Assembly: GCF_002165305.2 (NCBI RefSeq) | Contig: NZ_CP032286.1 | Location: forward strand, 1,364,001-1,428,000 | Direction: 5' to 3' | DNA length: 64,000 nt | Source of the DNA: Acinetobacter sp. WCHA55 | GTDB taxonomy: Bacteria > Pseudomonadota > Gammaproteobacteria > Pseudomonadales > Moraxellaceae | Part shown: piece after piece, positions 1 through 64,000 of the stretch | Position numbering within the stretch: position 1 is the first letter of the stretch | Layout: each line of letters opens with the position of its first letter | Position numbers and translations under genes: made by a program | Notes under the pieces: model-generated | What the model saw: the letters and a program-made list of their open reading frames with translations, nothing else | The model's database searches: none | What the model was told of the DNA's origin: nothing

Positions 1-852
1 AGCTTCGTCCCAAACCACGGCATTTTTATGGTCGAGCATCTTTTCAGAAATTTCTTCGCCGCGATGCGCAGGTAAGCAATGCATAAATAAACAATCAGGA
101 TGAGCAAGATCCATAAGACGTTCATTTACTTGATAGTCTGCAAACGCAGCTTCACGAATTTTTTGCTCTTCTTCTTGGCCCATGCTTGCCCATACATCGG
201 TCACGATGAGGTCTGCATTTACGGCCGCATCTTCGGCTGAATTAACCAGTTCAGCACAATGCGCAAATTCGCTTAAAAATTCTGCTTTGGGTTCATAACC
301 TTTCGGTGCAGCAATCTTTAACTTAAAACCCCACATATGCGCAGCTTCAATATATGAATTACACATATTATTGCCATCACCAATCCATGCTACAGTTTTG
401 CCTGTGATGGGTCCACGGTGTTCAACAAAAGTTTGAACATCTGCAAGCAGTTGGCAAGGATGATGATCATCGGTCAAAGCATTAATCACAGGAACTTTTG
501 AATAAGACGCAAAACGTTCAACAATGTCATGTCCGAAAGTACGGATCATCACAATATCCAACATGCTTGAGATCACACGTGCTGAATCTTCAATAGGTTC
601 ACCACGCCCCAGTTGCGTATCTCGTGGAGAAAGAAAAATTGCGCTACCACCGAACTGGCTCATGCCTGCTTCAAACGATACACGGGTACGAGTACTCGAT
701 TTTTCAAAAATCATACCCATAACTTTACCAACAAAAGGTTGGAAGACTTCGCTATTGTGCTGTTTACGTTTCAGTTCAATACCGCGTTGCACAACTTGGT
801 TAAGTTCTAAAGTAGATAAATCGCGTAAGGTAAGAAAGTGACGTAGAGCCAT
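1..852 (-). CDS. argF: Ornithine carbamoyltransferase, 3' end outside window
   Basis: Converts ornithine and carbamoyl phosphate to citrulline in cytoplasmic arginine biosynthesis. The reading frame is open from an ATG at 852 to the window edge, about 284 residues; the family is usually about 305, so roughly 20 C-terminal residues are missing. The carbamoyl-phosphate motif SSTRTR is at residues 51-56 and the ornithine-side motif [10 protein letters not shown] is near residue 258. A catabolic paralog (arcB) is possible in principle, but no arc genes are adjacent. Confidence 0.95.
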
Positions 853-973
853 TGTTACTCCACAATAATTGCTGAAAACTGAAATAAAAACAGAACAACA
901 ATTAGTTGTTGGTTGGTGAAAAGAAAAAAGAGAATAGATTAATATACTATATGCAAAGGAAATTGCAAAAAAA

Positions 974-1624
974 CTAGACTTTTTGATGACCTGCTAAGAA
1001 ACGATCTACGCAATAATGAACATATTCTAGATTTTCTTTTTCATTTTCTTCAACATAGATGTTCATGAGTACTCGCCACTCTAATTCGCGTACAATGCCA
1101 AAAAAAAGCTGCGCAGAATAATTTGGGTGTTCACATCGAATAATACCTATTTCATCTGCTTTGGTTAAAATGCAAGCCACGGCATCTTCAATATGTTTAG
1201 GTCCCTGTTTGTGAATATGAAAGGCCAGTTGCGGATTACGTTGTACTTGTTCCATAATGAGTCTTAAAAAAGAGGCATTCTCTGGAAGTATAAGATGCGT
1301 TTGAATGTTTAAAATGGTTTGTATTAAATAAACGCGCAAATTGCCCTTAGTAAAATCAAAAGGCATACAAATGTCTTTAAAAAACAACTCACGACGGTAG
1401 TCGCAAATTGCCGTAAAAAGACCGTCTTTATTTCCAAAATATTTGTAAATCGATGCTTTTGAACCACCCGCATGGTTCACAATATCATCAAGTGAAACTG
1501 CATCGTAGCCATGTTGCAAAAACAACTCGTTTGCACTTAATAAAAATGCAAGACAGCGTTCATGACCTCGTTTTGTGTGAGGTATGTCACGTGTAAGGGG
1601 TTCTAGTTGAACTGAGTCGTGCAT
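974..1624 (-). CDS. TetR/AcrR family transcriptional regulator
   Basis: A 216-residue DNA-binding regulator. The N-terminal helix-turn-helix lies around residues 25-70, with the family-typical run [16 protein letters not shown]. The C-terminal ligand-binding half resembles the AefR-like branch. It is transcribed away from prpB with about 250 bp between the two starts, so it could control prpBC, itself, or neither. Propionate operons in relatives usually carry a GntR- or Fis-type regulator, so a TetR neighbour is not proof of a link. The ligand is unknown. Confidence 0.85.
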
Positions 1625-1802
1625 ATAACTAACAACAGCCTAATAAATGTGGATCTCTAGTTGCTATCATAGCAAAAATATGTACACATTGTTGTTTTGA
1701 GGCTTATCTGTTTACCACTAAACCTCAGTGCGTGGAAGAAAATTACACAATAAAAGAGTGAACCATGGGACTAAAGTTTTAGAGTTTTCATTCTAAAATG
1801 TC

Positions 1803-1828
1803 ATAGCCAATTCAGTCATTATGGCTAT
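1803..1828. promoter_or_regulatory. Inverted repeat upstream of prpB, possible operator
   Basis: A 7-bp perfect inverted repeat, ATAGCCA (1803-1809) and TGGCTAT (1822-1828), with a 12-nt spacer, lies 43 bp upstream of the prpB ATG. The rest of 1625-1870 holds no convincing gene. The size and position fit a repressor site for prpBC or for the divergent TetR gene. This is inference from symmetry only. Confidence 0.4.
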
Positions 1829-1870
1829 ACTCAAAACTCGAAAATTAAAGTAAATGCCGTGGAAAGGACG

Positions 1871-2755
1871 ATGACAGAACAAAAATCTGCAGGCTTAAGA
1901 TTTAGACAAGCACTAGAAGTGGAAAAACCATTACAAATTATCGGTACAGTCAATGCTTATGCAGCAATGATGGCGAAACAGGTGGGCTACAAGGCCATCT
2001 ACCTTTCGGGTGCTGGTGTAGCCAACTACTCTTATGGATTGCCTGATTTAGGCATGACCAGTCTAGATAATGTTTTGGAAGATGTACGCCGCATTACTGA
2101 GCGTGTAGACACCCCGTTGCTGGTCGATATTGACACAGGTTGGGGTGGGGCATTTAACATTGCCCGTACTGTGAAACAAATGATTGCAGCAGGCGCAGCC
2201 GCAGTTCACATCGAAGATCAAGTGGCACAAAAACGTTGTGGCCACCGCCCCAACAAAGAAATCGTCACCCAACAAGAAATGGTCGACCGTGTAAAAGCGG
2301 CTGTCGATGCCAAAACCGATTCAAACTTTGTGGTGATGGCACGTACCGATGCCCTACAAAAAGAAGGCCTACAAGCGGTGATTGACCGTGCTTGTGCTTG
2401 TGTAGAAGCTGGTGCTGATGCAATCTTTGCCGAAGCAATGACTGACATTACTATGTACAAAACCGTCTGTGATGCAGTCGGTGTTCCAGTACTGGCCAAC
2501 ATTACAGAATTTGGTGATACCCCGTACTACACCAAAGAACAACTGGCAGAACAAGGCATCTCAATGGTGCTCTACCCACTGTCACCGACTCGTGCCATGC
2601 AAAAGGCGGCACTGGAAGTCATGCATGCCATCCGTAACGACGGAACCCAAGTTAATGTGCTCGACAAAATGCAACAGCGCAAAGAACTCTACGAATTTCT
2701 GGATTACCACACCTTTGAAAACACATTAGACAAGCTGTTTAAACAGGAGAATTAA
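1871..2755 (+). CDS. prpB: Methylisocitrate lyase
   Basis: Cleaves 2-methylisocitrate to pyruvate and succinate in the 2-methylcitrate cycle that degrades propionyl-CoA. The 294-residue protein has the usual family length. The catalytic cysteine motif KRCGH is at residues 121-125 and the metal/substrate-binding VDIDTGWGG segment is near residue 85. I prefer the ATG at 1871, which has GGAAAGG just upstream, over an in-frame GTG at 1859. Two bases separate it from prpC, so the two are almost certainly one transcript. Confidence 0.95.
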
Positions 2756-2757
2756 AA

Positions 2758-3894
2758 ATGGCTGAAGGAAAAGTCCTCACAGGCGCAGGATTGCGCGGAC
2801 AAGTCGCGGGAAAGACAGCACTATCAACCGTAGGCAAAAGCGGAGCAGGTCTAACCTACCGCGGTTATGACGTACAAGACCTCGCTGAAAACTGCCAGTT
2901 TGAAGAAGTGGCTTACTTGATCTTCTTTGGTGAACTACCAACAGCAGCACAGCTCACTGCCTATAAAGCGAAACTCAAATCACTGCGTCAACTGCCACAA
3001 GCACTCAAAGAAGTACTTGAGCGTATCCCTGCAGACTCACACCCAATGGATGTGATGCGCACAGGTGTATCGATGCTTGGTAACCTAGAAACAGAACAAT
3101 CTTTCGTAGAACAGCAAGATGTTGCAGACCGTATTCTCGCAACACTTCCAGCAATCATTTGCTACTGGTATCGTTTTAGCCATGATGGCGTGCGTATTGA
3201 AGAAAATACCGATGACGATTCAATTGGCGCTCAATTCCTGCATTTACTACATGGTGAAAAGCCAAACGAATTGCATGAGCAGGTAATGAATGTATCTTTG
3301 ATCCTTTATGCAGAGCATGAGTTCAACGCCTCTACATTTACTGCACGTGTATGTGCTTCAACTTTATCCGATATGCATTCATGCATTACAGGTGCAATTG
3401 GTTCACTACGTGGCCCATTACACGGTGGTGCCAATGAAGCTGCGATGGAAATGATTGAAAACTGGACATCAGCTGAAGAGGCTGAGCGTGAAATGTTGGG
3501 TAAATTGGAGCGTAAAGAAAAGATCATGGGCTTTGGTCATGCAATCTACAAAGACAATGATCCGCGCAATGGCATCATTAAGATTTGGTCAGAGCGCTTA
3601 GCCAAAGACGTAGGCGATACGGTGCTTTATCCAGTATCAGTCCGCTGTGAAGAAGTGATGTGGCGTGAGAAGAAATTGTTCTGTAATGCAGACTTTTTCC
3701 ATGCATCGGCATATCACTTTATGGGTATTGCAACCAAACTATTTACCCCAATCTTCGTGATGAGTCGTGTAACAGGCTGGGCAGCACATGTGATGGAGCA
3801 GCGTGCAGACAACCGTATTATTCGACCAAGTGCGGACTATACCGGGCCTGAGCTACGTAAAGTGGTGCCGATTGAAGAACGTTCAGCAGCTTAA
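2758..3894 (+). CDS. prpC: 2-methylcitrate synthase
   Basis: Condenses propionyl-CoA with oxaloacetate. It is a citrate-synthase-fold protein of 378 residues, typical for PrpC and shorter than GltA. The catalytic histidine region GPLHGGANE is at about residues 219-227 and GFGHAIYKDNDPRN begins near residue 258. It is linked to prpB and followed directly by a strong terminator, so acnD and prpF, often next in this operon, are absent here. The first third uses more C-ending codons than the rest of the gene, a possible recombination mosaic. Confidence 0.94.
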   Translation: MAEGKVLTGAGLRGQVAGKTALSTVGKSGAGLTYRGYDVQDLAENCQFEEVAYLIFFGELPTAAQLTAYKAKLKSLRQLPQALKEVLERIPADSHPMDVMRTGVSMLGNLETEQSFVEQQDVADRILATLPAIICYWYRFSHDGVRIEENTDDDSIGAQFLHLLHGEKPNELHEQVMNVSLILYAEHEFNASTFTARVCASTLSDMHSCITGAIGSLRGPLHGGANEAAMEMIENWTSAEEAEREMLGKLERKEKIMGFGHAIYKDNDPRNGIIKIWSERLAKDVGDTVLYPVSVRCEEVMWREKKLFCNADFFHASAYHFMGIATKLFTPIFVMSRVTGWAAHVMEQRADNRIIRPSADYTGPELRKVVPIEERSAA

Positions 3895-3915
3895 TATGAA
3901 GCTTTGATAGATTAT

Positions 3916-3945
3916 AAAAAAGCCTCTTCGGAGGCTTTTTTATAT
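3916..3945 (+). terminator. Rho-independent terminator of prpBC
   Basis: Stem GCCTC/GAGGC (3922-3926 with 3931-3935), extended by A-T pairs, closes a TTCG tetraloop and is followed by a T run. Confidence 0.9.
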
Positions 3946-4081
3946 GCAATTTTTTCGTTGATTTTTATCATGGGTTAATTTTCTATAAATATTTAATTTT
4001 AATGAAATAATTGATCAATCAAAGAATAGAGTTGTTATAATCTCGCCCGTTTATTTCTTCATTTTTATTGTAATTTACGTT

Positions 4082-4543
4082 ATGAAACATAAATTTTTGT
4101 GTACATCAGCACTGTTTTTGGGGTTGACTCATTCTGCTTTCGCCATGCCATTTGACCCGCTTATTGGAACATGGAAAGTGATTGATGATCGGACCGGATA
4201 TTATATTTCAGATATTGTGATTCGTAAGAATTCTAAAACATCACAATATAGCGCAGTGGTGACCAAGTACTATCCTTTGGCTGGAGCGCCTGTGAGTGAT
4301 GTATGTAGTAAGTGTCAGGGTGGGCTTAAGGATAAACCGATTTTTGGTATGCAAGTGCTGAATGGCTTGGTGGGGGATGGAACAGGTCAAAAATTCGCAA
4401 AAGGCCAATGGTTGAATCCTCAAGATGGCCGTGTGTATAACATCAATACTGCACAGTTAAATGCTGGTAAAGATCAGATGAAGGTACAAGCCTCAGCAAA
4501 AGATGCGAAAGGCTTGAGCAACATGACATGGAAAAAGCTTTAG
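4082..4543 (+). CDS. DUF2147 family exported protein
   Basis: A 153-residue secreted protein. Residues 1-21 form a signal peptide ending in the cleavage-like SAFA. The mature part begins with PFDPLIGTWKVIDD, typical of the DUF2147 beta-barrel family found in periplasms of proteobacteria. It is a single gene between two terminators with its own upstream region. The biochemical role of the family is not established. Confidence 0.85.
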   Translation: MKHKFLCTSALFLGLTHSAFAMPFDPLIGTWKVIDDRTGYYISDIVIRKNSKTSQYSAVVTKYYPLAGAPVSDVCSKCQGGLKDKPIFGMQVLNGLVGDGTGQKFAKGQWLNPQDGRVYNINTAQLNAGKDQMKVQASAKDAKGLSNMTWKKL

Positions 4544-4562
4544 GTCTTTTGATGGTGTCGAT

Positions 4563-4600
4563 AAGGTCATCGCACTGTGACAGTGAGATGACCTTTTTTT
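4563..4600 (+). terminator. Rho-independent terminator after DUF2147 gene
   Basis: Long stem AAGGTCATC/GATGACCTT with an inner CACTG-TGA-CAGTG helix, followed by seven T residues. Confidence 0.88.
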
Positions 4601-4747
4601 GGATAAAAAAAGTTAGAGAAGGATTTTCTAGGCTTGCTGAATTCGTATAAAAAAGGAAAATCATCTTTCGGAGTGTGTGGTCAAAGAAAATGTAGCCTAT
4701 AAAATTGATGAGATGGATACCGTGAAGAGAGATGGATTTACTTAATT

Positions 4748-4766
4748 GATAATGATAACTATTATT
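4748..4766. promoter_or_regulatory. Fur box upstream of the alpha/beta hydrolase gene
   Basis: GATAATGATAACTATTATT matches the 19-bp Fur consensus at 16 positions. It ends 41 bp before the start codon, where it would overlap a promoter. It predicts iron-repressed expression. Confidence 0.8.
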
Positions 4767-4807
4767 TTATGTTAAGATTCGGTATCTCATGGCTGTATCT
4801 ATGAAAA

Positions 4808-5734
4808 ATGACTCATCTTTATAGAAAGACTTTTACTACGCTGCTCTCGCGAATTTTTGGGTTGTTGTTGGTCTTGGGTGTTAGCTTAAGCATTTATGCG
4901 AAACCTGAAATGAAACCTTTACCTGCCAATATTGCAGAAATAGGCTCAGCGTATTACAGTTTTACAGTTAAAGAATTTGCAACTAAAGATCCAAATAAAA
5001 CTTATAGTGTTTGGTTAGGTATTCCAAAGACACGGCAGAAGATGCAGAACGCTTATGCATCGGTCTTTATGCTGGATGGTAACTCTGCGATGTCCCATTT
5101 GAATGAGGATGTGCTGAAATCTTTACTGGAAAATGATGCCCCTGTATTGGTTGCCATTGGTTATAAAACCAATTTGCCATTTGCCACAGCTTTTCGTTCA
5201 GTTGACTATACTCCAGCAGACTTATTAACGGGAAAACCCGCCCAAGATCCAAGAAATCCAGAGCGAATGAGCGGGGGAAGTGCTGATTTTAGAAATGTGA
5301 TTTTGAGCGATATCGCGCCTTGGGTTGAGCAAAATGTAAAACTGGATGCACAAAAAAGAGCACTGTGGGGACATTCATACGGTGGTTTATTTGTCCTTGA
5401 TAGTTTGATTGATGGGCGTTACTTTAGTTATTTCTTTGCCGCAAGCCCGTCTCTATCTTGGGCTGATGAGCGCATGATGAAAAAAATTAGAGCTGTAAAA
5501 TTTGTCAAAGAGCCACAAAAACATGTATTGCTGATGGAAGGTGATCTTTTAACACATACAGGAGCACAGCAAAGCGCTAATTTTGATGCAAATGGCATCA
5601 ATAGAAATAGAGAAATTTTGTCTATATTCAATCAGCAAGGAGTAGAGGCTAAATTTTTAATCTATCCAAATCTAAAGCATGGTGAGGTCTTTAAAGCGTC
5701 TTTATTAGACGTGCTTTCAAATAAATTGTATTGA
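4808..5734 (+). CDS. Exported alpha/beta hydrolase, siderophore-esterase-like
   Basis: A 308-residue protein with a long N-terminal signal (hydrophobic core about residues 14-30, ending SIYA). The body is an esterase-D/IroE-like alpha/beta hydrolase: the nucleophile elbow GHSYGG is near residue 192 and the probable catalytic histidine is in LKHGEVF near the C-terminus. Proteins of this kind hydrolyse catecholate siderophores such as enterobactin in the periplasm; the Fur box supports an iron role. No siderophore receptor or synthase gene is adjacent. The start lacks a clear ribosome-binding site. The substrate is inferred, not shown. Confidence 0.78.
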   Translation: MTHLYRKTFTTLLSRIFGLLLVLGVSLSIYAKPEMKPLPANIAEIGSAYYSFTVKEFATKDPNKTYSVWLGIPKTRQKMQNAYASVFMLDGNSAMSHLNEDVLKSLLENDAPVLVAIGYKTNLPFATAFRSVDYTPADLLTGKPAQDPRNPERMSGGSADFRNVILSDIAPWVEQNVKLDAQKRALWGHSYGGLFVLDSLIDGRYFSYFFAASPSLSWADERMMKKIRAVKFVKEPQKHVLLMEGDLLTHTGAQQSANFDANGINRNREILSIFNQQGVEAKFLIYPNLKHGEVFKASLLDVLSNKLY

Positions 5735-5762
5735 TGGTATTTAAATTATCCGAACATAAAGA

Positions 5763-5787
5763 AAAGCCTGACCATAAGATCAGGCTT
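5763..5787. terminator. Bidirectional terminator
   Basis: AGCCTGA (5765-5771) pairs with TCAGGCT (5780-5786), flanked by A and T runs. It serves the hydrolase gene on plus and the acyl-CoA synthetase gene on minus. Confidence 0.8.
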
Positions 5788-5802
5788 ATATTTTAAACAA
5801 TG

Positions 5803-7440
5803 CTAAACAGGGTTCTGTTCCAGTAGTACTTGGCCATATTGGGCGCGGAGTTCACGTTTTAGCATTTTACCCGTACCGCTCAGTGGAATACTGTCGACAA
5901 AGATCACACGGTCAGGGATCTGCCATTTCGCAATTTTGTCGGTATAGTAGTCTAAAATACTTTGTTCAGTGATTGTACTTTCAGGTCGTCTCACCGCAAT
6001 AACAATTGGACGCTCATCCCATTTTGGATGTTCGGCTGCAATAACGGCTGCCATAAGAATGTCTGAATGTCCCATCGCAAGGTTTTCAAGTTCAACTGAT
6101 GAAATCCATTCGCCACCAGACTTGATTAAATCTTTAGAGCGGTCACTGATGCACAAGAAGCCGTCTTCATCTAAGGTTGCAATATCACCTGTGTCAAACC
6201 AGCCATCGGTCGTGAGGGCAGATTCATCTTTACCAAAGTAACTGTCAATAATCCAGTGCCCTTTAATTTGTAGATTTCCAATCTGCTCACCATCGCGCGC
6301 AATTTCATGGTTGCCTTTTTCTTCATCTGTAAGACGTAAATCCACGCCAAAAGGCGGACGGCCTTGAGAAAGACGTAGCTTGAAACGCTCCTGTTCAGAG
6401 AGCTGTTGATGTTTGGCTTTCAGCTGGTTGGCAGAGCCGAGTGGACTGGTTTCGGTCATGCCCCATGCATGGATGGTGTCACAGTTATAGTCATTTTTAA
6501 AGGCTGCTAACATGGATGGTGGACATGCAGAACCACCGACCACGTTACGGTTCATACTTGCCAGTTGGCTGCCTGTTTGTTTGGCTGCAGCCAGTAAGCC
6601 TTGCCAAATGGTTGGTACACCCAAAGCCACAGTCACTTTATATGTGTCAATCATGTTCACTAGACTTGGCCCATCTAGACCTGGCCCTGGCAGTACAACT
6701 GTACAACCGACCATAGCCGCTGCATAAGGCGTACCCCAAGCATTGACATGGAACATGGGTACTACAGGCAACATGATGTCATTTGCAGACAGATTTAGAG
6801 AGTCGGGGAGGCTGATGGCAAAACTATGTAAAATGGTCGAGCGATGGCTGTATAGCACACCTTTTGGATTTCCAGTTGTGCCTGAGGTATAGCACAAAGA
6901 GCTTGCAGTTTGCTCATCGAAACTTGGCCATGTGAATTGTTCAGACTCTTTGCTGATCAAGTCATCATAAAATTTCACATCGGCCATTTTTTCTGTAATA
7001 GCTTCATCAGCTGCATCTAGGCAAATAAAGTGCTCTACATGAGGTAAATGTGCTTTCACCGCAGCAATGAGTGGCGCAAAGGTTTTATCAAATAACACCA
7101 CACGATCTTGGGCATCATTGATAATAAAAATCAGTTGTTCTGGAAATAAACGTGGGTTGATGGTATGGCAAATATAGCCACTGCCAGAGATCGCATACCA
7201 AGATTCTAGGTGACGATGATTGTTCCATGCGATGGTCGCCACACGGTCACTTTGTGAAAGTCCTAAACCGTTAAGTACATTGGCAAATCGCTTCGAATTG
7301 GCTGCGACTTTGGCCCAGTTGGTTTCAGTAATACTACCGTCTGTATTTTTAGAAATAATAGCTGTATCCGCATGGTAGCGTTCTGCGTGATCAATAAGAT
7401 TGCTAATCAATAGCGGTTGAAACATCATACGTCCAAGCAT
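5803..7440 (-). CDS. Medium/long-chain fatty acid-CoA ligase, AlkK type
   Basis: Activates a fatty acid to its acyl-CoA through an acyl-adenylate. The 545-residue protein has the ATP-binding P-loop YTSGTTGNPKG at 184-194, the WGMTE adenine motif, DGWFDTGDIA, the hinge region DRSKDLIKSGGEW and a C-terminal catalytic lysine motif SGTGKMLKRELR. The N-terminus and motif spacing resemble AlkK-like synthetases used in alkane or fatty acid degradation. It stands alone, so chain-length preference cannot be read from context. Confidence 0.88.
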   Translation of the reverse strand: MLGRMMFQPLLISNLIDHAERYHADTAIISKNTDGSITETNWAKVAANSKRFANVLNGLGLSQSDRVATIAWNNHRHLESWYAISGSGYICHTINPRLFPEQLIFIINDAQDRVVLFDKTFAPLIAAVKAHLPHVEHFICLDAADEAITEKMADVKFYDDLISKESEQFTWPSFDEQTASSLCYTSGTTGNPKGVLYSHRSTILHSFAISLPDSLNLSANDIMLPVVPMFHVNAWGTPYAAAMVGCTVVLPGPGLDGPSLVNMIDTYKVTVALGVPTIWQGLLAAAKQTGSQLASMNRNVVGGSACPPSMLAAFKNDYNCDTIHAWGMTETSPLGSANQLKAKHQQLSEQERFKLRLSQGRPPFGVDLRLTDEEKGNHEIARDGEQIGNLQIKGHWIIDSYFGKDESALTTDGWFDTGDIATLDEDGFLCISDRSKDLIKSGGEWISSVELENLAMGHSDILMAAVIAAEHPKWDERPIVIAVRRPESTITEQSILDYYTDKIAKWQIPDRVIFVDSIPLSGTGKMLKRELRAQYGQVLLEQNPV

Positions 7441-7803
7441 GTATAAATATCCTTATCGTTGCTTTATTATCAAACTCTTTATTTTTTCTCAAAACATTTG
7501 CTTTGAGTATTCATTGTATTTTTATCCTAGCTTGATCCAAATTTAAATCAAGCATTGTTTCATTTTTAGCCGCATTTTTGAAAGCGATATGAAGTAGAAC
7601 GGCAAGTGAATGAAAAGCATCATTTGAAAAAAGTAAATGACCATTTGTCACTTTATGTTGTTATTCGACAAAAGACACTTGAAATTAATAAAAACTATGT
7701 TTAAAACTGTGTATAGCTCATGAGATATGAGTTGTGGGTATTTCAGGACGATATACTCGTTTTAAGAAGCAAATTTTTAAAAAATCACTTACAGGAGTTA
7801 AAA
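7441..7803. other. Intergenic stretch, no gene seen
   Basis: About 360 AT-rich bases hold the promoter of the minus-strand ligase gene and that of the plus-strand small gene. An open frame from 7720 reaches into the small gene but has no ribosome-binding site, so I do not call it. Confidence 0.5.
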
Positions 7804-7917
7804 ATGCTTCAGTTGTTTAAAAAATTATTTTGCATCCACGTTTATGAATATGAACAAATGACTGAAATAGGGGAGCATATGGAATGCCGAAAGTGCGGTG
7901 ATTCTAAAACAGACTAA
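7804..7917 (+). CDS. 37-residue zinc-ribbon-like protein
   Basis: A very small protein with a cysteine/histidine pair near the N-terminus (FCIHVYEYEQ) and a later ECRKCG pair, which together could bind one zinc. The ATG at 7804 has AGGAG six to ten bases upstream, clearly better than the earlier in-frame ATG at 7720. A strong terminator follows, so it is an independent transcription unit. The function is unknown. Confidence 0.72.
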   Translation: MLQLFKKLFCIHVYEYEQMTEIGEHMECRKCGDSKTD

Positions 7918-7932
7918 TCATCTTAAAAAAAA

Positions 7933-7955
7933 GTGAGCGCAGGCTCACTTTTTTT
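7933..7955 (+). terminator. Rho-independent terminator
   Basis: GTGAGC/GCTCAC stem, GCAG loop, seven T residues. Confidence 0.9.
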
Positions 7956-8038
7956 ATGTCTATATTTTATGGCTTAGTTTGACTGAATCCAGTCAAAATT
8001 GCTTACAATAGCCTGATCAGAGTGTTTAGCGTACCTAG

Positions 8039-8278
8039 ATGATGACTAAAAATTTTCAAGCACAGACTTATATTGTTGATGATAATCTGAGTGATACCTT
8101 AAGCTGGCTGTGTCAGCATCAAGAGTGTTTTGATTCTTTTCACTATGACGCGATTCGCCAAATATTAATTGTACGCCATGCCAATGGTGAAGATGAGATC
8201 CTCCAAGGCGATTATCTGAATGCCAGTTATGGTATTTTAATTACGGCACATAATTTTGCTCAGTCATCTGAACGTTAA
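8039..8278 (+). CDS. Hypothetical protein
   Basis: A 79-residue soluble acidic protein. No signal peptide, membrane segment or recognised motif is visible. Two adjacent in-frame ATG codons (8039 and 8042) could be the start. It is monocistronic, ends at a strong terminator and faces bioB tail to tail. Confidence 0.7.
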   Translation: MMTKNFQAQTYIVDDNLSDTLSWLCQHQECFDSFHYDAIRQILIVRHANGEDEILQGDYLNASYGILITAHNFAQSSER

Positions 8279-8293
8279 ACAGATAAAGATTAA

Positions 8294-8327
8294 AAAAGCC
8301 CCGTATTGAAATAAGGGGCTTTTTTTG
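8294..8327. terminator. Bidirectional terminator between the 79-residue ORF and bioB
   Basis: AAAAGCCCC (8294-8302) pairs with GGGGCTTTT (8315-8323); it has T runs in both orientations. Confidence 0.88.
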
Positions 8328-8347
8328 TGCACAGCAAATCTTGGGAA

Positions 8348-9337
8348 TTAGCTTGCCATGGCATCTAGGCTAAGGTCCGCCACTGTCGGTTTTGGCTTTT
8401 CAGCCACTAAACCTAATTTGGTGAACAGTTGACGGTCTTTACCTTCACCTGCATTTGGTGTAGTCAGTAGTTTCTCACCCGAGAACAATGAGTTTGCACC
8501 CGCCATAAACGCAAGCGCTTGGTCTGAGTCAGAAAGTGCTTCACGACCCGCAGATAGGCGGATATAGCTGTGCGGCATGATAATGCGCGCAACAGCAATG
8601 GTACGAATCCATTCCGTCACATCGAGCTTCTCGACATCTGCCAGAGGCGTACCTTCAATTGGAACCAACATATTGATTGGCACAGATTCTGGGTGGATTG
8701 GCATCGTTGCAAGCTCTTGCAATAAACCAATACGGTCTTCTTTCTTTTCACCTAGACCAACAATACCGCCGCTACACACTTTCATGCCTGCTTGACGGAC
8801 ATACTCTAAGGTATTTAGACGGTCATCAAAGGTACGTGTACTAATAATATGTGAATAATACTCGCGTGAAGTGTCGAGGTTATGGTTGTAATAATCTAAA
8901 CCAGCATCTTTTAAACGCCCAGCTTGAGACTCATTCAGCATCCCTAGGGTCATACAAGTCTCTAAACCGAGTGCTTTTACTTCTTTAACCATTTCTAGTA
9001 CATAAGGCATGTCGCGCTCATGTGGATTACGCCAAGCTGCGCCCATACAAAAACGAGATGAACCTGATGCTAACGCTTCCTTTGCCTCAGAGATGACTTT
9101 GTCTACAGCAATGCGTTTTTCTGCTTCAAGTTTTGAGTCATAACGTGCTGACTGAGAGCAGTATTTACAATCTTCAGGGCATTTGCCTGTTTTAATCGAC
9201 AATAAAGTACTAACTTGAATGGTGTTGGCTTGGAAATGTTGGCGATGTACGGTCTGCGCTTGAAAGACGAGATCAAGAAAGGGCTGATCATACAAAGCTT
9301 CGATTTCTTCACGCGTCCAATCATTGCGTAGGTTCAT
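8348..9337 (-). CDS. bioB: Biotin synthase
   Basis: A radical-SAM enzyme that inserts sulfur into dethiobiotin to form biotin. The 329-residue protein has the SAM-cluster cysteines C53, C57 and C60 in CPEDCKYC, followed by the conserved [10 protein letters not shown] segment and the cluster-binding SAGRE motif late in the barrel. It is a lone bio gene here; the other biotin genes are not in the window. About 300 bp upstream are free for its promoter. Confidence 0.97.
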
Positions 9338-9582
9338 AATGGCGATCCATTTTTAATTCTAACTTGTATACATCATACATTTAACGTGCCAACTTAAAAG
9401 GCATTATTGCTCAGTTTTAATAGTATCTCCCGATTGTTTTTCTAATTTTATCTTTTTATGAGATTATGAGAATAGTTGCAAAGTTGAGCACTTTTCTCGA
9501 AATTTGGCTGCAAAATTCTATTTCTATGAATTTTAAGATGTTTTGAAAATGTAGCTAAATAAATAAAATAGATAAAATTATG

Positions 9583-9600
9583 CAAGCAACTGGTTGCTTG
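9583..9600 (-). terminator. Inverted repeat, probable queG terminator
   Basis: CAAGCAAC and GTTGCTTG form a tight 8-bp repeat. Read on the minus strand it follows the queG stop and is followed by an AT-rich tract. The rest of 9338-9638 shows only the bioB upstream region and no gene. Confidence 0.55.
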
Positions 9601-9638
9601 ATTAAACCCTTTTGGATGGAGTGTGTCCGAAGCAAGTT

Positions 9639-10733
9639 TTACGGCTTTTTCATCAGTTGCTCTTGAATGGCCCAGTCAATATGGACTTGCACAATATCGT
9701 TAAACTCTGAGCGAGAAGTGTGTAATTGTTGCAAAATTTCATCTGAGAATGGTGCGTTACCCAAACCAATCGCGACATTACGCATAAAGCTTTGGTAGCC
9801 TGTTCGCCGCAGAGGACTCCCTTCGGTATTTGACATAAAGGTACTTTCGTCCCATTGCCAAAGATCGAGCAGTTGAATATCGTCTAAGCCATGACGGGGG
9901 TTAAAATCATCAATTGGTGTGGTTTTAGCAAAACTATTCCACGGACAAATGAGCTGACAGTCGTCACAACCAAACACCCGGTTGCCGATACCACGGCGTA
10001 GTTCTACAGGGATAATGCCTTGGAACTCAATGGTTAAATAGGCAATGCATTTACGTGCATCTAACAAATAAGGCTCAACAATCGCTTGAGTCGGGCAAAT
10101 ATCAATACATGCGCTACATGAGCCACAGTGTTTGGTGGTGGCTTGGTCAAAGGGCAGCTCTAAAGAAGTAAAGAGTTCGCCTAAGACAAAAAATGAGCCT
10201 GATGTTTTATGAATGAGTAAGGTGTGTTTTCCTACCCAGCCCATCCCTGCATTTTCGGCCAAGGATTTTTCAAAAATGGGTGCTGAGTCAGCAAAGGGGC
10301 GAGATTCAAAATCGCCAACTTTAGCTTTGATTTTCTGCGAAAGGGTCTTTAAACGTCCACGCATGACTTTGTGATAGTCACGTCCACGTGCATAGCGCGC
10401 AATGATGGCGCTATTTGGTGCAAAAGGTACAAGACGGGGTTCAGGAACGGCAACCAAATAATCCATACGCACACAAATAATGCTTTTGGTGCCTGGAACA
10501 AGGAGGGTTGGATCTGCGCGTTTTTCTAAGTTTTCAGCAAGAAAATGCATGTCACCATGATAACCAAGTTCTAAATATTTTTTAAAACGAGGCAATTCAA
10601 CTTGAGCATCTGGTTTGGCGATGACACAATCAGAAAACCCCAAAGCCAGCGCTTCAGCTTTAATCCAAGCCTTAAGTTGCTCTGGATCATATTGATCTAC
10701 AGGGATTTTTGCGGAAGATGTGGATGTTGTCAT
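9639..10733 (-). CDS. queG: Epoxyqueuosine reductase
   Basis: A cobalamin- and iron-sulfur-dependent enzyme that reduces epoxyqueuosine to queuosine in tRNA. Two ferredoxin-type 4Fe-4S motifs are visible, CGSCSACIDICPT and GCDDCQLICPWN. The likely start is the ATG at 10733 (364 residues), giving an N-terminus MTTSTSSAKIP. An upstream ATG at 10757 would add eight residues and overlap the divergent nnr start. Neither has a clear ribosome-binding site. Confidence 0.93.
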   Translation of the reverse strand: MTTSTSSAKIPVDQYDPEQLKAWIKAEALALGFSDCVIAKPDAQVELPRFKKYLELGYHGDMHFLAENLEKRADPTLLVPGTKSIICVRMDYLVAVPEPRLVPFAPNSAIIARYARGRDYHKVMRGRLKTLSQKIKAKVGDFESRPFADSAPIFEKSLAENAGMGWVGKHTLLIHKTSGSFFVLGELFTSLELPFDQATTKHCGSCSACIDICPTQAIVEPYLLDARKCIAYLTIEFQGIIPVELRRGIGNRVFGCDDCQLICPWNSFAKTTPIDDFNPRHGLDDIQLLDLWQWDESTFMSNTEGSPLRRTGYQSFMRNVAIGLGNAPFSDEILQQLHTSRSEFNDIVQVHIDWAIQEQLMKKP

Positions 10734-10755
10734 AACCAAGAACAAAGGAAAAATC

Positions 10756-12225
10756 ATGCATCAGGAAGTGTACCACAGCAGTGAGATTCAAGCATGGGAA
10801 GAGCGTTGGTTTGCGCAGCAAAACAGTGCTTATGGGCTGATGCAACAAGTCGCATGGTCAACAACTGAACATATACTGCCTAGGCTTAAACAGCAACAAG
10901 TCAAAAGCATTGCGGTGTGTTGTGGTCAAGGCAACAACGCAGGTGATGGTTATTTAATTGCATCGTATCTATCTGCACAAGGTTATGATGTTGAAATTTA
11001 TGCAGCGGCTTTGGGAGAGTCTACATCCCTGCAACAAGCACATGCAGCGGCTGTGCAACAGGGGATAGTGATTCATACAGGCTTTGCTTTTCAACGTGCT
11101 TATGATGCGTATATTGATGCTTTGTTTGGGATTGGTTTAAACCGTGAACTCAGTTCAGACTGGCAAGCAGTGATTCAGCAAATCAATAGACAAGTAGGGT
11201 TAAAAATTGCTGTTGATATTCCAAGTGGTTTACAGGCCAACACGGGGCAAGCTTTACCTTGTGCAGTAGTAGCTGATTATACCTTTACGGCTCTGGGCTT
11301 GAAGGCGGGTTTATTTACTGGCCAGGGTAAAGCATTTGCAGGAGAGGTCACGCTTATTTCGATACTTCCAGTAGATAGTACCTTAAAACCTTTAGCTTCA
11401 CTTGCTCCACAGTATGTGCATCTTTTACCGCGTCAAGCCTTTGGGCATAAAGGAAGTTATGGGCATGTACTCGTGATTGGAGGGCATGCACAGATGGGCG
11501 GTGCAGTGATGCTGGCTGCAGAAGCTGCCTTTCATGCTGGTGCAGGTAAGGTGACGGTGGTGTGTGATGCAAAACACCATACTGCAATTTTAGCCCGTGC
11601 ACCGAATATTATGCTGCGCGATATTAACCAAATGTCGCTCCAAGAACGTGAAGCATTGCTGGCACATGTGGATGCAGTCAGTTTTGGTATGGGGTTGGGA
11701 CGAGACTCGTGGGCTCAACAGCAGTTTGAGGCATGGTTTCCACTCATTCAGATCAGTGCTTTACAGGTGGTGTTGGATGCGGATGCTTTATGGTTTTTAG
11801 CTTTAAAGCCTGTGAAACTTGGTGAGCAGGTCTACGCAACACCACATCCTGGGGAGGCAGCGACTTTACTCGGTATTAGTACTTCAACAGTTGAGTCTGA
11901 TCGTATTGCAGCTGTTTATGCTCTACAAGAAAAATATGCAGGGCAATGGGTGCTGAAAGGTTCAGGAAGCTTGATTTTAGATACGCAACTTTGGATTTGT
12001 ACCGCAGGTAATCCGGGGATGGGGACAGGTGGAATGGGGGATATATTGGCAGGCATGATTGCCAGTTTAAAAGCACAGTTGCAAGATGACATCGCGTTAC
12101 ATCAAATTGTGACCTTACATGCCCAAGCAGGCGATCTTTTGGCTCAGCAAGGTGAGCGTGGTTTACAAGCACAGCACATGAGTCAGGCTATTTATACGGT
12201 CGTGAACCGAGAACATACGGTATGA
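10756..12225 (+). CDS. nnr: Bifunctional NAD(P)HX epimerase/dehydratase
   Basis: Repairs hydrated NADH and NADPH. The N-terminal YjeF_N epimerase domain covers about residues 1-210 (GQGNNAGDGYLIA nucleotide loop). The C-terminal ADP-dependent dehydratase, ribokinase-like, contains NPGMGTGGMGDILAGMI near residue 420. The ATG at 10756 has AAAGGA just upstream, better than the in-frame ATG at 10720, which would run into queG. It overlaps acyP by 4 bp (ATGA), so the two are co-translated. Confidence 0.94.
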   Translation: MHQEVYHSSEIQAWEERWFAQQNSAYGLMQQVAWSTTEHILPRLKQQQVKSIAVCCGQGNNAGDGYLIASYLSAQGYDVEIYAAALGESTSLQQAHAAAVQQGIVIHTGFAFQRAYDAYIDALFGIGLNRELSSDWQAVIQQINRQVGLKIAVDIPSGLQANTGQALPCAVVADYTFTALGLKAGLFTGQGKAFAGEVTLISILPVDSTLKPLASLAPQYVHLLPRQAFGHKGSYGHVLVIGGHAQMGGAVMLAAEAAFHAGAGKVTVVCDAKHHTAILARAPNIMLRDINQMSLQEREALLAHVDAVSFGMGLGRDSWAQQQFEAWFPLIQISALQVVLDADALWFLALKPVKLGEQVYATPHPGEAATLLGISTSTVESDRIAAVYALQEKYAGQWVLKGSGSLILDTQLWICTAGNPGMGTGGMGDILAGMIASLKAQLQDDIALHQIVTLHAQAGDLLAQQGERGLQAQHMSQAIYTVVNREHTV

Positions 12226-12500
12226 AAGCATTAAAACTGACTATATTAGGCAAAGTTCAGGGTGTCGGATATCGACGTTGGTTTGCACAACATGCTGTTG
12301 CTTTAGGCTTAAAGGGTTATGTACTGAATCTGGACTCAGGTGCAGTTGAAGCACTGCTTTTGGGTGATGATGGTAATGTTATCGAACAGGTAAATCGTGC
12401 TAAAGTCGGACCAACTCATGCGGCAGTCACGGATGTGGTCATCGTAGAACTTGCTTCAGAACAGCAAAGATTTACAGATTTTCAAATACGTCGCGAATGA
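12222..12500 (+). CDS. acyP: Acylphosphatase
   Basis: Hydrolyses the carboxyl-phosphate bond of acylphosphates. The 92-residue protein has the family signature GKVQGVGYRRW at residues 10-20 with the catalytic arginine, then GYVLNLDSGAVE with the catalytic asparagine. Start and stop overlap with nnr indicates translational coupling. Confidence 0.93.
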   Translation: MKALKLTILGKVQGVGYRRWFAQHAVALGLKGYVLNLDSGAVEALLLGDDGNVIEQVNRAKVGPTHAAVTDVVIVELASEQQRFTDFQIRRE

Positions 12501-12520
12501 TCAAGTATGCAAAAATAAAA

Positions 12521-12553
12521 AAAGGGCGAAAGTTAAACTTTCGCCCTTTTTTT
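12521..12553. terminator. Bidirectional terminator between acyP and slyD
   Basis: A GGGCGAAAGT stem pairs with ACTTTCGCCC, flanked by A and T runs. Confidence 0.9.
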
Positions 12554-12567
12554 TAAGATGTTAAATC

Positions 12568-13050
12568 TTAGTGGTGGTGACCACCAGCACCGTGCGCATG
12601 GCCGTGCTGTAATTCTTCTTCAGTTGCATCGCGGATTTCTACGATTTCAACTTCGAAAGTTAAGTCTTGACCAGCAAGTGGGAAGTTCGCATCAACAATT
12701 ACGTTTTCGCCTTCAACTGCTTTTACAGTTACGATTTGAACGCCATCATCAGTTTGAGCTTGGAACTGCATACCCGCTTGGATGTTGTCTACGCCTTGGA
12801 ACATTTGCGCTGGAACTTCTTGAACGAGTTCAGGGTTGTACTCGCCATAACCTTCAGCAGCAGGAACAGTAACAGTGAATTTTTCACCTACAGTTTTGCC
12901 TAGCAATGCATTTTCTAAACCTGGGATGATGTTACCTGCGCCGTGCAAATATGCAAGTGGTTCACCTTGTGATTGGTCTAGCGTTTCGCCTTCAGCGTTA
13001 GTCAATTTGTAGTTGAAAGAAACCACGTGATCATTTGCGATAGCAGTCAT
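12568..13050 (-). CDS. FKBP-type peptidyl-prolyl isomerase, SlyD-like
   Basis: A 160-residue folding catalyst and chaperone. The FKBP half begins VVSFNYKLTNAEGE and carries GAGNIIPGLENALLGK; an inserted flap follows, and the tail HGHAHGAGGHHH is histidine-rich and likely binds nickel or other metals. A clear GGAC ribosome-binding site precedes ATG 13050. SlpA is the closest alternative, but the His-rich tail favours SlyD. Confidence 0.9.
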   Translation of the reverse strand: MTAIANDHVVSFNYKLTNAEGETLDQSQGEPLAYLHGAGNIIPGLENALLGKTVGEKFTVTVPAAEGYGEYNPELVQEVPAQMFQGVDNIQAGMQFQAQTDDGVQIVTVKAVEGENVIVDANFPLAGQDLTFEVEIVEIRDATEEELQHGHAHGAGGHHH

Positions 13051-13188
13051 GTTTTTCGTCCATTCATTTAGAATTTAAGGGGTATATCATAAAGTGAAAA
13101 GCAGCTTTTGTAGACTAAATTTAGTAAAAAACTGCATTTTCCACGTTCTTATGGCGTTTTTTTATTAGTGGGGACGCATTTTTAGATT

Positions 13189-14490
13189 TCAATGCAATTT
13201 TATTTTTGGACCGACTTTTTTATTCATCAGGTCTTTCGCGGTCATCAACCCAGCATGGGTATAGCCATGTAAGGTAGCTTGATGGAGTCGATATAAAGAA
13301 ACATACATGGTTTTTGCCAGCACGCCTTGCACATTAACTTGGCCCAGTAGTTCGCCCACGGCTTTGTATTGGCTGAGGGAAACCAAAGAGCCTTTGTCAG
13401 AAAATTTAAACATCGGCAAAGACTGACCACGAATGCGCGCTTTAAGTGCTCGAACCAAAAAGGTCGCTTGTTGGCTGGCCACTTGGGCACGTGGGCCAAG
13501 AACTGGTTCATCGGCCGCGGGCTGGCAGTGGGCGCAATCACCAAAGGCAAAAATGTTGGGATCGGAACGGGTTTGCAAAGTTGCATAGACTTTAAGACGG
13601 CCAATCGCATCTTTTTCAAAACCTTCAAGCACGTTTAAAACGACAGGTGCTTTGATGCCAGCTGCCCAAACTTTTAGATCGGCATTGATTTGTGAGCCAT
13701 TGGCAAAATAGACATGGTCTTTATCTAACTTGGCAACACGGTGATGGGTGAGAACTTCAACGCCAAGCTTTTCCAATTGAGTATGGGTGTGTGTTGCCAT
13801 TTTGGTGGATAGGGCGGGAAGAATACGATCTGCTGCCTCAATCAAGGTCACTTTGACTTTATTTGGGTCAATTTTATTGAGACCATATTTAAAAAAGGTA
13901 CTTTTCGCATGAACCAATTCGGCAGCAAGCTCGACTCCTGTGGCACCTGCACCAATAATCGCAATATTAAGTGCGCGTGTTTCGGGGCGATTTTGTGCAT
14001 CTAAATACAAATGTAGAAGGTCTTGCTGGAAAATTTCAGCTTGCTGGCGACTGTCGAGGAAATGGCAGTAATGTTTAGCGCCGTCGGTCGCAAAGTCGTT
14101 AGAGGTCGAGCCGACTGCAAGGATTAAGGTGTCGTAATTGAGTTCAAACTGCGTGGTTTCAGTGCTTTGTTTGGCATATTGGCGTGCTTCAAGTTTTACT
14201 TGCTTATGTTCTTGGTCTAAGTCGACAAAACGACCCAAAACAAACTCATAATGATGTTTAGACGCATGTGCAAAATAATTAATTTCTTCAACACTTGGGT
14301 TGAGTGTGCCTGCCGCAATTTCATGGAGTAAGGGTTTCCAGATGTGAGTAAGGTTTTGGTCGACGAGGGTGATTTTCACCCACTTAGATTTTGCGAAGCT
14401 GTCACCGAGTTGCGTTGCTAACTCTAGACCACCAGCACCACCGCCAATAATAACAATATGGTGTGGCACTTGTTCTGTTTGTACAGCCAT
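13189..14490 (-). CDS. ndh: Type II NADH dehydrogenase-like flavoprotein
   Basis: A single-subunit NAD(P)H:quinone oxidoreductase of the peripheral membrane type. The first Rossmann motif IVIIGGGAGGLELA is at about residues 11-24; the second, IAIIGAGATGVELAAEL, lies mid-protein; the FAD-binding IFAFGDCAH motif follows near residue 310. The ATG at 14490 is preferred over an in-frame TTG at 14499. Related sulfide:quinone reductases lack this overall layout. Confidence 0.86.
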   Translation of the reverse strand: MAVQTEQVPHHIVIIGGGAGGLELATQLGDSFAKSKWVKITLVDQNLTHIWKPLLHEIAAGTLNPSVEEINYFAHASKHHYEFVLGRFVDLDQEHKQVKLEARQYAKQSTETTQFELNYDTLILAVGSTSNDFATDGAKHYCHFLDSRQQAEIFQQDLLHLYLDAQNRPETRALNIAIIGAGATGVELAAELVHAKSTFFKYGLNKIDPNKVKVTLIEAADRILPALSTKMATHTHTQLEKLGVEVLTHHRVAKLDKDHVYFANGSQINADLKVWAAGIKAPVVLNVLEGFEKDAIGRLKVYATLQTRSDPNIFAFGDCAHCQPAADEPVLGPRAQVASQQATFLVRALKARIRGQSLPMFKFSDKGSLVSLSQYKAVGELLGQVNVQGVLAKTMYVSLYRLHQATLHGYTHAGLMTAKDLMNKKVGPKIKLH

Positions 14491-14517
14491 ATGAAGCAAC
14501 CTATTTATTATTAAAAA

Positions 14518-14548
14518 AAGAAGATGACATTGAATATGCCATCTTCTT
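14518..14548 (-). terminator. Terminator of the dacC-like gene
   Basis: On the minus strand AAGAAGATG pairs with CATCTTCTT across a 12-nt loop, followed by seven T residues. Confidence 0.85.
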
Positions 14549-14614
14549 GATTTATTGATAATTAGATTGTCTTACAAGTTACATAAAGTATAAAACTCGG
14601 GATACTGTTTGACC

Positions 14615-15925
14615 TTAACCGAGTGTATAGGTTTTTACTTTAGATTCATCGCTTGATAAAAATGGAAACAAGCTTTTGAACCAAAACATCAGTCGCTGGA
14701 AAATATTGGCTTCTTCAATTTGTACATCTTCTTCAATAGTGAACGTTTGAATGAGCTGATTGTTTTGATAAACCTGAACTTTTGCCAGTTGCATCACTTC
14801 AGCCAGCGGAGCGGTCAGCTTGTTTTGCAACACTTCAATATTGAAATGCGTTTTTGTAGATTCTAATGGATCAATGCGTTGTATAGTGCCATTGCCTGTA
14901 TTGAGCATAATGCGTTGGTTGGTTTGGTCAAAGGCATGTAAGTCAATGGCATATGGCTGATCGTACAATGATGTGCTCACAATTTTCGGTTGCTTACTTT
15001 CCACTTTGAACATTTTCAATGTCGATTTGACTACAGGCAGTTCTGCGATAATTTGCTTATCCTTCAGCGCAACTTCATTGCGAGTATAGGTATAAGACAA
15101 ATTCATGAGGTTGTGTGCAACTTCAGCACGCTTTGCTGCACTTTCTGTACCCAATACAATCACCACCAAACGACGGTTTGGATTATCTGGGTTCATGGTC
15201 GGACGGTTTGCTGTCAGGGCTAAGTTATATCCCGCTGCTTTGGTATAACCTGTTTTCAAGCCATCGACCGTTGGGTCTTGTTTTAACAGAATATTGGTTG
15301 CACGGTGAAAACGTTGGTTATAGCTAAAACTTTGCTGTTTTGAATAGTATAAATAGTCTGGCGTTTCATTCACCAAGGCTTGGCCTAACAGCGCTAAGTC
15401 ATGAGCGGTTGAATAGTGCTCTGGCATGGTGATACCAGCAGGGTTTTGAAAATGAGTTTCAGTCATTCCCAGTGCTTTGGCTTCTTGGTTCATTCGTGCA
15501 ACAAAGGTTGGAATATCACCTGAGATGCGTTCTGCTAAAGTCACTGCTGCGTCGTTGGCAGACATCACCACTAAACCGGCTAAAAGCTGATCCACAGAAA
15601 TCTGTTCGCCTTGTTTTAAGTACATTTGGGATTCATCCCACATCACAGTACTGACCACAGGCGTTGCAGTAAGAATTTCGCTCTTATTGAGTTTCCCTGC
15701 ATTAATTTCTTTGAGTGCAATATATGCCACCATCATTTTGGTGAGCGAAGCGGGTGCACGTTGAACATGACTATTATGCTCAGCAATGACTTGCCCCGAT
15801 TGGCTGTCAAAAACAGTCCAAGCTTGAGCTTCAACTGTTTCAGGAACAATGTTGAGCAATGCTGCTTGAGTGAAACTTGAACATAAGGCGAAGAGTGTAG
15901 CGATGAAGTAGATGACAGCTTTCAA
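14615..15925 (-). CDS. dacC: D-alanyl-D-alanine carboxypeptidase (PBP5/6 family)
   Basis: Trims the terminal D-Ala from peptidoglycan pentapeptides in the periplasm. Residues 1-21 form a signal peptide. The active-site serine is S60 in SLTK (60-63); the second motif SAN is near residue 121 and KTG is in GLKTGYTK near residue 225. A C-terminal domain ends in an amphipathic stretch that could anchor it to the membrane. At 436 residues it is slightly longer than E. coli PBP5. Confidence 0.92.
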   Translation of the reverse strand: MKAVIYFIATLFALCSSFTQAALLNIVPETVEAQAWTVFDSQSGQVIAEHNSHVQRAPASLTKMMVAYIALKEINAGKLNKSEILTATPVVSTVMWDESQMYLKQGEQISVDQLLAGLVVMSANDAAVTLAERISGDIPTFVARMNQEAKALGMTETHFQNPAGITMPEHYSTAHDLALLGQALVNETPDYLYYSKQQSFSYNQRFHRATNILLKQDPTVDGLKTGYTKAAGYNLALTANRPTMNPDNPNRRLVVIVLGTESAAKRAEVAHNLMNLSYTYTRNEVALKDKQIIAELPVVKSTLKMFKVESKQPKIVSTSLYDQPYAIDLHAFDQTNQRIMLNTGNGTIQRIDPLESTKTHFNIEVLQNKLTAPLAEVMQLAKVQVYQNNQLIQTFTIEEDVQIEEANIFQRLMFWFKSLFPFLSSDESKVKTYTLG

Positions 15926-16104
15926 TGAAATTCCCTAACCAAGCCATTCCGTGACTTTTAAACCTAAAACAGATGCAAATGCTATGCCTTTTTTTCGCTA
16001 ATGACCAGTCAAAAATGCAGACAAATGTGACTGTGACGCAAAACTGGCTTAAATAATGCTAAGCTAAGTTATAACTCATTTCATTTTATTTTGTATCGCC
16101 CATT

Positions 16105-17808
16105 ATGTTGCATTATCAGATCGAATTTGACGATTATCGTCAGCACCTTATACACGTGACTTTACGTTTTGTAGCAGACCCAACACAGGTACTTTCATTA
16201 CCGACTTGGATTCCGGGTAGTTACCTCATTCGCGAGTTTTCAAAGCATATAGAGTCGGTTCGTGCTTATGATGAAGAAGGGCGTTTGTTAGAAATTCAAA
16301 AATTTGAAAAAAATAAATGGCGTCTTTTTAATACTGACCATGAACTGATTACGGTTGAGTATGATGTCTATGCCTATGATCTGTCGGTGCGCGGTGCGTA
16401 TGTAGATCAAACCCGTTTGTATGTAAACCCCGCATGTGCTTGCTTAGGTTTAGAGGGTCAAGAGGACAAAGCCGTTGAAGTTGAACTGTTCCTTCCTGAT
16501 GAGCTAAAACACTTCCAATTGGCTACTGGTATGGCTTCAAAAAGCCTCGTTAAAGGTCGTTTTACCTTAAAAGCCAAAAACTATGCCGAGCTGATTGATG
16601 CACCATTTGAGTTGGCAGAGCAGACTCGTTTTAGTTTTGAAGCCAATGGCATACCGCACGAGTTTGTGGTGTCAGGTAAACATGCCATGAATGCTACACG
16701 TATGCAGAAAGACATTGAAAAAATCTGTGCAACAGAAATCTCAATGTTTGGCTCAGCGCCATTTTCAAACTACACCTTTATGACGATGGCAACAGCAAAT
16801 AGTTATGGTGGTTTGGAGCATCCAAATTCAACCAGTTTGATTAGTCCACGTGAAGACTTACCCAAAGTTAATGAGCCTGAAGAGCCATCTGAAGACTATC
16901 AACGTTTCTTAGGTTTATGTAGTCATGAATACTTCCACTCATGGTTGGTCAAATTCATTCGTCCTGAAAACTTTGTCAATTATGATTTAAACAAAGAAGG
17001 CTATACCTCTTTGCTTTGGATTTTTGAAGGTTTCACGTCTTATTATGATGACCTGATTTTGCTACGTAGTGGTGTGATTTCCCAAGCTTCATATATCAAA
17101 CTACTCAAAACTCAGATTGATCGCTATTTACAAAATCCGGGTCGCTTTGTTCAGTCAGTGTCTGAGTCTAGCTTCGATGCATGGGTGAAATTTTACCGTC
17201 AGGATGAAAACTCGAACAATGCAGGTACTAGCTATTACAACAAAGGCTGTTTGGTTGCACTATGCTTAGACTTAGGTTTGCGCTTACGTGGTTCAAGCCT
17301 AGATGTGCTTATGCGTAAACTTTATGAGAACGCGCAAAAGGGCATACAAGTACATGAGCGTACAATTGTTGAGTTGTGTAATCAGCTGACAGGTGATAAC
17401 TGGATTGAGCAAATCAATCACTTAATTAACACTACAGATGAGTTGCCGCTGGATCAACTTTTCCCTGAATTTGGTTTAAGTTATAGCCTGAAAAATGACA
17501 AGTCATTACCGTTAGGTTTAAAGCTTGTAGATAAGCCAGAGGGTGTGTTGGTGCAAAGTGCGCGTCGTGATGGCGCTGCTGCTCAAGCTGGTCTTTCTGC
17601 CCATGATGTGATCATTGCGATTGATGGTCTCAAAGCAACGGTGAAATTGGTAGAAAAATATGCCAAGCAAGACGATACCTATAGCATTCTGGCATTCCGC
17701 CGTGATGAGTTGCTGAGCTTTGATGTAAAAGCTGCTGGTTCAACACTGACCGAAGTTGAATTGAAGGTTGAAGACCAAGAGAAAGCAGAGAAGTGGTTCA
17801 AGGCTTAA
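16105..17808 (+). CDS. M61 family metallopeptidase with PDZ domain
   Basis: A zinc aminopeptidase-like protein of 567 residues. The HExxH motif is HEYFHSW at about residues 274-280, and the third ligand is probably the glutamate in FEGFTSYYDD. A PDZ domain occupies roughly residues 470-545 (AQAGLSAHDVIIAIDG). No signal peptide is visible, consistent with glycyl aminopeptidase relatives. It is monocistronic, and the substrate is unknown. Confidence 0.9.
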   Translation: MLHYQIEFDDYRQHLIHVTLRFVADPTQVLSLPTWIPGSYLIREFSKHIESVRAYDEEGRLLEIQKFEKNKWRLFNTDHELITVEYDVYAYDLSVRGAYVDQTRLYVNPACACLGLEGQEDKAVEVELFLPDELKHFQLATGMASKSLVKGRFTLKAKNYAELIDAPFELAEQTRFSFEANGIPHEFVVSGKHAMNATRMQKDIEKICATEISMFGSAPFSNYTFMTMATANSYGGLEHPNSTSLISPREDLPKVNEPEEPSEDYQRFLGLCSHEYFHSWLVKFIRPENFVNYDLNKEGYTSLLWIFEGFTSYYDDLILLRSGVISQASYIKLLKTQIDRYLQNPGRFVQSVSESSFDAWVKFYRQDENSNNAGTSYYNKGCLVALCLDLGLRLRGSSLDVLMRKLYENAQKGIQVHERTIVELCNQLTGDNWIEQINHLINTTDELPLDQLFPEFGLSYSLKNDKSLPLGLKLVDKPEGVLVQSARRDGAAAQAGLSAHDVIIAIDGLKATVKLVEKYAKQDDTYSILAFRRDELLSFDVKAAGSTLTEVELKVEDQEKAEKWFKA

Positions 17809-17845
17809 TCCTTTACCCACTTTATTTGTTACTTCGTATAGACAA

Positions 17846-17870
17846 AAACCGATGCCTAGGCGTCGGTTTC
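17846..17870. terminator. Bidirectional terminator
   Basis: AAACCGA (17846-17852) pairs with TCGGTTT (17863-17869) between converging genes. Confidence 0.75.
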
Positions 17871-17893
17871 TTCTATGTGCTTATTTGTGAGCA

Positions 17894-18292
17894 TTAACTA
17901 CCACGGTAAGTGGAATAGCCATATGGGCTAATTAACAGCGGGATATGGTAATGATCCAATGAGCCATCAATTACAAATACCACGGGCACTTCAGGAAAGA
18001 ATGAGCGCTGATTTTTTTGACGAAACCAATCACCTGTTTTAAAGGTAACTTTGTATACACCTTTTTGTAAGGCTGTATCTTTTGGATATAAATCGTTGAT
18101 TCGCCCTTGGTCATCGGTCGTACTGGAGCTGATTTCTGTCCATTTATCATTTTGTTGGGCTTCAAGTGTCACTTTGACATTGGCAGAAGGGAGGCCATTT
18201 TCCAAATTCAGCACATGGACGCTCAATGGATTTTGGGCAAAACACCAAGAAGAAAAACCAAGTCCAATGAGCGGAAGCAGCATTTTTAGCAT
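17894..18292 (-). CDS. uraH: Transthyretin-like 5-hydroxyisourate hydrolase, exported
   Basis: Hydrolyses 5-hydroxyisourate in urate breakdown. The mature part starts LSVHVLNLENGLPSA and ends in the family signature YHIPLLISPYGYSTYRGS. Starting at ATG 18292 gives a 20-residue signal peptide (LLPLIGLGFSSWCFA), so it acts in the periplasm. An upstream ATG at 18352 is possible but would place extra residues before the signal. No other urate genes are nearby, so the physiological substrate is uncertain. Confidence 0.82.
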   Translation of the reverse strand: MLKMLLPLIGLGFSSWCFAQNPLSVHVLNLENGLPSANVKVTLEAQQNDKWTEISSSTTDDQGRINDLYPKDTALQKGVYKVTFKTGDWFRQKNQRSFFPEVPVVFVIDGSLDHYHIPLLISPYGYSTYRGS

Positions 18293-18352
18293 TGAATTGA
18301 TCCATACCGTTGCAGAAAAAAGATTCAGTTTAACCAAACCTATAAAAAACAT

Positions 18353-18805
18353 AGGTTTAAAAATGTAAAAATAAAGGGGTAGGCGTAGAGGGTTTATGTA
18401 TCAATATTTAAGCTTTGGCATGTTGGATTGCTTTGCAAGTTTAAATTTAGCCGAGAGAAAAGTCATGCTTACGCATATAGGACTACAAGACTGTGAAGTG
18501 ATTTGAAGATTGTATTATGTGAAAAGTATCTGATGTTGTGGTTTAAATGAGGTAAAAAACACATTTCGATAAAAAATTTGTCTATTTGCTAAGCAAAAGC
18601 TAAAGCCTTGTGGAAAGACGTGATTTTGAAAAACGAAGGCTGTAGTGGTATTTTCTGGCGAAATGTCGTTATCACTGGATATTACGTTGACTGTAAAGCC
18701 CTGAGGGACGATACTTTCAGGGTTTTATTCAAGCACATCGGTTCGCAGGGGTTGAGCCAAAAGCTCATCACCCTAAAAAACTCAATCTAACGCAAGGGGC
18801 TATAT
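18353..18805. other. Long upstream region of icd with a terminator-like hairpin
   Basis: About 450 bases without a supported gene. Near 18700-18725 CCCTGA pairs with TCAGGG, followed by TTTTATT, which could be a leader terminator for icd or a short transcript. The frame at 18608 lacks codon support and a ribosome-binding site. Confidence 0.4.
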
Positions 18806-21037
18806 ATGGCTGGTGGAAAGTCAACCATCATTTACACACTGACCGACGAGGCGCCATTACTAGCGACTTATTCGCTACTGCCGATCATTGAGACCTTTAC
18901 TAAACCTGCTGGTGTAGAGATCGTTAAAACTGATATCTCTGTTGCCGCACGTGTTCTCGCAGAATTCTCTGAATACCTAAAAGAAGAGCAAAAAGTCCCA
19001 GACAATCTTGCAGAACTAGGTCGTCTTACCCAAGATCCGGATACTAATATCATCAAACTCCCGAATATTAGTGCCTCTGTTGCTCAGTTAACAGCATGTA
19101 TCAAAGAGCTTCAATCAAAAGGCTACGCGATTCCTGACTATCCTGAAAACCCGACCACTGAAGACGAAAAAGCGCTTAAAGCACGCTATGGCAAATGTCT
19201 TGGTTCAGCTGTAAACCCTGTATTGCGTGAAGGTAACTCTGACCGTCGTGCACCAGCTGCAGTGAAAAACTATGCGAAAAAACACCCGCACTCTATGAGC
19301 GAGTGGAAGCAATGGTCTCAAACTCACGTTTCTCATATGGATGAAGGTGACTTCTACCACGGTGAAAAATCGATGACTTTAGACCGTGCACGTAATGTGA
19401 AAATGGAACTCATCACCAAGTCTGGTGAAACGATTGTTCTGAAGCCAAAAGTTGCACTTCAAGACGGCGAAATCATCGACTCAATGTTCATGAGCAAGAA
19501 AGCGCTTTGCGATTTCTATGAAAAAGAACTTGATGATTGTAAAGAAGCGGGCATTTTGTTCTCTTTACACGTGAAAGCAACCATGATGAAAGTTTCACAC
19601 CCGATCGTTTTCGGCCACTGTGTGAAAATTTACTACAAAGATGCTTTTGAAAAACACGGTAAATTGTTCGATGAGCTAGGCATTAACGTAAACAACGGTA
19701 TGGCTGGTCTTTACGATAAGATCGCAACTTTACCGACATCTTTACGTGAAGAAATCATTGAAGACTTACATGCTTGCCAAGAACACCGTCCTGCACTTGC
19801 AATGGTTGATTCGGCGAAAGGCATCACAAACTTCCATTCACCAAACGACGTAATTGTAGATGCTTCAATGCCTGCAATGATTCGTGGTGGCGGTAAAATG
19901 TGGGGTGCTGACGGCAAACCTTATGACTGTAAAGCAGTAATGCCTGAGTCAACTTTTGCGCGTATCTACCAAGAAATGATCAATTTCTGTAAGTGGAATG
20001 GTAACTTTGACCCTAAAACAATGGGTACTGTACCAAACGTAGGCTTAATGGCTCAAAAAGCAGAAGAATACGGTTCACACGACAAAACTTTCGAAATTCC
20101 TGAAGCGGGTGTTGCAAACATCACTGACTTGGAAACTGGCGAAGTGTTAATGACTCAAAATGTTGAGGAAGGCGACATCTGGCGTATGTGTCAGGTGAAA
20201 GATGCGCCGATTCAAGATTGGGTAAAACTTGCAGTAAACCGTGCTCGTAACTCTGGTATGCCAGCAATCTTCTGGTTAGACCCATACCGTCCGCACGAAA
20301 ATGAAGTGATCAAGAAAGTACAAAAATACTTGAAAGACCACGACACGGCTGGTTTAGACATTCAGATCATGTCTCAAGTACGTGCAATGCGTTATACACT
20401 TGAGCGTGTAGCGCGTGGCCTAGATACGATTTCTGTAACGGGTAACATCCTACGTGACTACCTGACTGACTTATTCCCAATTATGGAATTGGGTACTTCA
20501 GCGAAAATGTTGTCTATCGTTCCGTTAATGGCGGGCGGTGGTATGTACGAAACTGGTGCGGGTGGTTCAGCGCCTAAACACGTACAACAGCTTGTTGAAG
20601 AAAACCACTTACGTTGGGATTCTTTAGGTGAATTCTTGGCACTTGCTGTTTCTTTAGAAGAGCTAGGCATTAAAGAAGATAACGCTCAGGCGAAACTTCT
20701 TGCGAAAACTTTAGATCAAGCAACTGGTCAGTTACTTGATAATGACAAATCTCCATCACGTCGTACTGGCGAGTTAGATAACCGTGGTAGCCACTTCTAC
20801 TTAGCGAAGTTCTGGGCTGAAGCGTTAGTAGCTCAAGACGAAGATGCTGACTTGAAAGCAAAGTTCGCTCCTCTTGCAAAAGCGCTTGCTGAAAATGAAG
20901 ATAAGATTGTTGCTGAACTTGCTCAAGTTCAGGGTCAAGCTGCGGATATCGGTGGTTACTATGCTGTGGATACAGCTAAAGTAAATGCTGTAATGCGTCC
21001 AAGTGCTACACTTAACGCTGCACTTGAAACTGTTTAA
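18806..21037 (+). CDS. icd: Monomeric NADP-dependent isocitrate dehydrogenase
   Basis: Oxidatively decarboxylates isocitrate to 2-oxoglutarate in the TCA cycle. The 743-residue length and start ([20 protein letters not shown]) are those of the monomeric IDH-II family, unrelated in sequence to the dimeric enzyme. AAGGGG lies just before the ATG. It has C-ending, highly expressed-gene codon choice and its own terminator. Confidence 0.96.
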
Positions 21038-21070
21038 GTTTAGCAAAATCGGCTATTAGTCGATGATGTG

Positions 21071-21101
21071 AAAAAGCCGATGCAAATGTGTCGGCTTTTT
21101 T
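21071..21101 (+). terminator. Terminator of icd
   Basis: AAAAAGCCGA (21071-21080) pairs with TCGGCTTTTT (21091-21100). Confidence 0.9.
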
Positions 21102-21132
21102 ATATTTACAAATATTTGAACTGGCTAAAAAT

Positions 21133-21906
21133 ATGAATAAGAAAAATTTGAATTGGGCTATAGCCATTACAGTAATTTGGTTGGGAGTAATTGGTTCAAC
21201 TTGGTTATTTGGAAGTTTGAAATCACCGAAGTCATTAAATGAATTAGGAGATTTTCTTGCAGGAATATTTGCACCAATTGCTTTCTTTTGGCTGATTTTG
21301 GGTTATATCCAGCAAGGTAAGCAGTTAGATCAGAATACGAAAGCCTTAGAACAACAAGAAAGAGCACTGCAACTTCAGATTGAAGAAATGAAAAATGGAA
21401 TAGAACAGCAAGTTGAGTTGGTTCAATTACAGCGTCAACAATTAGATGAACAACATAAAATGCTTGAGCCTAAATTTATTATTTCTCAATCTAGAGTGAA
21501 TTCACCAGTATATGAAAATAATACAGATGAAAATGCAAAAACTTTTGAGAAAATTGTGCTAATCGCTATATCGCTAACTATAGAGAATCTTGGAGGTGAT
21601 GCTTTTAATCTGGAGGTAATTCATCCTCAGAATAAGCAAAGATTAATTAAGCTTACAAGTTTGTTGTCTTTATCATCAAAAGATTTACGATTAGAACTAA
21701 CGCATTTTCAAATTGATGAGCTGAATGAAAGAAAAGAATTAGAAGATGTTTTAGATTTTTCTTATGAGTGTAAAAATGGTCGATTGATTAAATATAAATT
21801 ATTTTTACAACTATATCAGACTAAATATCCTTTTTACGGTGTTAATTTATTTTTGAGTAAAAATGATTTGTCAGATGGTAAAGTAGTAGATGAATCTTAT
21901 AATTAA
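21133..21906 (+). CDS. Membrane protein with coiled coil, unknown function
   Basis: A 257-residue protein. Two hydrophobic segments at about residues 8-26 and 38-58 are followed by a glutamine-rich coiled coil (about 62-118) and a C-terminal soluble domain. I use ATG 21133, because the earlier in-frame ATG at 21088 lies inside the icd terminator. Base composition is clearly more AT-rich than icd or the neighbouring rluE-like gene, suggesting acquisition. It sits alone between two terminators. Confidence 0.75.
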   Translation: MNKKNLNWAIAITVIWLGVIGSTWLFGSLKSPKSLNELGDFLAGIFAPIAFFWLILGYIQQGKQLDQNTKALEQQERALQLQIEEMKNGIEQQVELVQLQRQQLDEQHKMLEPKFIISQSRVNSPVYENNTDENAKTFEKIVLIAISLTIENLGGDAFNLEVIHPQNKQRLIKLTSLLSLSSKDLRLELTHFQIDELNERKELEDVLDFSYECKNGRLIKYKLFLQLYQTKYPFYGVNLFLSKNDLSDGKVVDESYN

Positions 21907-21908
21907 AA

Positions 21909-21930
21909 AAAGCCCACTTACGTGGGCTTT
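21909..21930. terminator. Bidirectional terminator
   Basis: AAAGCCCAC and GTGGGCTTT around a TTAC loop. On the minus strand it is followed by a long T run and ends the rluE-like gene. Confidence 0.85.
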
Positions 21931-21944
21931 AAAACGATCTAATC

Positions 21945-22733
21945 TTAACGACCACTACGTCCACGACCACGTGGTGCTTTAGTGTTAGGACGAGTTGTAC
22001 CATTGGTCTTACGACGTGGTTTCTCACTTTCATCCATTTGCCAAATACGCTTCGTACCTGACTTTTTCACAGAACCATCTTTGTTCTTACGAACCATAGG
22101 CTTACCACCTGTACCACCCGGTTTTTTCACATAAGAGCGTGAACGGTAAGGTTCTTCAGCAGGAATGTTTTGAAAGTCAGGGTATAAAAGTGGCTCGATT
22201 TCTTTGGTTTCGCCTGGTTGTAAACCCATTTGAACCAAATCAATTGCACCAATTTTAGTACGAATTAAACGTAAAGTAGGAAAACCTACGGCAGCAGTCA
22301 TACGACGTACTTGGCGGTTACGGCCTTCACAAATTGAAATTTCAACCCAAGAAGTTGGCACAGATGCACGGAAACGTACAGGAGGGTCACGTTCCCATAA
22401 CCATTCAGGTTGTTCAACTTTAGATGCTTCAGCAGGTAAAGTCATACCATCTTTAAGTTCCACACCTTTACGCAACTGCTCAAGGGCTTCTTCAGTGACA
22501 TCACCATCGACCTGAACCAAATACGTTTTAAATTTTTTATTGGCAGGGTTGGTGATGTATTGGTTTAAACCACCGTGGTCAGTTAAAAAAACTAAGCCTT
22601 CAGAGTCCATATCGAGACGACCTGCTAAACGCAAACTTGGATCATCTACAAAGTCAGACATTGTCATATGCGCTTCGTCTTTACGAAACTGAGAGAGAAC
22701 GTCATAGGGCTTATTCAAGATGACGATTTTCAT
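21945..22733 (-). CDS. rluE: RluE-like rRNA pseudouridine synthase
   Basis: Converts a uridine of 23S rRNA (U2457 in E. coli for RluE) to pseudouridine. The catalytic aspartate motif is GRLDMDSEGL near residues 38-47, and the later EGRNRQVRRM motif is typical of the RsuA/RluE branch. No N-terminal S4 domain is present, which fits RluE. The C-terminal ~60 residues are a basic, disordered extension ending in RGRGRSGR. It marks the chromosomal side of the prophage junction. Confidence 0.88.
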   Translation of the reverse strand: MKIVILNKPYDVLSQFRKDEAHMTMSDFVDDPSLRLAGRLDMDSEGLVFLTDHGGLNQYITNPANKKFKTYLVQVDGDVTEEALEQLRKGVELKDGMTLPAEASKVEQPEWLWERDPPVRFRASVPTSWVEISICEGRNRQVRRMTAAVGFPTLRLIRTKIGAIDLVQMGLQPGETKEIEPLLYPDFQNIPAEEPYRSRSYVKKPGGTGGKPMVRKNKDGSVKKSGTKRIWQMDESEKPRRKTNGTTRPNTKAPRGRGRSGR

Positions 22734-22835
22734 TGTAACCTACTAAAATATATCAATTAATTCTGATGTGGTTTCCTAATTACCCGTTTAAGTACCCGTT
22801 TTGGGAGAGATAGGGTTAAAATTAGGAATAAAAAT
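22734..22835. other. Chromosome-prophage junction region
   Basis: About 100 bases between the rluE-like start and the terminator of the left phage operon. It contains a direct repeat, two copies of ACCCGTTT about 13 bases apart near 22780-22800, that could belong to an attachment site. The matching right-hand copy was not seen. Confidence 0.35.
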
Positions 22836-22852
22836 GCCCACTAAGTGTGGGC
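22836..22852 (-). terminator. Terminator of the leftward phage operon
   Basis: GCCCAC (22836-22841) and GTGGGC (22847-22852). On the minus strand it is followed by ATTTTTATT. It overlaps the stop codon of the AlpA-like gene. Confidence 0.8.
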
Positions 22853-23047
22853 TACTATATCAGATTTAGGCTTGTGCTCCTCAACTTTATTCTTAACGTA
22901 GGAGGAATACCAGAAAACATCCTTTTCAGAGAGTCTAACTGGTTGCTGAATATCCCCAGCATTAATCATGTTGTAGAACTTATCTTTTCCGATAGCTAAT
23001 AATTGCATAAATTCCTTAGCTCGAATTCTGCGATCAATTTCAATCAT
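22841..23047 (-). CDS. AlpA-like regulator/excisionase
   Basis: A 68-residue winged-helix-type DNA-binding protein; RIRAKEFMQLLAIGKDKFYNMI resembles the MerR/AlpA helix-turn-helix. A perfect AAGGAGG lies before the ATG. As the most distal gene of the leftward operon, next to the phage end, it is best read as an excisionase or recombination directionality factor, although the integrase is missing. Confidence 0.72.
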   Translation of the reverse strand: MIEIDRRIRAKEFMQLLAIGKDKFYNMINAGDIQQPVRLSEKDVFWYSSYVKNKVEEHKPKSDIVAHT

Positions 23048-23232
23048 ATCGCCTCCTTAAAGTTCGTTGAAACTGAGTTTGGTATTTCGTCTTGATATCC
23101 AAAATGAACAAGACTGTGATAAATGGCAGAGGCTTGCTCCGCCGTGAATGTTTTGGTAGTACCTGACTGGCCTATGACAAATGGTGCAAATTCTTCGGCA
23201 AGGTCTTGGGCGATGTGTTGGAGGTTAGTCAT
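23044..23232 (-). CDS. Small phage protein
   Basis: 62 residues, acidic, no recognised motif. It overlaps the AlpA-like gene by 4 bp and the methyltransferase gene by 8 bp, so it is part of a translationally coupled operon. Confidence 0.6.
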   Translation of the reverse strand: MTNLQHIAQDLAEEFAPFVIGQSGTTKTFTAEQASAIYHSLVHFGYQDEIPNSVSTNFKEAI

Positions 23233-23707
23233 AAGCCAGCTCCATTTTCATAAAAGTAATCCAATGTGTATTCGCACGCTTTCCACTAATGTGCCCAAAT
23301 ACTGGCCTCTGATCAGTTAAAGCTAGAATCTCACTGACTTTAATTTGCGTTTCATTCCACTTGAAAATAAGCACACCGCCGTTGGCCAACACGCGAAAAC
23401 ATTCCTCAAATCCTTTTTGAATATCTTCCCGCCAATTTTCTTGAAGTTTTCCATACTTCAAAGCAAGCCAGCTTTCTTTTCCTGCTTTAATCAAATGCGG
23501 TGGATCAAATACAACTAAATTGAATTGCCCATCTTTGAATGGCATTGCTCGAAAGTCCATTTCAATATCAGGTGTTACATCAAGAGATCGACCATCACAT
23601 AAAATGTGCTTTTCTGTACGAATATCTCCGAATACGACATTTGGATTTGTACGATCGAAATGCATCATGCGAGAACCACAGCAAGGATCAAGAATTTTTG
23701 CTGTCAT
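23225..23707 (-). CDS. Phage class I SAM-dependent methyltransferase
   Basis: A 160-residue protein. An N-terminal ILDPCCGSRMMHFD segment forms the SAM-binding loop, and VVFDPPHL is a DPPx catalytic motif of the kind used for N-methylation of adenine or cytosine in DNA, or of proteins. No target-recognition domain is visible. ATG 23707 with GGAGA upstream is preferred to an in-frame TTG at 23722. It could protect phage DNA from restriction. Confidence 0.75.
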   Translation of the reverse strand: MTAKILDPCCGSRMMHFDRTNPNVVFGDIRTEKHILCDGRSLDVTPDIEMDFRAMPFKDGQFNLVVFDPPHLIKAGKESWLALKYGKLQENWREDIQKGFEECFRVLANGGVLIFKWNETQIKVSEILALTDQRPVFGHISGKRANTHWITFMKMELAYD

Positions 23708-23853
23708 TTTCTGTCTCTCCAAGTCGCTTCTTTAAACTTCGCATCAGTGACTAATTCTTCAATTTCACCAGCACCAGTATTTTTAAAAATGTGTGTCATC
23801 TTCGCCCCGAACACGGTAAGTGTCCGGGTAATAGAAGAGTAGGTGTAGCTCAT
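23704..23853 (-). CDS. 49-residue phage protein
   Basis: Starts at ATG 23853 with GGGAG upstream and ends at a TGA overlapping the methyltransferase ATG. ATGA overlaps occur at both ends, so it fits the operon. The sequence MSYTYSSITRTLTVFGAKMT has no recognised motif. Confidence 0.6.
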   Translation of the reverse strand: MSYTYSSITRTLTVFGAKMTHIFKNTGAGEIEELVTDAKFKEATWRDRK

Positions 23854-25037
23854 AGAGGTGCTCCCACTGGACCAGCCCCATTTTTCAACTCAAAGCGACG
23901 TCGCTTTACATAGTCCATTAGCTTGGATTGGATATCAGGATGGCGATTGAATACTTCTACCTCCAAACACTCCAACTCATTTAAATCTTTGGCATTTTGG
24001 ATTTGCACCATCAATGAAGGTGGTTGTGTTTCAGTGGTTGTAAATGCACTGAGATCCTTCAAACGGTTGTGAATAGCGTTTAGCAGCGGCTTGCGTTGTT
24101 CTTCCGTCCATTCACTGGTGTATTTAATAAGCGCATTTGCTTCTGCCGGTGTTTGGGAATTCGAGGCACGTTCAAGTAAGTCGTTTAAAAGTGTTATGTG
24201 ATTTTCATCTGCTTGTACTTGTTCATTAACACCCTTAATCAGATCCTCTGCATCTTGTTGCAGTTGCTTAAGTGCTTCTACAGATAAGTCTTCAGTTTCA
24301 GCTTTTGGCGTATATTGCTCTGGATCTAACTCAATCAACTTAGCTTCAACCAGTTCAAATAAATGCTGAACATGTTCTCGTTCAAGATAGCCATTTGCAG
24401 AGAATGAGTAGCGCAGTGATAAAACAGATTCAACTTTTATGCATTCATTGATCTGAGTAGTGAATGACTCAATAATTTTCGCTGGATCAGTTTCAATTTC
24501 ATCAACCGAAACTTCATCTAGCTTTTCACTTGAAACTTGAGCTAGTTCAACTTGTTCTTTTGGCTCCTCTCTCTTTTTACGAGGAGCTTTTTTAGGTTTG
24601 TCAGTTGGTTTCATGAATGTGTGAAAATCAACGACCTTTACAACCAACTCGTTTTCAATACCTAGTAAACTTTGAAAGGCTTTTGCTTGCAATTCAGCAT
24701 TGGTTAGATCTCGTTGCACAGAACCATTTTTTACCGCTAACACCAGTTCTTCGTATTCAGTAATAAACTGACCTTTGACAATGCTGCCAGTATTCCCAAT
24801 TAGAAATATGTCTTGTCCCTCTTCCAACTCATCGAGCGAGTAAGGTTTCAAGAAGGTAAAACCATTAATTGTGAGTTCATCAATCTTGATGCAAAACTCA
24901 TAACCTGGTTTAGCAAAAACAGTGGCAGGGAACTGGTCCAAATCATCAAATTCAATGAGCTCGCCCGCAACACGGCACATGATATTTCGCCCAGCCATCA
25001 TTGCTTCAAAAGCTTCGGTACCATTTAAAATGTTCAT
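23850..25037 (-). CDS. Phage protein of unknown function, early left operon
   Basis: A 395-residue acidic protein. The first 140 residues look like a compact beta-rich domain; a lysine-rich linker (KPTDKPKKAPRKKREEP) follows and then a long helical region. It lies between the ERF gene and the methyltransferase, where phages often keep recombination partners, exonucleases or host-nuclease inhibitors. No nuclease motif is recognisable. Confidence 0.7.
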   Translation of the reverse strand: MNILNGTEAFEAMMAGRNIMCRVAGELIEFDDLDQFPATVFAKPGYEFCIKIDELTINGFTFLKPYSLDELEEGQDIFLIGNTGSIVKGQFITEYEELVLAVKNGSVQRDLTNAELQAKAFQSLLGIENELVVKVVDFHTFMKPTDKPKKAPRKKREEPKEQVELAQVSSEKLDEVSVDEIETDPAKIIESFTTQINECIKVESVLSLRYSFSANGYLEREHVQHLFELVEAKLIELDPEQYTPKAETEDLSVEALKQLQQDAEDLIKGVNEQVQADENHITLLNDLLERASNSQTPAEANALIKYTSEWTEEQRKPLLNAIHNRLKDLSAFTTTETQPPSLMVQIQNAKDLNELECLEVEVFNRHPDIQSKLMDYVKRRRFELKNGAGPVGAPL

Positions 25038-25055
25038 ATTCTTATCCTTATAAAT

Positions 25056-25751
25056 TTAGTGGTGTAAAGCTTGCTGTTGGTTTTGATTTGCTGGAGTCCA
25101 ACCCATTTGATCCGCTCTTGCTTGGCAAGCTTTTGAAATGCCGCCAAAGTACTGAGTGCCATTAAAGGTCTCAATCGCCTTATCCAACGTTTCAGGTTTC
25201 TTCGCATGGCGAATGGATTCCAATGCTGCGTTATAACGATCGTGCAAGCTTTGTTGCTGAGCATTGTTATTCTGCGACTGGTTAGCCTGTTGTCTGTTTT
25301 GGCCTTGCTGCTGCGTCCGCTGCTGGTTGTTGGACTGATTCTGATTTTTGCTGCTGTTGTTGACTTGGTTGTGATATTCATCCGAGTCATAGTCTTTAGT
25401 GTCGTCAATCAGGAATAGGCCATTCAAAGCATACTTCCGAGCATATGAACTTGAAGCACCAAAGGTCTGTGCTACATCCATTCCTTTCTTGCTAATTTCC
25501 ACACCTGCATGGGCTTTAACAATGGTCTGTTTGCCGTCTGCTTCAGTAAAAACTACATTGGCAGTGACAATCACGACACCGCCAACCTCAGTCACGTCAT
25601 CGGTGATGACTAGAGTGGCATTGTACTTTTGAAGCAAAGGCTTAACTGCTTCAAGAATGTCTTCGCAGTTTCGATAGCTGTAGTTACCAAAATTATTGCG
25701 TTTGCTCTTTGGCGCTTTTAGTTCAAGTTGAATCTGTTGAAGTGTTGACAT
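25056..25751 (-). CDS. ERF-family single-strand annealing protein
   Basis: A phage recombinase that anneals complementary single strands. From ATG 25751 (AGGGG upstream) it is 231 residues; the ERF core includes FGNYSYRNCEDILEAVKPLL, GVEISKKGMDVAQTFGASSSYARKYAL and LIDDTKDYDSD. A glutamine/asparagine-rich linker covers about residues 135-175. A longer frame to 25922 overlaps the upstream gene and lacks support. Confidence 0.88.
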   Translation of the reverse strand: MSTLQQIQLELKAPKSKRNNFGNYSYRNCEDILEAVKPLLQKYNATLVITDDVTEVGGVVIVTANVVFTEADGKQTIVKAHAGVEISKKGMDVAQTFGASSSYARKYALNGLFLIDDTKDYDSDEYHNQVNNSSKNQNQSNNQQRTQQQGQNRQQANQSQNNNAQQQSLHDRYNAALESIRHAKKPETLDKAIETFNGTQYFGGISKACQARADQMGWTPANQNQQQALHH

Positions 25752-25764
25752 ATCAAATTTCCCC

Positions 25765-26070
25765 TTATGCCCAGAACAGTGAGCCTTTAGCTCGTTTATA
25801 TGATTTTGGATAAGCACGTGTAAGTGACTTCTGAAGACGAACAGCCATGGTTTTTCTTTGTTGGAAAGCGCGTTCACGTTCAAAGTTTTCACGTATCCAA
25901 GATTTAGCTGCATGAACCTCAAGCGTGATTAACTTTTCGGTACCATCCTTGTTGACCACATAGATATGACGGCCTTTCTCAAAGTAAGTTGAGTGACCTA
26001 AACGCATACGGATGTTGCCTTCTTCATCTTGGCTGATGAACTCTGAAAACGTGGTAGTAGAAGTAGTCAT
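25765..26070 (-). CDS. Small phage protein
   Basis: 101 residues with a very basic C-terminus. No known domain recognised. It sits between ERF and a membrane-anchored ORF in the same operon, with a 1-bp overlap upstream. Confidence 0.62.
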   Translation of the reverse strand: MTTSTTTFSEFISQDEEGNIRMRLGHSTYFEKGRHIYVVNKDGTEKLITLEVHAAKSWIRENFERERAFQQRKTMAVRLQKSLTRAYPKSYKRAKGSLFWA

Positions 26071-26498
26071 TAGCCTGCCTCCACTAAACGATGTTTTTCG
26101 ATATAGCCTTTGATGAGGGCATTGAAGTTCTGGTGGTCGATGTGATTTGTGAAGTCGTTGTAAGGATTGCCTAGGGCATCTGAAACGGTTACTTCGTCTA
26201 GGTTGGTTACGTCTACAGCGGTAAATTCACTACCTGGTACGCCGTAGCTGTCTTCAAATGCTTCAACTTCAAAACGTGCTGTCACACGGAAACCATCTAA
26301 ACGAATAACAGCCTCGCCGTGGTTTTCACCAGTCATATGCAATGCAAGGAGTTGATATTCGGATGGGGCTACATTGGCAACTATTGGTTGAGCAGCCTTA
26401 GGTGCAGTTTTAAGACCACAACTAAGTATGCCCATTGTTACAGCAGCTACACCAAGAGATATCTTGATGGTATTGAAAGGGGATAAGGTTTTGTTCAT
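26070..26498 (-). CDS. Phage protein with N-terminal hydrophobic segment
   Basis: 142 residues from ATG 26498, which has GAGAT upstream. Residues about 10-27 are hydrophobic and end GILSCG, which could be a lipobox or a membrane anchor. The rest is acidic. It is the first gene after the repressor-controlled left promoter, a position used in lambda for early host-takeover or anti-repair genes. The function is unknown. Confidence 0.62.
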   Translation of the reverse strand: MNKTLSPFNTIKISLGVAAVTMGILSCGLKTAPKAAQPIVANVAPSEYQLLALHMTGENHGEAVIRLDGFRVTARFEVEAFEDSYGVPGSEFTAVDVTNLDEVTVSDALGNPYNDFTNHIDHQNFNALIKGYIEKHRLVEAG

Positions 26499-26517
26499 AA
26501 TTGATCTCGCAATTTGC

Positions 26518-26555
26518 AAAAGCCCTGATCCCGTCGAAAGTGTCAGGGCTTTTTT
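26518..26555. terminator. Leader hairpin directly downstream of the left promoter
   Basis: AAAAGCCCTGA (26518-26528) pairs with TCAGGGCTTTT (26543-26553). On the minus strand it begins about 12 nt after the predicted start of the left early transcript; on the plus strand it ends in six T residues. It may be an attenuator or an antitermination element. Confidence 0.6.
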
Positions 26556-26571
26556 GTTGTTTACGAGATTA

Positions 26572-26621
26572 AGTTTACCAAAGGAAACTCTATAGTCAAG
26601 TTAAAGTTTACTAAAGGAAAC
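26572..26621 (-). promoter_or_regulatory. Left early promoter with two repressor operators
   Basis: Minus-strand -35 TTGACT (26599-26594), 16-nt spacer and -10 TAAACT (26577-26572). Operators GTTTACCAAAGGAAAC (26573-26588) and GTTTACTAAAGGAAAC (26606-26621) are 33 bp apart; the first covers the -10 and spacer. The second is identical to one at the cI-cro switch, so CI should repress this promoter. Confidence 0.8.
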
Positions 26622-26648
26622 ATTTGATGTAAGAAGGGCAAAATAAAA

Positions 26649-26665
26649 CCTGCCACTTGGGCAGG
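26649..26665 (-). terminator. Terminator of the cI operon
   Basis: CCTGCC/GGCAGG stem. On the minus strand it is followed by TTTTATTTT. It lies just beyond the last gene of the lysogenic operon. Confidence 0.75.
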
Positions 26666-26697
26666 ATATTTTAAAAAATAAAAGTATTATTAGTGTA

Positions 26698-27162
26698 TTA
26701 AGGTAAAAAGCTTTCTAGTTTAGAGAGTAAAGTTATTGATTTCTGAATAATGTCATCTAGTTTTTTCTCTTTATCTGGAAAATCTAAAATCTGCATTGAT
26801 TTATTTTCGATCGGGGTGTCGCTAAAGATTAAATCCTTGTAATCTTCAATTAGGGTATTTATTAAATTTCTATTTATTTCAATTTGTGCTTTGGAATTAT
26901 AAAATTTTCCAGTAGGAAATGTCTTTACATCCAATTGAACTAAGTCAAGAAACATAGAAATCCGAGGGTAAACATCTGCTTTCATAGTTTGATTTGCAAA
27001 TACTTCAATACATACCTTATTGATTTCTTTGATATTATCGGTGATATTTTTCAGAATTCTAAGTTGATTAGTCTCATGATTTTTGTAAAGAAAACTAATC
27101 AAAGCAAATACAAAACCAAAAAAAGCAAATGCTAATTTTGCATCAATTGAATTTAGCATCAT
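26698..27162 (-). CDS. Single-pass membrane protein of the cI operon
   Basis: 154 residues. A transmembrane helix spans about residues 9-26 (KLAFAFFGFVFALISFLYKN), and the remaining ~125 residues are soluble and helical. It overlaps the STAS-like gene by 20 bp and is last in the operon with cI. By analogy with rexB it could be a membrane effector or anchor for the two upstream proteins. There is no sequence similarity to RexB that I can see. Confidence 0.68.
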   Translation of the reverse strand: MMLNSIDAKLAFAFFGFVFALISFLYKNHETNQLRILKNITDNIKEINKVCIEVFANQTMKADVYPRISMFLDLVQLDVKTFPTGKFYNSKAQIEINRNLINTLIEDYKDLIFSDTPIENKSMQILDFPDKEKKLDDIIQKSITLLSKLESFLP

Positions 27163-27475
27163 CTATATACTCAAAAATTCTATCTTTAATTATTTTTCGA
27201 GGACTAATAATCTCAAGAACTTGATGTAATTTTTTTCTATCAAATCCTTCAACTCTAACTAAACCTCCAAAGCTTTCCTCTAAAAAAGATGACCCAGCCA
27301 TTGTTACTAGCGAGAAATCTAAAATCAATTTTTGGCCTGATGTAAGTTTTTTTAAATTTGGTACTAAGACTTCTTCTCTGAATTTTTGGCCAGAATGCTC
27401 GCCGTCAGTATAAAAACGACCAGCCGGACGCGGGTAGAATTGCTCACCAACATTAATTCTGATGTGATTGTCCAT
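27143..27475 (-). CDS. STAS-like DUF4325 protein
   Basis: 110 residues. The segment PAGRFYTDGEHSGQKFREE and the core LILDFSLVTMAGSSFLEESFGG are typical of DUF4325, a STAS-like domain often encoded next to histidine-kinase-type ATPases. ATG 27475 has AAGG upstream; the longer frame to 27547 overlaps the ATPase gene. In sigma-factor switches, STAS proteins are phosphorylated by such ATPases on Ser/Thr, here possibly in MAGSSF. Confidence 0.78.
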   Translation of the reverse strand: MDNHIRINVGEQFYPRPAGRFYTDGEHSGQKFREEVLVPNLKKLTSGQKLILDFSLVTMAGSSFLEESFGGLVRVEGFDRKKLHQVLEIISPRKIIKDRIFEYIDDAKFN

Positions 27476-27485
27476 GATAATAACC

Positions 27486-28454
27486 TTAAGAATTTTGTGA
27501 TGATAAAGAGTTTTCAATAGGGATACTCCAGTAAACAATTGTTCCATTTACTGGCTCAGCATAAGACTTTTTACCTTGTTCAGAGGACCAAGCACCATTT
27601 CTACTGAGAACATGAATGTAAGTATCACTTCTTACATCTTTAACCTGAATAATATTATCAAATCCTTTGCCTCTGTGTGAGTCATTTGTTGAACTCTTTC
27701 TCCATGTTGTTGCTAATTCAATCCGATCGGCATCAGATTTTTCACTCCATTTAATTTGAAGAGAATCTTTAATTTTTTCTCCCAAGGATTTTGGGGCAGT
27801 CTTAGGAATTGTTCTGCCTAGGTCGGAAATAATAATGTCACATCGTTTGTCAGAAATACCTACAAATAACAGCCACTTTTTATAATGTGTACTTTTATCA
27901 TATCCGTGATGTACAACATTTGATACAGCTTCAGAAATAGCAGTACTGACAATAAACTCTTCATCAGCATCATTTAAAACTTCATGTAAGGCATCTTGTA
28001 TTTCTACAAACTCCTCACCAAAATCTGCACTCTCACCCATCAAATAGTACCAACGGTCAACCACTTTATGCTTAAACTCAAATGAGGGAAGTCCCATTCT
28101 GCCATGCACTCCCAATTTACTTAGCATGGATTTGACAATTGGTGATTGGGAGGTTCTACCTTTAATATTAAGAGTAGATAACTTTGCTAATTGATGCAAA
28201 AAATGAATTGTACCATCAGGCATTAGTGTATCAACTTTATAAAAATCAATATAACAACTTTGACCTGACGAATATTTCATACGCATTTTTTCAATATTAC
28301 GAAGGACATTGTCCCGATATTGGCTATTAAAAAGCGATAATTTTTGTGGCATTCCCAGATGATACTTGGGATTTCCCTTCTTTTTATAACTTTCCAAATT
28401 ATATAAATTAAGTAATTTTATTCTTAATCTTTCTTTGCTTGAAATTTTTTTCAT
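27486..28454 (-). CDS. STAS-like plus GHKL ATPase protein
   Basis: 322 residues from ATG 28454. Residues about 60-100 look STAS-like (CYIDFYKVDTLMPDG). The C-terminal half is a HATPase_c domain: N box ISEAVSNVVHHG (173-184), G1-like DLGRTIP (211-217) and G2 box RGKGFDNI (261-268). No histidine phosphorylation domain is seen, so it resembles RsbW-type protein kinases more than sensor kinases. It starts 16 bp after the cI stop and should be expressed in the lysogen. Confidence 0.78.
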   Translation of the reverse strand: MKKISSKERLRIKLLNLYNLESYKKKGNPKYHLGMPQKLSLFNSQYRDNVLRNIEKMRMKYSSGQSCYIDFYKVDTLMPDGTIHFLHQLAKLSTLNIKGRTSQSPIVKSMLSKLGVHGRMGLPSFEFKHKVVDRWYYLMGESADFGEEFVEIQDALHEVLNDADEEFIVSTAISEAVSNVVHHGYDKSTHYKKWLLFVGISDKRCDIIISDLGRTIPKTAPKSLGEKIKDSLQIKWSEKSDADRIELATTWRKSSTNDSHRGKGFDNIIQVKDVRSDTYIHVLSRNGAWSSEQGKKSYAEPVNGTIVYWSIPIENSLSSQNS

Positions 28455-28470
28455 TACCTTACCTACGAGT

Positions 28471-29214
28471 TCATCCTGCACGCCAAAATTGGCGACCCAT
28501 AACTCTAAAATTCAATCCATTTTGTTCAGTGACTTCTCTATCACGGTACTTTGGATTAATGCTGTGCAGACTTAATTTTCCACCTTCTTCTTTAAATATT
28601 TGCTTGATCATTCCTTCACCCTCAAAATAAATGGCATAAATTCCACCATCTACAATTTCTGTTTGAGAAATGTCAATACCAACCAAATCACCATCATTGA
28701 TAAAATCAGCCATGCTATCGCCTTTGGCTTTAATAATTCTCATACAGTCTGGGTCAACATACTTTTTTTGAAAGAATGATGGTGGGAAAGGGAATTTACC
28801 GTTAATAACATCAAAATGAAATTCAATAGATTCTCCAGTACCACAAGAAAAATTAGCTTCTACGACATCAATCCAAATGAAACCATTTTCAATTTCGTGA
28901 TCTACAACTGTGGGTTTGTGTAGATCATTTACATCAAATGATGATTCATTTTTTTTTGCAAGGCCATGTTTATTCATAAATTCTTGCATATTAAAATTAG
29001 TAATTGCTTTCTCTTCGCTACCAGTTAGTAACCAATTTTGTGAAGTTTTTAAAATTATCGCTAGTGATGGAAGGAATTCAGCTTTAGGTACATTTGTGCC
29101 TGCAACCCACTTTGATACAGCCCCTTTAGTAGCACCCGTTGCTTCTACAATATCAACTTGTCGAACACCTAGTTCTTTCATTCTTTTAATTATTCGATCG
29201 CGAATTGTGTCCAT
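28471..29214 (-). CDS. CI-like phage repressor with S24 peptidase domain
   Basis: 247 residues. An N-terminal helix-turn-helix (about 17-45) precedes a LexA-type autoprotease: a probable cleavage site C124-G125, nucleophile S167 in GDSM and general base K204. ATG 29214 with AGAGGA is chosen; the longer frame to 29250 runs into an operator. It should hold the lysogenic state and be inactivated by RecA-stimulated self-cleavage. It is the first gene of a four-gene operon. Confidence 0.9.
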   Translation of the reverse strand: MDTIRDRIIKRMKELGVRQVDIVEATGATKGAVSKWVAGTNVPKAEFLPSLAIILKTSQNWLLTGSEEKAITNFNMQEFMNKHGLAKKNESSFDVNDLHKPTVVDHEIENGFIWIDVVEANFSCGTGESIEFHFDVINGKFPFPPSFFQKKYVDPDCMRIIKAKGDSMADFINDGDLVGIDISQTEIVDGGIYAIYFEGEGMIKQIFKEEGGKLSLHSINPKYRDREVTEQNGLNFRVMGRQFWRAG

Positions 29215-29232
29215 AAAAAATCCTCTTCCCAT

Positions 29233-29314
29233 GTTTCCTATAGTAAACATTTACATTGATTGGTGGAGAAACTTGTGGTTTACTAAAGGAAACTATTAGT
29301 TTATTAAGGTAAAC
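29233..29314. promoter_or_regulatory. cI-cro control region with three operators
   Basis: Three 16-bp sites: GTTTCCTATAGTAAAC (29233-29248), GTTTACTAAAGGAAAC (29278-29293) and GTTTATTAAGGTAAAC (29299-29314). The middle site covers a plausible rightward -10 TTTACT (29279-29284; -35 TTGATT at 29256). The third overlaps the cro ribosome-binding site, and the first lies just before the cI start. Confidence 0.85.
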
Positions 29315-29315
29315 C

Positions 29316-29504
29316 ATGACTGTTGATGATTTAAAAAAACATTACGGGTTCAAATCTGATGCTGAATTGGCTCGAAAGTTAAAACATACACGTGGAACAA
29401 TCTGTAAATGGCGCTACGGTGGAATTCCAATTGATAGGCAAGCAAGACTTCAGCTCTTAACTAATGGTGATGTTAAGGCAAGTATTGCAGTGTTTTTAGC
29501 TTAG
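29316..29504 (+). CDS. Cro-like regulator
   Basis: A 62-residue helix-turn-helix protein: KSDAELARKLKHTRGTICKWRYGGIPIDRQ aligns with Cro-type DNA-binding domains (the motif spans about residues 13-42). It diverges from cI and is the first gene of the rightward operon. Its ribosome-binding site AAGG is inside the third operator, so repressor binding and translation signals share the same bases. Confidence 0.85.
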   Translation: MTVDDLKKHYGFKSDAELARKLKHTRGTICKWRYGGIPIDRQARLQLLTNGDVKASIAVFLA

Positions 29505-29563
29505 AGAAATTATCCTTCGATAGATAATTTTAAGAAACGTGAAACAAATCAAGGATTTCACAA

Positions 29564-30064
29564 ATGCAAGAAATAACACTAAGCCGTGAAGCGCAAACGG
29601 CAATTTTTAAAATGATTAACCAGACGCAGGGGATCTCACCAAAGGAAATTGCCCAGGTTACTGGTGATTCACATAACACGATTTGCAACTACGGCAACGT
29701 AGGAATGCCGAACCATTTACCAAGCTTAAAGAAGCTTGAAACCATCATGATGTACACGCAGAACCCTGAAATTTTAAAGGTGTGGGCGCATCAGATGGGG
29801 TATGCACTTGTGCCGGTGGATTGCGACTCAAGCAAACATCATGAGCTATCAATCTTTGAAGCAATGATGCAGCACAACATTAAAAGCGGAAAAGCAAACC
29901 GTGTTGTGTATGAGGCTTATGAGGATGGGGTGATTACACCAGCTGAATATGAAGAGATCCACCAGATTACCCAGGGCTTGATCGAGTTGATTACCGCCGT
30001 GGATCAGGCAGCGCTTAAGCAAATGCAGAAGTACACAGCAAATGCTCAAAAAGAAAAAGCCTGA
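29564..30064 (+). CDS. CII-like phage regulatory protein
   Basis: 166 residues. An N-terminal HTH (ISPKEIAQVTGDSHNTICNY) and length fit the CP76-type CII family of phage regulators. It is second in the rightward operon, as cII is in lambda. Its stop codon lies in the first of five regularly spaced hairpins. A role in activating cI transcription is inferred from position. Confidence 0.72.
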   Translation: MQEITLSREAQTAIFKMINQTQGISPKEIAQVTGDSHNTICNYGNVGMPNHLPSLKKLETIMMYTQNPEILKVWAHQMGYALVPVDCDSSKHHELSIFEAMMQHNIKSGKANRVVYEAYEDGVITPAEYEEIHQITQGLIELITAVDQAALKQMQKYTANAQKEKA

Positions 30065-30458
30065 TCTTGGGGATCAGGCTTTTCGATTCATTACCCTAGA
30101 GGTGGAAATAATGAACAGTTCAAATGTAGCACAAGTTTTAATCAAAAAAAAGCCTGAGGCTCGACTCTCAGACTTTCTAGTTCAAAAACATTCTAGTGGA
30201 ATTGAACATGTATCTGAATCTAGCACATCAAATAGGCAAAAAAAAGCCCGAGAGTTGAGATCGGGCTTTTTAGATATTCAACACTTGCGGAGTGAATATA
30301 TGCAAGCAAATTTAACACAACAATTAAGCAAAAAAAACCCTAGCACAGGGGCTAGGGATAAAAAGCTACTACAAACAGAGGGTAGTGCGCGTATTTTACA
30401 AAATTTGAAATGAAAATCAAGACGTTAAAAAGCTCAAGTATCGGGGGAGACCTTGAGC
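30056..30458 (+). repeat. Array of five evenly spaced hairpins
   Basis: Hairpins at 30056-30082, 30149-30176, 30241-30271, 30338-30357 and 30432-30458, with start-to-start distances of 93, 92, 97 and 94 nt. The first three resemble Rho-independent terminators and the last two lack T runs. In at least three cases a purine-rich site and ATG follow the hairpin by about 30 nt. Stem sequences differ, so the structure rather than the bases is repeated. It may be an attenuation or antitermination array. Confidence 0.65.
30111..30413 (+). CDS. Possible small phage protein inside the hairpin array
   Basis: 100 codons from ATG 30111, with AGAGGTGG upstream. The peptide is lysine/serine-rich and its composition follows the hairpins (KKKPEARL and KKNPSTGARDKK at two A-rich stems). 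An internal in-frame ATG at 30300 also has GGAG upstream. It may be a chain of leader peptides rather than a folded protein. Confidence 0.35.
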   Translation: MNSSNVAQVLIKKKPEARLSDFLVQKHSSGIEHVSESSTSNRQKKARELRSGFLDIQHLRSEYMQANLTQQLSKKNPSTGARDKKLLQTEGSARILQNLK

Positions 30459-30490
30459 CATGGTATTCACTTAAAAATTATGGGTCCTAA

Positions 30491-30757
30491 ATGAATAATT
30501 TGAAGTTATCACAACAATCTAAATGTGGCAATTCTAGTTCAGATTTTCTAGAAGGTGATGTGGTTGTTTTAAATCACTTACATATTTTGTCTGTTACAGA
30601 GCTTCTTACACTCCAAAAATTTGACGGAGAGTTTTGGATTACAGACCATCCAATTGGTCGTGTCTCAGAAAAAGTAATCCGTACTGCCACTACAGCAGAA
30701 CTACAAGCTAAACGCCGTCTTACTTTGGCCGAACAAGCCTTAGCGGAGGTTCCATGA
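30491..30757 (+). CDS. Small phage protein
   Basis: 88 residues, no recognised domain. It follows the last hairpin of the array by 33 nt and overlaps the next gene by 4 bp, so it belongs to the replication operon. Confidence 0.6.
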   Translation: MNNLKLSQQSKCGNSSSDFLEGDVVVLNHLHILSVTELLTLQKFDGEFWITDHPIGRVSEKVIRTATTAELQAKRRLTLAEQALAEVP

Positions 30758-31062
30758 TTACTAACAAGGCTATTCAAAAGAAGCCTGAGCATAAGCAGAT
30801 GATGCAGCTTCAATCATGGTACGAGCCAGCACTACACACATTAGATGGGTTGTTGGAGATCCGTAGAGCAAATCTACGCAGGATTAACGGCGATGAAAAG
30901 AATGCTGCTGTCACGCGAGACGAGTTTATGGAAATGCTGATCAATGAGCATCGTATTTCAGCTTGGTATGCAGGTGAAATCATTTCAAGCCTACATCGAG
31001 CAGGTCAGATTTTTATGTTTGGGCGATTCATTCAGATGAATGAAGAGGTAGGTGAATTGTGA
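30754..31062 (+). CDS. Small phage protein
   Basis: 102 residues, mostly helical. The central part, TRDEFMEMLINEHRISAWYAGEII, resembles a small winged-helix accessory protein. ATGA-type overlaps with both neighbours place it just before the replication gene. The function is unknown. Confidence 0.62.
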   Translation: MITNKAIQKKPEHKQMMQLQSWYEPALHTLDGLLEIRRANLRRINGDEKNAAVTRDEFMEMLINEHRISAWYAGEIISSLHRAGQIFMFGRFIQMNEEVGEL

Positions 31063-32006
31063 GCTTAGATGCAACGATTTGGGCGTGGAAAATACGCCAG
31101 AAACAAAAGAAAGGCGGCAGTTTAAAACCACTTAAAAAGCTCGTTCTTTTATCACTTGCCGACCGAGCGAGTGAAGATCATTGTGCCTATCCAAGCATGG
31201 CACGGTTGGTGGAAGATACCGAAATGGACCGTAAAACTGTGCTTAAAATCATCGATGAGCTGATTGAAGATGGCTTAATTGTCGATACAGGTGAGCGAAA
31301 AGGGCGTACAAAACAGGTCAAAGTTTATCAATTATTGGGTGTAAAGGGTCGGGAAACTATCCCAACAACGGTACTCTTAAACACTGAAGATACTGATTTA
31401 AACAGTCCCAACAGTGGAACAGTTCCAACAACGGAACAGTTCCAACAATTCCATGAAAGAGTCCCAACAATTCCGTTAAACAGTCCCAACGTTGGGACAG
31501 GGAATCTTTCAAAGAATCTCTCATTAGAATCTAAAAATAAAAAAGACTGGCTTTGCTCAAAAAAACTTCGTGAAGAAATTACTTTGGCCGATGACAGCAT
31601 CGAACCAGAAACCCTCATGACAGCAAAATGGGTGGAACGAGAAAAACGCGCCTTTGAAATTTACAACCAAGACAAAACCATTTGCGATGAACTTCTGAAT
31701 TTCTACTTTGCCGATTGGTTGCTGCATGCCTACCGAACCAAGTATTCCCAAGAAACCAAAACGGGATACGGCAAAACACCTGCAGCAGAACCGAAGCAGC
31801 TCACTGACAAACAAATCTTAGCGTTCGCTCAGAAACTTGCCCATCTTCCTGAGTTCGCAAGTAAGCACAGCGCTCCGGGTGATTCATACGAACAACTGGC
31901 ATCACGAATCAAAATCAAGTTGATGAACCCAGCACAAGCGAAGAAATGGGAACCATACCTCAAGCAAGTTGGGTTTACCGGCACGCTTATGGGGGCTACA
32001 GCATGA
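31059..32006 (+). CDS. O-like replication protein with HTH
   Basis: 315 residues. The N-terminal winged helix (about 25-90: YPSMARLVEDTEMDRKTVLKII) is typical of phage replication initiators. A low-complexity linker rich in N, P, S and T (about 100-160) is encoded by iteron DNA, and a C-terminal domain may recruit the host helicase. No helicase or loader gene follows, so the phage probably uses host DnaB. Confidence 0.78.
   Translation: MSLDATIWAWKIRQKQKKGGSLKPLKKLVLLSLADRASEDHCAYPSMARLVEDTEMDRKTVLKIIDELIEDGLIVDTGERKGRTKQVKVYQLLGVKGRETIPTTVLLNTEDTDLNSPNSGTVPTTEQFQQFHERVPTIPLNSPNVGTGNLSKNLSLESKNKKDWLCSKKLREEITLADDSIEPETLMTAKWVEREKRAFEIYNQDKTICDELLNFYFADWLLHAYRTKYSQETKTGYGKTPAAEPKQLTDKQILAFAQKLAHLPEFASKHSAPGDSYEQLASRIKIKLMNPAQAKKWEPYLKQVGFTGTLMGATA
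31360..31497 (+). repeat. Iterons inside the replication gene, probable phage origin
   Basis: Six copies of a 12-13 bp element of the form T(C/T)CCAACA: 31360-31371, 31406-31417, 31423-31434, 31440-31452, 31462-31474 and 31484-31497. The last five are spaced 17, 17, 22 and 22 bp. The last copy is the palindrome TCCCAACGTTGGGA. As in lambda, the origin would lie in the linker-coding part of the initiator gene. Confidence 0.75.
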
Positions 32007-32260
32007 TCAAACCTATTCGCAAAAAGCTGAAGTTTGTACACGCCTTTGATTGCTTTGCTCAAATCATTGGACTTGCTCTCAAAACCAATGGACGAATTTG
32101 GTCAAGGGGGGTGAGTGAGCATACGGGTGTATGTATTCGCTCAGCACAACGTTATTTAGCTCAACTTGAAGATTATGGATATTTGTACAGCGACAAAAAT
32201 ACTCCATGCGGATATCGACCTACAGCGAAAACCAAACAGTTGTTTGAGGTGAGGGGATGA
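32003..32260 (+). CDS. Small HTH phage protein
   Basis: 85 residues from ATG 32003, overlapping the replication gene by 4 bp. SRGVSEHTGVCIRSAQRYLAQLEDYGYLY looks like a winged helix. Function unknown; replication- or transcription-related by context. Confidence 0.65.
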   Translation: MIKPIRKKLKFVHAFDCFAQIIGLALKTNGRIWSRGVSEHTGVCIRSAQRYLAQLEDYGYLYSDKNTPCGYRPTAKTKQLFEVRG

Positions 32261-32472
32261 ATTTAAAAGTTGGTGATTTCGTTATTCCTTACGACGAGGC
32301 TGAGGCTCAAAAGCAAGCAAACTGGAATCCTCAGGGTGATTTGAAAGTCATTTCAATACGTATAGGTAAACGGTCTAGAGAAACGATCGTAACTGCAGTC
32401 GAAGAGCGAGGCGTTCGATATTACTCCTTAGATATTGCATTCAAAAAAGTAAATATTTTGGGTAAGGCATGA
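32257..32472 (+). CDS. Small phage protein
   Basis: 71 residues with a beta-rich pattern (KVGDFVIPYDEAEA ... VEERGVRYYSLD). It is coupled by 4-bp overlaps at both ends. No family recognised. Confidence 0.6.
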   Translation: MNLKVGDFVIPYDEAEAQKQANWNPQGDLKVISIRIGKRSRETIVTAVEERGVRYYSLDIAFKKVNILGKA

Positions 32473-32879
32473 CATCAATAAGCCTATCTGAATACAAAAA
32501 GATGATCGGAGCGAATAAACCTAAAAGAAGATCTAAGCGCCCAAATGTTAAAGGTGAAAAAGTACAGAGCGAGGGTGAGGTGATACTGGCCACTGCACTG
32601 AGAGCTTTAAAGATTGAGTTTGAGCAGGAGTTTCAGTTTCACCCTACACGTAAATGGAGAGCTGATTTTCACTTAAAGGGCAAAAAGATATTGGTCGAAG
32701 TGGAAGGTGGGATCTGGAGTAATGGTAGGCATACAAGGGCAAAGGGGTATCTGGGAGACTTAGATAAATACAACGAAGCAACAATGATGGGTTATCAGGT
32801 AATACGGTTTAGTACCGAGCAAGTGAAAAGCGGCAAAGCGATTGAGCAAATAGAAAAGATGGTAGGGGATTTGGGATGA
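32469..32879 (+). CDS. PD-(D/E)XK nuclease-like protein, copy 1
   Basis: 136 residues of the Vsr/DUF559-like fold: an early E (SEGEV), then WRADFHL and ILVEVEGG supply the D and ExE-type active-site pattern. It lies between replication and Q-like genes, where lambdoid phages often keep the Holliday junction resolvase RusA, so a resolvase or recombination nuclease role is plausible. A diverged paralog lies at 35763. Confidence 0.7.
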   Translation: MTSISLSEYKKMIGANKPKRRSKRPNVKGEKVQSEGEVILATALRALKIEFEQEFQFHPTRKWRADFHLKGKKILVEVEGGIWSNGRHTRAKGYLGDLDKYNEATMMGYQVIRFSTEQVKSGKAIEQIEKMVGDLG

Positions 32880-33352
32880 CGGCAGCAGTAACGATTATGC
32901 AAACGACGGATTGGAGTAAGTTCAGTACTGAAGACTGGTTTCGTCAATTTGGTGCATGGATGAATGGCGATACTGAGACAAAGAAGTTGGTCTATAAATC
33001 ACTACCAACACGTAAGCTTACTCAACATCAGCGTGAAGAGCTTATTGCTAAATATATGAGTGATGAGGGTTTTCGAGAGCAGCGCTTAAGAAAAGGTGTG
33101 GTGTGTCAGATCACAGATAATGAAGCACGCGCATTTCAGCGCATTGTTTTGGATATCCGTCAAATAGATAGCGAGCCATTACATGAGTGGATGGATGCTG
33201 TTTGGCAGATCTGTGTAGAAAACAAGAATTTGCGTGAAGTCGCCAAGATGTATGAAACGTCGACTATTCAAATTCGCCAAAATATGAAATGTGCTTTAGC
33301 ATTTATAACGGGAAGATACCCAAATTTAAAATCAGATCTACTTCAAAAATAA
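32876..33352 (+). CDS. Q-like antitermination protein
   Basis: 158 residues, last gene of the coupled early operon. Position just before a gene-poor leader with three terminators, and the helix-rich C-terminus with a sigma-like HTH (LREVAKMYETSTIQIRQNMK), point to a Q-type late regulator. Sequence identity to lambda Q is not evident, so the call rests on context and HTH. Confidence 0.62.
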   Translation: MTAAVTIMQTTDWSKFSTEDWFRQFGAWMNGDTETKKLVYKSLPTRKLTQHQREELIAKYMSDEGFREQRLRKGVVCQITDNEARAFQRIVLDIRQIDSEPLHEWMDAVWQICVENKNLREVAKMYETSTIQIRQNMKCALAFITGRYPNLKSDLLQK

Positions 33353-33376
33353 ACACACTAGATCTAAAATATTATA

Positions 33377-33401
33377 AGCTCATTGAACATCAATGAGCTT
33401 A
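33377..33401 (+). other. Hairpin abutting a start codon
   Basis: AAGCTCATTG (33377-33386) pairs perfectly with CAATGAGCTT (33392-33401) around AACAT. No T run follows; the ATG at 33401 begins at its 3' edge. It could mask the ribosome-binding site or be an operator. Confidence 0.5.
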
Positions 33402-33739
33402 TGAAAATTCTAATGAAAACTACTCCAGATCAAGCCATATATGATTTTTGTAATGCGATTTACAAGCTTAGCTTGAATGATTTCGAAAAAGCTAATGAGC
33501 CACCCCACAAAGCTTCCTTCTTATTTCAATGTTTGATTCAAATGAATGAATTAAAAATGGAAGCAGGTAAGATTGTTTCTAAAGACCATACGATTAGTTA
33601 TATATTAGATGATGAAAAATATACGTTCTGGATAGTTGAAGTGCCAGAACCTATAGATAAATTTGCTTTTTTGGATTACTTAACCAAGGAATTAACCGCT
33701 ATTTTTTACAATTTAAATGATAGTGATTGTAAAAGCTAA
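33401..33739 (+). CDS. Phage protein of unknown function
   Basis: 112 residues from ATG 33401; a TTG at 33383 is a weaker option. AT-rich, acidic, no motif recognised. It lies between the Q-like gene and the terminator leader. Confidence 0.6.
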   Translation: MKILMKTTPDQAIYDFCNAIYKLSLNDFEKANEPPHKASFLFQCLIQMNELKMEAGKIVSKDHTISYILDDEKYTFWIVEVPEPIDKFAFLDYLTKELTAIFYNLNDSDCKS

Positions 33740-33824
33740 ATTTATACAGTTGCTTGTGTACACAAGATATGGCATATTTCAGTTATAGTGGACGTACATA
33801 TGGAAATTCACTTAATTACCGTAA

Positions 33825-33852
33825 AAAGCTCATCATTTGATGGGCTTTTTTT
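33825..33852 (+). terminator. Late leader terminator 1
   Basis: AAAGCTCATC pairs with GATGGGCTTT (one G-T) around ATTT; a T run follows. The span 33740-34238 has no gene and carries three such terminators. Confidence 0.8.
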
Positions 33853-33952
33853 GTTGCTAGACAATTTGGAATAAAATGTGAATGAGATCTCAATATAAAC
33901 CAAGTATATTAGGTGGTATTAAGTTCTCCATGATAGTTAATATCAGTTTTAT

Positions 33953-33984
33953 CCTGCATCTTCCCCAAGTTGCAGGTTTTTTTT
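33953..33984 (+). terminator. Late leader terminator 2
   Basis: CCTGCA (33953-33958) pairs with TGCAGG (33971-33976), followed by eight T residues. Confidence 0.85.
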
Positions 33985-34071
33985 GCTTCATTTTTTATTC
34001 GATTAATGATTTAATTATTTTGTTGTGAATAAAAACAACGATTCCTTGTATCAGCGCACATGACCAAGGGG

Positions 34072-34100
34072 AAAGCCTTACAGAGATGTAGGGCTTTTTT
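34072..34100 (+). terminator. Late leader terminator 3
   Basis: AAAGCCTTACA pairs with TGTAGGGCTTT (one wobble), followed by T residues. Confidence 0.8.
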
Positions 34101-34238
34101 AATGGTAGCTTAACTTAAATTGCATTGGTATAAATTCTAATAATTTATCAGATACTTAGTAGATAAAGTTCGTTCAGATAATTGCGCTTTTTTGTTTGTG
34201 ATATAGTTTAATCATTACTTACAACAAGAAGAATAGAA

Positions 34239-34466
34239 ATGAATATCTGTATCGGTGGTGATTTAGATGGCAGGGTAATAGTGCTTGATAAACCCTCTTT
34301 TAATGCTAAAGAAGTAAACAAGACAAAATCAACAAACTACATTAAGCAAATGTATGTCATAGATGGTGACGTCTACTATTTTTGGCGTGATGCTGAGCTT
34401 AAATTGTGGGAAGTTACTCAACGAATAGAGATATTACTGGCAAAGGCTAAGCGAAAATCTATTTAA
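34239..34466 (+). CDS. Small phage protein
   Basis: 75 residues beginning MNICIGGDLDGRVIVLD, a compact beta-rich protein. It follows the leader terminators; AGAAG lies upstream of ATG. Function unknown. Confidence 0.65.
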   Translation: MNICIGGDLDGRVIVLDKPSFNAKEVNKTKSTNYIKQMYVIDGDVYYFWRDAELKLWEVTQRIEILLAKAKRKSI

Positions 34467-34561
34467 ATGTCCATGAGAGTAGGTTTTCTATTGCCTTTAT
34501 CCGTAAAAGAAATTAGTTTAAATTAAACCAATTGTTAAAATAATTATGAGAACGGAAGACA

Positions 34562-34831
34562 ATGAATAGAAAATTTGAACTACATGTGATTAGCCAGATC
34601 TATGACTTTTTAGTTGAGAGAGAGGGGTTTACCTCACTAAACCTTGATCGGAAGGTTACGGAGTTTTTTCGAGAAGTACATGTAGGGCAAGAAGAAGATT
34701 TTACAGTTCTTGAATCAAATAAAATCTCAGGAAACTTTGGTGAAGTTTCCTACATCAATTTATTGAATGTTCCGCATTTCAACGATAAAGATAAATTTCT
34801 GAAATGGGCCCATAAAGCTTTGAATCTATGA
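34562..34831 (+). CDS. Small phage protein
   Basis: 89 residues, charged and soluble, no motif recognised; GGAAG upstream of ATG. An inverted repeat GGAAACTT/AAGTTTCC lies inside the gene at 34730-34750. Confidence 0.6.
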   Translation: MNRKFELHVISQIYDFLVEREGFTSLNLDRKVTEFFREVHVGQEEDFTVLESNKISGNFGEVSYINLLNVPHFNDKDKFLKWAHKALNL

Positions 34832-34864
34832 TTTTTGTCTAATGACTTGGTATCATTTCATCTT

Positions 34865-35068
34865 ATGAAAAGACGTCGTAAAAAATCTGAGCACATAAAC
34901 TCAAATTGGACAATCGAACAGGACAGTTTCTTAATAGAAAATAGTTCTATGTCTATAGAAGGCCTTAAAAACCAATTGCCTTTTACTGAAGATGAAATTC
35001 TTAATCGAAAAGAGGTGCTTGGACTTACCAGAAGACAAAAGCAACTGCGTAAATTTTTAAGCACTTAG
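34865..35068 (+). CDS. Small SANT/HTH-like phage protein
   Basis: 67 residues from ATG 34865 (a TTG at 34835 would add ten). A basic N-terminus is followed by NWTIEQDSFLIENSSMSIEGL, a pattern like Myb/SANT-type HTH domains. It may bind DNA. No clear ribosome-binding site. Confidence 0.5.
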   Translation: MKRRRKKSEHINSNWTIEQDSFLIENSSMSIEGLKNQLPFTEDEILNRKEVLGLTRRQKQLRKFLST

Positions 35069-35208
35069 ACACTTATTTAGCAACTACGCTTACTTGTTAT
35101 AATTTATTACATGTCTATCACTGAAAATTGTGAGAAATGTATTCTTTCGGTGTTGATAATTATTTCAATTGTGAGAGTATAAAAAAAGAACAATAAAGGG
35201 AGAAAAGT

Positions 35209-35301
35209 ATGGCTTCACAAGATGTGCTTGTAATCTCGGTTTCGGCCTTTGTCCTTGCATTAACGATTTATGAGTTTGGGCAAATGTCGATGTTGTTTTA
35301 A
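35209..35301 (+). CDS. 30-residue membrane peptide
   Basis: Starts at ATG 35209 with AAGGGAG upstream. It is almost entirely one hydrophobic helix (VLVISVSAFVLALTIYEFG), then a terminator. It is a short transcription unit in the leader zone, perhaps a membrane-active moron peptide. Confidence 0.55.
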   Translation: MASQDVLVISVSAFVLALTIYEFGQMSMLF

Positions 35302-35304
35302 GCG

Positions 35305-35327
35305 AACCACCTTCGGGTGGTTTTTTA
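35305..35327 (+). terminator. Terminator
   Basis: AACCACC/GGTGGTT with TTCG loop and T run. The following 35330-35512 has no gene. Confidence 0.85.
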
Positions 35328-35512
35328 ATGGATAATTTAGATTTAATTCAATAATTTAGAATAAAAAGTAAAATAGGTCACAATAAATTTCAATTATTGA
35401 GTTTAACAACTTTAAATCATTCGCAAAAATCAATCGTTCTCAGTATTGTGTTTTTATAAAGTTACTCTTAATTTAGCGGCTCCTCCATTCTTCTTTATTT
35501 TGGGAGGGTAAA

Positions 35513-35698
35513 ATGAAAGAAAAACTTGGTCTTTTTATCTTTTATACCCTGATTTTATTTGGAATTATTGTGCTAACCGTAGCATTTTTTAAATTTGATC
35601 TTTTATTGTTTATTATTAGTTTTTTCTTGGTTGTATGTGCACTTTTATTGAAGTATGAGTTTAAATTGCCAATCATCTTTTGGAAAAAAATGGAATAA
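35513..35698 (+). CDS. Small two-pass membrane protein
   Basis: 61 residues with two hydrophobic helices (about 7-25 and 28-46). GGGAGG lies upstream of ATG and a terminator follows. It could be a superinfection-exclusion peptide, but nothing identifies it. Confidence 0.6.
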   Translation: MKEKLGLFIFYTLILFGIIVLTVAFFKFDLLLFIISFFLVVCALLLKYEFKLPIIFWKKME

Positions 35699-35712
35699 CA
35701 TGTTAAGAGTTA

Positions 35713-35748
35713 AAAAAACCGCATTAATCGTAATTAGTGCGGTTTTTT
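35713..35748 (+). terminator. Terminator
   Basis: AAAACCGCATTAAT pairs with ATTAGTGCGGTTTT, followed by T residues. Confidence 0.85.
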
Positions 35749-35762
35749 AATGGGCGCAAATT

Positions 35763-36239
35763 ATGAACGCAGACGACTACTTCTGGAAAACTAAAAAACG
35801 TCCGCCTAAGTCCAAATCACGTTCTAAACCCCTACCAAAAGCCAAAGAAGCATACTTAGAAGCAGAAGAAGAATTTGAACATGCTTTAGGCGTACTAGGC
35901 ATCAAGTATGAAAAGACATTTCAATTTAAATCTACCAAGCATTGGCGTTTTGATTTCCATTTAATTGAACATCGAATATTAGTTGAGATTTCAGGTGGTC
36001 CTTGGTCTGGTGGACGTGGCGGAAAATTAGCGAATAAGGCTTGGAGTCTAGACCGATACGATGACGCTGCCGAGATGGGATATACCGTTGTTCGTATTGA
36101 GTCGGCCAATCGCTACAAGATTGATGAATTTGGACCATTACAGATTGAATCTAATTTCTCATCGCAATGGCTGAAAAACTTAAAGAGACAGATATTCAAT
36201 GGAACGGATCAGACCATTCCCACCGACGGATCTCATTGA
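35763..36239 (+). CDS. PD-(D/E)XK nuclease-like protein, copy 2
   Basis: 158 residues, clearly related to the protein at 32469: FQFKSTKHWRFDFHL, ILVEISGGPWSGGR and AEMGYTVVRI align with its FQFHPTRKWRADFHL, ILVEVEGGIWSNGR and MMGYQVIRF. A basic N-terminal tail is added. It overlaps the metallopeptidase gene by 41 bp. It sits at the start of the packaging genes, so a DNA-processing or branch-resolving role during packaging is possible. Confidence 0.7.
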   Translation: MNADDYFWKTKKRPPKSKSRSKPLPKAKEAYLEAEEEFEHALGVLGIKYEKTFQFKSTKHWRFDFHLIEHRILVEISGGPWSGGRGGKLANKAWSLDRYDDAAEMGYTVVRIESANRYKIDEFGPLQIESNFSSQWLKNLKRQIFNGTDQTIPTDGSH

Positions 36240-36840
36240 TCAGGCTGAGGAAGAAGAAGCAATTCGCCTTGCACCCGCCGTGGAATTAAAAGAGTGGGTG
36301 ATTAAAAACTACCTAACCCTTGGTGGTCAGCTCCATAATCCAGATCATGACCATATTGCTGAGCTACTACATGATGATGAAACTTTTTTAGCTTTTGCTT
36401 GGGCATCATCTGCATGCCAGTCAAAAAAGCGCATGGTACTGGGGCAATGTGAAAAAGTGATGTTTAACCAAGGTGGATGGAAGAAAGCCCGGCAAGAACA
36501 GCAGATGCGAGACTGGTTTGGTTGTGTACCTGTCTATCTCATCACTGTAGACGCATCATTTTGTGAGCAAGCTTCAGATCATGATTTCTGTGCGCTGATA
36601 GAGCATGAGCTCTACCACATTGGCGTAGAACGTGACCATGATGACGAGATTATTTACAGCGACAATACTGGCTTACCAAAGCATTACTTAGCTGGCCATG
36701 ACGTTGAAGAGTTCTATGGTGTGGTCAAACGTTGGGGTGCAAGCGATAGTGTTAAGCGCTTAGTCGAAATCACAAAGAATGCGCCGTTTGTATCTGATTT
36801 TAATGTGTCTGCGTGTTGTGGGAACTGTGTGATTAATTGA
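36199..36840 (+). CDS. Putative phage metallopeptidase
   Basis: 213 residues with HELYH (HExxH) near residue 136 and downstream H/D residues (GHDVEEFYGV), matching the putative phage metallopeptidase domain found just before terminase genes in many phages. The target is unknown; such proteins may act in anti-defence or head maturation. Confidence 0.78.
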   Translation: MERIRPFPPTDLIDQAEEEEAIRLAPAVELKEWVIKNYLTLGGQLHNPDHDHIAELLHDDETFLAFAWASSACQSKKRMVLGQCEKVMFNQGGWKKARQEQQMRDWFGCVPVYLITVDASFCEQASDHDFCALIEHELYHIGVERDHDDEIIYSDNTGLPKHYLAGHDVEEFYGVVKRWGASDSVKRLVEITKNAPFVSDFNVSACCGNCVIN

Positions 36841-36860
36841 GCTTTAGGGCTCTTTTTTTT
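36839..36860 (+). terminator. Weak terminator-like hairpin before terS
   Basis: GAGC/GCTC around a 6-nt loop followed by a T-rich run at 36853-36860; only 4 bp. Confidence 0.45.
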
Positions 36861-36899
36861 TGGCTATTTAGGTTGACGTAGGTTGACAGGATTGAGGAT

Positions 36900-37376
36900 A
36901 TGGCGGCTCTAAAAAAAGAGGTAAAACTCTTTATAGTTCGATCACTTGCCGTATTTAATACACCCACAGAAACTGTTGAGCTCGTCAACCAAGAATACGG
37001 GATAAAAGTTACTAAACAGCAGTGTGAGAAATACGACCCAACTAAACGGGCAGGTGAGAACTTAAGCGAAGAATTAAGAGTAGATTTTGAAAAGACTCGT
37101 GAAATGTTTTTGGGAAAACCTGAGGCAATACCCATTGCTAATTTAGCGGTACGCATGCAGCGCTATGAAAACCTGTTTCAGAAATATTGTAAAAACCGAG
37201 TAGCTGCTACTAGTATTCTTAGACAGGCAGCAGAAGACATGGGTGGTAAATATACCAATAAGCAAGAAATTACAGGCGCTGGTGGTGGCCCATTGCAGAG
37301 TGAAAACGTCACTCCAGTGACCGCTACTGATGAGCAAATAAGGCAGGCAATAAATGAACTCGAGAGTGAATATTGA
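36900..37376 (+). CDS. Terminase small subunit, DUF2280 type
   Basis: 158 residues. The start ALKKEVKLFIVRSLAVFNTPTETVELV and the KVTKQQCEKYDPTK segment match DUF2280, which recognises the packaging site. It overlaps terL by 23 bp. Confidence 0.85.
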   Translation: MAALKKEVKLFIVRSLAVFNTPTETVELVNQEYGIKVTKQQCEKYDPTKRAGENLSEELRVDFEKTREMFLGKPEAIPIANLAVRMQRYENLFQKYCKNRVAATSILRQAAEDMGGKYTNKQEITGAGGGPLQSENVTPVTATDEQIRQAINELESEY

Positions 37377-38916
37377 TCCTGTAAAACTCAAAGCAAAGCG
37401 CATGAAGTGCGAGGATGAGCATTTATTTTTTACACGTGCATTCTTCAAACCCCGCATGGGCTTTAAGTTCTCAGTCAATTGGCACCATGAGTACATGGCT
37501 TGGGCGATTGATGAGGTTATTGCTGGGCGGATTGAAAACCTCGTAATTAATGTCCCTCCTGGTTCAGGTAAAACTGAGCTGCTGACCAATTTGATCCCGC
37601 GCGGTATTGCACGGAACCAACGTTCAAGATTCTTATATTTGTCATTCTCTCAGTCACTTGTTGAGGATGTCTCATCTGCAGCGCGAAACATCGTTAAATC
37701 GGCAGATTTTCAAGGCTTATGGCCAGTGAAGATCTCGACTAATACCGATGCTAAGGCCAGTTGGAAAACGACTGTAGATGGTTATGAAGCTGGGCATGTT
37801 TATTCTGCTTCAATGGGTGGTCAGGTTACGGGTCGCCGTGCAGGTACATTGGCTGATAATGGGTTCACAGGTGCAATCATCCTAGACGATCCGCTCAAGC
37901 CTGAGGATGCATTTAGCAAGACGGCACGTAACAAGGCTAATCGTAAAATCCTAAACACAGTCAACTCCCGTAAGGCAAAGTCATCAACACCGATTATTTT
38001 GATCATGCAGCGCTTACACGTTGAGGATCCGACTAACTTTGTGATGACAGGAAACGTACCAGGTAAATGGCATCAGATCTCTATACCAGCATTGATTGAT
38101 GATGATTACATCGAGCGTTTACCTGAGCACATTCGCAAGAAAGTGCCTTTAGATGTTGAGCGCGATGAAAAGGGCCGTCAAAGCTATTGGCCACTGAAAG
38201 AATCATTGCAGTCATTACTGCAGTTGGAGAAAGGTGGGCAGGACAAAGACGGTGCTACGGTGTCACGTTACACATTCAGCAGCCAGTATCAGCAGGAGCC
38301 TAAAAAGCTCGGTGGTGATCTGATCAAGGCTGAATGGTTTGGTGAATATCACGAATTACCAGAGCTATTGTGGCGTGCTGTCTTTGTTGATACGGCTCAA
38401 AAGATCAAAGAGCAAAACGACTTCACTGTATTCACACTTGTAGGTATGGGGGTGGATGGGAAGCTGTATGTCATTGATATTTTGCGTGGGAAATGGGAAG
38501 CGCCAAAAATGAATGAAATGGCCAAGCAATTCATTGATAAGCACAAGACTTACGACTGGAGAACTAAGCCTATTCGATACATGAAAGTTGAAGATAAGGC
38601 TCATGGTACCCAACTGGTTCAAGGTTGGCAAAAGTATGGCGGTATCCCAATCATTCCTGTACAGCGTGAGAAAGATAAGCTCACACGCTTTATGGATGTT
38701 GCACCACATATTGAGAACAACTTTGAAGTCTACCCGGAGAACCAAAATCGATTTTTGATGTTGCCACGTGAAGCCATCTGGAAGCAGGAATTTTTAGATG
38801 AGTGCGAGGCTTTCACGGCACAGATGACACATGATCATGATGACCAGGTTGATACCTTAATTGATGCCATTGAAGAGGCAGTTCTGATTGCAAATTACAG
38901 CCCACCAGCTGCATAG
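37354..38916 (+). CDS. Terminase large subunit
   Basis: The 520-residue packaging motor. Walker A VPPGSGKTELL is near residue 67 and Walker B IILDDP near 174; the nuclease domain starts FVDTAQK near 343 and includes DHDDQVDTLIDA at the C-terminus. It works with the DUF2280 small subunit and the portal encoded next. Confidence 0.93.
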   Translation: MNSRVNIDPVKLKAKRMKCEDEHLFFTRAFFKPRMGFKFSVNWHHEYMAWAIDEVIAGRIENLVINVPPGSGKTELLTNLIPRGIARNQRSRFLYLSFSQSLVEDVSSAARNIVKSADFQGLWPVKISTNTDAKASWKTTVDGYEAGHVYSASMGGQVTGRRAGTLADNGFTGAIILDDPLKPEDAFSKTARNKANRKILNTVNSRKAKSSTPIILIMQRLHVEDPTNFVMTGNVPGKWHQISIPALIDDDYIERLPEHIRKKVPLDVERDEKGRQSYWPLKESLQSLLQLEKGGQDKDGATVSRYTFSSQYQQEPKKLGGDLIKAEWFGEYHELPELLWRAVFVDTAQKIKEQNDFTVFTLVGMGVDGKLYVIDILRGKWEAPKMNEMAKQFIDKHKTYDWRTKPIRYMKVEDKAHGTQLVQGWQKYGGIPIIPVQREKDKLTRFMDVAPHIENNFEVYPENQNRFLMLPREAIWKQEFLDECEAFTAQMTHDHDDQVDTLIDAIEEAVLIANYSPPAA

Positions 38917-38924
38917 GTAAATTT

Positions 38925-40412
38925 ATGGCCAAGAAGAAACCAAACAAATCTAAATCTGAAAGTAAGCCTGAATCTGGTGGATTGTTTTTACATGAAGCTG
39001 AATTAGCGCTGATTAATTATCTGACCAAGATGCCTGATGGTGATGAAGTACTGCGTAAAGCAGGAATAACCCGTCACCGACTTAAAGTCATGATGTATGA
39101 CGATGAAATTTATCAGTGTGTTGAAAAGCGACAGGATAAGCTTGAATCAGCGCCGTGGCGATTGGAGCCAGCCGATACAACAGCAGCTCAGATCCTGAAT
39201 GATCATTTGCGAGAATGGTGGTCAGATATCGTTCTAGGTGCTCAAAATGCTCGTTGGTATGGCTATTCGGTATTAGAGGCTGTTTATAACGAGAATGCAT
39301 TACACGTGAACGGCGATACCATTACACCGTTTATAGGTCTTGAGTGGATTGGTGAAAAGCCAATGCAGTGGTATGAGCCTAAGAATGATGGTCGTTTAAT
39401 CTTATTACAGAACTTCAGCAAGTCTCGCCTCGATGAGGAGTGCAATCAGCATTTCAAGCACTTCTTAACAAGATGTAAACCCACATATGAAAACCCATAT
39501 GGTGAAGCCTTGTTAAGCCGACTTTATTGGGTTTGGTTCTTTAAGAACAATGGCTTCAAAATGTGGGCCAAGTTTGTTGAGCAGTTTGGTATGCCTATGC
39601 TCGTGGGTAAGTCATCTATTGGTAAGAATGATGACATGCGAGATGCATTACTCCGTGCTCATGCAAGCCGTGTTTTGGCAGTAAGTGCATCGGATACCAT
39701 CGAAGTTACTGCATCAGGTGTCAACTCGGGGAATGCAAGCGGGACATACGATACATTCGACAAGAACTTAGAGCGTCGCATTCAAAAGGTTGTCTTGGGA
39801 CAGACCTTGACCAGTGGGACGGATGGATCGGGTAGTCGTGCACTAGGCGATGTACATATGGAAGTGCAAAACAGCAAATATAAAGCTGATATCCGCATGA
39901 TCTTGCCGACCATTCAAGCAATTCTAAATGCTTTGTGCGATTTAAATAGATGGGAACGTCATCGAATCATTATTGGTGAGGAAAAGTCACTTGAAGGCCC
40001 TAAGGCAGATCGTGACGTAAAGTTAAAGAGTGCCGGTGCAAATTTCACCCCTCAATATTTCCAGCGTGAATATGGATTAGAGGAGGGTGATATTGCTGAA
40101 CCTACTCAAATCCTACCTAAGCAATTCACCGCACTACCTCATCAAGCATTCAGCTTTAAGACATCTGTTCAAAAGCAGTCACCTGAACAGCAGGAAGTGG
40201 ATGAACTGACAGATGCTCAAGATGATCTTGAGCTATTGAATCAGGATCAGATTAAGCAATTGGTGGCTGAATCGACCGATCCACAAGATCTAGCAAGCAA
40301 TTTAATGCAACTCATCCCCATGGCGTCCAAGGCCCAATTCAAAGCGAATTTAGATCAAGCTTTGTATGCAGGGGATGTTTTGGGGTATGTGACGGCACAA
40401 GGTGGGAAGTGA
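38925..40412 (+). CDS. Portal protein, DUF935 (Mu gp29-like)
   Basis: 495 residues. RQDKLESAPWRLEP and the KMWAKFVEQFGMPMLVGK core are characteristic of DUF935 portals of Mu-like phages. An acidic, glutamine-rich C-terminus follows. It forms the dodecameric gate at the capsid vertex. Confidence 0.88.
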   Translation: MAKKKPNKSKSESKPESGGLFLHEAELALINYLTKMPDGDEVLRKAGITRHRLKVMMYDDEIYQCVEKRQDKLESAPWRLEPADTTAAQILNDHLREWWSDIVLGAQNARWYGYSVLEAVYNENALHVNGDTITPFIGLEWIGEKPMQWYEPKNDGRLILLQNFSKSRLDEECNQHFKHFLTRCKPTYENPYGEALLSRLYWVWFFKNNGFKMWAKFVEQFGMPMLVGKSSIGKNDDMRDALLRAHASRVLAVSASDTIEVTASGVNSGNASGTYDTFDKNLERRIQKVVLGQTLTSGTDGSGSRALGDVHMEVQNSKYKADIRMILPTIQAILNALCDLNRWERHRIIIGEEKSLEGPKADRDVKLKSAGANFTPQYFQREYGLEEGDIAEPTQILPKQFTALPHQAFSFKTSVQKQSPEQQEVDELTDAQDDLELLNQDQIKQLVAESTDPQDLASNLMQLIPMASKAQFKANLDQALYAGDVLGYVTAQGGK

Positions 40413-40597
40413 TGGATGATATTCAAAAAGAATACGACGAGTTTGAAGCTTTCATGAAAGAACACTCGAGTATGGAGTTTAGTGAGTTTGATCAATATAA
40501 GCGGAAGAAGTTAGGCCATTATTTTGATCAACGTGATAACTATTTCAAACTGTGGTTTGTAGCTAAGAGTGTATATCAGGCTGAAAGTGAGAAGTAG
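40412..40597 (+). CDS. Small acidic phage protein
   Basis: 61 residues, overlapping the portal stop (TGATG). Charged and helical, no family recognised. It lies between the portal and the Mu-F-like gene. Confidence 0.6.
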   Translation: MDDIQKEYDEFEAFMKEHSSMEFSEFDQYKRKKLGHYFDQRDNYFKLWFVAKSVYQAESEK

Positions 40598-40599
40598 CA

Positions 40600-41805
40600 A
40601 TGCAACCAGTCACGTTTCTTGAAGCACTGCAGTATGCGCATAGTAAGAAGGTGGTACTGCCTGATGAGTTTTACTCAATGGATCTTAAGACGCGGCAAAT
40701 GGCGACTACGGTTAGCTTCTTGTCGAGTCTTGAACAAGCTGAGTCTGTGATTAAATCACTGAATAAAACCTTAGCATCGGGCGGCACCTTTAACGATTTT
40801 CAGAAGCGTGTAGCTGAGTCTGAAATTATTTTACCCAAGCATTACCTGGACAACGTATTCCGTACCAACATCCAAAGTTCGTATGGTCATGGGCGTTGGC
40901 AGCAACAGCAACGGAATAAAGATAAACGTCAGTATCTGATGTATTCGGCTATCAATGACTCACGTGTGCGTCCTGCACACTTAGCATTGAATCGAATTGT
41001 GCTGCCGATTGATCATCCATTTTGGCTAACGCATTACCCCCCATTAGGTTTTCGTTGTCGCTGTACTGTCATCGCGCTTACTGAGAAACAGGCGCTTAAA
41101 TACGGCATTACACCTGATGATAAGTTGCCCGAAGTTGCAGAGGAATTGGATTGGAGTTCACATCCTTTGCAATTTGGAGAGTTTGAAGCATTGGTGGATC
41201 AGAAGATTTCGAGGTCTTTACTAGATAAGGAATATCTATTAGAGCAGAAAGAGGCAATTAAAGCCGAATGGACTGCATCTAAAAAGCTCACCAGTCTGTT
41301 AGCCCCGATGGATGATAAATCGAGAGAGTTATTCAACACGGTGGGTAATACGGTTATTCCTTTAGATCCAACCATCAGACCAAGTGCGATTAAGACTTTC
41401 TTGGATTATGTGCAGGGCAATGATGCAGCGCTTACGGGATATTTGAATCAGCCATCAATTAGCTTGGCTGAGGATGTTCTTAAGCAGTGGCTCAGACAAG
41501 ACATGCAAGCCTTGAGCGCCGTGGCGAGTAATTCAGCTGCAATCGTGACAGGTGGAGTGACCTTGCAGCATGTAGTCGCTTATGAGGTTGGGCAAACCAT
41601 TCAATTTAATTCGCCATTACTGTTGGCTGAAAATGCTTCCGATGTGGTGTTGCAAATTGAGAATGCGAAAGGTCTAGGTATTGATCTTGAGAAACTAAAT
41701 GCTGGTCATGGCGTATTAATGCCAATAGGTTTGTCATTTGAAGTGGTTTCGATTGAAGCGCTGAATGGCAAGATGATTTACACACTTAAAGCATTGGTGA
41801 ATTAA
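40600..41805 (+). CDS. Phage head morphogenesis protein, Mu F/SPP1 gp7-like
   Basis: 401 residues. The Mu-F domain signature is at about residues 105-165: RVRPAHLALNRIVLPIDHPFW and PPLGFRCRCTVIAL. Minor head protein that joins the capsid around the portal. Confidence 0.87.
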   Translation: MQPVTFLEALQYAHSKKVVLPDEFYSMDLKTRQMATTVSFLSSLEQAESVIKSLNKTLASGGTFNDFQKRVAESEIILPKHYLDNVFRTNIQSSYGHGRWQQQQRNKDKRQYLMYSAINDSRVRPAHLALNRIVLPIDHPFWLTHYPPLGFRCRCTVIALTEKQALKYGITPDDKLPEVAEELDWSSHPLQFGEFEALVDQKISRSLLDKEYLLEQKEAIKAEWTASKKLTSLLAPMDDKSRELFNTVGNTVIPLDPTIRPSAIKTFLDYVQGNDAALTGYLNQPSISLAEDVLKQWLRQDMQALSAVASNSAAIVTGGVTLQHVVAYEVGQTIQFNSPLLLAENASDVVLQIENAKGLGIDLEKLNAGHGVLMPIGLSFEVVSIEALNGKMIYTLKALVN

Positions 41806-41975
41806 TGACTAAAAAATGTGAATCGTGTCGACGTGGTTTGGATGGTCGAAATGGTAATGGTTATTCGCCGTGTGGCTGCGAGAAAAAAGTAGTTGTGATT
41901 GGTAGCCCATCGAGAGTGAATAATCTTGTACGAGCCATGTGCTGCGCTCTATCGCGACCACCAAAGAAACCATGA
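41805..41975 (+). CDS. 56-residue cysteine-rich phage protein
   Basis: Begins at an ATG overlapping the previous stop. Cysteines C5, C8, C23 and C25 form a likely zinc site (CESCRRG ... SPCGC), with two more at C46-C47. Comparable Com-type zinc fingers regulate translation in Mu, but this one cannot be assigned. Confidence 0.55.
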   Translation: MTKKCESCRRGLDGRNGNGYSPCGCEKKVVVIGSPSRVNNLVRAMCCALSRPPKKP

Positions 41976-41992
41976 GTCAAAATTAACTGAAG

Positions 41993-42013
41993 CCGCCTAA
42001 TGGGCGGTTTTTT
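41993..42013 (+). terminator. Intra-operon terminator before the protease/scaffold gene
   Basis: CCGCC/GGCGG stem with T run directly before the next ribosome-binding site. Confidence 0.8.
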
Positions 42014-42028
42014 TATGGAGCATGAAAA

Positions 42029-42997
42029 ATGCCTGAACTTAATGAAGAGCAGGGCAAGTACCTATTCTCACTATCCGCCGTGGACATTGTTCCTCAGGTT
42101 GAAGGTGATAAGAAGCGAACCTTTAAAGGCACGGCTTACGGAGGTGGTCGTGTTGATGGTCACTGGTTCTGGGGGCGAAATGGTGTTGTTTTCGATCTTG
42201 AAGGAATTGAGATTCCAACGCCAACCCCTTTACTAGAAGAGCACTTCAGTACCAGTCGTGTCGGTGTAGTGAAGGAAGTTGGTATCAATCAAAACATCAC
42301 TGTGACTGGTGACTTTCTCCGCAATGCGAAAGCACGTGAAGTCGTGGATGACGCAGATGATGGTTATCCCTTTCAAATGTCCATGTTCATTGATCCTGGT
42401 TCTGTTGAGGAAGTGGGGCAAGGGGTAAACGTTGTTGTAAATGGACAAACCTTCACTGGACCAGTCGCGGTATTTCGAAACAACCGCATCCGTGAATTTA
42501 CGATCTGCTCAACAGGTGCGGATCGAACAACGTCGGTAAATGCATTCTCAGCAAAACCCGGTACAACAAATCAACCCACAGAGGACACAGACGTGACCGA
42601 ATTAGAAAAGGCGCAAGCCCGTATCCAAGAGCTGGAGACTAAAAACTCTGAGCTTGAAGCCCAAAACAAGCAGTTTGCAGCAGCAAAGCGTGAAGCTGAA
42701 ATTACAGCTTTAGGTAAAGATCTTGGCAAGGAATTTAGTGCGGACGATATTACCGAGATGAAGGCATTAGATGATTCCGCATTTGCATTTTCAGAGAAAC
42801 AACTCCGTCAATTCTCAGCAGGTAATCAACCACCAGCTGGTCAACAACAGCAGAACACTACTGTTGCGCCACATCTTGCACATTTATTCACTCACCAAGC
42901 TACAGGTGGTCAGGGTGGGCAAGGGCAAGGTGGTAATCAAGGTTCAGCACTAGATCAGGCTTTCCAAAAATTCGCAGCCTCTCAGGAGCAAAAATAA
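42029..42997 (+). CDS. Prohead protease/scaffold protein
   Basis: 322 residues. The N-terminal half resembles Mu I-type head proteases (EEHFSTSRVGVV ... REFTICSTGADRTT). A coiled coil (about 190-225) and a glutamine/glycine-rich tail fit a scaffold fused to the protease. It precedes decoration and capsid genes. Confidence 0.75.
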   Translation: MPELNEEQGKYLFSLSAVDIVPQVEGDKKRTFKGTAYGGGRVDGHWFWGRNGVVFDLEGIEIPTPTPLLEEHFSTSRVGVVKEVGINQNITVTGDFLRNAKAREVVDDADDGYPFQMSMFIDPGSVEEVGQGVNVVVNGQTFTGPVAVFRNNRIREFTICSTGADRTTSVNAFSAKPGTTNQPTEDTDVTELEKAQARIQELETKNSELEAQNKQFAAAKREAEITALGKDLGKEFSADDITEMKALDDSAFAFSEKQLRQFSAGNQPPAGQQQQNTTVAPHLAHLFTHQATGGQGGQGQGGNQGSALDQAFQKFAASQEQK

Positions 42998-43380
42998 TGG
43001 GAACGATTACTCAAACGATCACATCAGAACAATTGGTCGTCGGAAATAGTGTACGCACTGAAAATGCGAAGGTCACAACCAATACAGCTTATAAACGTGG
43101 TGATTTGCTCCATGTTGATGCAGCTAATGTGGCGAGCCACCCGGTAGTGACAGATGATGTAATTGGTGATTGGAATGCTATCGCTGTCACTGATTTCACA
43201 GCGGAGCAAGCAACCTACCATGCAGCGAATGACCTAGAAATGCCGATCTATGTACAAGGTCCTTTTGATGTGGGTGTGGTTACTGTAAATGGTGTGAAGC
43301 TAACAGCGGGTCAGGTCGATGCTGTTCGTGCACAAGGTTTAAACAACAAAATTGAACTACGTAAAGTAGTGGGGAATTAA
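42997..43380 (+). CDS. Head decoration protein
   Basis: 127 residues, beta-rich, of the lambda D-like class (AYKRGDLLHVDAANVA ... IYVQGPFDVGVVTVNG). Its ATG overlaps the scaffold stop and the capsid gene follows. Confidence 0.78.
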   Translation: MGTITQTITSEQLVVGNSVRTENAKVTTNTAYKRGDLLHVDAANVASHPVVTDDVIGDWNAIAVTDFTAEQATYHAANDLEMPIYVQGPFDVGVVTVNGVKLTAGQVDAVRAQGLNNKIELRKVVGN

Positions 43381-43383
43381 GAC

Positions 43384-44457
43384 ATGGGTCAAATTTTTAC
43401 TTTTCAGGAAGCTCCTGTAGAGCTCCTAGATGTACCACAGTTGGTGTTACTAACGGATACCACACAAAAGGTAGATACCTGGTTAATCGATCGCTTTTTT
43501 CCGCAGCGCGTGTCATATAACAAAAATGTGGTGCCTGTTGGTGAATTGAATACAGCCACTCCGCTTGCTCCATTTGTAACCCCGAATGCTGGTGCTCGAC
43601 CGATTAAAGTTGAAGAATCAGGTCAAGTGCAATTTGTAAAACCAGCTTACTTAAAGCCTATGATGACAGTAACGCCTGCAGATGTTCAAAATGCTGCATT
43701 AGTTACCCAATTGCGTAAACATGGTGTTATTGCAACTGGTTCAAACCGCCTAAGCGATGCTGATCTTCTTTTGATTGACCAAGCGCAAAAGGCCCTATAT
43801 CTGCGTCAGTCTATTGATAACCGAAAACTGCTCATTGCACGTGATGTCTTGTTATATGGTAAGACCACGTTTGCTTCTGCTGATTTCCCAAAATATGAAG
43901 TGGACTACCGTCGTAACCCTGCTTGTAATTTCTCTCCATTAATCAAATGGGGGCAATCAGGCGCAAAAGTCCTAGATGACATGCAGGCGATGATTGATCT
44001 ATCAATTGAACATGGTGGTTCATCGCCAAATATGATTTTGACGAGTTCAAAAGTCTTTAATGCAATGAAACAAGATGCAGAGTTTGTGGCTAAGTTCGTA
44101 GCTCCATATGCAGGTATTAGTGTCCCATTAACACCGACTTTTGATCATAAAGATAAAGCTCAATTCCGTGGTGTGGTGGACAATATTGAAATCTGGACCT
44201 ATGACGTTCAGCACAATATGGATGGTGCAGCAGGTCGCTTCATTCCAGAAGACTTCTTTGGCTTGATTAATGATGCTAATGGTTGGATCGCGCACTGTGC
44301 TATTCAAAACCTAGAGGCATTTGGGCAAGCTCTGGAATTCTTCTTAACCCAAGATCAGAAAAAGAACCCGTCTAGCATTGAGTTGTTAGCCGAATCATCA
44401 CCACTCGCAATCCCTAACAACAAGAACGGTCTTGTTGGTGGTCGTGGGTTTGTTTAA
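43384..44457 (+). CDS. Major capsid protein, gpE family
   Basis: 357 residues. The N-terminus FFPQRVSYNKNVVPVGELN and the PNAGARPIKVEESGQ segment belong to the phage major capsid protein E family (HK97 fold). Confidence 0.9.
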   Translation: MGQIFTFQEAPVELLDVPQLVLLTDTTQKVDTWLIDRFFPQRVSYNKNVVPVGELNTATPLAPFVTPNAGARPIKVEESGQVQFVKPAYLKPMMTVTPADVQNAALVTQLRKHGVIATGSNRLSDADLLLIDQAQKALYLRQSIDNRKLLIARDVLLYGKTTFASADFPKYEVDYRRNPACNFSPLIKWGQSGAKVLDDMQAMIDLSIEHGGSSPNMILTSSKVFNAMKQDAEFVAKFVAPYAGISVPLTPTFDHKDKAQFRGVVDNIEIWTYDVQHNMDGAAGRFIPEDFFGLINDANGWIAHCAIQNLEAFGQALEFFLTQDQKKNPSSIELLAESSPLAIPNNKNGLVGGRGFV

Positions 44458-44467
44458 GGAATAAAGC

Positions 44468-44824
44468 ATGCCAAAGTACATTGCAAAACAGTCCCTCGGT
44501 CATTATCGACCAGGACAAGAAGTCAAAGGGCTTGAAGAAAAACATCTTCAGGCCCTTTTAGTATCTGGAGCTATTGAAGAAGAAAAAGCTCCAGAACAAC
44601 CTAAGGCTGATGGTACTGCTGCTCAGCTTGCAAGCCTTGCTGCAGAAGTGGCAGAGCTGAAGGCAAATGAGGAAATCCTTATTGAGGGTAAGGATAAAGC
44701 CGATGCAGAAGTGGCAGAACTTCAAAAGAAAGTTGAAGGCTTGGAAAAATCACTAGTCACATCTGAAACGGCCTTAAAGAAAGCCACTAGCGAAGCTAAG
44801 AAAGCACCGCCAGCAGATAAATAA
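44468..44824 (+). CDS. Small head protein with coiled coil
   Basis: 118 residues. The first 40 residues form a small domain (KYIAKQSLGHYRPGQEVKGL), and an alanine/glutamate-rich coiled coil fills the rest. The N-terminal domain resembles that of the 59-residue protein at 46299. Probably a head or neck component. Confidence 0.65.
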   Translation: MPKYIAKQSLGHYRPGQEVKGLEEKHLQALLVSGAIEEEKAPEQPKADGTAAQLASLAAEVAELKANEEILIEGKDKADAEVAELQKKVEGLEKSLVTSETALKKATSEAKKAPPADK

Positions 44825-44832
44825 GGTGATCT

Positions 44833-45288
44833 ATGTACGCGACTGAAGCTGATTTAAAAACACGGTTTGGTGCGCAGGTGATTGAAGAGCTTAAGTTGGG
44901 GCGTGAAGGTGGGGCAGATCCTGTCGATGTTGTGCAAGTCGCATTGCAAGATGCTGAGGAAGAAATTAACGGTTACATCGGTAGCCGTTATTCTTTACCA
45001 CTTGCAAGCGTACCCTCCAACTTAAAACGTATAGCGTGTGATATCGCACGTTATCGTCTTTACACTGAAGATCCTCTGGAGCATATCACCAAGCTTTATG
45101 ACGATGCGATTGCTTTCTTAAAACGTGTCCAGGACAAGAAAGCGGATCTGCAAATCATCGATGTGCAGAGTAAAGAAATTATCGACGACACACCCAAAAA
45201 CAAACCATCTACAGCACCTATAGGCACGACTTATACAGGTGGTGTCTTTGGTGACGATGTCCTTGGAAAAATGCCGAGCATTAAGTGA
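44833..45288 (+). CDS. DUF1320 neck protein (Mu gp36-like)
   Basis: 151 residues. YATEADLKTRFGAQVIEEL and the INGYIGSRYSLPL motif are hallmarks of DUF1320 head-tail connector proteins. Confidence 0.87.
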   Translation: MYATEADLKTRFGAQVIEELKLGREGGADPVDVVQVALQDAEEEINGYIGSRYSLPLASVPSNLKRIACDIARYRLYTEDPLEHITKLYDDAIAFLKRVQDKKADLQIIDVQSKEIIDDTPKNKPSTAPIGTTYTGGVFGDDVLGKMPSIK

Positions 45289-45296
45289 GGTGACGT

Positions 45297-45845
45297 ATGC
45301 CAGGAGCATTAATTGAAATCCGTGCCGATGGTGACTCAGCGATCTCAAAAGCTCTAAGTTTGTATGCTGATGTTGAAAAGCGTCAATTCAGACTTTATGA
45401 GCGCATGGGTGCAGCCTTGGTGGAAAATATTCGCGATCGCTGGTCTCGCGGAGAGGGCTTATACGGCAAGTGGCCATTATCCGTCAGAGTGATGCGTCAA
45501 GGCGGTACAACACTTCGTGATACCTCTCGCCTGATGAACTCAATTACCTACAACACTATCAGCAATGGTTTTGAGGTTGGTACAGACGTTGAGTATGGCG
45601 CGATCCATCATTTTGGCGGTGAGATCAAACATGAAGCTCGCCAAAGCACGGTTTACTTCCGACAGAACCAAAAGACCGGTGTCGTCGGTAATCGATTTGT
45701 TCGTCAAACACGATCTAACTTTGCTCAAGACGTGACCGTTGGTGCTTATACAGTGAAAATGCCTGCACGTGCTTGGCTGGGTTTAACGTCGGATGACGAG
45801 CAGGATTTATTAAACATTGTTGAGGATGTCGTGCTAGATGAGTGA
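45297..45845 (+). CDS. Phage virion morphogenesis protein (Mu G-like)
   Basis: 182 residues. RDRWSRGEGLYGKWP, LRDTSRLMNSI and the C-terminal MPARAWLGLT identify the virion morphogenesis/tail completion family. It overlaps the next gene by 8 bp. Confidence 0.85.
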   Translation: MPGALIEIRADGDSAISKALSLYADVEKRQFRLYERMGAALVENIRDRWSRGEGLYGKWPLSVRVMRQGGTTLRDTSRLMNSITYNTISNGFEVGTDVEYGAIHHFGGEIKHEARQSTVYFRQNQKTGVVGNRFVRQTRSNFAQDVTVGAYTVKMPARAWLGLTSDDEQDLLNIVEDVVLDE

Positions 45846-46290
45846 TGAAAATCTATATGCCGTGCGAGATGAGATAGTAGCGCGCCTCGAGCAGTTCATG
45901 GATGAATGGGGTGTAAAGAAGATCTATACCCCTAAAAATCTAGGTGTGACGACTGAACTGTCCCAAATCACCCCTAACATTCAAGTGAACTTCCGTCGTA
46001 CCAAAAGTGCGGGAGTGGTAAGCAAGGGCGATGCGCTAAAGCTGAAAGTGGTCTGGGAAGTAACAGCGTGTTGTAAGCATGCCGCATCACAAGTGACAGA
46101 TGGTTCTAGAGCATTTGATATGGCTGGTGATCTAACCATTAAGATCATCAAAAAATTGAGTGGCTGGGAACCTGAATCCAGTGCTGAACCACTGATCTAT
46201 ATAAATACCGAAGAAGACATTTCTAAAAGCTGTGTCTACTCAACAGTGGTTCTAGAGTCTGAGCAATTTATTCAAACCGAACCTGATTAA
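45838..46290 (+). CDS. Mu gp37-like tail completion protein
   Basis: 150 residues in the place of Mu gp37/DUF1834: between the G-like protein and the tail tube. The pattern (short N-terminal helix, beta core, QVNFRRTKSAG) fits the family moderately. Confidence 0.7.
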   Translation: MSDENLYAVRDEIVARLEQFMDEWGVKKIYTPKNLGVTTELSQITPNIQVNFRRTKSAGVVSKGDALKLKVVWEVTACCKHAASQVTDGSRAFDMAGDLTIKIIKKLSGWEPESSAEPLIYINTEEDISKSCVYSTVVLESEQFIQTEPD

Positions 46291-46298
46291 GGAACCTT

Positions 46299-46478
46299 AT
46301 GAAAACGCAATACAAAGCCCTAAAGCCAATTGGCCCATGGGTGAAAGGTCAAATTGTGGGTGATTTACCCCAAGAAAAAATTAAACAGCTTTTAGATGAT
46401 GGCGTGATTGAAGCAATCAAGCCTGAGGTAAAAGCAGAAGCTAAACCAAAAACAAAAGAGGTGCCTGCGAATGGCTAA
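46299..46478 (+). CDS. 59-residue phage protein
   Basis: Starts at ATG 46299 (GGAAC upstream) and overlaps the tail tube ATG by 8 bp. YKALKPIGPWVKGQIVGDLPQ ends in a lysine-rich tail. It resembles the N-terminal domain of the protein at 44468. Confidence 0.62.
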   Translation: MKTQYKALKPIGPWVKGQIVGDLPQEKIKQLLDDGVIEAIKPEVKAEAKPKTKEVPANG

Positions 46479-47214
46479 GAAGTACATTTCATTACGCGGT
46501 AAGTTCTCTCTTGCTCCAATTGTTGAAGGTGTTGTGGGAGCTATGCGAGAGCTGGGAAACATTCCTGACTTTACGCTCGAAATCACTGCTGACAAAATCG
46601 AGCACACCGAGTCAATGTCAGGTGATGATACGACCGATTTGGTGTTATACAACACCACGGCAGTTTCATTCAGTGGCACACTTGAACAAATTGATGCAGA
46701 TAACCTGGCATATATCCTGTCGGGTAAAAATGTAGCTGTAGCAACTAGAGCTGTAACTGACTATGATTTAGGTTCGGTCACGAAAGGGCAAAAGATCAAA
46801 TTAGATGGTTTTAATTTGACTTTACCTACAGTGACCGATGGAGCATCAACACCAGTTCCTATTGAATCAACGAAATACAAGCTAGATGCGATTTATGGAA
46901 CTATCGAGTTTCTTGATGATTTGCCAAAAGTTGTGATTGGCTATACCACTGGCGCAGTGACACACACTACGATTGCATCTAATTTCGGTGCTGAATATGC
47001 ATTGTTCTTTGAGGGCATTGATAAGATCAGCAAAGACAAAGTGTTCTTAGCTCTGCATCGAACAGTGAAGACACCTGATTCAAGCTTTGGCCTGATTCAT
47101 GAAGAATTTGGCTCATACGAAATCAGCGGTGATGCCTTGGGTGATCTGACCAAAGATAAAGATGGTGCACTTGGCTTATACGGCTATTACACCCAAATTC
47201 CAAAAGCAACATAA
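46471..47214 (+). CDS. Major tail tube protein
   Basis: 247 residues. SLRGKFSLAPIVEGVVGAMRELGNIPDFTLEI and the repeated acidic beta pattern match siphophage tail tube proteins. It is followed by a double terminator, as expected for a highly expressed structural gene. Confidence 0.8.
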   Translation: MAKKYISLRGKFSLAPIVEGVVGAMRELGNIPDFTLEITADKIEHTESMSGDDTTDLVLYNTTAVSFSGTLEQIDADNLAYILSGKNVAVATRAVTDYDLGSVTKGQKIKLDGFNLTLPTVTDGASTPVPIESTKYKLDAIYGTIEFLDDLPKVVIGYTTGAVTHTTIASNFGAEYALFFEGIDKISKDKVFLALHRTVKTPDSSFGLIHEEFGSYEISGDALGDLTKDKDGALGLYGYYTQIPKAT

Positions 47215-47236
47215 ACACATACAGGCACTTAAATAG

Positions 47237-47258
47237 GATGCATTAGGCATCTTTTTTT
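47237..47258 (+). terminator. Terminator 1 after the tail tube gene
   Basis: GATGC/GCATC with seven T residues. Confidence 0.75.
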
Positions 47259-47273
47259 GTGCCCATAAAAAGC

Positions 47274-47306
47274 AAAAGCCCAGCGACTGCAATCGTTGGG
47301 CTTTTT
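47274..47306 (+). terminator. Terminator 2 after the tail tube gene
   Basis: AAAAGCCCA pairs with TGGGCTTTT, extended inward by CGA/TCG. Confidence 0.85.
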
Positions 47307-47389
47307 ATTTCCACCCGCCAGTTAAAAGCAAGGGAAAAAAACTTGTGATTGAAATTATAGCAGTAGTTTTACAAAAAGTAGAGGTTGTA

Positions 47390-47503
47390 ATGGAAAAACA
47401 TGGTTATTGGAAAGTAACAGGTGCCATTTTGATGGGTATTTTCATCTGGCAACTCTCAAACATTATTAATGCATTTGTGGCTTTAGCTAAGGTATTTCAA
47501 TGA
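47390..47503 (+). CDS. 37-residue membrane peptide
   Basis: ATG 47390 with AGAGG upstream; an in-frame GTG at 47345 is also possible. One transmembrane helix (TGAILMGIFIWQLSNIINAF). It overlaps the next gene start (ATGA). Unknown role. Confidence 0.55.
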   Translation: MEKHGYWKVTGAILMGIFIWQLSNIINAFVALAKVFQ

Positions 47504-48066
47504 ATGATTTTTTTATTGCCTCAAGTCGATCTATTAAGGTTGGTGAGCTATTGGTGCACCAGCTGCAGATGCACAACTTTGATGAGTGGTCAGGTGCGGC
47601 GCAGGTCATTAAAGACTTTTTGAATAATCATCCAGATGAAACCACACAAAAGATCTTTGATGCTCATCCATTTGAATCGACGCAATTGATTGCCCACTGT
47701 TTGCAACACAGTATTGAACAAGTCATCGATCTATTCAAGAAAGATGGTGCGCTCAATATTTTGTTATTGGATGCTGTGATCAAAGTGAATGACGCATTCT
47801 TTACCGAGCCAAAACCAAAACACCGGGACGATGTGGATCCACGTAAAAAGAGCAGTTGGTTTGATGTATTTCAGCTTCTCGTATCGAATGGCCACTCACA
47901 TGAAAGCATCATGCAAATGAGCTATGGTTCATTCCGACACTACCTTAAAGCAGCTCAAAAAGCCGAGCGTATGAAGATGCGTAATTTGGCAATCGCAACC
48001 CGGGCGCAGAATGCTATCAATAAGAAGTTCAATGAATTCATTAAGAGTCTTGAGAAAGAACAGTAA
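47500..48066 (+). CDS. Probable tail assembly chaperone
   Basis: 188 residues, helical, located between tail tube and tape measure, the usual place of G/GT-type chaperones. The C-terminal half (WFDVFQLLVSNGHSHESIMQM) resembles the tape-measure-interacting part of GT proteins. No programmed frameshift is visible, so it may already be a fused form. Confidence 0.6.
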   Translation: MNDFFIASSRSIKVGELLVHQLQMHNFDEWSGAAQVIKDFLNNHPDETTQKIFDAHPFESTQLIAHCLQHSIEQVIDLFKKDGALNILLLDAVIKVNDAFFTEPKPKHRDDVDPRKKSSWFDVFQLLVSNGHSHESIMQMSYGSFRHYLKAAQKAERMKMRNLAIATRAQNAINKKFNEFIKSLEKEQ

Positions 48067-48136
48067 TTTTCACATTGTGATGTGAATTTGAGCACGTTAT
48101 GATTTAGCTGTTAAATATAAATAACTGGGTAAATTC

Positions 48137-48415
48137 ATGAAAAAATTATTAATTACAGCTGCTTTGATGTCTGTTTTTACATTAGCAAATGCAAATTTGG
48201 CTGGGGCAAGCATTAACGGTAAGCAAGTTCGCAAAGGCCAAAGCTATGGCGAAGTGGTTGCAGCTGCAGGTCAGCCAACATCACATTATGACTACGTTAA
48301 AAACGTAGGTGGTAAAGACGTTTCAGTCCGTGAACTTAGCTATGTTGATGGCAGCAAAACTTTCACTGTCGTAATTGAAGATGGCAAAGTTACTACGATC
48401 CGTAGCGTAAAGTGA
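48137..48415 (+). CDS. Exported small protein, DUF2845/SmpA-like fold
   Basis: 92 residues. A clear signal peptide (1-19, ending ANA), then RKGQSYGEVVAAAGQPTSHYDY, the pattern of SmpA/OmlA-like periplasmic domains. An exported protein inside the tail operon is probably a moron acting on the host envelope. Confidence 0.7.
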   Translation: MKKLLITAALMSVFTLANANLAGASINGKQVRKGQSYGEVVAAAGQPTSHYDYVKNVGGKDVSVRELSYVDGSKTFTVVIEDGKVTTIRSVK

Positions 48416-48423
48416 GGTTGCTG

Positions 48424-48846
48424 GTGAAAAGAACACATAAGCTTGCAATTGCTTTCGTCGTTTTATTAATAATTTTGATTAAGTTTGGATTGGGTGGAAA
48501 CCAAGATCATATCGAGAGTAACCAATCTTTAACTGAAGACAAGGTTCAAGTTACCAATCAAAAGAGAATTAGCCCTGCTGATAAAATTGATTTGCATGCC
48601 TATAGTGAATACACAAAAGAAAGCTTTCCTAAACTTTATGAAGTTGTTGGAGATGATGGATTGAAGAAACTATTTCAGCATGACATGGAGTCAGCATACA
48701 AAGTGGCAGAAAGAAGTGATTGTGATAGGGTTATTTATTCCGCATATTCTGAAAAATCAAATTATCCATCAAAGATAATTTCATTTGTACGCTGTCAAAA
48801 TGGCAATATTTTCGATGTTTCAAATGAGAATGTTGAAAAAAGATAA
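48424..48846 (+). CDS. Membrane-anchored or exported phage protein
   Basis: 140 residues from GTG 48424 (GAGG upstream; GTG 48412 also possible). A hydrophobic segment at about residues 6-24 is followed by an acidic periplasmic domain with two cysteines. It follows the exported protein directly and ends at a terminator, so the two form one accessory unit. Confidence 0.65.
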   Translation: MKRTHKLAIAFVVLLIILIKFGLGGNQDHIESNQSLTEDKVQVTNQKRISPADKIDLHAYSEYTKESFPKLYEVVGDDGLKKLFQHDMESAYKVAERSDCDRVIYSAYSEKSNYPSKIISFVRCQNGNIFDVSNENVEKR

Positions 48847-48879
48847 AGCACATAAGGGGCTTATTTAATAGCAAAGTTT

Positions 48880-48902
48880 AACCACCGTGAGGTGGTTTTT
48901 TT
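48880..48902 (+). terminator. Terminator before the tape measure gene
   Basis: AACCACC/GGTGGTT around GTGA with T run, ending 22 nt before the next start. Confidence 0.85.
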
Positions 48903-48924
48903 ACGTCTGTAATTCGAGGTCTGC

Positions 48925-51900
48925 ATGTCTGGAAAAAATTTAACATTCAAATTAATCATGGATGGAGATAGCAAAGGGTTAGTCGCCGCTGCTAAGCAAT
49001 CTGAGAGTGTAACAAAAAAAGTTTTTGAAACGATTAAAGCTAATGCAGATCAACTGAAGCAGACTAGTGTAGATACAGCAAAAACCCTTGAAAATATTGT
49101 TCCAGAGAAAAGCAAAGATTTGGCGGATGGTCTTTCAAAGTCTTTAATCGGTGCAACTCAAATTATTCGCGATGCTGGAAATAATGCCAAAAGTGCTGCA
49201 AGTAACTTTACTGATTTCGGTAATAAGTCTGTAAAAGCTTTGGCATTCTTAAAATCAGACTTAGAAAAAGCAAAGATTAGACTTGAGGCTTTTTCAAAAA
49301 CCAAAGTAACACCTGTAGATATTGAAATTGCGCAGAAACAAGTTGATCAACTCGAAAATGAAGTTCAACAAGCTAAAAGTGCATTTATTGATTTTCACAC
49401 TGAAGTGGGTAAGGCAAATTCAAGTTTAAATAGTACAGAAACCGCGGCAAAAGCAGCGCAAAGTGGATTAAACAGCGCAAAGTTTGCTGCAAATGCTCTT
49501 GCCGGAGCTATGGCTGCACTAGGTGTAGGGCTTGGAATTCAAGAGTTAAGCCAAGTTGCGGACGCTTATACTAACCTCTCTGCAAGAATCAATATTGCGA
49601 CCAAGGATGGTGGTGACTTTAAGTCTGCAATGGCTGGTGTACACCAAGTTGCTTTGATGACGAACTCCAGTCTTGATGCTACGGGCAGTTTGTTTACTCG
49701 TTTAAATGCTGTTGGGAAAGACATGGGGATGACCCAACAACAAGCATTAGATTTAACCAAAACTGTTACTCAAGCCATTCAGATTGGTGGAGGATCAGCC
49801 CAAGCAAGTGAAGCCGCAATACAGCAATTCATTCAAGCAATGCAAGGTGGTGTTCTTCGGGGTGAAGAGTTTAACTCAATCATGGAGAATGGCTTTGGTG
49901 TTGCAGAGGCCTTAGCAAGAGGCTTAAGTGTTACTACTGGCGAACTACGTAAGATGGCTGAAAATGGGGAGCTTTCAGCTGAGCGAGTGGTAAAAGCTTT
50001 GCAAGGCCAAGCAAGTGAAGTTCAAAAGACTTACGATCAATTTCCAACAACTATTGCCAATGCGTTGCAGCGTATATCCACTAGCTGGGAGATTGTTATT
50101 GGTAAGATGGATCAGTCTAATGGTGCGAGTGCAACTGTCGCTGATTGGTTGGTTACCATTGCAGACAACATGGTTGTTGTAGAGACCTTATTGAATGATA
50201 TTGGTAAAGGTTTTATTTGGGTTGGGTATCAACTTAAAAAGGTTGATCCAGCCACAATTGAAGCGTTAAAAACAGCACTTATTAGCGCATATGAAACACT
50301 CAAAAATGCAGTAACAACTTTGGGTAATGGCATTGAGGCAACAATAGATCAACTTGATTTAATTCTTGGGAGTGTCTTTCAGTTTAATAGCGGTATAGAT
50401 GAAGCGACGGATAAAACTAATGGATTTACTAAATTTCTACAGGCACTCAATGTAGCATTGGGTTTTCTAAGTGATGGATTTAGCGCTATTGCAATAGTTG
50501 CTAACTTATTCACTGGTGTGATTTATGATGTGGCTGCCGCATGGGCAAATTTAAAGTCAAAATTCACATGGGGTGATGTTAAGCAGCAAGCCATTGCTGA
50601 TATGGATGCAATGGCGACCAAGGCACAGGAGTACTACAAGAAAGCCTCAGATGGCGCATTAGAATTTAAATCTAAAGGTGTGCAAGCTCTTGATGAAATT
50701 GGTAAAACTCAAGAGCAAAAGAACGCGGAAAGTTTAGCCCAATCCAAAGCAACCTTGGACCAAATGCTTTCTAATCAGCAGTCCGAGTTGAATGGCAAGA
50801 AAGTCACCGAGGATGAGAAGTTAAAGGCAGTTATGGCTTATGCTGAAGCTGCTATTGCTGCGAATAAAGGCGTCATGGATGGCATGATGCAGGCTGATCT
50901 AATAGCGAAAGGCTATATGGTTACCATGGATCAAGCTGGAAAAGTTTCAGTACAAGCATTCAACCAAGCCACTGATAGTGTGAATAATACTGGTAAAGCA
51001 CTCGTACAAGCACGTAAAGGTGCTGAGGCTTTGGGAGTTGATCTTGATATTGCCCTCAACCGTGTTTCTGAAAAATTTGCTGCTAACCAAAATCACTTGA
51101 CCAATTACGCTAATGGCCTTGATGAGCTGGGCTTAAAGGGAGAGCAAGCTGCTAATGCATTGTATATGGGGTGGGAGAAATGGTTAGCATCAGCAAAGTC
51201 TGAAGTTGAGATAGAGGGTGCAAAGGCAAAACTTCTATCGTTTGGTGAGCAAGGAAAATTATCGACATCACAAGTTGAGATGGGAATGCAGGCTGTAAAA
51301 CGCGCCGTGCAAGAAATTCCCGATAGCCTATCACCAGTCGAAGCAGCTTTTGAGCGGTTAGGTATTAAAACCAAAGAGCAACTTAAACTTGCAGCAGATT
51401 TAGCCTTGAATGACTTCAATACCATTTTAAAAAGTGGTGAAGCTACTCAAGATGGTCTGCAACAAGCATATGAGGAAACCATTCGTTTAGCTTATGCCTC
51501 GGGAGATGCTCAGGTCATTGCTGCAGCTAACGCCAAGGCCGCTTATTTGGGACTCGAAGTCCAACTCGATGCTACAGGCAAAGCCACAGTCACTAAACTT
51601 GGCGAGATCCAGCAAGCAGCAATCGAGACTCAGCGTACTGTGAGCCAAGTCAGCCAATCTACTACACAAGAGCAGCCTGAGATAAGCCCTGAGCAGCAGG
51701 CTACCAATGATCACTGGGATGACTTCAAGGCAAAAATGAAAGCGCGTACCGATGAGCTAAACGCTAAATCACAAGCACGTGGTTCAGGTGGTGGTAATGC
51801 TTCATTACTATCGAATGGTGGGGATCCTGTTCGGCAGATCCCCACAGCACCTGAGGCTCCACTTATTGCGACTTCATTCGATATACAAGGAATTGAAAAC

Positions 51901-52035
51901 ATGCAACCGACTGAGAAGAAAGTGCTTGAATTGCAATCTGGTGGTAAAGCGGCAGAGCTACAAGGTACGCCTGAAGCAGTAGATAGTGTTGAAGAGATGC
52001 TTCGTGAATTTGAAATGCTTAAACGGAGTATGTAA
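48925..52035 (+). CDS. Tape measure protein
   Basis: 1036 residues that fix tail length. Long coiled coils (about 1-180), then the tape-measure domain (ALAGAMAALGVGLGIQELSQVADAY, MTNSSLDATGSLFTRLNAVG, FIQAMQGGVLRGEEFNSIMENGFGV), and hydrophobic segments around 500-540. The C-terminus is proline/glutamine-rich. Confidence 0.92.
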   Translation: MSGKNLTFKLIMDGDSKGLVAAAKQSESVTKKVFETIKANADQLKQTSVDTAKTLENIVPEKSKDLADGLSKSLIGATQIIRDAGNNAKSAASNFTDFGNKSVKALAFLKSDLEKAKIRLEAFSKTKVTPVDIEIAQKQVDQLENEVQQAKSAFIDFHTEVGKANSSLNSTETAAKAAQSGLNSAKFAANALAGAMAALGVGLGIQELSQVADAYTNLSARINIATKDGGDFKSAMAGVHQVALMTNSSLDATGSLFTRLNAVGKDMGMTQQQALDLTKTVTQAIQIGGGSAQASEAAIQQFIQAMQGGVLRGEEFNSIMENGFGVAEALARGLSVTTGELRKMAENGELSAERVVKALQGQASEVQKTYDQFPTTIANALQRISTSWEIVIGKMDQSNGASATVADWLVTIADNMVVVETLLNDIGKGFIWVGYQLKKVDPATIEALKTALISAYETLKNAVTTLGNGIEATIDQLDLILGSVFQFNSGIDEATDKTNGFTKFLQALNVALGFLSDGFSAIAIVANLFTGVIYDVAAAWANLKSKFTWGDVKQQAIADMDAMATKAQEYYKKASDGALEFKSKGVQALDEIGKTQEQKNAESLAQSKATLDQMLSNQQSELNGKKVTEDEKLKAVMAYAEAAIAANKGVMDGMMQADLIAKGYMVTMDQAGKVSVQAFNQATDSVNNTGKALVQARKGAEALGVDLDIALNRVSEKFAANQNHLTNYANGLDELGLKGEQAANALYMGWEKWLASAKSEVEIEGAKAKLLSFGEQGKLSTSQVEMGMQAVKRAVQEIPDSLSPVEAAFERLGIKTKEQLKLAADLALNDFNTILKSGEATQDGLQQAYEETIRLAYASGDAQVIAAANAKAAYLGLEVQLDATGKATVTKLGEIQQAAIETQRTVSQVSQSTTQEQPEISPEQQATNDHWDDFKAKMKARTDELNAKSQARGSGGGNASLLSNGGDPVRQIPTAPEAPLIATSFDIQGIENMQPTEKKVLELQSGGKAAELQGTPEAVDSVEEMLREFEMLKRSM

Positions 52036-52448
52036 TGAAGTTAATTCGTAAAACCACAGGAGAAACCATCCAACTAGAGGATGGTTTTTTTTGGTCTGAT
52101 GAAAACTGGGCTGCAATTGAACAGAGCCAAGAATATGCCATCAGTGGTGCTTTGATTATTCAAGAGGGGCGTAAGCAAGCAGGTCGTCCAATTACATTGC
52201 AGCCAGCCAATAAAACTAAAGGTTGGATCAAGTTGCGTGATCTGAATTTGTTGCGCCAGTGGCAAAACCTTCAAGAGCAATTCACGCTTCGGTTTGAATG
52301 GCCACATGATCAGCGTGAGTTCAATGTGATTTGGAATCATAAAGATGGTGCACTGGAAAGCTCTACAGTTAAAGGCACCCCAGCAACATCACTTGATACT
52401 TATTTTAACGTCACCATGCGTTTTACAGAGGTAAGCGATGACAATTGA
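52035..52448 (+). CDS. Minor tail protein
   Basis: 137 residues overlapping the tape measure stop by one base. The pattern LEDGFFWSDENWAAIEQSQEYAISGALIIQEG followed by a beta sandwich suggests a small tail-tip or distal tail component. No named family. Confidence 0.6.
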   Translation: MKLIRKTTGETIQLEDGFFWSDENWAAIEQSQEYAISGALIIQEGRKQAGRPITLQPANKTKGWIKLRDLNLLRQWQNLQEQFTLRFEWPHDQREFNVIWNHKDGALESSTVKGTPATSLDTYFNVTMRFTEVSDDN

Positions 52449-55400
52449 AACCCATAATTTAAAGCTCCTTGAGTCAGAACGTATTCGTACAGATGCCGAT
52501 GATGGTGGGGGCAAATACTCAGGCCGTGAAATTGTCGACGGTGAAAGTAATAACCTGTTCAATGATATTTCTGAGATGGACCGCACCACGGGTCGTACAT
52601 CTATTCAAAAGATTTATGCTGCTGTGGATACAGCGGATACCGATGCCTTAATGGGTGCGACGGTATTCATCTCGCAGAATGCCCAAGATCCCAATGTCTC
52701 CGCCGTGTTATTTAGCACGGATAGCTGGACGGATGAACGTAAAGAAGCGCAGAACCGCATTGAAAACTATAATGCCAAAGGCGCGCAGATTGCTGGCACA
52801 CCGTTAGACACCCATTGGAAAGGCATGAAGTCTCTGCAGGTAGCGATGTTTCCCCAGGAAGCGGAAAGCGCTATTGGTACATCAATTGTGTTGATCTCGA
52901 ATGAGGGCAAAACCTTAGAAATTGAGCAATACCTACGGATCACTGAAGTATCGACCCGCACGGCTTATGTGATGGTCGACGGCAAACAGGTGGAATATAA
53001 GATTGCGACCTATGGCCTCAGTGATGCATTGAAAGCTGATTTTGTGGGGCTATCTGCGAAGCAATGGTATAGCGGTGAAAAGAGCACCACGATTATCCGT
53101 GACACCATTGTGGCGGATACAGGTAAGTATTATTCCAGTGCGAATCTTAAAGAAGCTGCACAAGTGGGTGACTATTCTGTGGTTGCCGAGGATGTGTATA
53201 CGCAGTTGGTACCCTCGGCACAGACAGAAACCCCGATGGTAAATATCAATGCTGCAGGTGATTCTGTAACTTTGGTGAAAGCCAAGAATGGTGTGCTAAG
53301 CAAGACTTTCAATAATGTCGCCATTAATACTGTGTCGAGCCTGTATCTCGGCTCATCGGTCATGCCGAAATCGGTGGAGTTCACATTATTTGGTTCAGCG
53401 ATTAGCGACGTCGGCGGTGAGCTTAAAAATGCCGCTGGTACATCCATTGGTACCATCAACTATCAAAACGGTTCGATTGCGTGGAATGCAAGCGCAGGGA
53501 CAGGTACAACCAACCTCACGATTAACTTTATGCCTGCAGCAGCCGTAACAGCACCTGTTGAATCTGAGCTGATCTATGTCAATCAGGAGAACATCGGTTT
53601 TAACTGGATACGTAATTTGGTCCCTCTGCCATCACCGGGCAGTTTGCAAGTCTCATACTTGGTTCAGAATCAGGTCTACACGCTTCGAGACAATGGTGCA
53701 GGGCAATTACGCGGTGCTGATTCATCGTTTGGTTCAGGCAGTATTGATTACGACACGGGTACCATGGCACTCACCACGGGTGAACTCGCTGATGTCGGTA
53801 GTGCAATTCTGATGACGTGGAGCAATATGATCACGGCTCAGGAGCGTTCAGGATTAACCATTAATAAAGCCTATATCGAGATCCCTGTAAACGACTCGAT
53901 TGTGGCAGGGACTTTAACCGTTGACTGGTTATTGAATGGGGTCACCAAGACAGCAACTGACAATGGCCAAGGGCAATTTACTGGAGATGCCACAGGGACC
54001 ATTGATTATGCGGATGGTGTGGCCAAACTGATGCCGACTTTGTTGCCCAATGGCGGTACCACGTTTAATGTCTCAGGTCAGAAAGGCACTAAATCAGCAA
54101 TTCAAGTGACTGCGGTACCCACGGACGGAAGCATTTTGATTGAATTAGACAATGGCTCTGCGGCATTGATTCCTAAGTCTGTGAAAGTCCGTGTACCCGT
54201 CAAATACATGAACTACATGGGCGAGGTTGAGCTACGGGATCTGCCGATTGATGCCACCACAGGGCGTTTAATCAATGGTGCAGGTCAGCAACAAGGTACT
54301 ATCAATTATGCGTCTCGTAGCATGAGTATCACCCCAAGCACCACACTTGAAGCGATTGAGCGCGAGAAGATTATGCAGCCGTTTTATGGCAAATATAATA
54401 CCTCTCAAGAAGCGATTGCTGCAGGCATGCTAGGGATGACCATTAAGTATGAAAATACCAGTGAGACGCATACTCTAAGCCTGAATGAAGTAGTAACTGC
54501 AGTGACGGTGAGTGTCTCGTATCGTGATAGTTCTGCGGCTCAATCCTGGTTGGATACCATCATTGGTTCTGTGATAAAAACGGATTTAACAGAGGGCTTT
54601 GCTGAGCAGATTCTTGCAGGTTCGGTTCGCTTTACCTTAGCCAGCTCAACCTATGTCGATAAACTCGGATCGCTTTACCGTAATCCATCAGTGACCACGG
54701 GTGCGGGAACGGTAGCGGGTCAGATTCACTACGGGAATGGGGCAGTAGAGCTATCTGCATGGGATGTGGGTGGGGCAAATAATCCAACCTTAGAGACCTT
54801 GGTGACTCAACTGGAAAGTGTGCAAACCAACCAAGTCTCATACCGTGCACCGATGATTCCGATTCGGGCGCAGTCCTTAACATTGTCTGCCACCAAGGTG
54901 GAAGGTGGAGTGTTGAATATCACCCCTGATGGCTCGGGTACCATTGATACTGCAGAGTGCGATGGTTTCTTTAACTTTGACCAAGGCTATGGTCAGTTTG
55001 TTTTTCGGCAAAAGATTGAGGTGACTGCTACCAACCGTGCTGAAATTATGGCGCAGGATTGGTATGTAGCAGAGCTGGAATATAGCAAGGATGGTAAGCA
55101 GTGGATTCATAAGCCCATTATGGTCCTGCCTGAAACCATCAAATACAGCGCAGTCGGTTATAGCTATATCCCAATTGATGCTGAGTTATTGGGTTTATCT
55201 GCAGTACGGCTACCGATTGATGGTCGAGTCCCGATTTTCCGATCAGGTGAGATTGGGATTGTCAGTGCGAGTAAGTCGCAGGAATTACCTGATTATATTG
55301 CTGGCCAAATCTACCCATTGAATGATGCACGGATCTCCTGGTGTGAACTTGAAGATGCCGACGGCATTAAAATTCCATTTGATCTGTACACAGTGGACTA

Positions 55401-56049
55401 TGACTACGGAAAAGTGACTTTAAACGGTGATTTTGCCTTAGGTAATCTCACTGGACCACTGACTGCTAAGTATCGCTACCAAGATATGGGTTTAGTGCGT
55501 GATGTCAAAATCAATGGCCAAGTGACTTTTACCAAGCCTCTGACGCACAACTATGATCCAGCGCATACCATCATCGGTTCTGCACTGGTGATTGGTGACA
55601 TGCAAGCGCGTTATACCCGTAAGTTTGTACAGTCGACGTGGGACAATTTGTGGAAAGATGAGGCGGTGGGTGCAGCCATCTCAGCGAATTACAACGATAC
55701 CCTGTACCCGATTGCTGTCACCAATCAGGGCAATATTCAGGAGCGTTGGGCGATTGTCTTTACTTCTAATGATGCATTCCGAATCATTGGTGAAAGCTCT
55801 GGTCAGATCGGAACGGGAGTGCGTACTGAAGATTGTTCCCCAATCAATCCAGTCACCAATGCACCTTATTTCACCATCAAAAAGGAAGGTTGGGGTAGTG
55901 GATGGGCAAGCGGCAACGTACTGCGCTTTAACACCATTGCAGCCAATCATCCGATTTGGGTGATTCGTACCGTGAAGCAGTCTGAACCTACGGTGTTGTC
56001 TGACTCATTCCAAATCATGCTGCGCGGTGACATTGACCGGGCGGCTTAA
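52438..56049 (+). CDS. Large tail protein with repeated GxIxY motif
   Basis: 1203 residues, beta-rich. A motif of the form G-(T/S/Q)-I-(D/N/H)-Y recurs at about residues 337, 433, 519, 619 and 760, with a related VDYDYGKVTL near 983, each followed by a turn and a hydrophobic strand, as in stacked Ig-like or baseplate repeats. It probably builds the tail tip with the proteins that follow. No enzyme motif seen. Confidence 0.75.
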   Translation: MTIETHNLKLLESERIRTDADDGGGKYSGREIVDGESNNLFNDISEMDRTTGRTSIQKIYAAVDTADTDALMGATVFISQNAQDPNVSAVLFSTDSWTDERKEAQNRIENYNAKGAQIAGTPLDTHWKGMKSLQVAMFPQEAESAIGTSIVLISNEGKTLEIEQYLRITEVSTRTAYVMVDGKQVEYKIATYGLSDALKADFVGLSAKQWYSGEKSTTIIRDTIVADTGKYYSSANLKEAAQVGDYSVVAEDVYTQLVPSAQTETPMVNINAAGDSVTLVKAKNGVLSKTFNNVAINTVSSLYLGSSVMPKSVEFTLFGSAISDVGGELKNAAGTSIGTINYQNGSIAWNASAGTGTTNLTINFMPAAAVTAPVESELIYVNQENIGFNWIRNLVPLPSPGSLQVSYLVQNQVYTLRDNGAGQLRGADSSFGSGSIDYDTGTMALTTGELADVGSAILMTWSNMITAQERSGLTINKAYIEIPVNDSIVAGTLTVDWLLNGVTKTATDNGQGQFTGDATGTIDYADGVAKLMPTLLPNGGTTFNVSGQKGTKSAIQVTAVPTDGSILIELDNGSAALIPKSVKVRVPVKYMNYMGEVELRDLPIDATTGRLINGAGQQQGTINYASRSMSITPSTTLEAIEREKIMQPFYGKYNTSQEAIAAGMLGMTIKYENTSETHTLSLNEVVTAVTVSVSYRDSSAAQSWLDTIIGSVIKTDLTEGFAEQILAGSVRFTLASSTYVDKLGSLYRNPSVTTGAGTVAGQIHYGNGAVELSAWDVGGANNPTLETLVTQLESVQTNQVSYRAPMIPIRAQSLTLSATKVEGGVLNITPDGSGTIDTAECDGFFNFDQGYGQFVFRQKIEVTATNRAEIMAQDWYVAELEYSKDGKQWIHKPIMVLPETIKYSAVGYSYIPIDAELLGLSAVRLPIDGRVPIFRSGEIGIVSASKSQELPDYIAGQIYPLNDARISWCELEDADGIKIPFDLYTVDYDYGKVTLNGDFALGNLTGPLTAKYRYQDMGLVRDVKINGQVTFTKPLTHNYDPAHTIIGSALVIGDMQARYTRKFVQSTWDNLWKDEAVGAAISANYNDTLYPIAVTNQGNIQERWAIVFTSNDAFRIIGESSGQIGTGVRTEDCSPINPVTNAPYFTIKKEGWGSGWASGNVLRFNTIAANHPIWVIRTVKQSEPTVLSDSFQIMLRGDIDRAA

Positions 56050-56065
56050 CTTTAAATTCAAATAT

Positions 56066-56087
56066 GACCGCTGCGGCGGTCTTTTTT
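56066..56087 (+). terminator. Terminator inside the tail operon
   Basis: GACCGC/GCGGTC around TGCG with T run, 14 nt before the next start. Confidence 0.88.
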
Positions 56088-56101
56088 ATGGGTAAAACAT
56101 A

Positions 56102-57325
56102 ATGGCAATGAAGCAAACACAAACAAAGATGTTTGATTTCGCAGATGTAGGCTTGGATTTCTGTGCTGGTTCAAAAACATTATTTCCTGATCGTTTTAAA
56201 AAAATGCTGTCACAAGGCTATAACGAACAGACTGTTGCTAGTGTTTCAGTAACAGGCGATCAAGTGACATTGAACTATGGAGTGGCACATGGTTACGCTG
56301 CAGATCGGGTGCTTAAGATTAATTCAGGAGCATTGGCGGCAATCAATGGAGGTGAGTTTTGGATTGATTCAGTCACAGCAACCTCAGTCACCATGACTAT
56401 TGATGCTGCACCAATTTCACTTTCAGGTGGTTTTGTGACTAAGATTGCATCCCTTGGGTGGGAAATAGTTTATGAAGCAGGACTTATACAGATCTTTAAA
56501 TTTAAGAATTTGAATGAGGAAGATTTATATTTACGGATTGCTCATCAAGCCCTTAGCGGCCACAGGAACACCATGATGCCTTGTGTGGGTAAAACAGTAG
56601 ACTTGGATTTGGGTGTTATTACTGACCAAAATGCTTATGTGAATGGTCGTTCTGGTAACAACGCGGGACAAGCTTTACCGAAGTGGGATTTCACTGCAAT
56701 GTGGACTGGTAATTATAATAATTATACATATTCCCAAGGGTATAGCATTCTAGGAAATGCCATTGTAGTGGGTAGCCGCTATCATTTTCTAGCCTTGATC
56801 AATACCGAAGGGAATTTAAACAGCGGTTTAATCAATGGCATTGTGCCAGCAGCAACGATTAATTATTCAAATTTAAACTATCCTATTTTGTTCTTGTATG
56901 ACTCAAGTGCTTCAGACAAGGATAATAGAAGTATTGATTATTCATCGATTAGAAAAGGGGTAATAGGAAATATCCTTTGCAATTTTGTGCCATCGAACTC
57001 TACAGCAGTTTTAACCCCGCTTGCACCCCAAGCGGCAAGCTCATATTTACCAAGTACCATCAGTGGATTTAATACCACAACGACTGAACTTCTGCCGATT
57101 TATGAAGAGAGTACAAAGCAGTTTTTAGGATATGCAGCAGGTGGGATTTATATCGCCAAATATGGTGCATCTAATACCCCGCCACGGACTAAAATAACAT
57201 CTCCCTCAAAGACCATGGATGTTGATTTAAATAACTTGGTTTATCTGCATACCGCTGGTGGACCGAATAGTACATCTGTGACGTTTTATGCTGTTCCAAT
57301 CGAGGAGATTAAAATTGTCACTTAA
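56102..57325 (+). CDS. Tail protein, possible receptor-binding component
   Basis: 407 residues. The N-terminal ~130 residues are beta-rich (GDQVTLNYGVAHGYAADRVLKIN); the rest is rich in N, S, T and Y as in adhesins. It has its own terminator-bounded start. Role inferred from position at the tail tip. Confidence 0.6.
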   Translation: MAMKQTQTKMFDFADVGLDFCAGSKTLFPDRFKKMLSQGYNEQTVASVSVTGDQVTLNYGVAHGYAADRVLKINSGALAAINGGEFWIDSVTATSVTMTIDAAPISLSGGFVTKIASLGWEIVYEAGLIQIFKFKNLNEEDLYLRIAHQALSGHRNTMMPCVGKTVDLDLGVITDQNAYVNGRSGNNAGQALPKWDFTAMWTGNYNNYTYSQGYSILGNAIVVGSRYHFLALINTEGNLNSGLINGIVPAATINYSNLNYPILFLYDSSASDKDNRSIDYSSIRKGVIGNILCNFVPSNSTAVLTPLAPQAASSYLPSTISGFNTTTTELLPIYEESTKQFLGYAAGGIYIAKYGASNTPPRTKITSPSKTMDVDLNNLVYLHTAGGPNSTSVTFYAVPIEEIKIVT

Positions 57326-57671
57326 GCTCATTCGAGTGTTCTTTGGAAATTATATTGCCGATGATCAAAAGCTTATTGATATGCATTATGTCAATTTAAG
57401 ACTTCCTCGTTTACTGATCACAGTCACCAATCCTGATCAGGGGTATGGTCAAATCAAAGGCACGATCAAGAAATTGGGACAGAATTACTCGTCTGTTCCG
57501 GTGTGTTGTTTTAAAAGAAGTAATCGACAATTGCTTTGGGAAACTACATCAAGACCTGATGGTACATATGCATTTAGAAATATTGCTGTAGGGCTTGAAT
57601 GCTTTGTTGTGGCCCTTGATCCCAATGGACAATATAACGCAGTCATCTCAGACAAACTGGTGGCCAAATGA
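57315..57671 (+). CDS. Small tail-tip protein with carboxypeptidase-regulatory-like fold
   Basis: 118 residues starting at TTG 57315, placed 7 nt after GAGGAG; an ATG at 57288 has no such site. The C-terminal part GTYAFRNIAVGLECFVVALDP resembles CarboxypepD_reg/Ig-like domains common in phage tails. Confidence 0.6.
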   Translation: MSLKLIRVFFGNYIADDQKLIDMHYVNLRLPRLLITVTNPDQGYGQIKGTIKKLGQNYSSVPVCCFKRSNRQLLWETTSRPDGTYAFRNIAVGLECFVVALDPNGQYNAVISDKLVAK

Positions 57672-58060
57672 TTCAACCCTCTTTAAAAGCCAGTCTTGTG
57701 CAACTCCAAGCACTGGCCACATATCTCGATCAAGGAAGCTCAAACGCTTCCTTTATTTTTTATGATGATGCAAAACCAGCTTCAGTCACAGTTTCTGCGA
57801 ATAATGCTGCTAAGTTGGTGATCCTGACTTTACCTAAACCGTGTTTAAAGACGATGCATGCTGACCGCATTGAGCTCAATCAAACTGATGCAGCAACGGT
57901 AACGAAAGCGGGCGTTGCAACTTGGGCGCGATTGCTGAATGGCGCAGGTGAACCTGTTGCAGACTTTACCGTGGGTACGGATATAGAGCTAGCCAATCCT
58001 GAACTGGTCTTAGGCAGCACCTTAATGATGAACTCATTGATCCTCAAACCATCTACATAA
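57668..58060 (+). CDS. Tail protein of unknown function
   Basis: 130 residues, beta-rich; the only visible feature is a C-terminal half rich in short hydrophobic strands (VLGSTLMMNSLIL). Overlaps the previous gene by 4 bp. Confidence 0.58.
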   Translation: MIQPSLKASLVQLQALATYLDQGSSNASFIFYDDAKPASVTVSANNAAKLVILTLPKPCLKTMHADRIELNQTDAATVTKAGVATWARLLNGAGEPVADFTVGTDIELANPELVLGSTLMMNSLILKPST

Positions 58061-58073
58061 AAGAGGTGGACAT

Positions 58074-60083
58074 GTGGCGAACTATATTCCACCAGATGCA
58101 CATCATGTAAATCTTAATTTTAAAGACATTGCGACAGGCTCTACTGATCTTAACTTTGGTGCAGATGAACAAAATCTCGCATCACTTGAAGCCACTTTTG
58201 ATACTTCCTTTTTGGCTTTGTTTCAGGCCCAAAGTTTCGACTTTAATGTGCTTGATGCTGAGATCAATGTTTCATTTCAAGCGGAATTTCAAGCTGTATC
58301 AGGGCAAACAGCAACACTTGAAGCAACCATCAATACAGGTTTTATCCCTGAACTGAACGTGGTGGGAATTAATGCGTATTGCTCCCTCGATGCAGTGATC
58401 AATACATCATTCAATCCCGCCTTTGCAGCCTTGTTCGATATTAATCATCAGCTCGGTGTTGAGCTGATATTCAGTGCTGTATTTGAGCGTGCAATCACAC
58501 AGCTTGGATCAACTGAAATACCATGGGCGAAACCAGTCTTAAGGGTGTCAAATGACACCTTTTTTTACGACCTTGGATTGGTGGTGAACCATGGCAATGA
58601 CATTGGCTTTCAGCGGGGACGGACTTTATCTGAATCCATTCACGCGGTGTTTGACCAGGGCGCGAAGCTCAGTCGCAACCAAAGTGTGCGCTGGCAAGAA
58701 AACCTGAAGATTCGGATTGCGCGTGACTTGTATTTTGATGAATCGATCAAGCTGCGATTGAATCGTGAATTGACTCATCAGGAGATGATCCGAAAGCGGC
58801 GCAATATCTCGTTTTCACATCAGGTCGCGCATGTGTTTGAAAAGCATTTTAGCTTTGATTGGGATAGAGGCTTAGAGCTGGTCACACAGGACGAAATTCC
58901 TTGGGATAAAGCCAAGTCTATCCATTATCGCAAGCATCCCGTTCAACCGTGGCCAGAGCCTGAGATTCCTCAATACGAAGGGACGGGCGATCTTGAGTTT
59001 GTATGCCTGTGTCATGAGGTGGATTCACATGATGTTGCTCTCAACTTCGGTGCGGATGATTGCATACCTGGCATACCAAATCGTAATTGGTGGTATATAT
59101 TGAATAGTTTATCTGTGACGCGCCTAGATAATGGCGTATCAATTGAAGTCTATGACGGGAATTACAGTACCGATCGCAGTTGCTGGTGTTGGTCCTATAC
59201 TTTGACCGTACCAGCATCCCAGATTGGCAAACTTGAACCGATCAATGGCCAACCTGTGATTTTAAAAATTACAGTGAATGGTACCGAGCATCAAATGTTG
59301 CTTGAGAACCGACGACGTTCTCGTAAATTTGCCCAAGACACCTATACCTTGATTGGTCGCAGTCAAACAGCACTGCTTGCTGCACCGACAGCGCCTTTAC
59401 GCTCATTCTTACAAGAAAATGAGCGAACCTCCGTCCAGTTATGCCAAGCGGAACTGGATCGCGTATTTAGCGATACAGCACTGAATTGGCAGTTGATCGA
59501 TGCGTTGGGCTGGATTGTTGAGCGTGAATGCTTAAGTTATTCCAACTTAGCACCAATCGATGCCATCAAGATGGTGGTTGAAAGTGGTGGTGGATTTATT
59601 TACAGCGAAAAGGGCAGCAATACACTGACCATTAAACCGCTATATAAAAAGACCTTTTGGGATGTGTTGTCGATTGCTGAATATGATCGCTTATTGCCTG
59701 AGTCTGCAGTGGTGAGTCAGTCGACTGATTACCAGATCTATCCAGATTACAACGGCATTACGCTGACCAATGATCGTAAAGCTTTGGTCTCTCAAGTAAA
59801 GCGTACTGGTACCAGTGCCGATACCTTACTTCAGCCTGAAAATAATCCATTATTTAACTATGTCAGCATGGGCGCTTATGGAAAGGCCAAACTTGCCAAA
59901 GCGGGGATGATTGAAACACACACCTACAGCATGCCGATTTCGCCTGAAGTGGGTGAATGTGTGCCTGGAGAAGTACTGGCATTTAACGCAGAGTGGTGGG
60001 GAATTGTAGATAGTGTCAGCGTCTCGTTCAGTCATGCGCTGGTCAATCAAACCGTGAAAGTGGAGCGTGTCAATCGTGAGTAA
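58074..60083 (+). CDS. Tail hub/baseplate protein
   Basis: 669 residues from GTG 58074 (AGAGGTGG upstream). Residues 1-130 contain four related segments (SLEATFDTSF, LDAEINVSF, TLEATINTGF, SLDAVINTSF). The C-terminal half (GWIVERECLSYSNLAPIDAIKMVVESGGGFIYSE) resembles gp27-like hub proteins that open the tail tip. Confidence 0.68.
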   Translation: MANYIPPDAHHVNLNFKDIATGSTDLNFGADEQNLASLEATFDTSFLALFQAQSFDFNVLDAEINVSFQAEFQAVSGQTATLEATINTGFIPELNVVGINAYCSLDAVINTSFNPAFAALFDINHQLGVELIFSAVFERAITQLGSTEIPWAKPVLRVSNDTFFYDLGLVVNHGNDIGFQRGRTLSESIHAVFDQGAKLSRNQSVRWQENLKIRIARDLYFDESIKLRLNRELTHQEMIRKRRNISFSHQVAHVFEKHFSFDWDRGLELVTQDEIPWDKAKSIHYRKHPVQPWPEPEIPQYEGTGDLEFVCLCHEVDSHDVALNFGADDCIPGIPNRNWWYILNSLSVTRLDNGVSIEVYDGNYSTDRSCWCWSYTLTVPASQIGKLEPINGQPVILKITVNGTEHQMLLENRRRSRKFAQDTYTLIGRSQTALLAAPTAPLRSFLQENERTSVQLCQAELDRVFSDTALNWQLIDALGWIVERECLSYSNLAPIDAIKMVVESGGGFIYSEKGSNTLTIKPLYKKTFWDVLSIAEYDRLLPESAVVSQSTDYQIYPDYNGITLTNDRKALVSQVKRTGTSADTLLQPENNPLFNYVSMGAYGKAKLAKAGMIETHTYSMPISPEVGECVPGEVLAFNAEWWGIVDSVSVSFSHALVNQTVKVERVNRE

Positions 60084-60306
60084 TGCATTACAGCGTTTAA
60101 TTGATTTGCTTCCTACAGCTGCAGAGTTTGTAGGGACCATTACCAGCGTGGATCATCCGAACTACAAAGTGTTGGTGGTGGGTGGATCGGGATTAAATTT
60201 AGTCACCAGTTCAACACGCTACAACTTAGGAGCATCTGTATTTGTGTCTGATGGTGAGATCAAGCGACTCGCGCCATTGGGTGAAGTGATTCAAATCGAA
60301 GTTTAA
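60076..60306 (+). CDS. Small tail-tip/spike base protein
   Basis: 76 residues from GTG 60076, which has GGAG at a better distance than GTG 60067. LIDLLPTAAEFVGTITSVDHPNYKVLVVGG looks like an OB-fold of the kind at the base of tail spikes. Confidence 0.55.
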   Translation: MSNALQRLIDLLPTAAEFVGTITSVDHPNYKVLVVGGSGLNLVTSSTRYNLGASVFVSDGEIKRLAPLGEVIQIEV

Positions 60307-60322
60307 GTTTAAAAAGTATATG

Positions 60323-60344
60323 GCACCCAAAAGGGTGCTTTTTT
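60323..60344 (+). terminator. Terminator before the lysis cassette
   Basis: GCACCC/GGGTGC around AAAA with T run. Confidence 0.88.
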
Positions 60345-60369
60345 ATTGTCAAAAATTAGGGGGAAGTAA

Positions 60370-60756
60370 ATGGAACCAGTGTCCACAAGTGGTTTTGCTG
60401 CGTTTTTAAAGTTCTACGGTGCAGCAATTATGGTTACTTTAGCAATAGCACTTGTTGCAACGGTTGTCATCATGATGCGCTTGCCACGTTCACCACAAGA
60501 GTGGGCGGTGGGTTTGATTTGTACGGTTGTATCTAGTCTGACTGGAGGCGCTTTTATTATCGTGAAATGGGGGCTGCATGAGTGGGTAACGGATATTTGG
60601 GGGATGATCGCTTTGGGCGGATTCTTCTTTGTCTGTGGGTTACCGGGTTGGGCTGTTGTGCGGTGGACTTTTAACTTCATCAATAAACAGGAGGGGAAAA
60701 CCATTATTGAAGTGGTTAAGGAGCTTAAAGAAGCCAGAGAAGATTTAAGAAAGTAA
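60370..60756 (+). CDS. Holin-like membrane protein
   Basis: 128 residues with three transmembrane helices (about 16-35, 46-65, 75-98) and a charged C-terminus. GGGGG upstream of ATG. Its place directly before the endolysin gives the holin call. Confidence 0.78.
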   Translation: MEPVSTSGFAAFLKFYGAAIMVTLAIALVATVVIMMRLPRSPQEWAVGLICTVVSSLTGGAFIIVKWGLHEWVTDIWGMIALGGFFFVCGLPGWAVVRWTFNFINKQEGKTIIEVVKELKEAREDLRK

Positions 60757-60812
60757 CACACCAAATTATATGCCGACTTAGGGCGGTTTTTTAATACTTG
60801 AAGGAAAGTGAA

Positions 60813-61607
60813 ATGAAATTAATTGAAAATTGGCAACAGGCTTGGAAACTCAAGTCAGTACAAGTGGGCGCAGCAAGCGCCTTTTTTTATGCCTTGATTT
60901 TATTATCAGAGCAGTTTTTAGGTGTGTGGAACGTAATCCCACAAGAACTAAAAAATAAGATTCCTGAAAACATTGCCGAGTGGTTGGGAATGTTTGTAGG
61001 CGTGGCTATGGTGCTTGCACGCTTGAAAAAACAGCCTGAAATTCACCCAGTACCACAATTATTAAGCTTTGCCACACTACCCATAAGCTCCATTACATTC
61101 GATCAGGCCTTTCAACGATTAATTGGTCATGAAGGTGGTTACAGTGATGACAGCCGTGATCCAGGTAATTGGACAAAGGGCAAGGTTGGAGTCGGGATGC
61201 TAAAAGGTACAAAGTTCGGCTTAGCTGCTAACACCTATCCAAACCTTGATATTAAAAACATCACATTAGCCCAAGCCAAAGAAATTTATAAAAAGGACTG
61301 GTGGGATAAATTAGGCGGTCATGGTTTGCATTCAGCCATTACTTTTCAACTGTGGGATTTTGCAATTAATGCTGGTAAGAAACGAGCAATCATTGAGTTG
61401 CAACAAGTTGCGGGGGTAACTGCTGATGGAGTTATTGGTCCTAAAACAATTACGGCTGTGAATGACTTGGATCTAAATGATGTATTGCTCAGTCTTACTG
61501 CAGAACGATTGAAGTTTTATACATCACTTTCAACATGGCCAACATACGGAAAGGGTTGGGCAAATCGTGTAGCGGATAATTTGAAATATGCTGCTCAGGA
61601 TAACTAG
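60813..61607 (+). CDS. GH108 endolysin with N-terminal membrane segment
   Basis: 264 residues from ATG 60813 (AAGGA upstream). A hydrophobic stretch at about 18-35 and another near 65-75 may act as a signal-arrest or anchor. The muramidase domain starts FDQAFQRLIGHEGGYSDDSRDPGNWT, with the catalytic glutamate in HEGGY, followed by a peptidoglycan-binding region (VAGVTADGVIGPKT). It cleaves the glycan backbone at lysis. Confidence 0.88.
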   Translation: MKLIENWQQAWKLKSVQVGAASAFFYALILLSEQFLGVWNVIPQELKNKIPENIAEWLGMFVGVAMVLARLKKQPEIHPVPQLLSFATLPISSITFDQAFQRLIGHEGGYSDDSRDPGNWTKGKVGVGMLKGTKFGLAANTYPNLDIKNITLAQAKEIYKKDWWDKLGGHGLHSAITFQLWDFAINAGKKRAIIELQQVAGVTADGVIGPKTITAVNDLDLNDVLLSLTAERLKFYTSLSTWPTYGKGWANRVADNLKYAAQDN

Positions 61608-61701
61608 TCGCATGTTGCTGTGCATCCTGCTATCAGGTTGCACAGCGAATTCGATTTCGACAAAGGTGAATGTCACTGTTTGCGTGCAGTGTGTTAATTG
61701 A
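61588..61701 (+). CDS. Rz1-like outer membrane lipoprotein
   Basis: 37 codons in another frame, overlapping the endolysin end by 20 bp. Residues 9-18 MLLCILLSGC form a short signal with lipobox LSGC, followed by a 20-residue tail. Size and place fit an o-spanin subunit; no Rz partner is visible. Confidence 0.55.
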   Translation: MLLRITSRMLLCILLSGCTANSISTKVNVTVCVQCVN

Positions 61702-61826
61702 TAAAGCCATTAGGTGATGAGTAATCCCTATATTTATTTAAGGCGTGGAGCTATCATCATAAAATATAACTATTCTTAATTGGGATTAGTTATTTTAGAT
61801 AACTCTTTTCTCGGTCTATTAACTTA

Positions 61827-62879
61827 TCAAGATCTCTTTATTGCTGTTAATTGGGTCATTAATTCATCGCCATAAGAAGTTAATGTCCAATATATATTAT
61901 TGTCCGAAGGTGGATGCTTCTTATTACTTAACGCAATTAATTTTAAAGCTCTAAACTGAACAATTATAAGCCTTAAGTCTTCCAAATATGCTTTCCTGTT
62001 AGTCAAGTTTTTTAGCTTGTTATTCTTTGCAAAATCTTCTATTTGTTCATGGCAATATCTGTAAATGCATGATCCAAGAAGAGTTAATAAGTTTTCTTCG
62101 CTATTTTCAACAAGCATACTTGGAGATAAAAATTCGAAGATACTATTCCAAGTTATTTCAACGCTGATGATATAGTTTTTTTTGGTTGTATAAGCAGTAT
62201 CACCAGCTTGATTAGCTTTATAGAGTATATCTAATATTACAACATCCTCCCCTTGTGATAGATTTTCAATACCTTCTGGTTTTAACCTTAAATTTTGAAT
62301 TGTCGTTTCAAGTTCCTGAACTTTATTTCTTAATACTAAAATTTCTTGAGTTGTATTTTCTGAAGGAATTAAATCAGCACGTACCCACCCAACAGCAGGG
62401 TAGGTTTTTATTGTTTTAGAAAGACTTAATGACACAAGTCCTGAAATTTGGTCTAAATTTTTCCAAAATTTAACAAGCCTACCAGTGCATACCTTTTCTC
62501 TGAAATTTTCTAATTTTTCTTGTAATTTTGAATCTTTTTCACATTTGATCTGAGGTAAGTTATTGGGGTCACCATGAATTAGTGCAATGACTTTCATTCC
62601 TTTTGAAACAGCATAATCATATTCCATTTCAGTGTAGCCAATACCTTCAGGACTTAAAGAGCCATATCTACCCCCAATTAATAAAAGGTAATAGTCACAA
62701 TCATCAACAACTTTTTTTATGAAGTCCCATTGCTCTTCATCTACAGCTGGGAAGAGCTCCATTCCAGCAGGAATACAATCCATTTCCATGAGAGTCTGAA
62801 TAATATGTTTACGCTCTTCTTCTAAATCCTTAAAAGTTGAACTCACAAAAACTTGGTATCTTTTATCCATTTGAATCAT
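61827..62879 (-). CDS. DUF4062 protein, candidate defence or lysogenic-conversion gene
   Basis: 350 residues. The first ~110 residues match DUF4062 ([53 protein letters not shown]), a TIR/flavodoxin-like fold found in many STAND- and NTPase-linked defence proteins. A helical linker (about 185-205) and a C-terminal helical domain without an NTPase motif follow. It is AT-rich, opposite to the lysis genes and next to an IS. ATG 62879 or 62870. Whether it lies inside the phage ends is unproven. Confidence 0.75.
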
Positions 62880-63014
62880 AACTATTAAAATTCACATTAA
62901 AATAACATGCTTAGAATTTATAAGCTATTGATATTGAAAGGGTGGGAGAGGCATGACCTGACTTAGTCAAGGGGTGGTAATCCTCCCATAAATAACCGAA
63001 GTTAAAAGTAGAGG

Positions 63015-63830
63015 TTAAGCAGCCATTAGAGGTGGCTTTCCTTTGTTAGCTTGATGTGGTCTTTCATGGTTGTAATGCCACAACCAGTTTGTTGCATAAT
63101 CTTGTACTTCATCCAAAGTATCAAATAAATGCTTGCTCAGCCAACTATAACGTATGGTCCGATTATAGCGTTCAATATACGCATTCTGCTGTGGCTTACC
63201 CGGTTGAATATATTCAATACGAATACCGTGCTCAGTAGCCCAGCGCACAAATTCGTGACTGATAAATTCGGGACCATTATCGCATCGGATCACTAACGGT
63301 TTTTCTCTCCACTCCAGCAATTGATTCAACGTACGAATAACCCTGATTGTGAGCAATGAGAACCCTGCTTCAATGGCTAGGCCTTCGCGGCGGTAATCAT
63401 CAATCACATTCAATAATCGAAACTTGCGACCATCGGAAAGCTGATCATGCATAAAATCTAATGACCAAACCTGATTTTCTCGGATTGGTTCTTTCAATGG
63501 TTCAGGCGCATGCCGATTTAGTCTTCTTCTCGGTTTAATACGCAGATTCAGTGCCAACTCACAGTAAATGCGGTAAACCCGCTTGTGATTCCAGCAGCAA
63601 CTCTCAACATGCCGTAAATACGAGAAGCACAAACCAAAGCCCCAATCGGAATTTTCCTCAGTGAGTTCAATGAGCTGTTCAGCAATGAGTGCATTGTCAT
63701 CGCTGAGTTTGGCTTGATAGCGGTAGCAGGTTTCACTAATGCCAAATGCTTTACAAGCCAAACGAATACTAATGGCATGCTGGGCAACTGCCTGTTGTGC
63801 CATCTTACGCCGGCAAGATGGCTTTACCAC
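63015..63830 (-). CDS. IS3-family transposase OrfB
   Basis: 271 residues with the DDE integrase core: D in WSLDFMHD, D in RCDNGPEF and E in [10 protein letters not shown], then [11 protein letters not shown]. It begins 7 bp inside orfA in the -1 frame, and AAAAAAG just upstream is a typical -1 slippery site for an OrfAB fusion. Confidence 0.92.
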
Positions 63831-64000
63831 TTTTTTGCCATCGCTTCCTGGATGATTTCGGCCTTTAATCGCTCTTCCGCATACATCTTTTTAAGTCTGG
63901 TATTTTCGGCTTCTAGCTCTTTCAGTCGAGCCATTAATGATGTATCCATACCACCATATTTGGCACGCCATTTATAAAAGGTAGCATTACTCATGCCGTG
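63824..64000 (-). CDS. IS3-family OrfA, 5' end outside window
   Basis: The last ~58 codons are present: [19 protein letters not shown] ends the HTH, then a leucine-zipper stretch ([18 protein letters not shown]). Stop at 63824-63826. Confidence 0.85.

Follow-up and report, generated by a model that had tools for sequence, protein, structure and literature searches.

The question raised by this locus is what role is played by three genes that directly follow the repressor gene of a prophage. The window, the whole 64-kb stretch of Acinetobacter chromosome that was analysed, carries a prophage with terminase, portal, head protease and tail genes. In the sections below, the position of the three genes in the prophage, the relationships of the encoded proteins to known kinase systems, and the distribution of the cassette among phages, plasmids and chromosomes are considered, together with the explanations that could account for them.

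Position of the cassette in the prophage

An S24-type cI repressor gene (28471..29214, minus strand; 247 aa, HTH and S24 peptidase) lies directly upstream of a gene encoding a STAS-GHKL serine-kinase-like protein of 322 aa with a basic N-terminal helix (27486..28454, minus strand). This is followed by the gene for a DUF4325 STAS-like protein of 110 aa (27143..27475, minus strand), the likely kinase substrate and effector inhibitor, and by the gene for a small single-TM membrane protein of 154 aa (26698..27162, minus strand), the likely effector. The spacings are 16 bp between cI and the kinase gene, 10 bp between the kinase and DUF4325 genes, and -20 bp between the DUF4325 and membrane protein genes, and an intrinsic-terminator-like hairpin (26649..26665, minus strand) closes the cI-cassette unit. 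The initial annotation had described three genes downstream of cI on the same strand, tightly spaced and ended by a terminator, and this layout was confirmed. Its domain calls (kinase-type ATPase, DUF4325 STAS protein and single-TM protein) likewise agree with the domain and profile matches. On the plus strand, a 62 aa Cro-like repressor is encoded at 29316..29504 (PF14549 P22_Cro, 6.0e-6, which is below the family cut-off; phrog_409, 1.4e-13). An Rfam scan of the window from 25 to 31 kb gave no match. Elsewhere in the window, two adjacent minus-strand ORFs (13189-14499 and 14615-15925), both of 436 aa, are possibly tandem paralogues.

In phage lambda, rexAB lies between cI and OL, and the initial annotation had proposed that the cassette occupies the same position. 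A 16-mer, GTTTCCTTTAGTAAAC, has 6 matches with up to 3 mismatches in the 64-kb window when 0.85 are expected, and 0 of 100 shuffles reached 6; the 6 matches correspond to five places, one of which is matched on both strands. Three of these places are between cI and cro (29233-29314), namely an OR-like site at 29233..29248 on the plus strand, an exact match at 29278..29293 on the minus strand and a site with 3 mismatches at 29299..29314 on the minus strand. Two OL-like sites, both on the minus strand, are found past the cassette terminator (26573-26621), one at 26573..26588 with 1 mismatch and one at 26606..26621 that is exact, and the motif occurs nowhere else in the window. CI presumably binds these operator-like sites, which are read as OR and OL, and on this reading the cassette is placed as rexAB is placed in lambda. 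Because matching operator-like sites are present on both sides of cI and the cassette, the rexAB-like position is stronger than the initial annotation knew. A pL-like promoter (TTGACT-16-TAAACT; 26572..26599, minus strand) overlaps the 26573-26588 site and points away from the cassette, towards the leftward operon; it has 9 of 12 consensus matches, and the region contains 15 promoter-like sites compared with 16.3 in shuffles, which is no excess. Operator-like repeats on both sides of the cassette were also found at locus L012, where 1 of 40 shuffles did as well, and at L001, which is Marinobacter phage AS1, where 0 of 40 did. At L025 and L088, which are also adjacent to cI, no shared operator-like repeats flanking the cassette were found. 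The shuffles for these four loci are simple base shuffles.

The likeness to rexAB extends to the location of the cassette between cI and the OL-like region, its orientation on the cI strand, the combination of soluble protein(s) with a membrane protein and the presumed expression in the lysogen. One explanation of the locus is therefore superinfection exclusion of the Rex or Sie kind, in which the membrane protein would act constitutively in the lysogen, where it is presumably made, and the kinase pair would merely tune it. The cassette, however, has no detectable homology to rexAB, consists of three genes that include a kinase-type switch, and persists far from cI and outside phages. The Pfam and PHROGs libraries include Rex models, and no Rex family was found among the matches of the cassette proteins up to E 1. 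Exclusion of this kind is considered distinctly unlikely.

Kinase and DUF4325 protein

The relatives that bear most directly on the first two proteins, VapKSC (Escherichia sp. E4736, PDB 9Z7O) and CapKS, were published in EMBO J in June 2026. In that paper, CapS is phosphorylated by CapK at a serine of its STAS domain in the presence of ssDNA, and VapS binds and silences VapC, while a phosphomimetic VapS neither binds nor neutralises VapC (PMC13373217). Phosphorylation of VapS is proposed there to free the toxin VapC, phosphorylation by VapK itself not having been demonstrated, and vapKSC protects by about 2 log against at least one phage (PMC13373217). DUF4325 does not appear in the main text, in which the word "membrane" is used four times, for stress agents and for blotting membranes (PMC13373217). 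Since these relatives have been published, the statement in the initial annotation that the combination has no described function no longer holds for the kinase-STAS part. For the combination of three genes, searches of open-licence PMC papers returned no description of a kinase-DUF4325-membrane protein cassette.

The kinase has the GHKL serine-kinase fold with the N-box Glu and Asn, and its GHKL part adopts the SpoIIAB fold and is closest to SpoIIAB/RsbW by fold and sequence. When compared by hhalign with five VapK-like proteins the kinase gave a probability of 99.2 (E 9.1e-20), and with 111 of 120 fetched VapK homologues a probability of 96.7 (E 4.6e-10); the N-terminal part alone aligned with the VapK N-terminus with a probability of 83.6 (E 8.1e-6), all of these E-values being for single comparisons. 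The assignment of the N-terminal part as a STAS-like domain is thus indirect, through VapK. A PDB sequence search with this part returned no STAS protein, and its hhalign comparison with DUF4325 was not significant. In the predicted model one helix (6-24) precedes the STAS-like region. No HTH match was found for the kinase in the domain search. The alignment with the VapK homologues, which may represent another subfamily, did not place the aromatic residue that contacts ssDNA (W68 in CapK, F54 in VapK) on an exact residue of the kinase.

The DUF4325 protein matches PF14213 (E 2.2e-13) over residues 28-91 of its 110 aa, and no HTH match was found in it. A profile of the DUF4325 family searched against the PDB has VapS (9z7o) as its top match (E 4.4e-4), followed by the STAS protein 3t6o (0.17), and the single sequence finds VapS (E 0.27) as its sole match up to E 1. 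In two alignments S62 of the DUF4325 protein aligns with VapS S48, where the VapS numbering assumes an 18-residue tag. The neighbouring S63 is invariant in 34 of 34 members of the family, and the S62 position is S in 29 of 34 and otherwise P (3), A (1) or T (1), so that the candidate phospho-acceptor is ambiguous between Ser62 and Ser63. Additionally, one locus fetched through PF14213, L075 (4027-5933), is itself a clear vapKSC (kinase, STAS and PIN, E 5.2e-8; the kinase is named Gallaecimonas pentaromativorans by protein search), and VapS-like proteins and the DUF4325 gene of the window therefore share a Pfam family. E. coli genomes searched with vapKSC DNA gave no match.

The cassette and VapKSC are both three-gene operons of a STAS-GHKL kinase, a STAS protein and an apparent effector, the first two proteins are homologous, the kinase is without an HTH, and a serine (S62) is present at the position of VapS S48. 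The cassette differs from VapKSC in that its kinase carries the basic N-terminal helix and its third gene encodes a predicted membrane four-helix bundle and not the PIN nuclease VapC. CapK/CapS (PDB 9Z71-9Z73) also pairs a STAS-GHKL kinase with the STAS substrate that follows it. CapK, however, has an HTH and CapS has a winged HTH and regulates transcription, whereas no DNA-binding domain was seen in the cassette, and the third gene of the cassette is of one kind and not a variable immune operon.

The GHKL serine-kinase fold and the STAS-like partner are shared with SpoIIAB/SpoIIAA and RsbW/RsbV, and the closeness of the GHKL domain to SpoIIAB/RsbW would fit a classical partner switch with a sigma factor or the phage repressor as its target and the membrane protein as an anchor. 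In the cassette, however, the kinase is fused to a STAS-like domain, there is a membrane partner, and there is no sigma-factor gene; no sigma-factor match was found among 10 proteins scanned in its neighbourhood. The DUF4325 profile finds VapS in the PDB, with SpoIIAA and RsbV absent from its matches up to E 1, and the cassette is found with different repressors or with none. A switch of this classical kind is regarded as highly improbable.

Some loci recovered in the searches are of other types. L009 and L010 were rejected as relatives, and L010 reads by eye as an ordinary rsbV-rsbW-sigma locus. At L077, L085, L092 and L094 (four genomes of one family), DUF4325-type ORFs adjoin by eye an alanyl-tRNA synthetase-like gene, the ORF of L077 being a fused 426-aa protein. 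At L073 (2133-9091), a vapKS-like pair adjoins a type III restriction enzyme and a type IV-like restriction gene.

Third protein

The third protein has one N-terminal TM segment (about 8-26), and its AF2 model (pLDDT 88.9) consists of helices at 3-55, 64-81, 91-113 and 131-150. In the model it is a membrane-anchored four-helix bundle, and the bundle is probably cytoplasmic. A PDB fold search with the protein returned only generic helical bundles and no specific fold, and it has no match to a known toxin and no Pfam or PADLOC model was found for it. No PIN match was found in the third proteins of the window, AS1 and 7 other loci. A 19-residue hydrophobicity of at least 1.5 is reached within the first 75 residues in 34 of 35 third ORFs, the exception being L084, which is without a TM segment. 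Among background ORFs of 120-230 aa from the same loci, 41 of 161 are hydrophobic in the first 75 residues and 60 of 161 anywhere in the ORF.

The membrane protein could instead be the sensor of a membrane event, such as phage entry, that signals to the kinase and the DUF4325 protein, the output being another protein. Inspection by eye of the neighbourhoods listed, however, showed no conserved gene next to the cassette that could be the output, and the gene order is that of VapK-VapS-VapC, in which the third gene encodes the effector. The third protein also diverges fastest, with a median pairwise identity of 0.13 compared with 0.22 and 0.37 for the other two, which likewise speaks against a sensor. 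This role is rather doubtful, and an effector role is preferred for the membrane protein.

Distribution, mobility and proposed role

Thirty-seven loci were selected on the presence of the kinase, of a DUF4325 protein of this type, or of both, and 35 of the 37 have an ORF of 100-260 aa directly downstream of the DUF4325 gene. The two exceptions are L093, where a transposase-like ORF intervenes before a third gene that is 28% identical to that of L130, and the degenerate L131. The rows include two duplicates, L027 (equal to L014) and L032 (whose cassette equals that of L004 at 99.85%), and 35 loci are left when these are removed; L030 equals L004, while L002, L003, L011 and L017 cover the region of the window itself, and L018-L024 repeat in shorter form loci that are counted under different names. 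From one kinase search, 19 of 30 genomes were left out as having solely short GHKL-core matches (E 1.2e-6 to 7.5e-4). Of 30 fetched PF14213 loci, 21 were set aside, 13 with a DUF4325 protein of another type (vapKS-like or fused) and 8 without a profile-detected ORF, and a 31st PF14213 match was that of the window itself.

Five of 35 loci with a third gene adjoin a cI-type repressor: the window, L012, L025, L088 and phage AS1. At L012, L025 and L088 the cassette follows S24 repressors. The DNA of L025 matches the window at 79.4% identity over 26699-28881, a span that begins inside cI and runs to the end of the membrane gene, and the repressor of L025 has a different N-terminus. In Marinobacter phage AS1 (AS1_41-39) the kinase, DUF4325 and TM protein genes are directly downstream of a CI-type repressor gene. 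Four successive genes of Francisella phage KIRK, Fhv_0045-0048, are listed as encoding CI, then a protein of 293 aa with similarity to AS1 (23%), and then a DUF4325 and a TM protein (PMC7924643). The cassette genes of these two phages (Fhv_0046-0048 and AS1_41-39) are annotated as hypothetical, DUF4325 or TM, the AS1 kinase having only about 23% identity, and no function is proposed for them in the AS1 annotation or in the passages of the KIRK paper that concern them. The co-conservation of the three genes in other phages that the initial annotation anticipated is thus seen in AS1, in KIRK and in the 35 of 37 loci. The tie to cI that it drew stands for six cases (the window, L012, L025, L088, AS1 and KIRK) and is not a general rule. 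The cassette is also found away from cI, beside an integrase (L015), a BRO antirepressor (L016) or a portal gene (L026), on plasmids (L032-L034) and in chromosomes. In a phage blastn search the whole region had matches to cI only, among 20 of 21 records listed, and tblastn of the cassette proteins against phages and plasmids returned just 0 to 3 records per search.

Within Acinetobacter the kinase was found in 7 of 175 genomes and the DUF4325 protein in the same 7. The Acinetobacter-type third-gene profile reaches just 3 of these 7, because the third protein diverges fastest. As the third-gene family profile was built from 21 of the tabulated loci and the window, only held-out matches count; 5 of 7 later-fetched intact loci matched at 5e-7 or below, L129 was weak (0.0046), and the held-out third genes of L130 and L007 gave no match. 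Protein distances over 32 loci are correlated between kinase and DUF4325 protein (0.73), kinase and third protein (0.81) and DUF4325 and third protein (0.64), with 0 of 2000 permutations as high in each case.

The cassette appears to be mobile among Acinetobacter plasmids. A segment of 2059 bp that contains the cassette alone is common to L004 (A. stercoris) and plasmid pB18-6 (L032), with 99.85% identity, and a 653-bp stretch to the left of the L004 cassette also matches pB18-6, at 91.6% identity but at a distance of 1.2 kb. The exact edges of the 2059-bp segment (639 and 2674 in L004; 3041 and 5076 in L032) are formed by oppositely oriented sites of XerC/XerD type, with 1 or 2 mismatches to the pdif consensus. 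On plasmid-type contigs, cassettes lie between XerC/XerD (pdif)-like sites at L004:639-2701, L032:3041-5103 and L029:5185-10609, and such sites are absent or weak around the cassettes of L028 and L026. With these sites at its edges, the cassette seems to move in Acinetobacter plasmids as a dif module. Many plasmid toxin-antitoxin genes are bounded by XerC/XerD sites in the same way. The plasmid copies of pB18-6, plas4 and Leptospira p4 each adjoin toxin-antitoxin-like genes, and some copies are near transposase-like genes. Together with the prophage copies, these features would suit a selfish addiction module, a toxin-antitoxin system that stabilises prophages and plasmids with no evolved anti-phage role. 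Many copies, however, are chromosomal, the additional kinase implies a triggered output, and the VapKSC relatives protect against phage. Pure addiction is unlikely, and it is compatible with a triggered switch and not exclusive of it.

A defence context is present in some cases. At L083 (1757-5734) the cassette, here with a kinase fragment only, is directly behind a type I-B retron (RT, 4.7e-132; ATPase-Toprim, 6.7e-184), and at L127 (3105-8229) it is directly behind genes matching PD-T4-4_A, PDC-M41A/M30A and PDC-M41B/M30B in a likely defence island. At L033 it is near an FRG-domain gene matching PDC-S15. These named cases are the only ones used from a PADLOC scan of 124 proteins, which gave matches to 176 families, the best 25 of 176 being dominated by generic ATPases. 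The neighbours of many chromosomal copies look by eye like housekeeping genes and not like defence islands, and the window's three cassette proteins have no PADLOC model match up to E 10. At L029 (7325-10490), on an Acinetobacter contig that also has a mobilisation-like gene close by, the kinase gene is interrupted by transposase-like genes. At both L029 and L083 the DUF4325 and membrane genes are still open, and these two cases weakly fit a kinase that acts as activator and a DUF4325 protein that acts as restraint.

The reading that is somewhat favoured is a mobile switch of kinase, STAS antitoxin and effector that is a sister of VapKSC but has a membrane-anchored four-helix bundle where VapKSC has VapC, and that limits an infecting phage. 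The logic of VapKSC is the best guide because the first two proteins are homologues that have the needed residues. The cassette would be expressed together with cI in the lysogen, and at rest the DUF4325 protein would bind and restrain the membrane protein as VapS does VapC. A trigger, most likely a sign of infection by a foreign phage, would activate the STAS-GHKL kinase, which would phosphorylate the DUF4325 protein on Ser62 or Ser63, by analogy with VapS S48 and CapS S54. The membrane protein that is freed may then halt growth or damage the membrane, thereby limiting the infecting phage. The lysogen probably uses the switch against other phages. DNA damage would be an awkward trigger for a cassette linked to cI: the SOS response induces the phage as well, and the switch would strike the lysogen at prophage induction. 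The initial annotation had suggested a phosphorylation switch on a membrane effector; homology to VapKSC supports this idea and the core of its interpretation, and the interpretation as a whole is supported in part.

A broader proposal, to which we give even chances, is that the cassette stands for a widespread, previously undescribed class of immune or suicide switches that are triggered by phosphorylation and act through a new family of effectors, four-helix bundles anchored in the membrane. In this proposal temperate phages from three or more host genera, among them Acinetobacter, Marinobacter and Francisella, would carry the cassette directly downstream of cI as part of a defence programme of the lysogen, with far-side operator-like sites in two of these genera and with a XerC/XerD-type module on Acinetobacter plasmids. 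If the switch is as proposed, the kinase-STAS-effector design of VapKSC and CapKS would extend from nucleases and transcription to membranes, and proteins annotated merely as STAS-like or DUF4325 would gain a role. The analysis supplies a candidate family of small membrane effectors, as well as a concrete and testable function for a recurrent three-gene block of unknown function in the lambda rexAB slot of a temperate phage.
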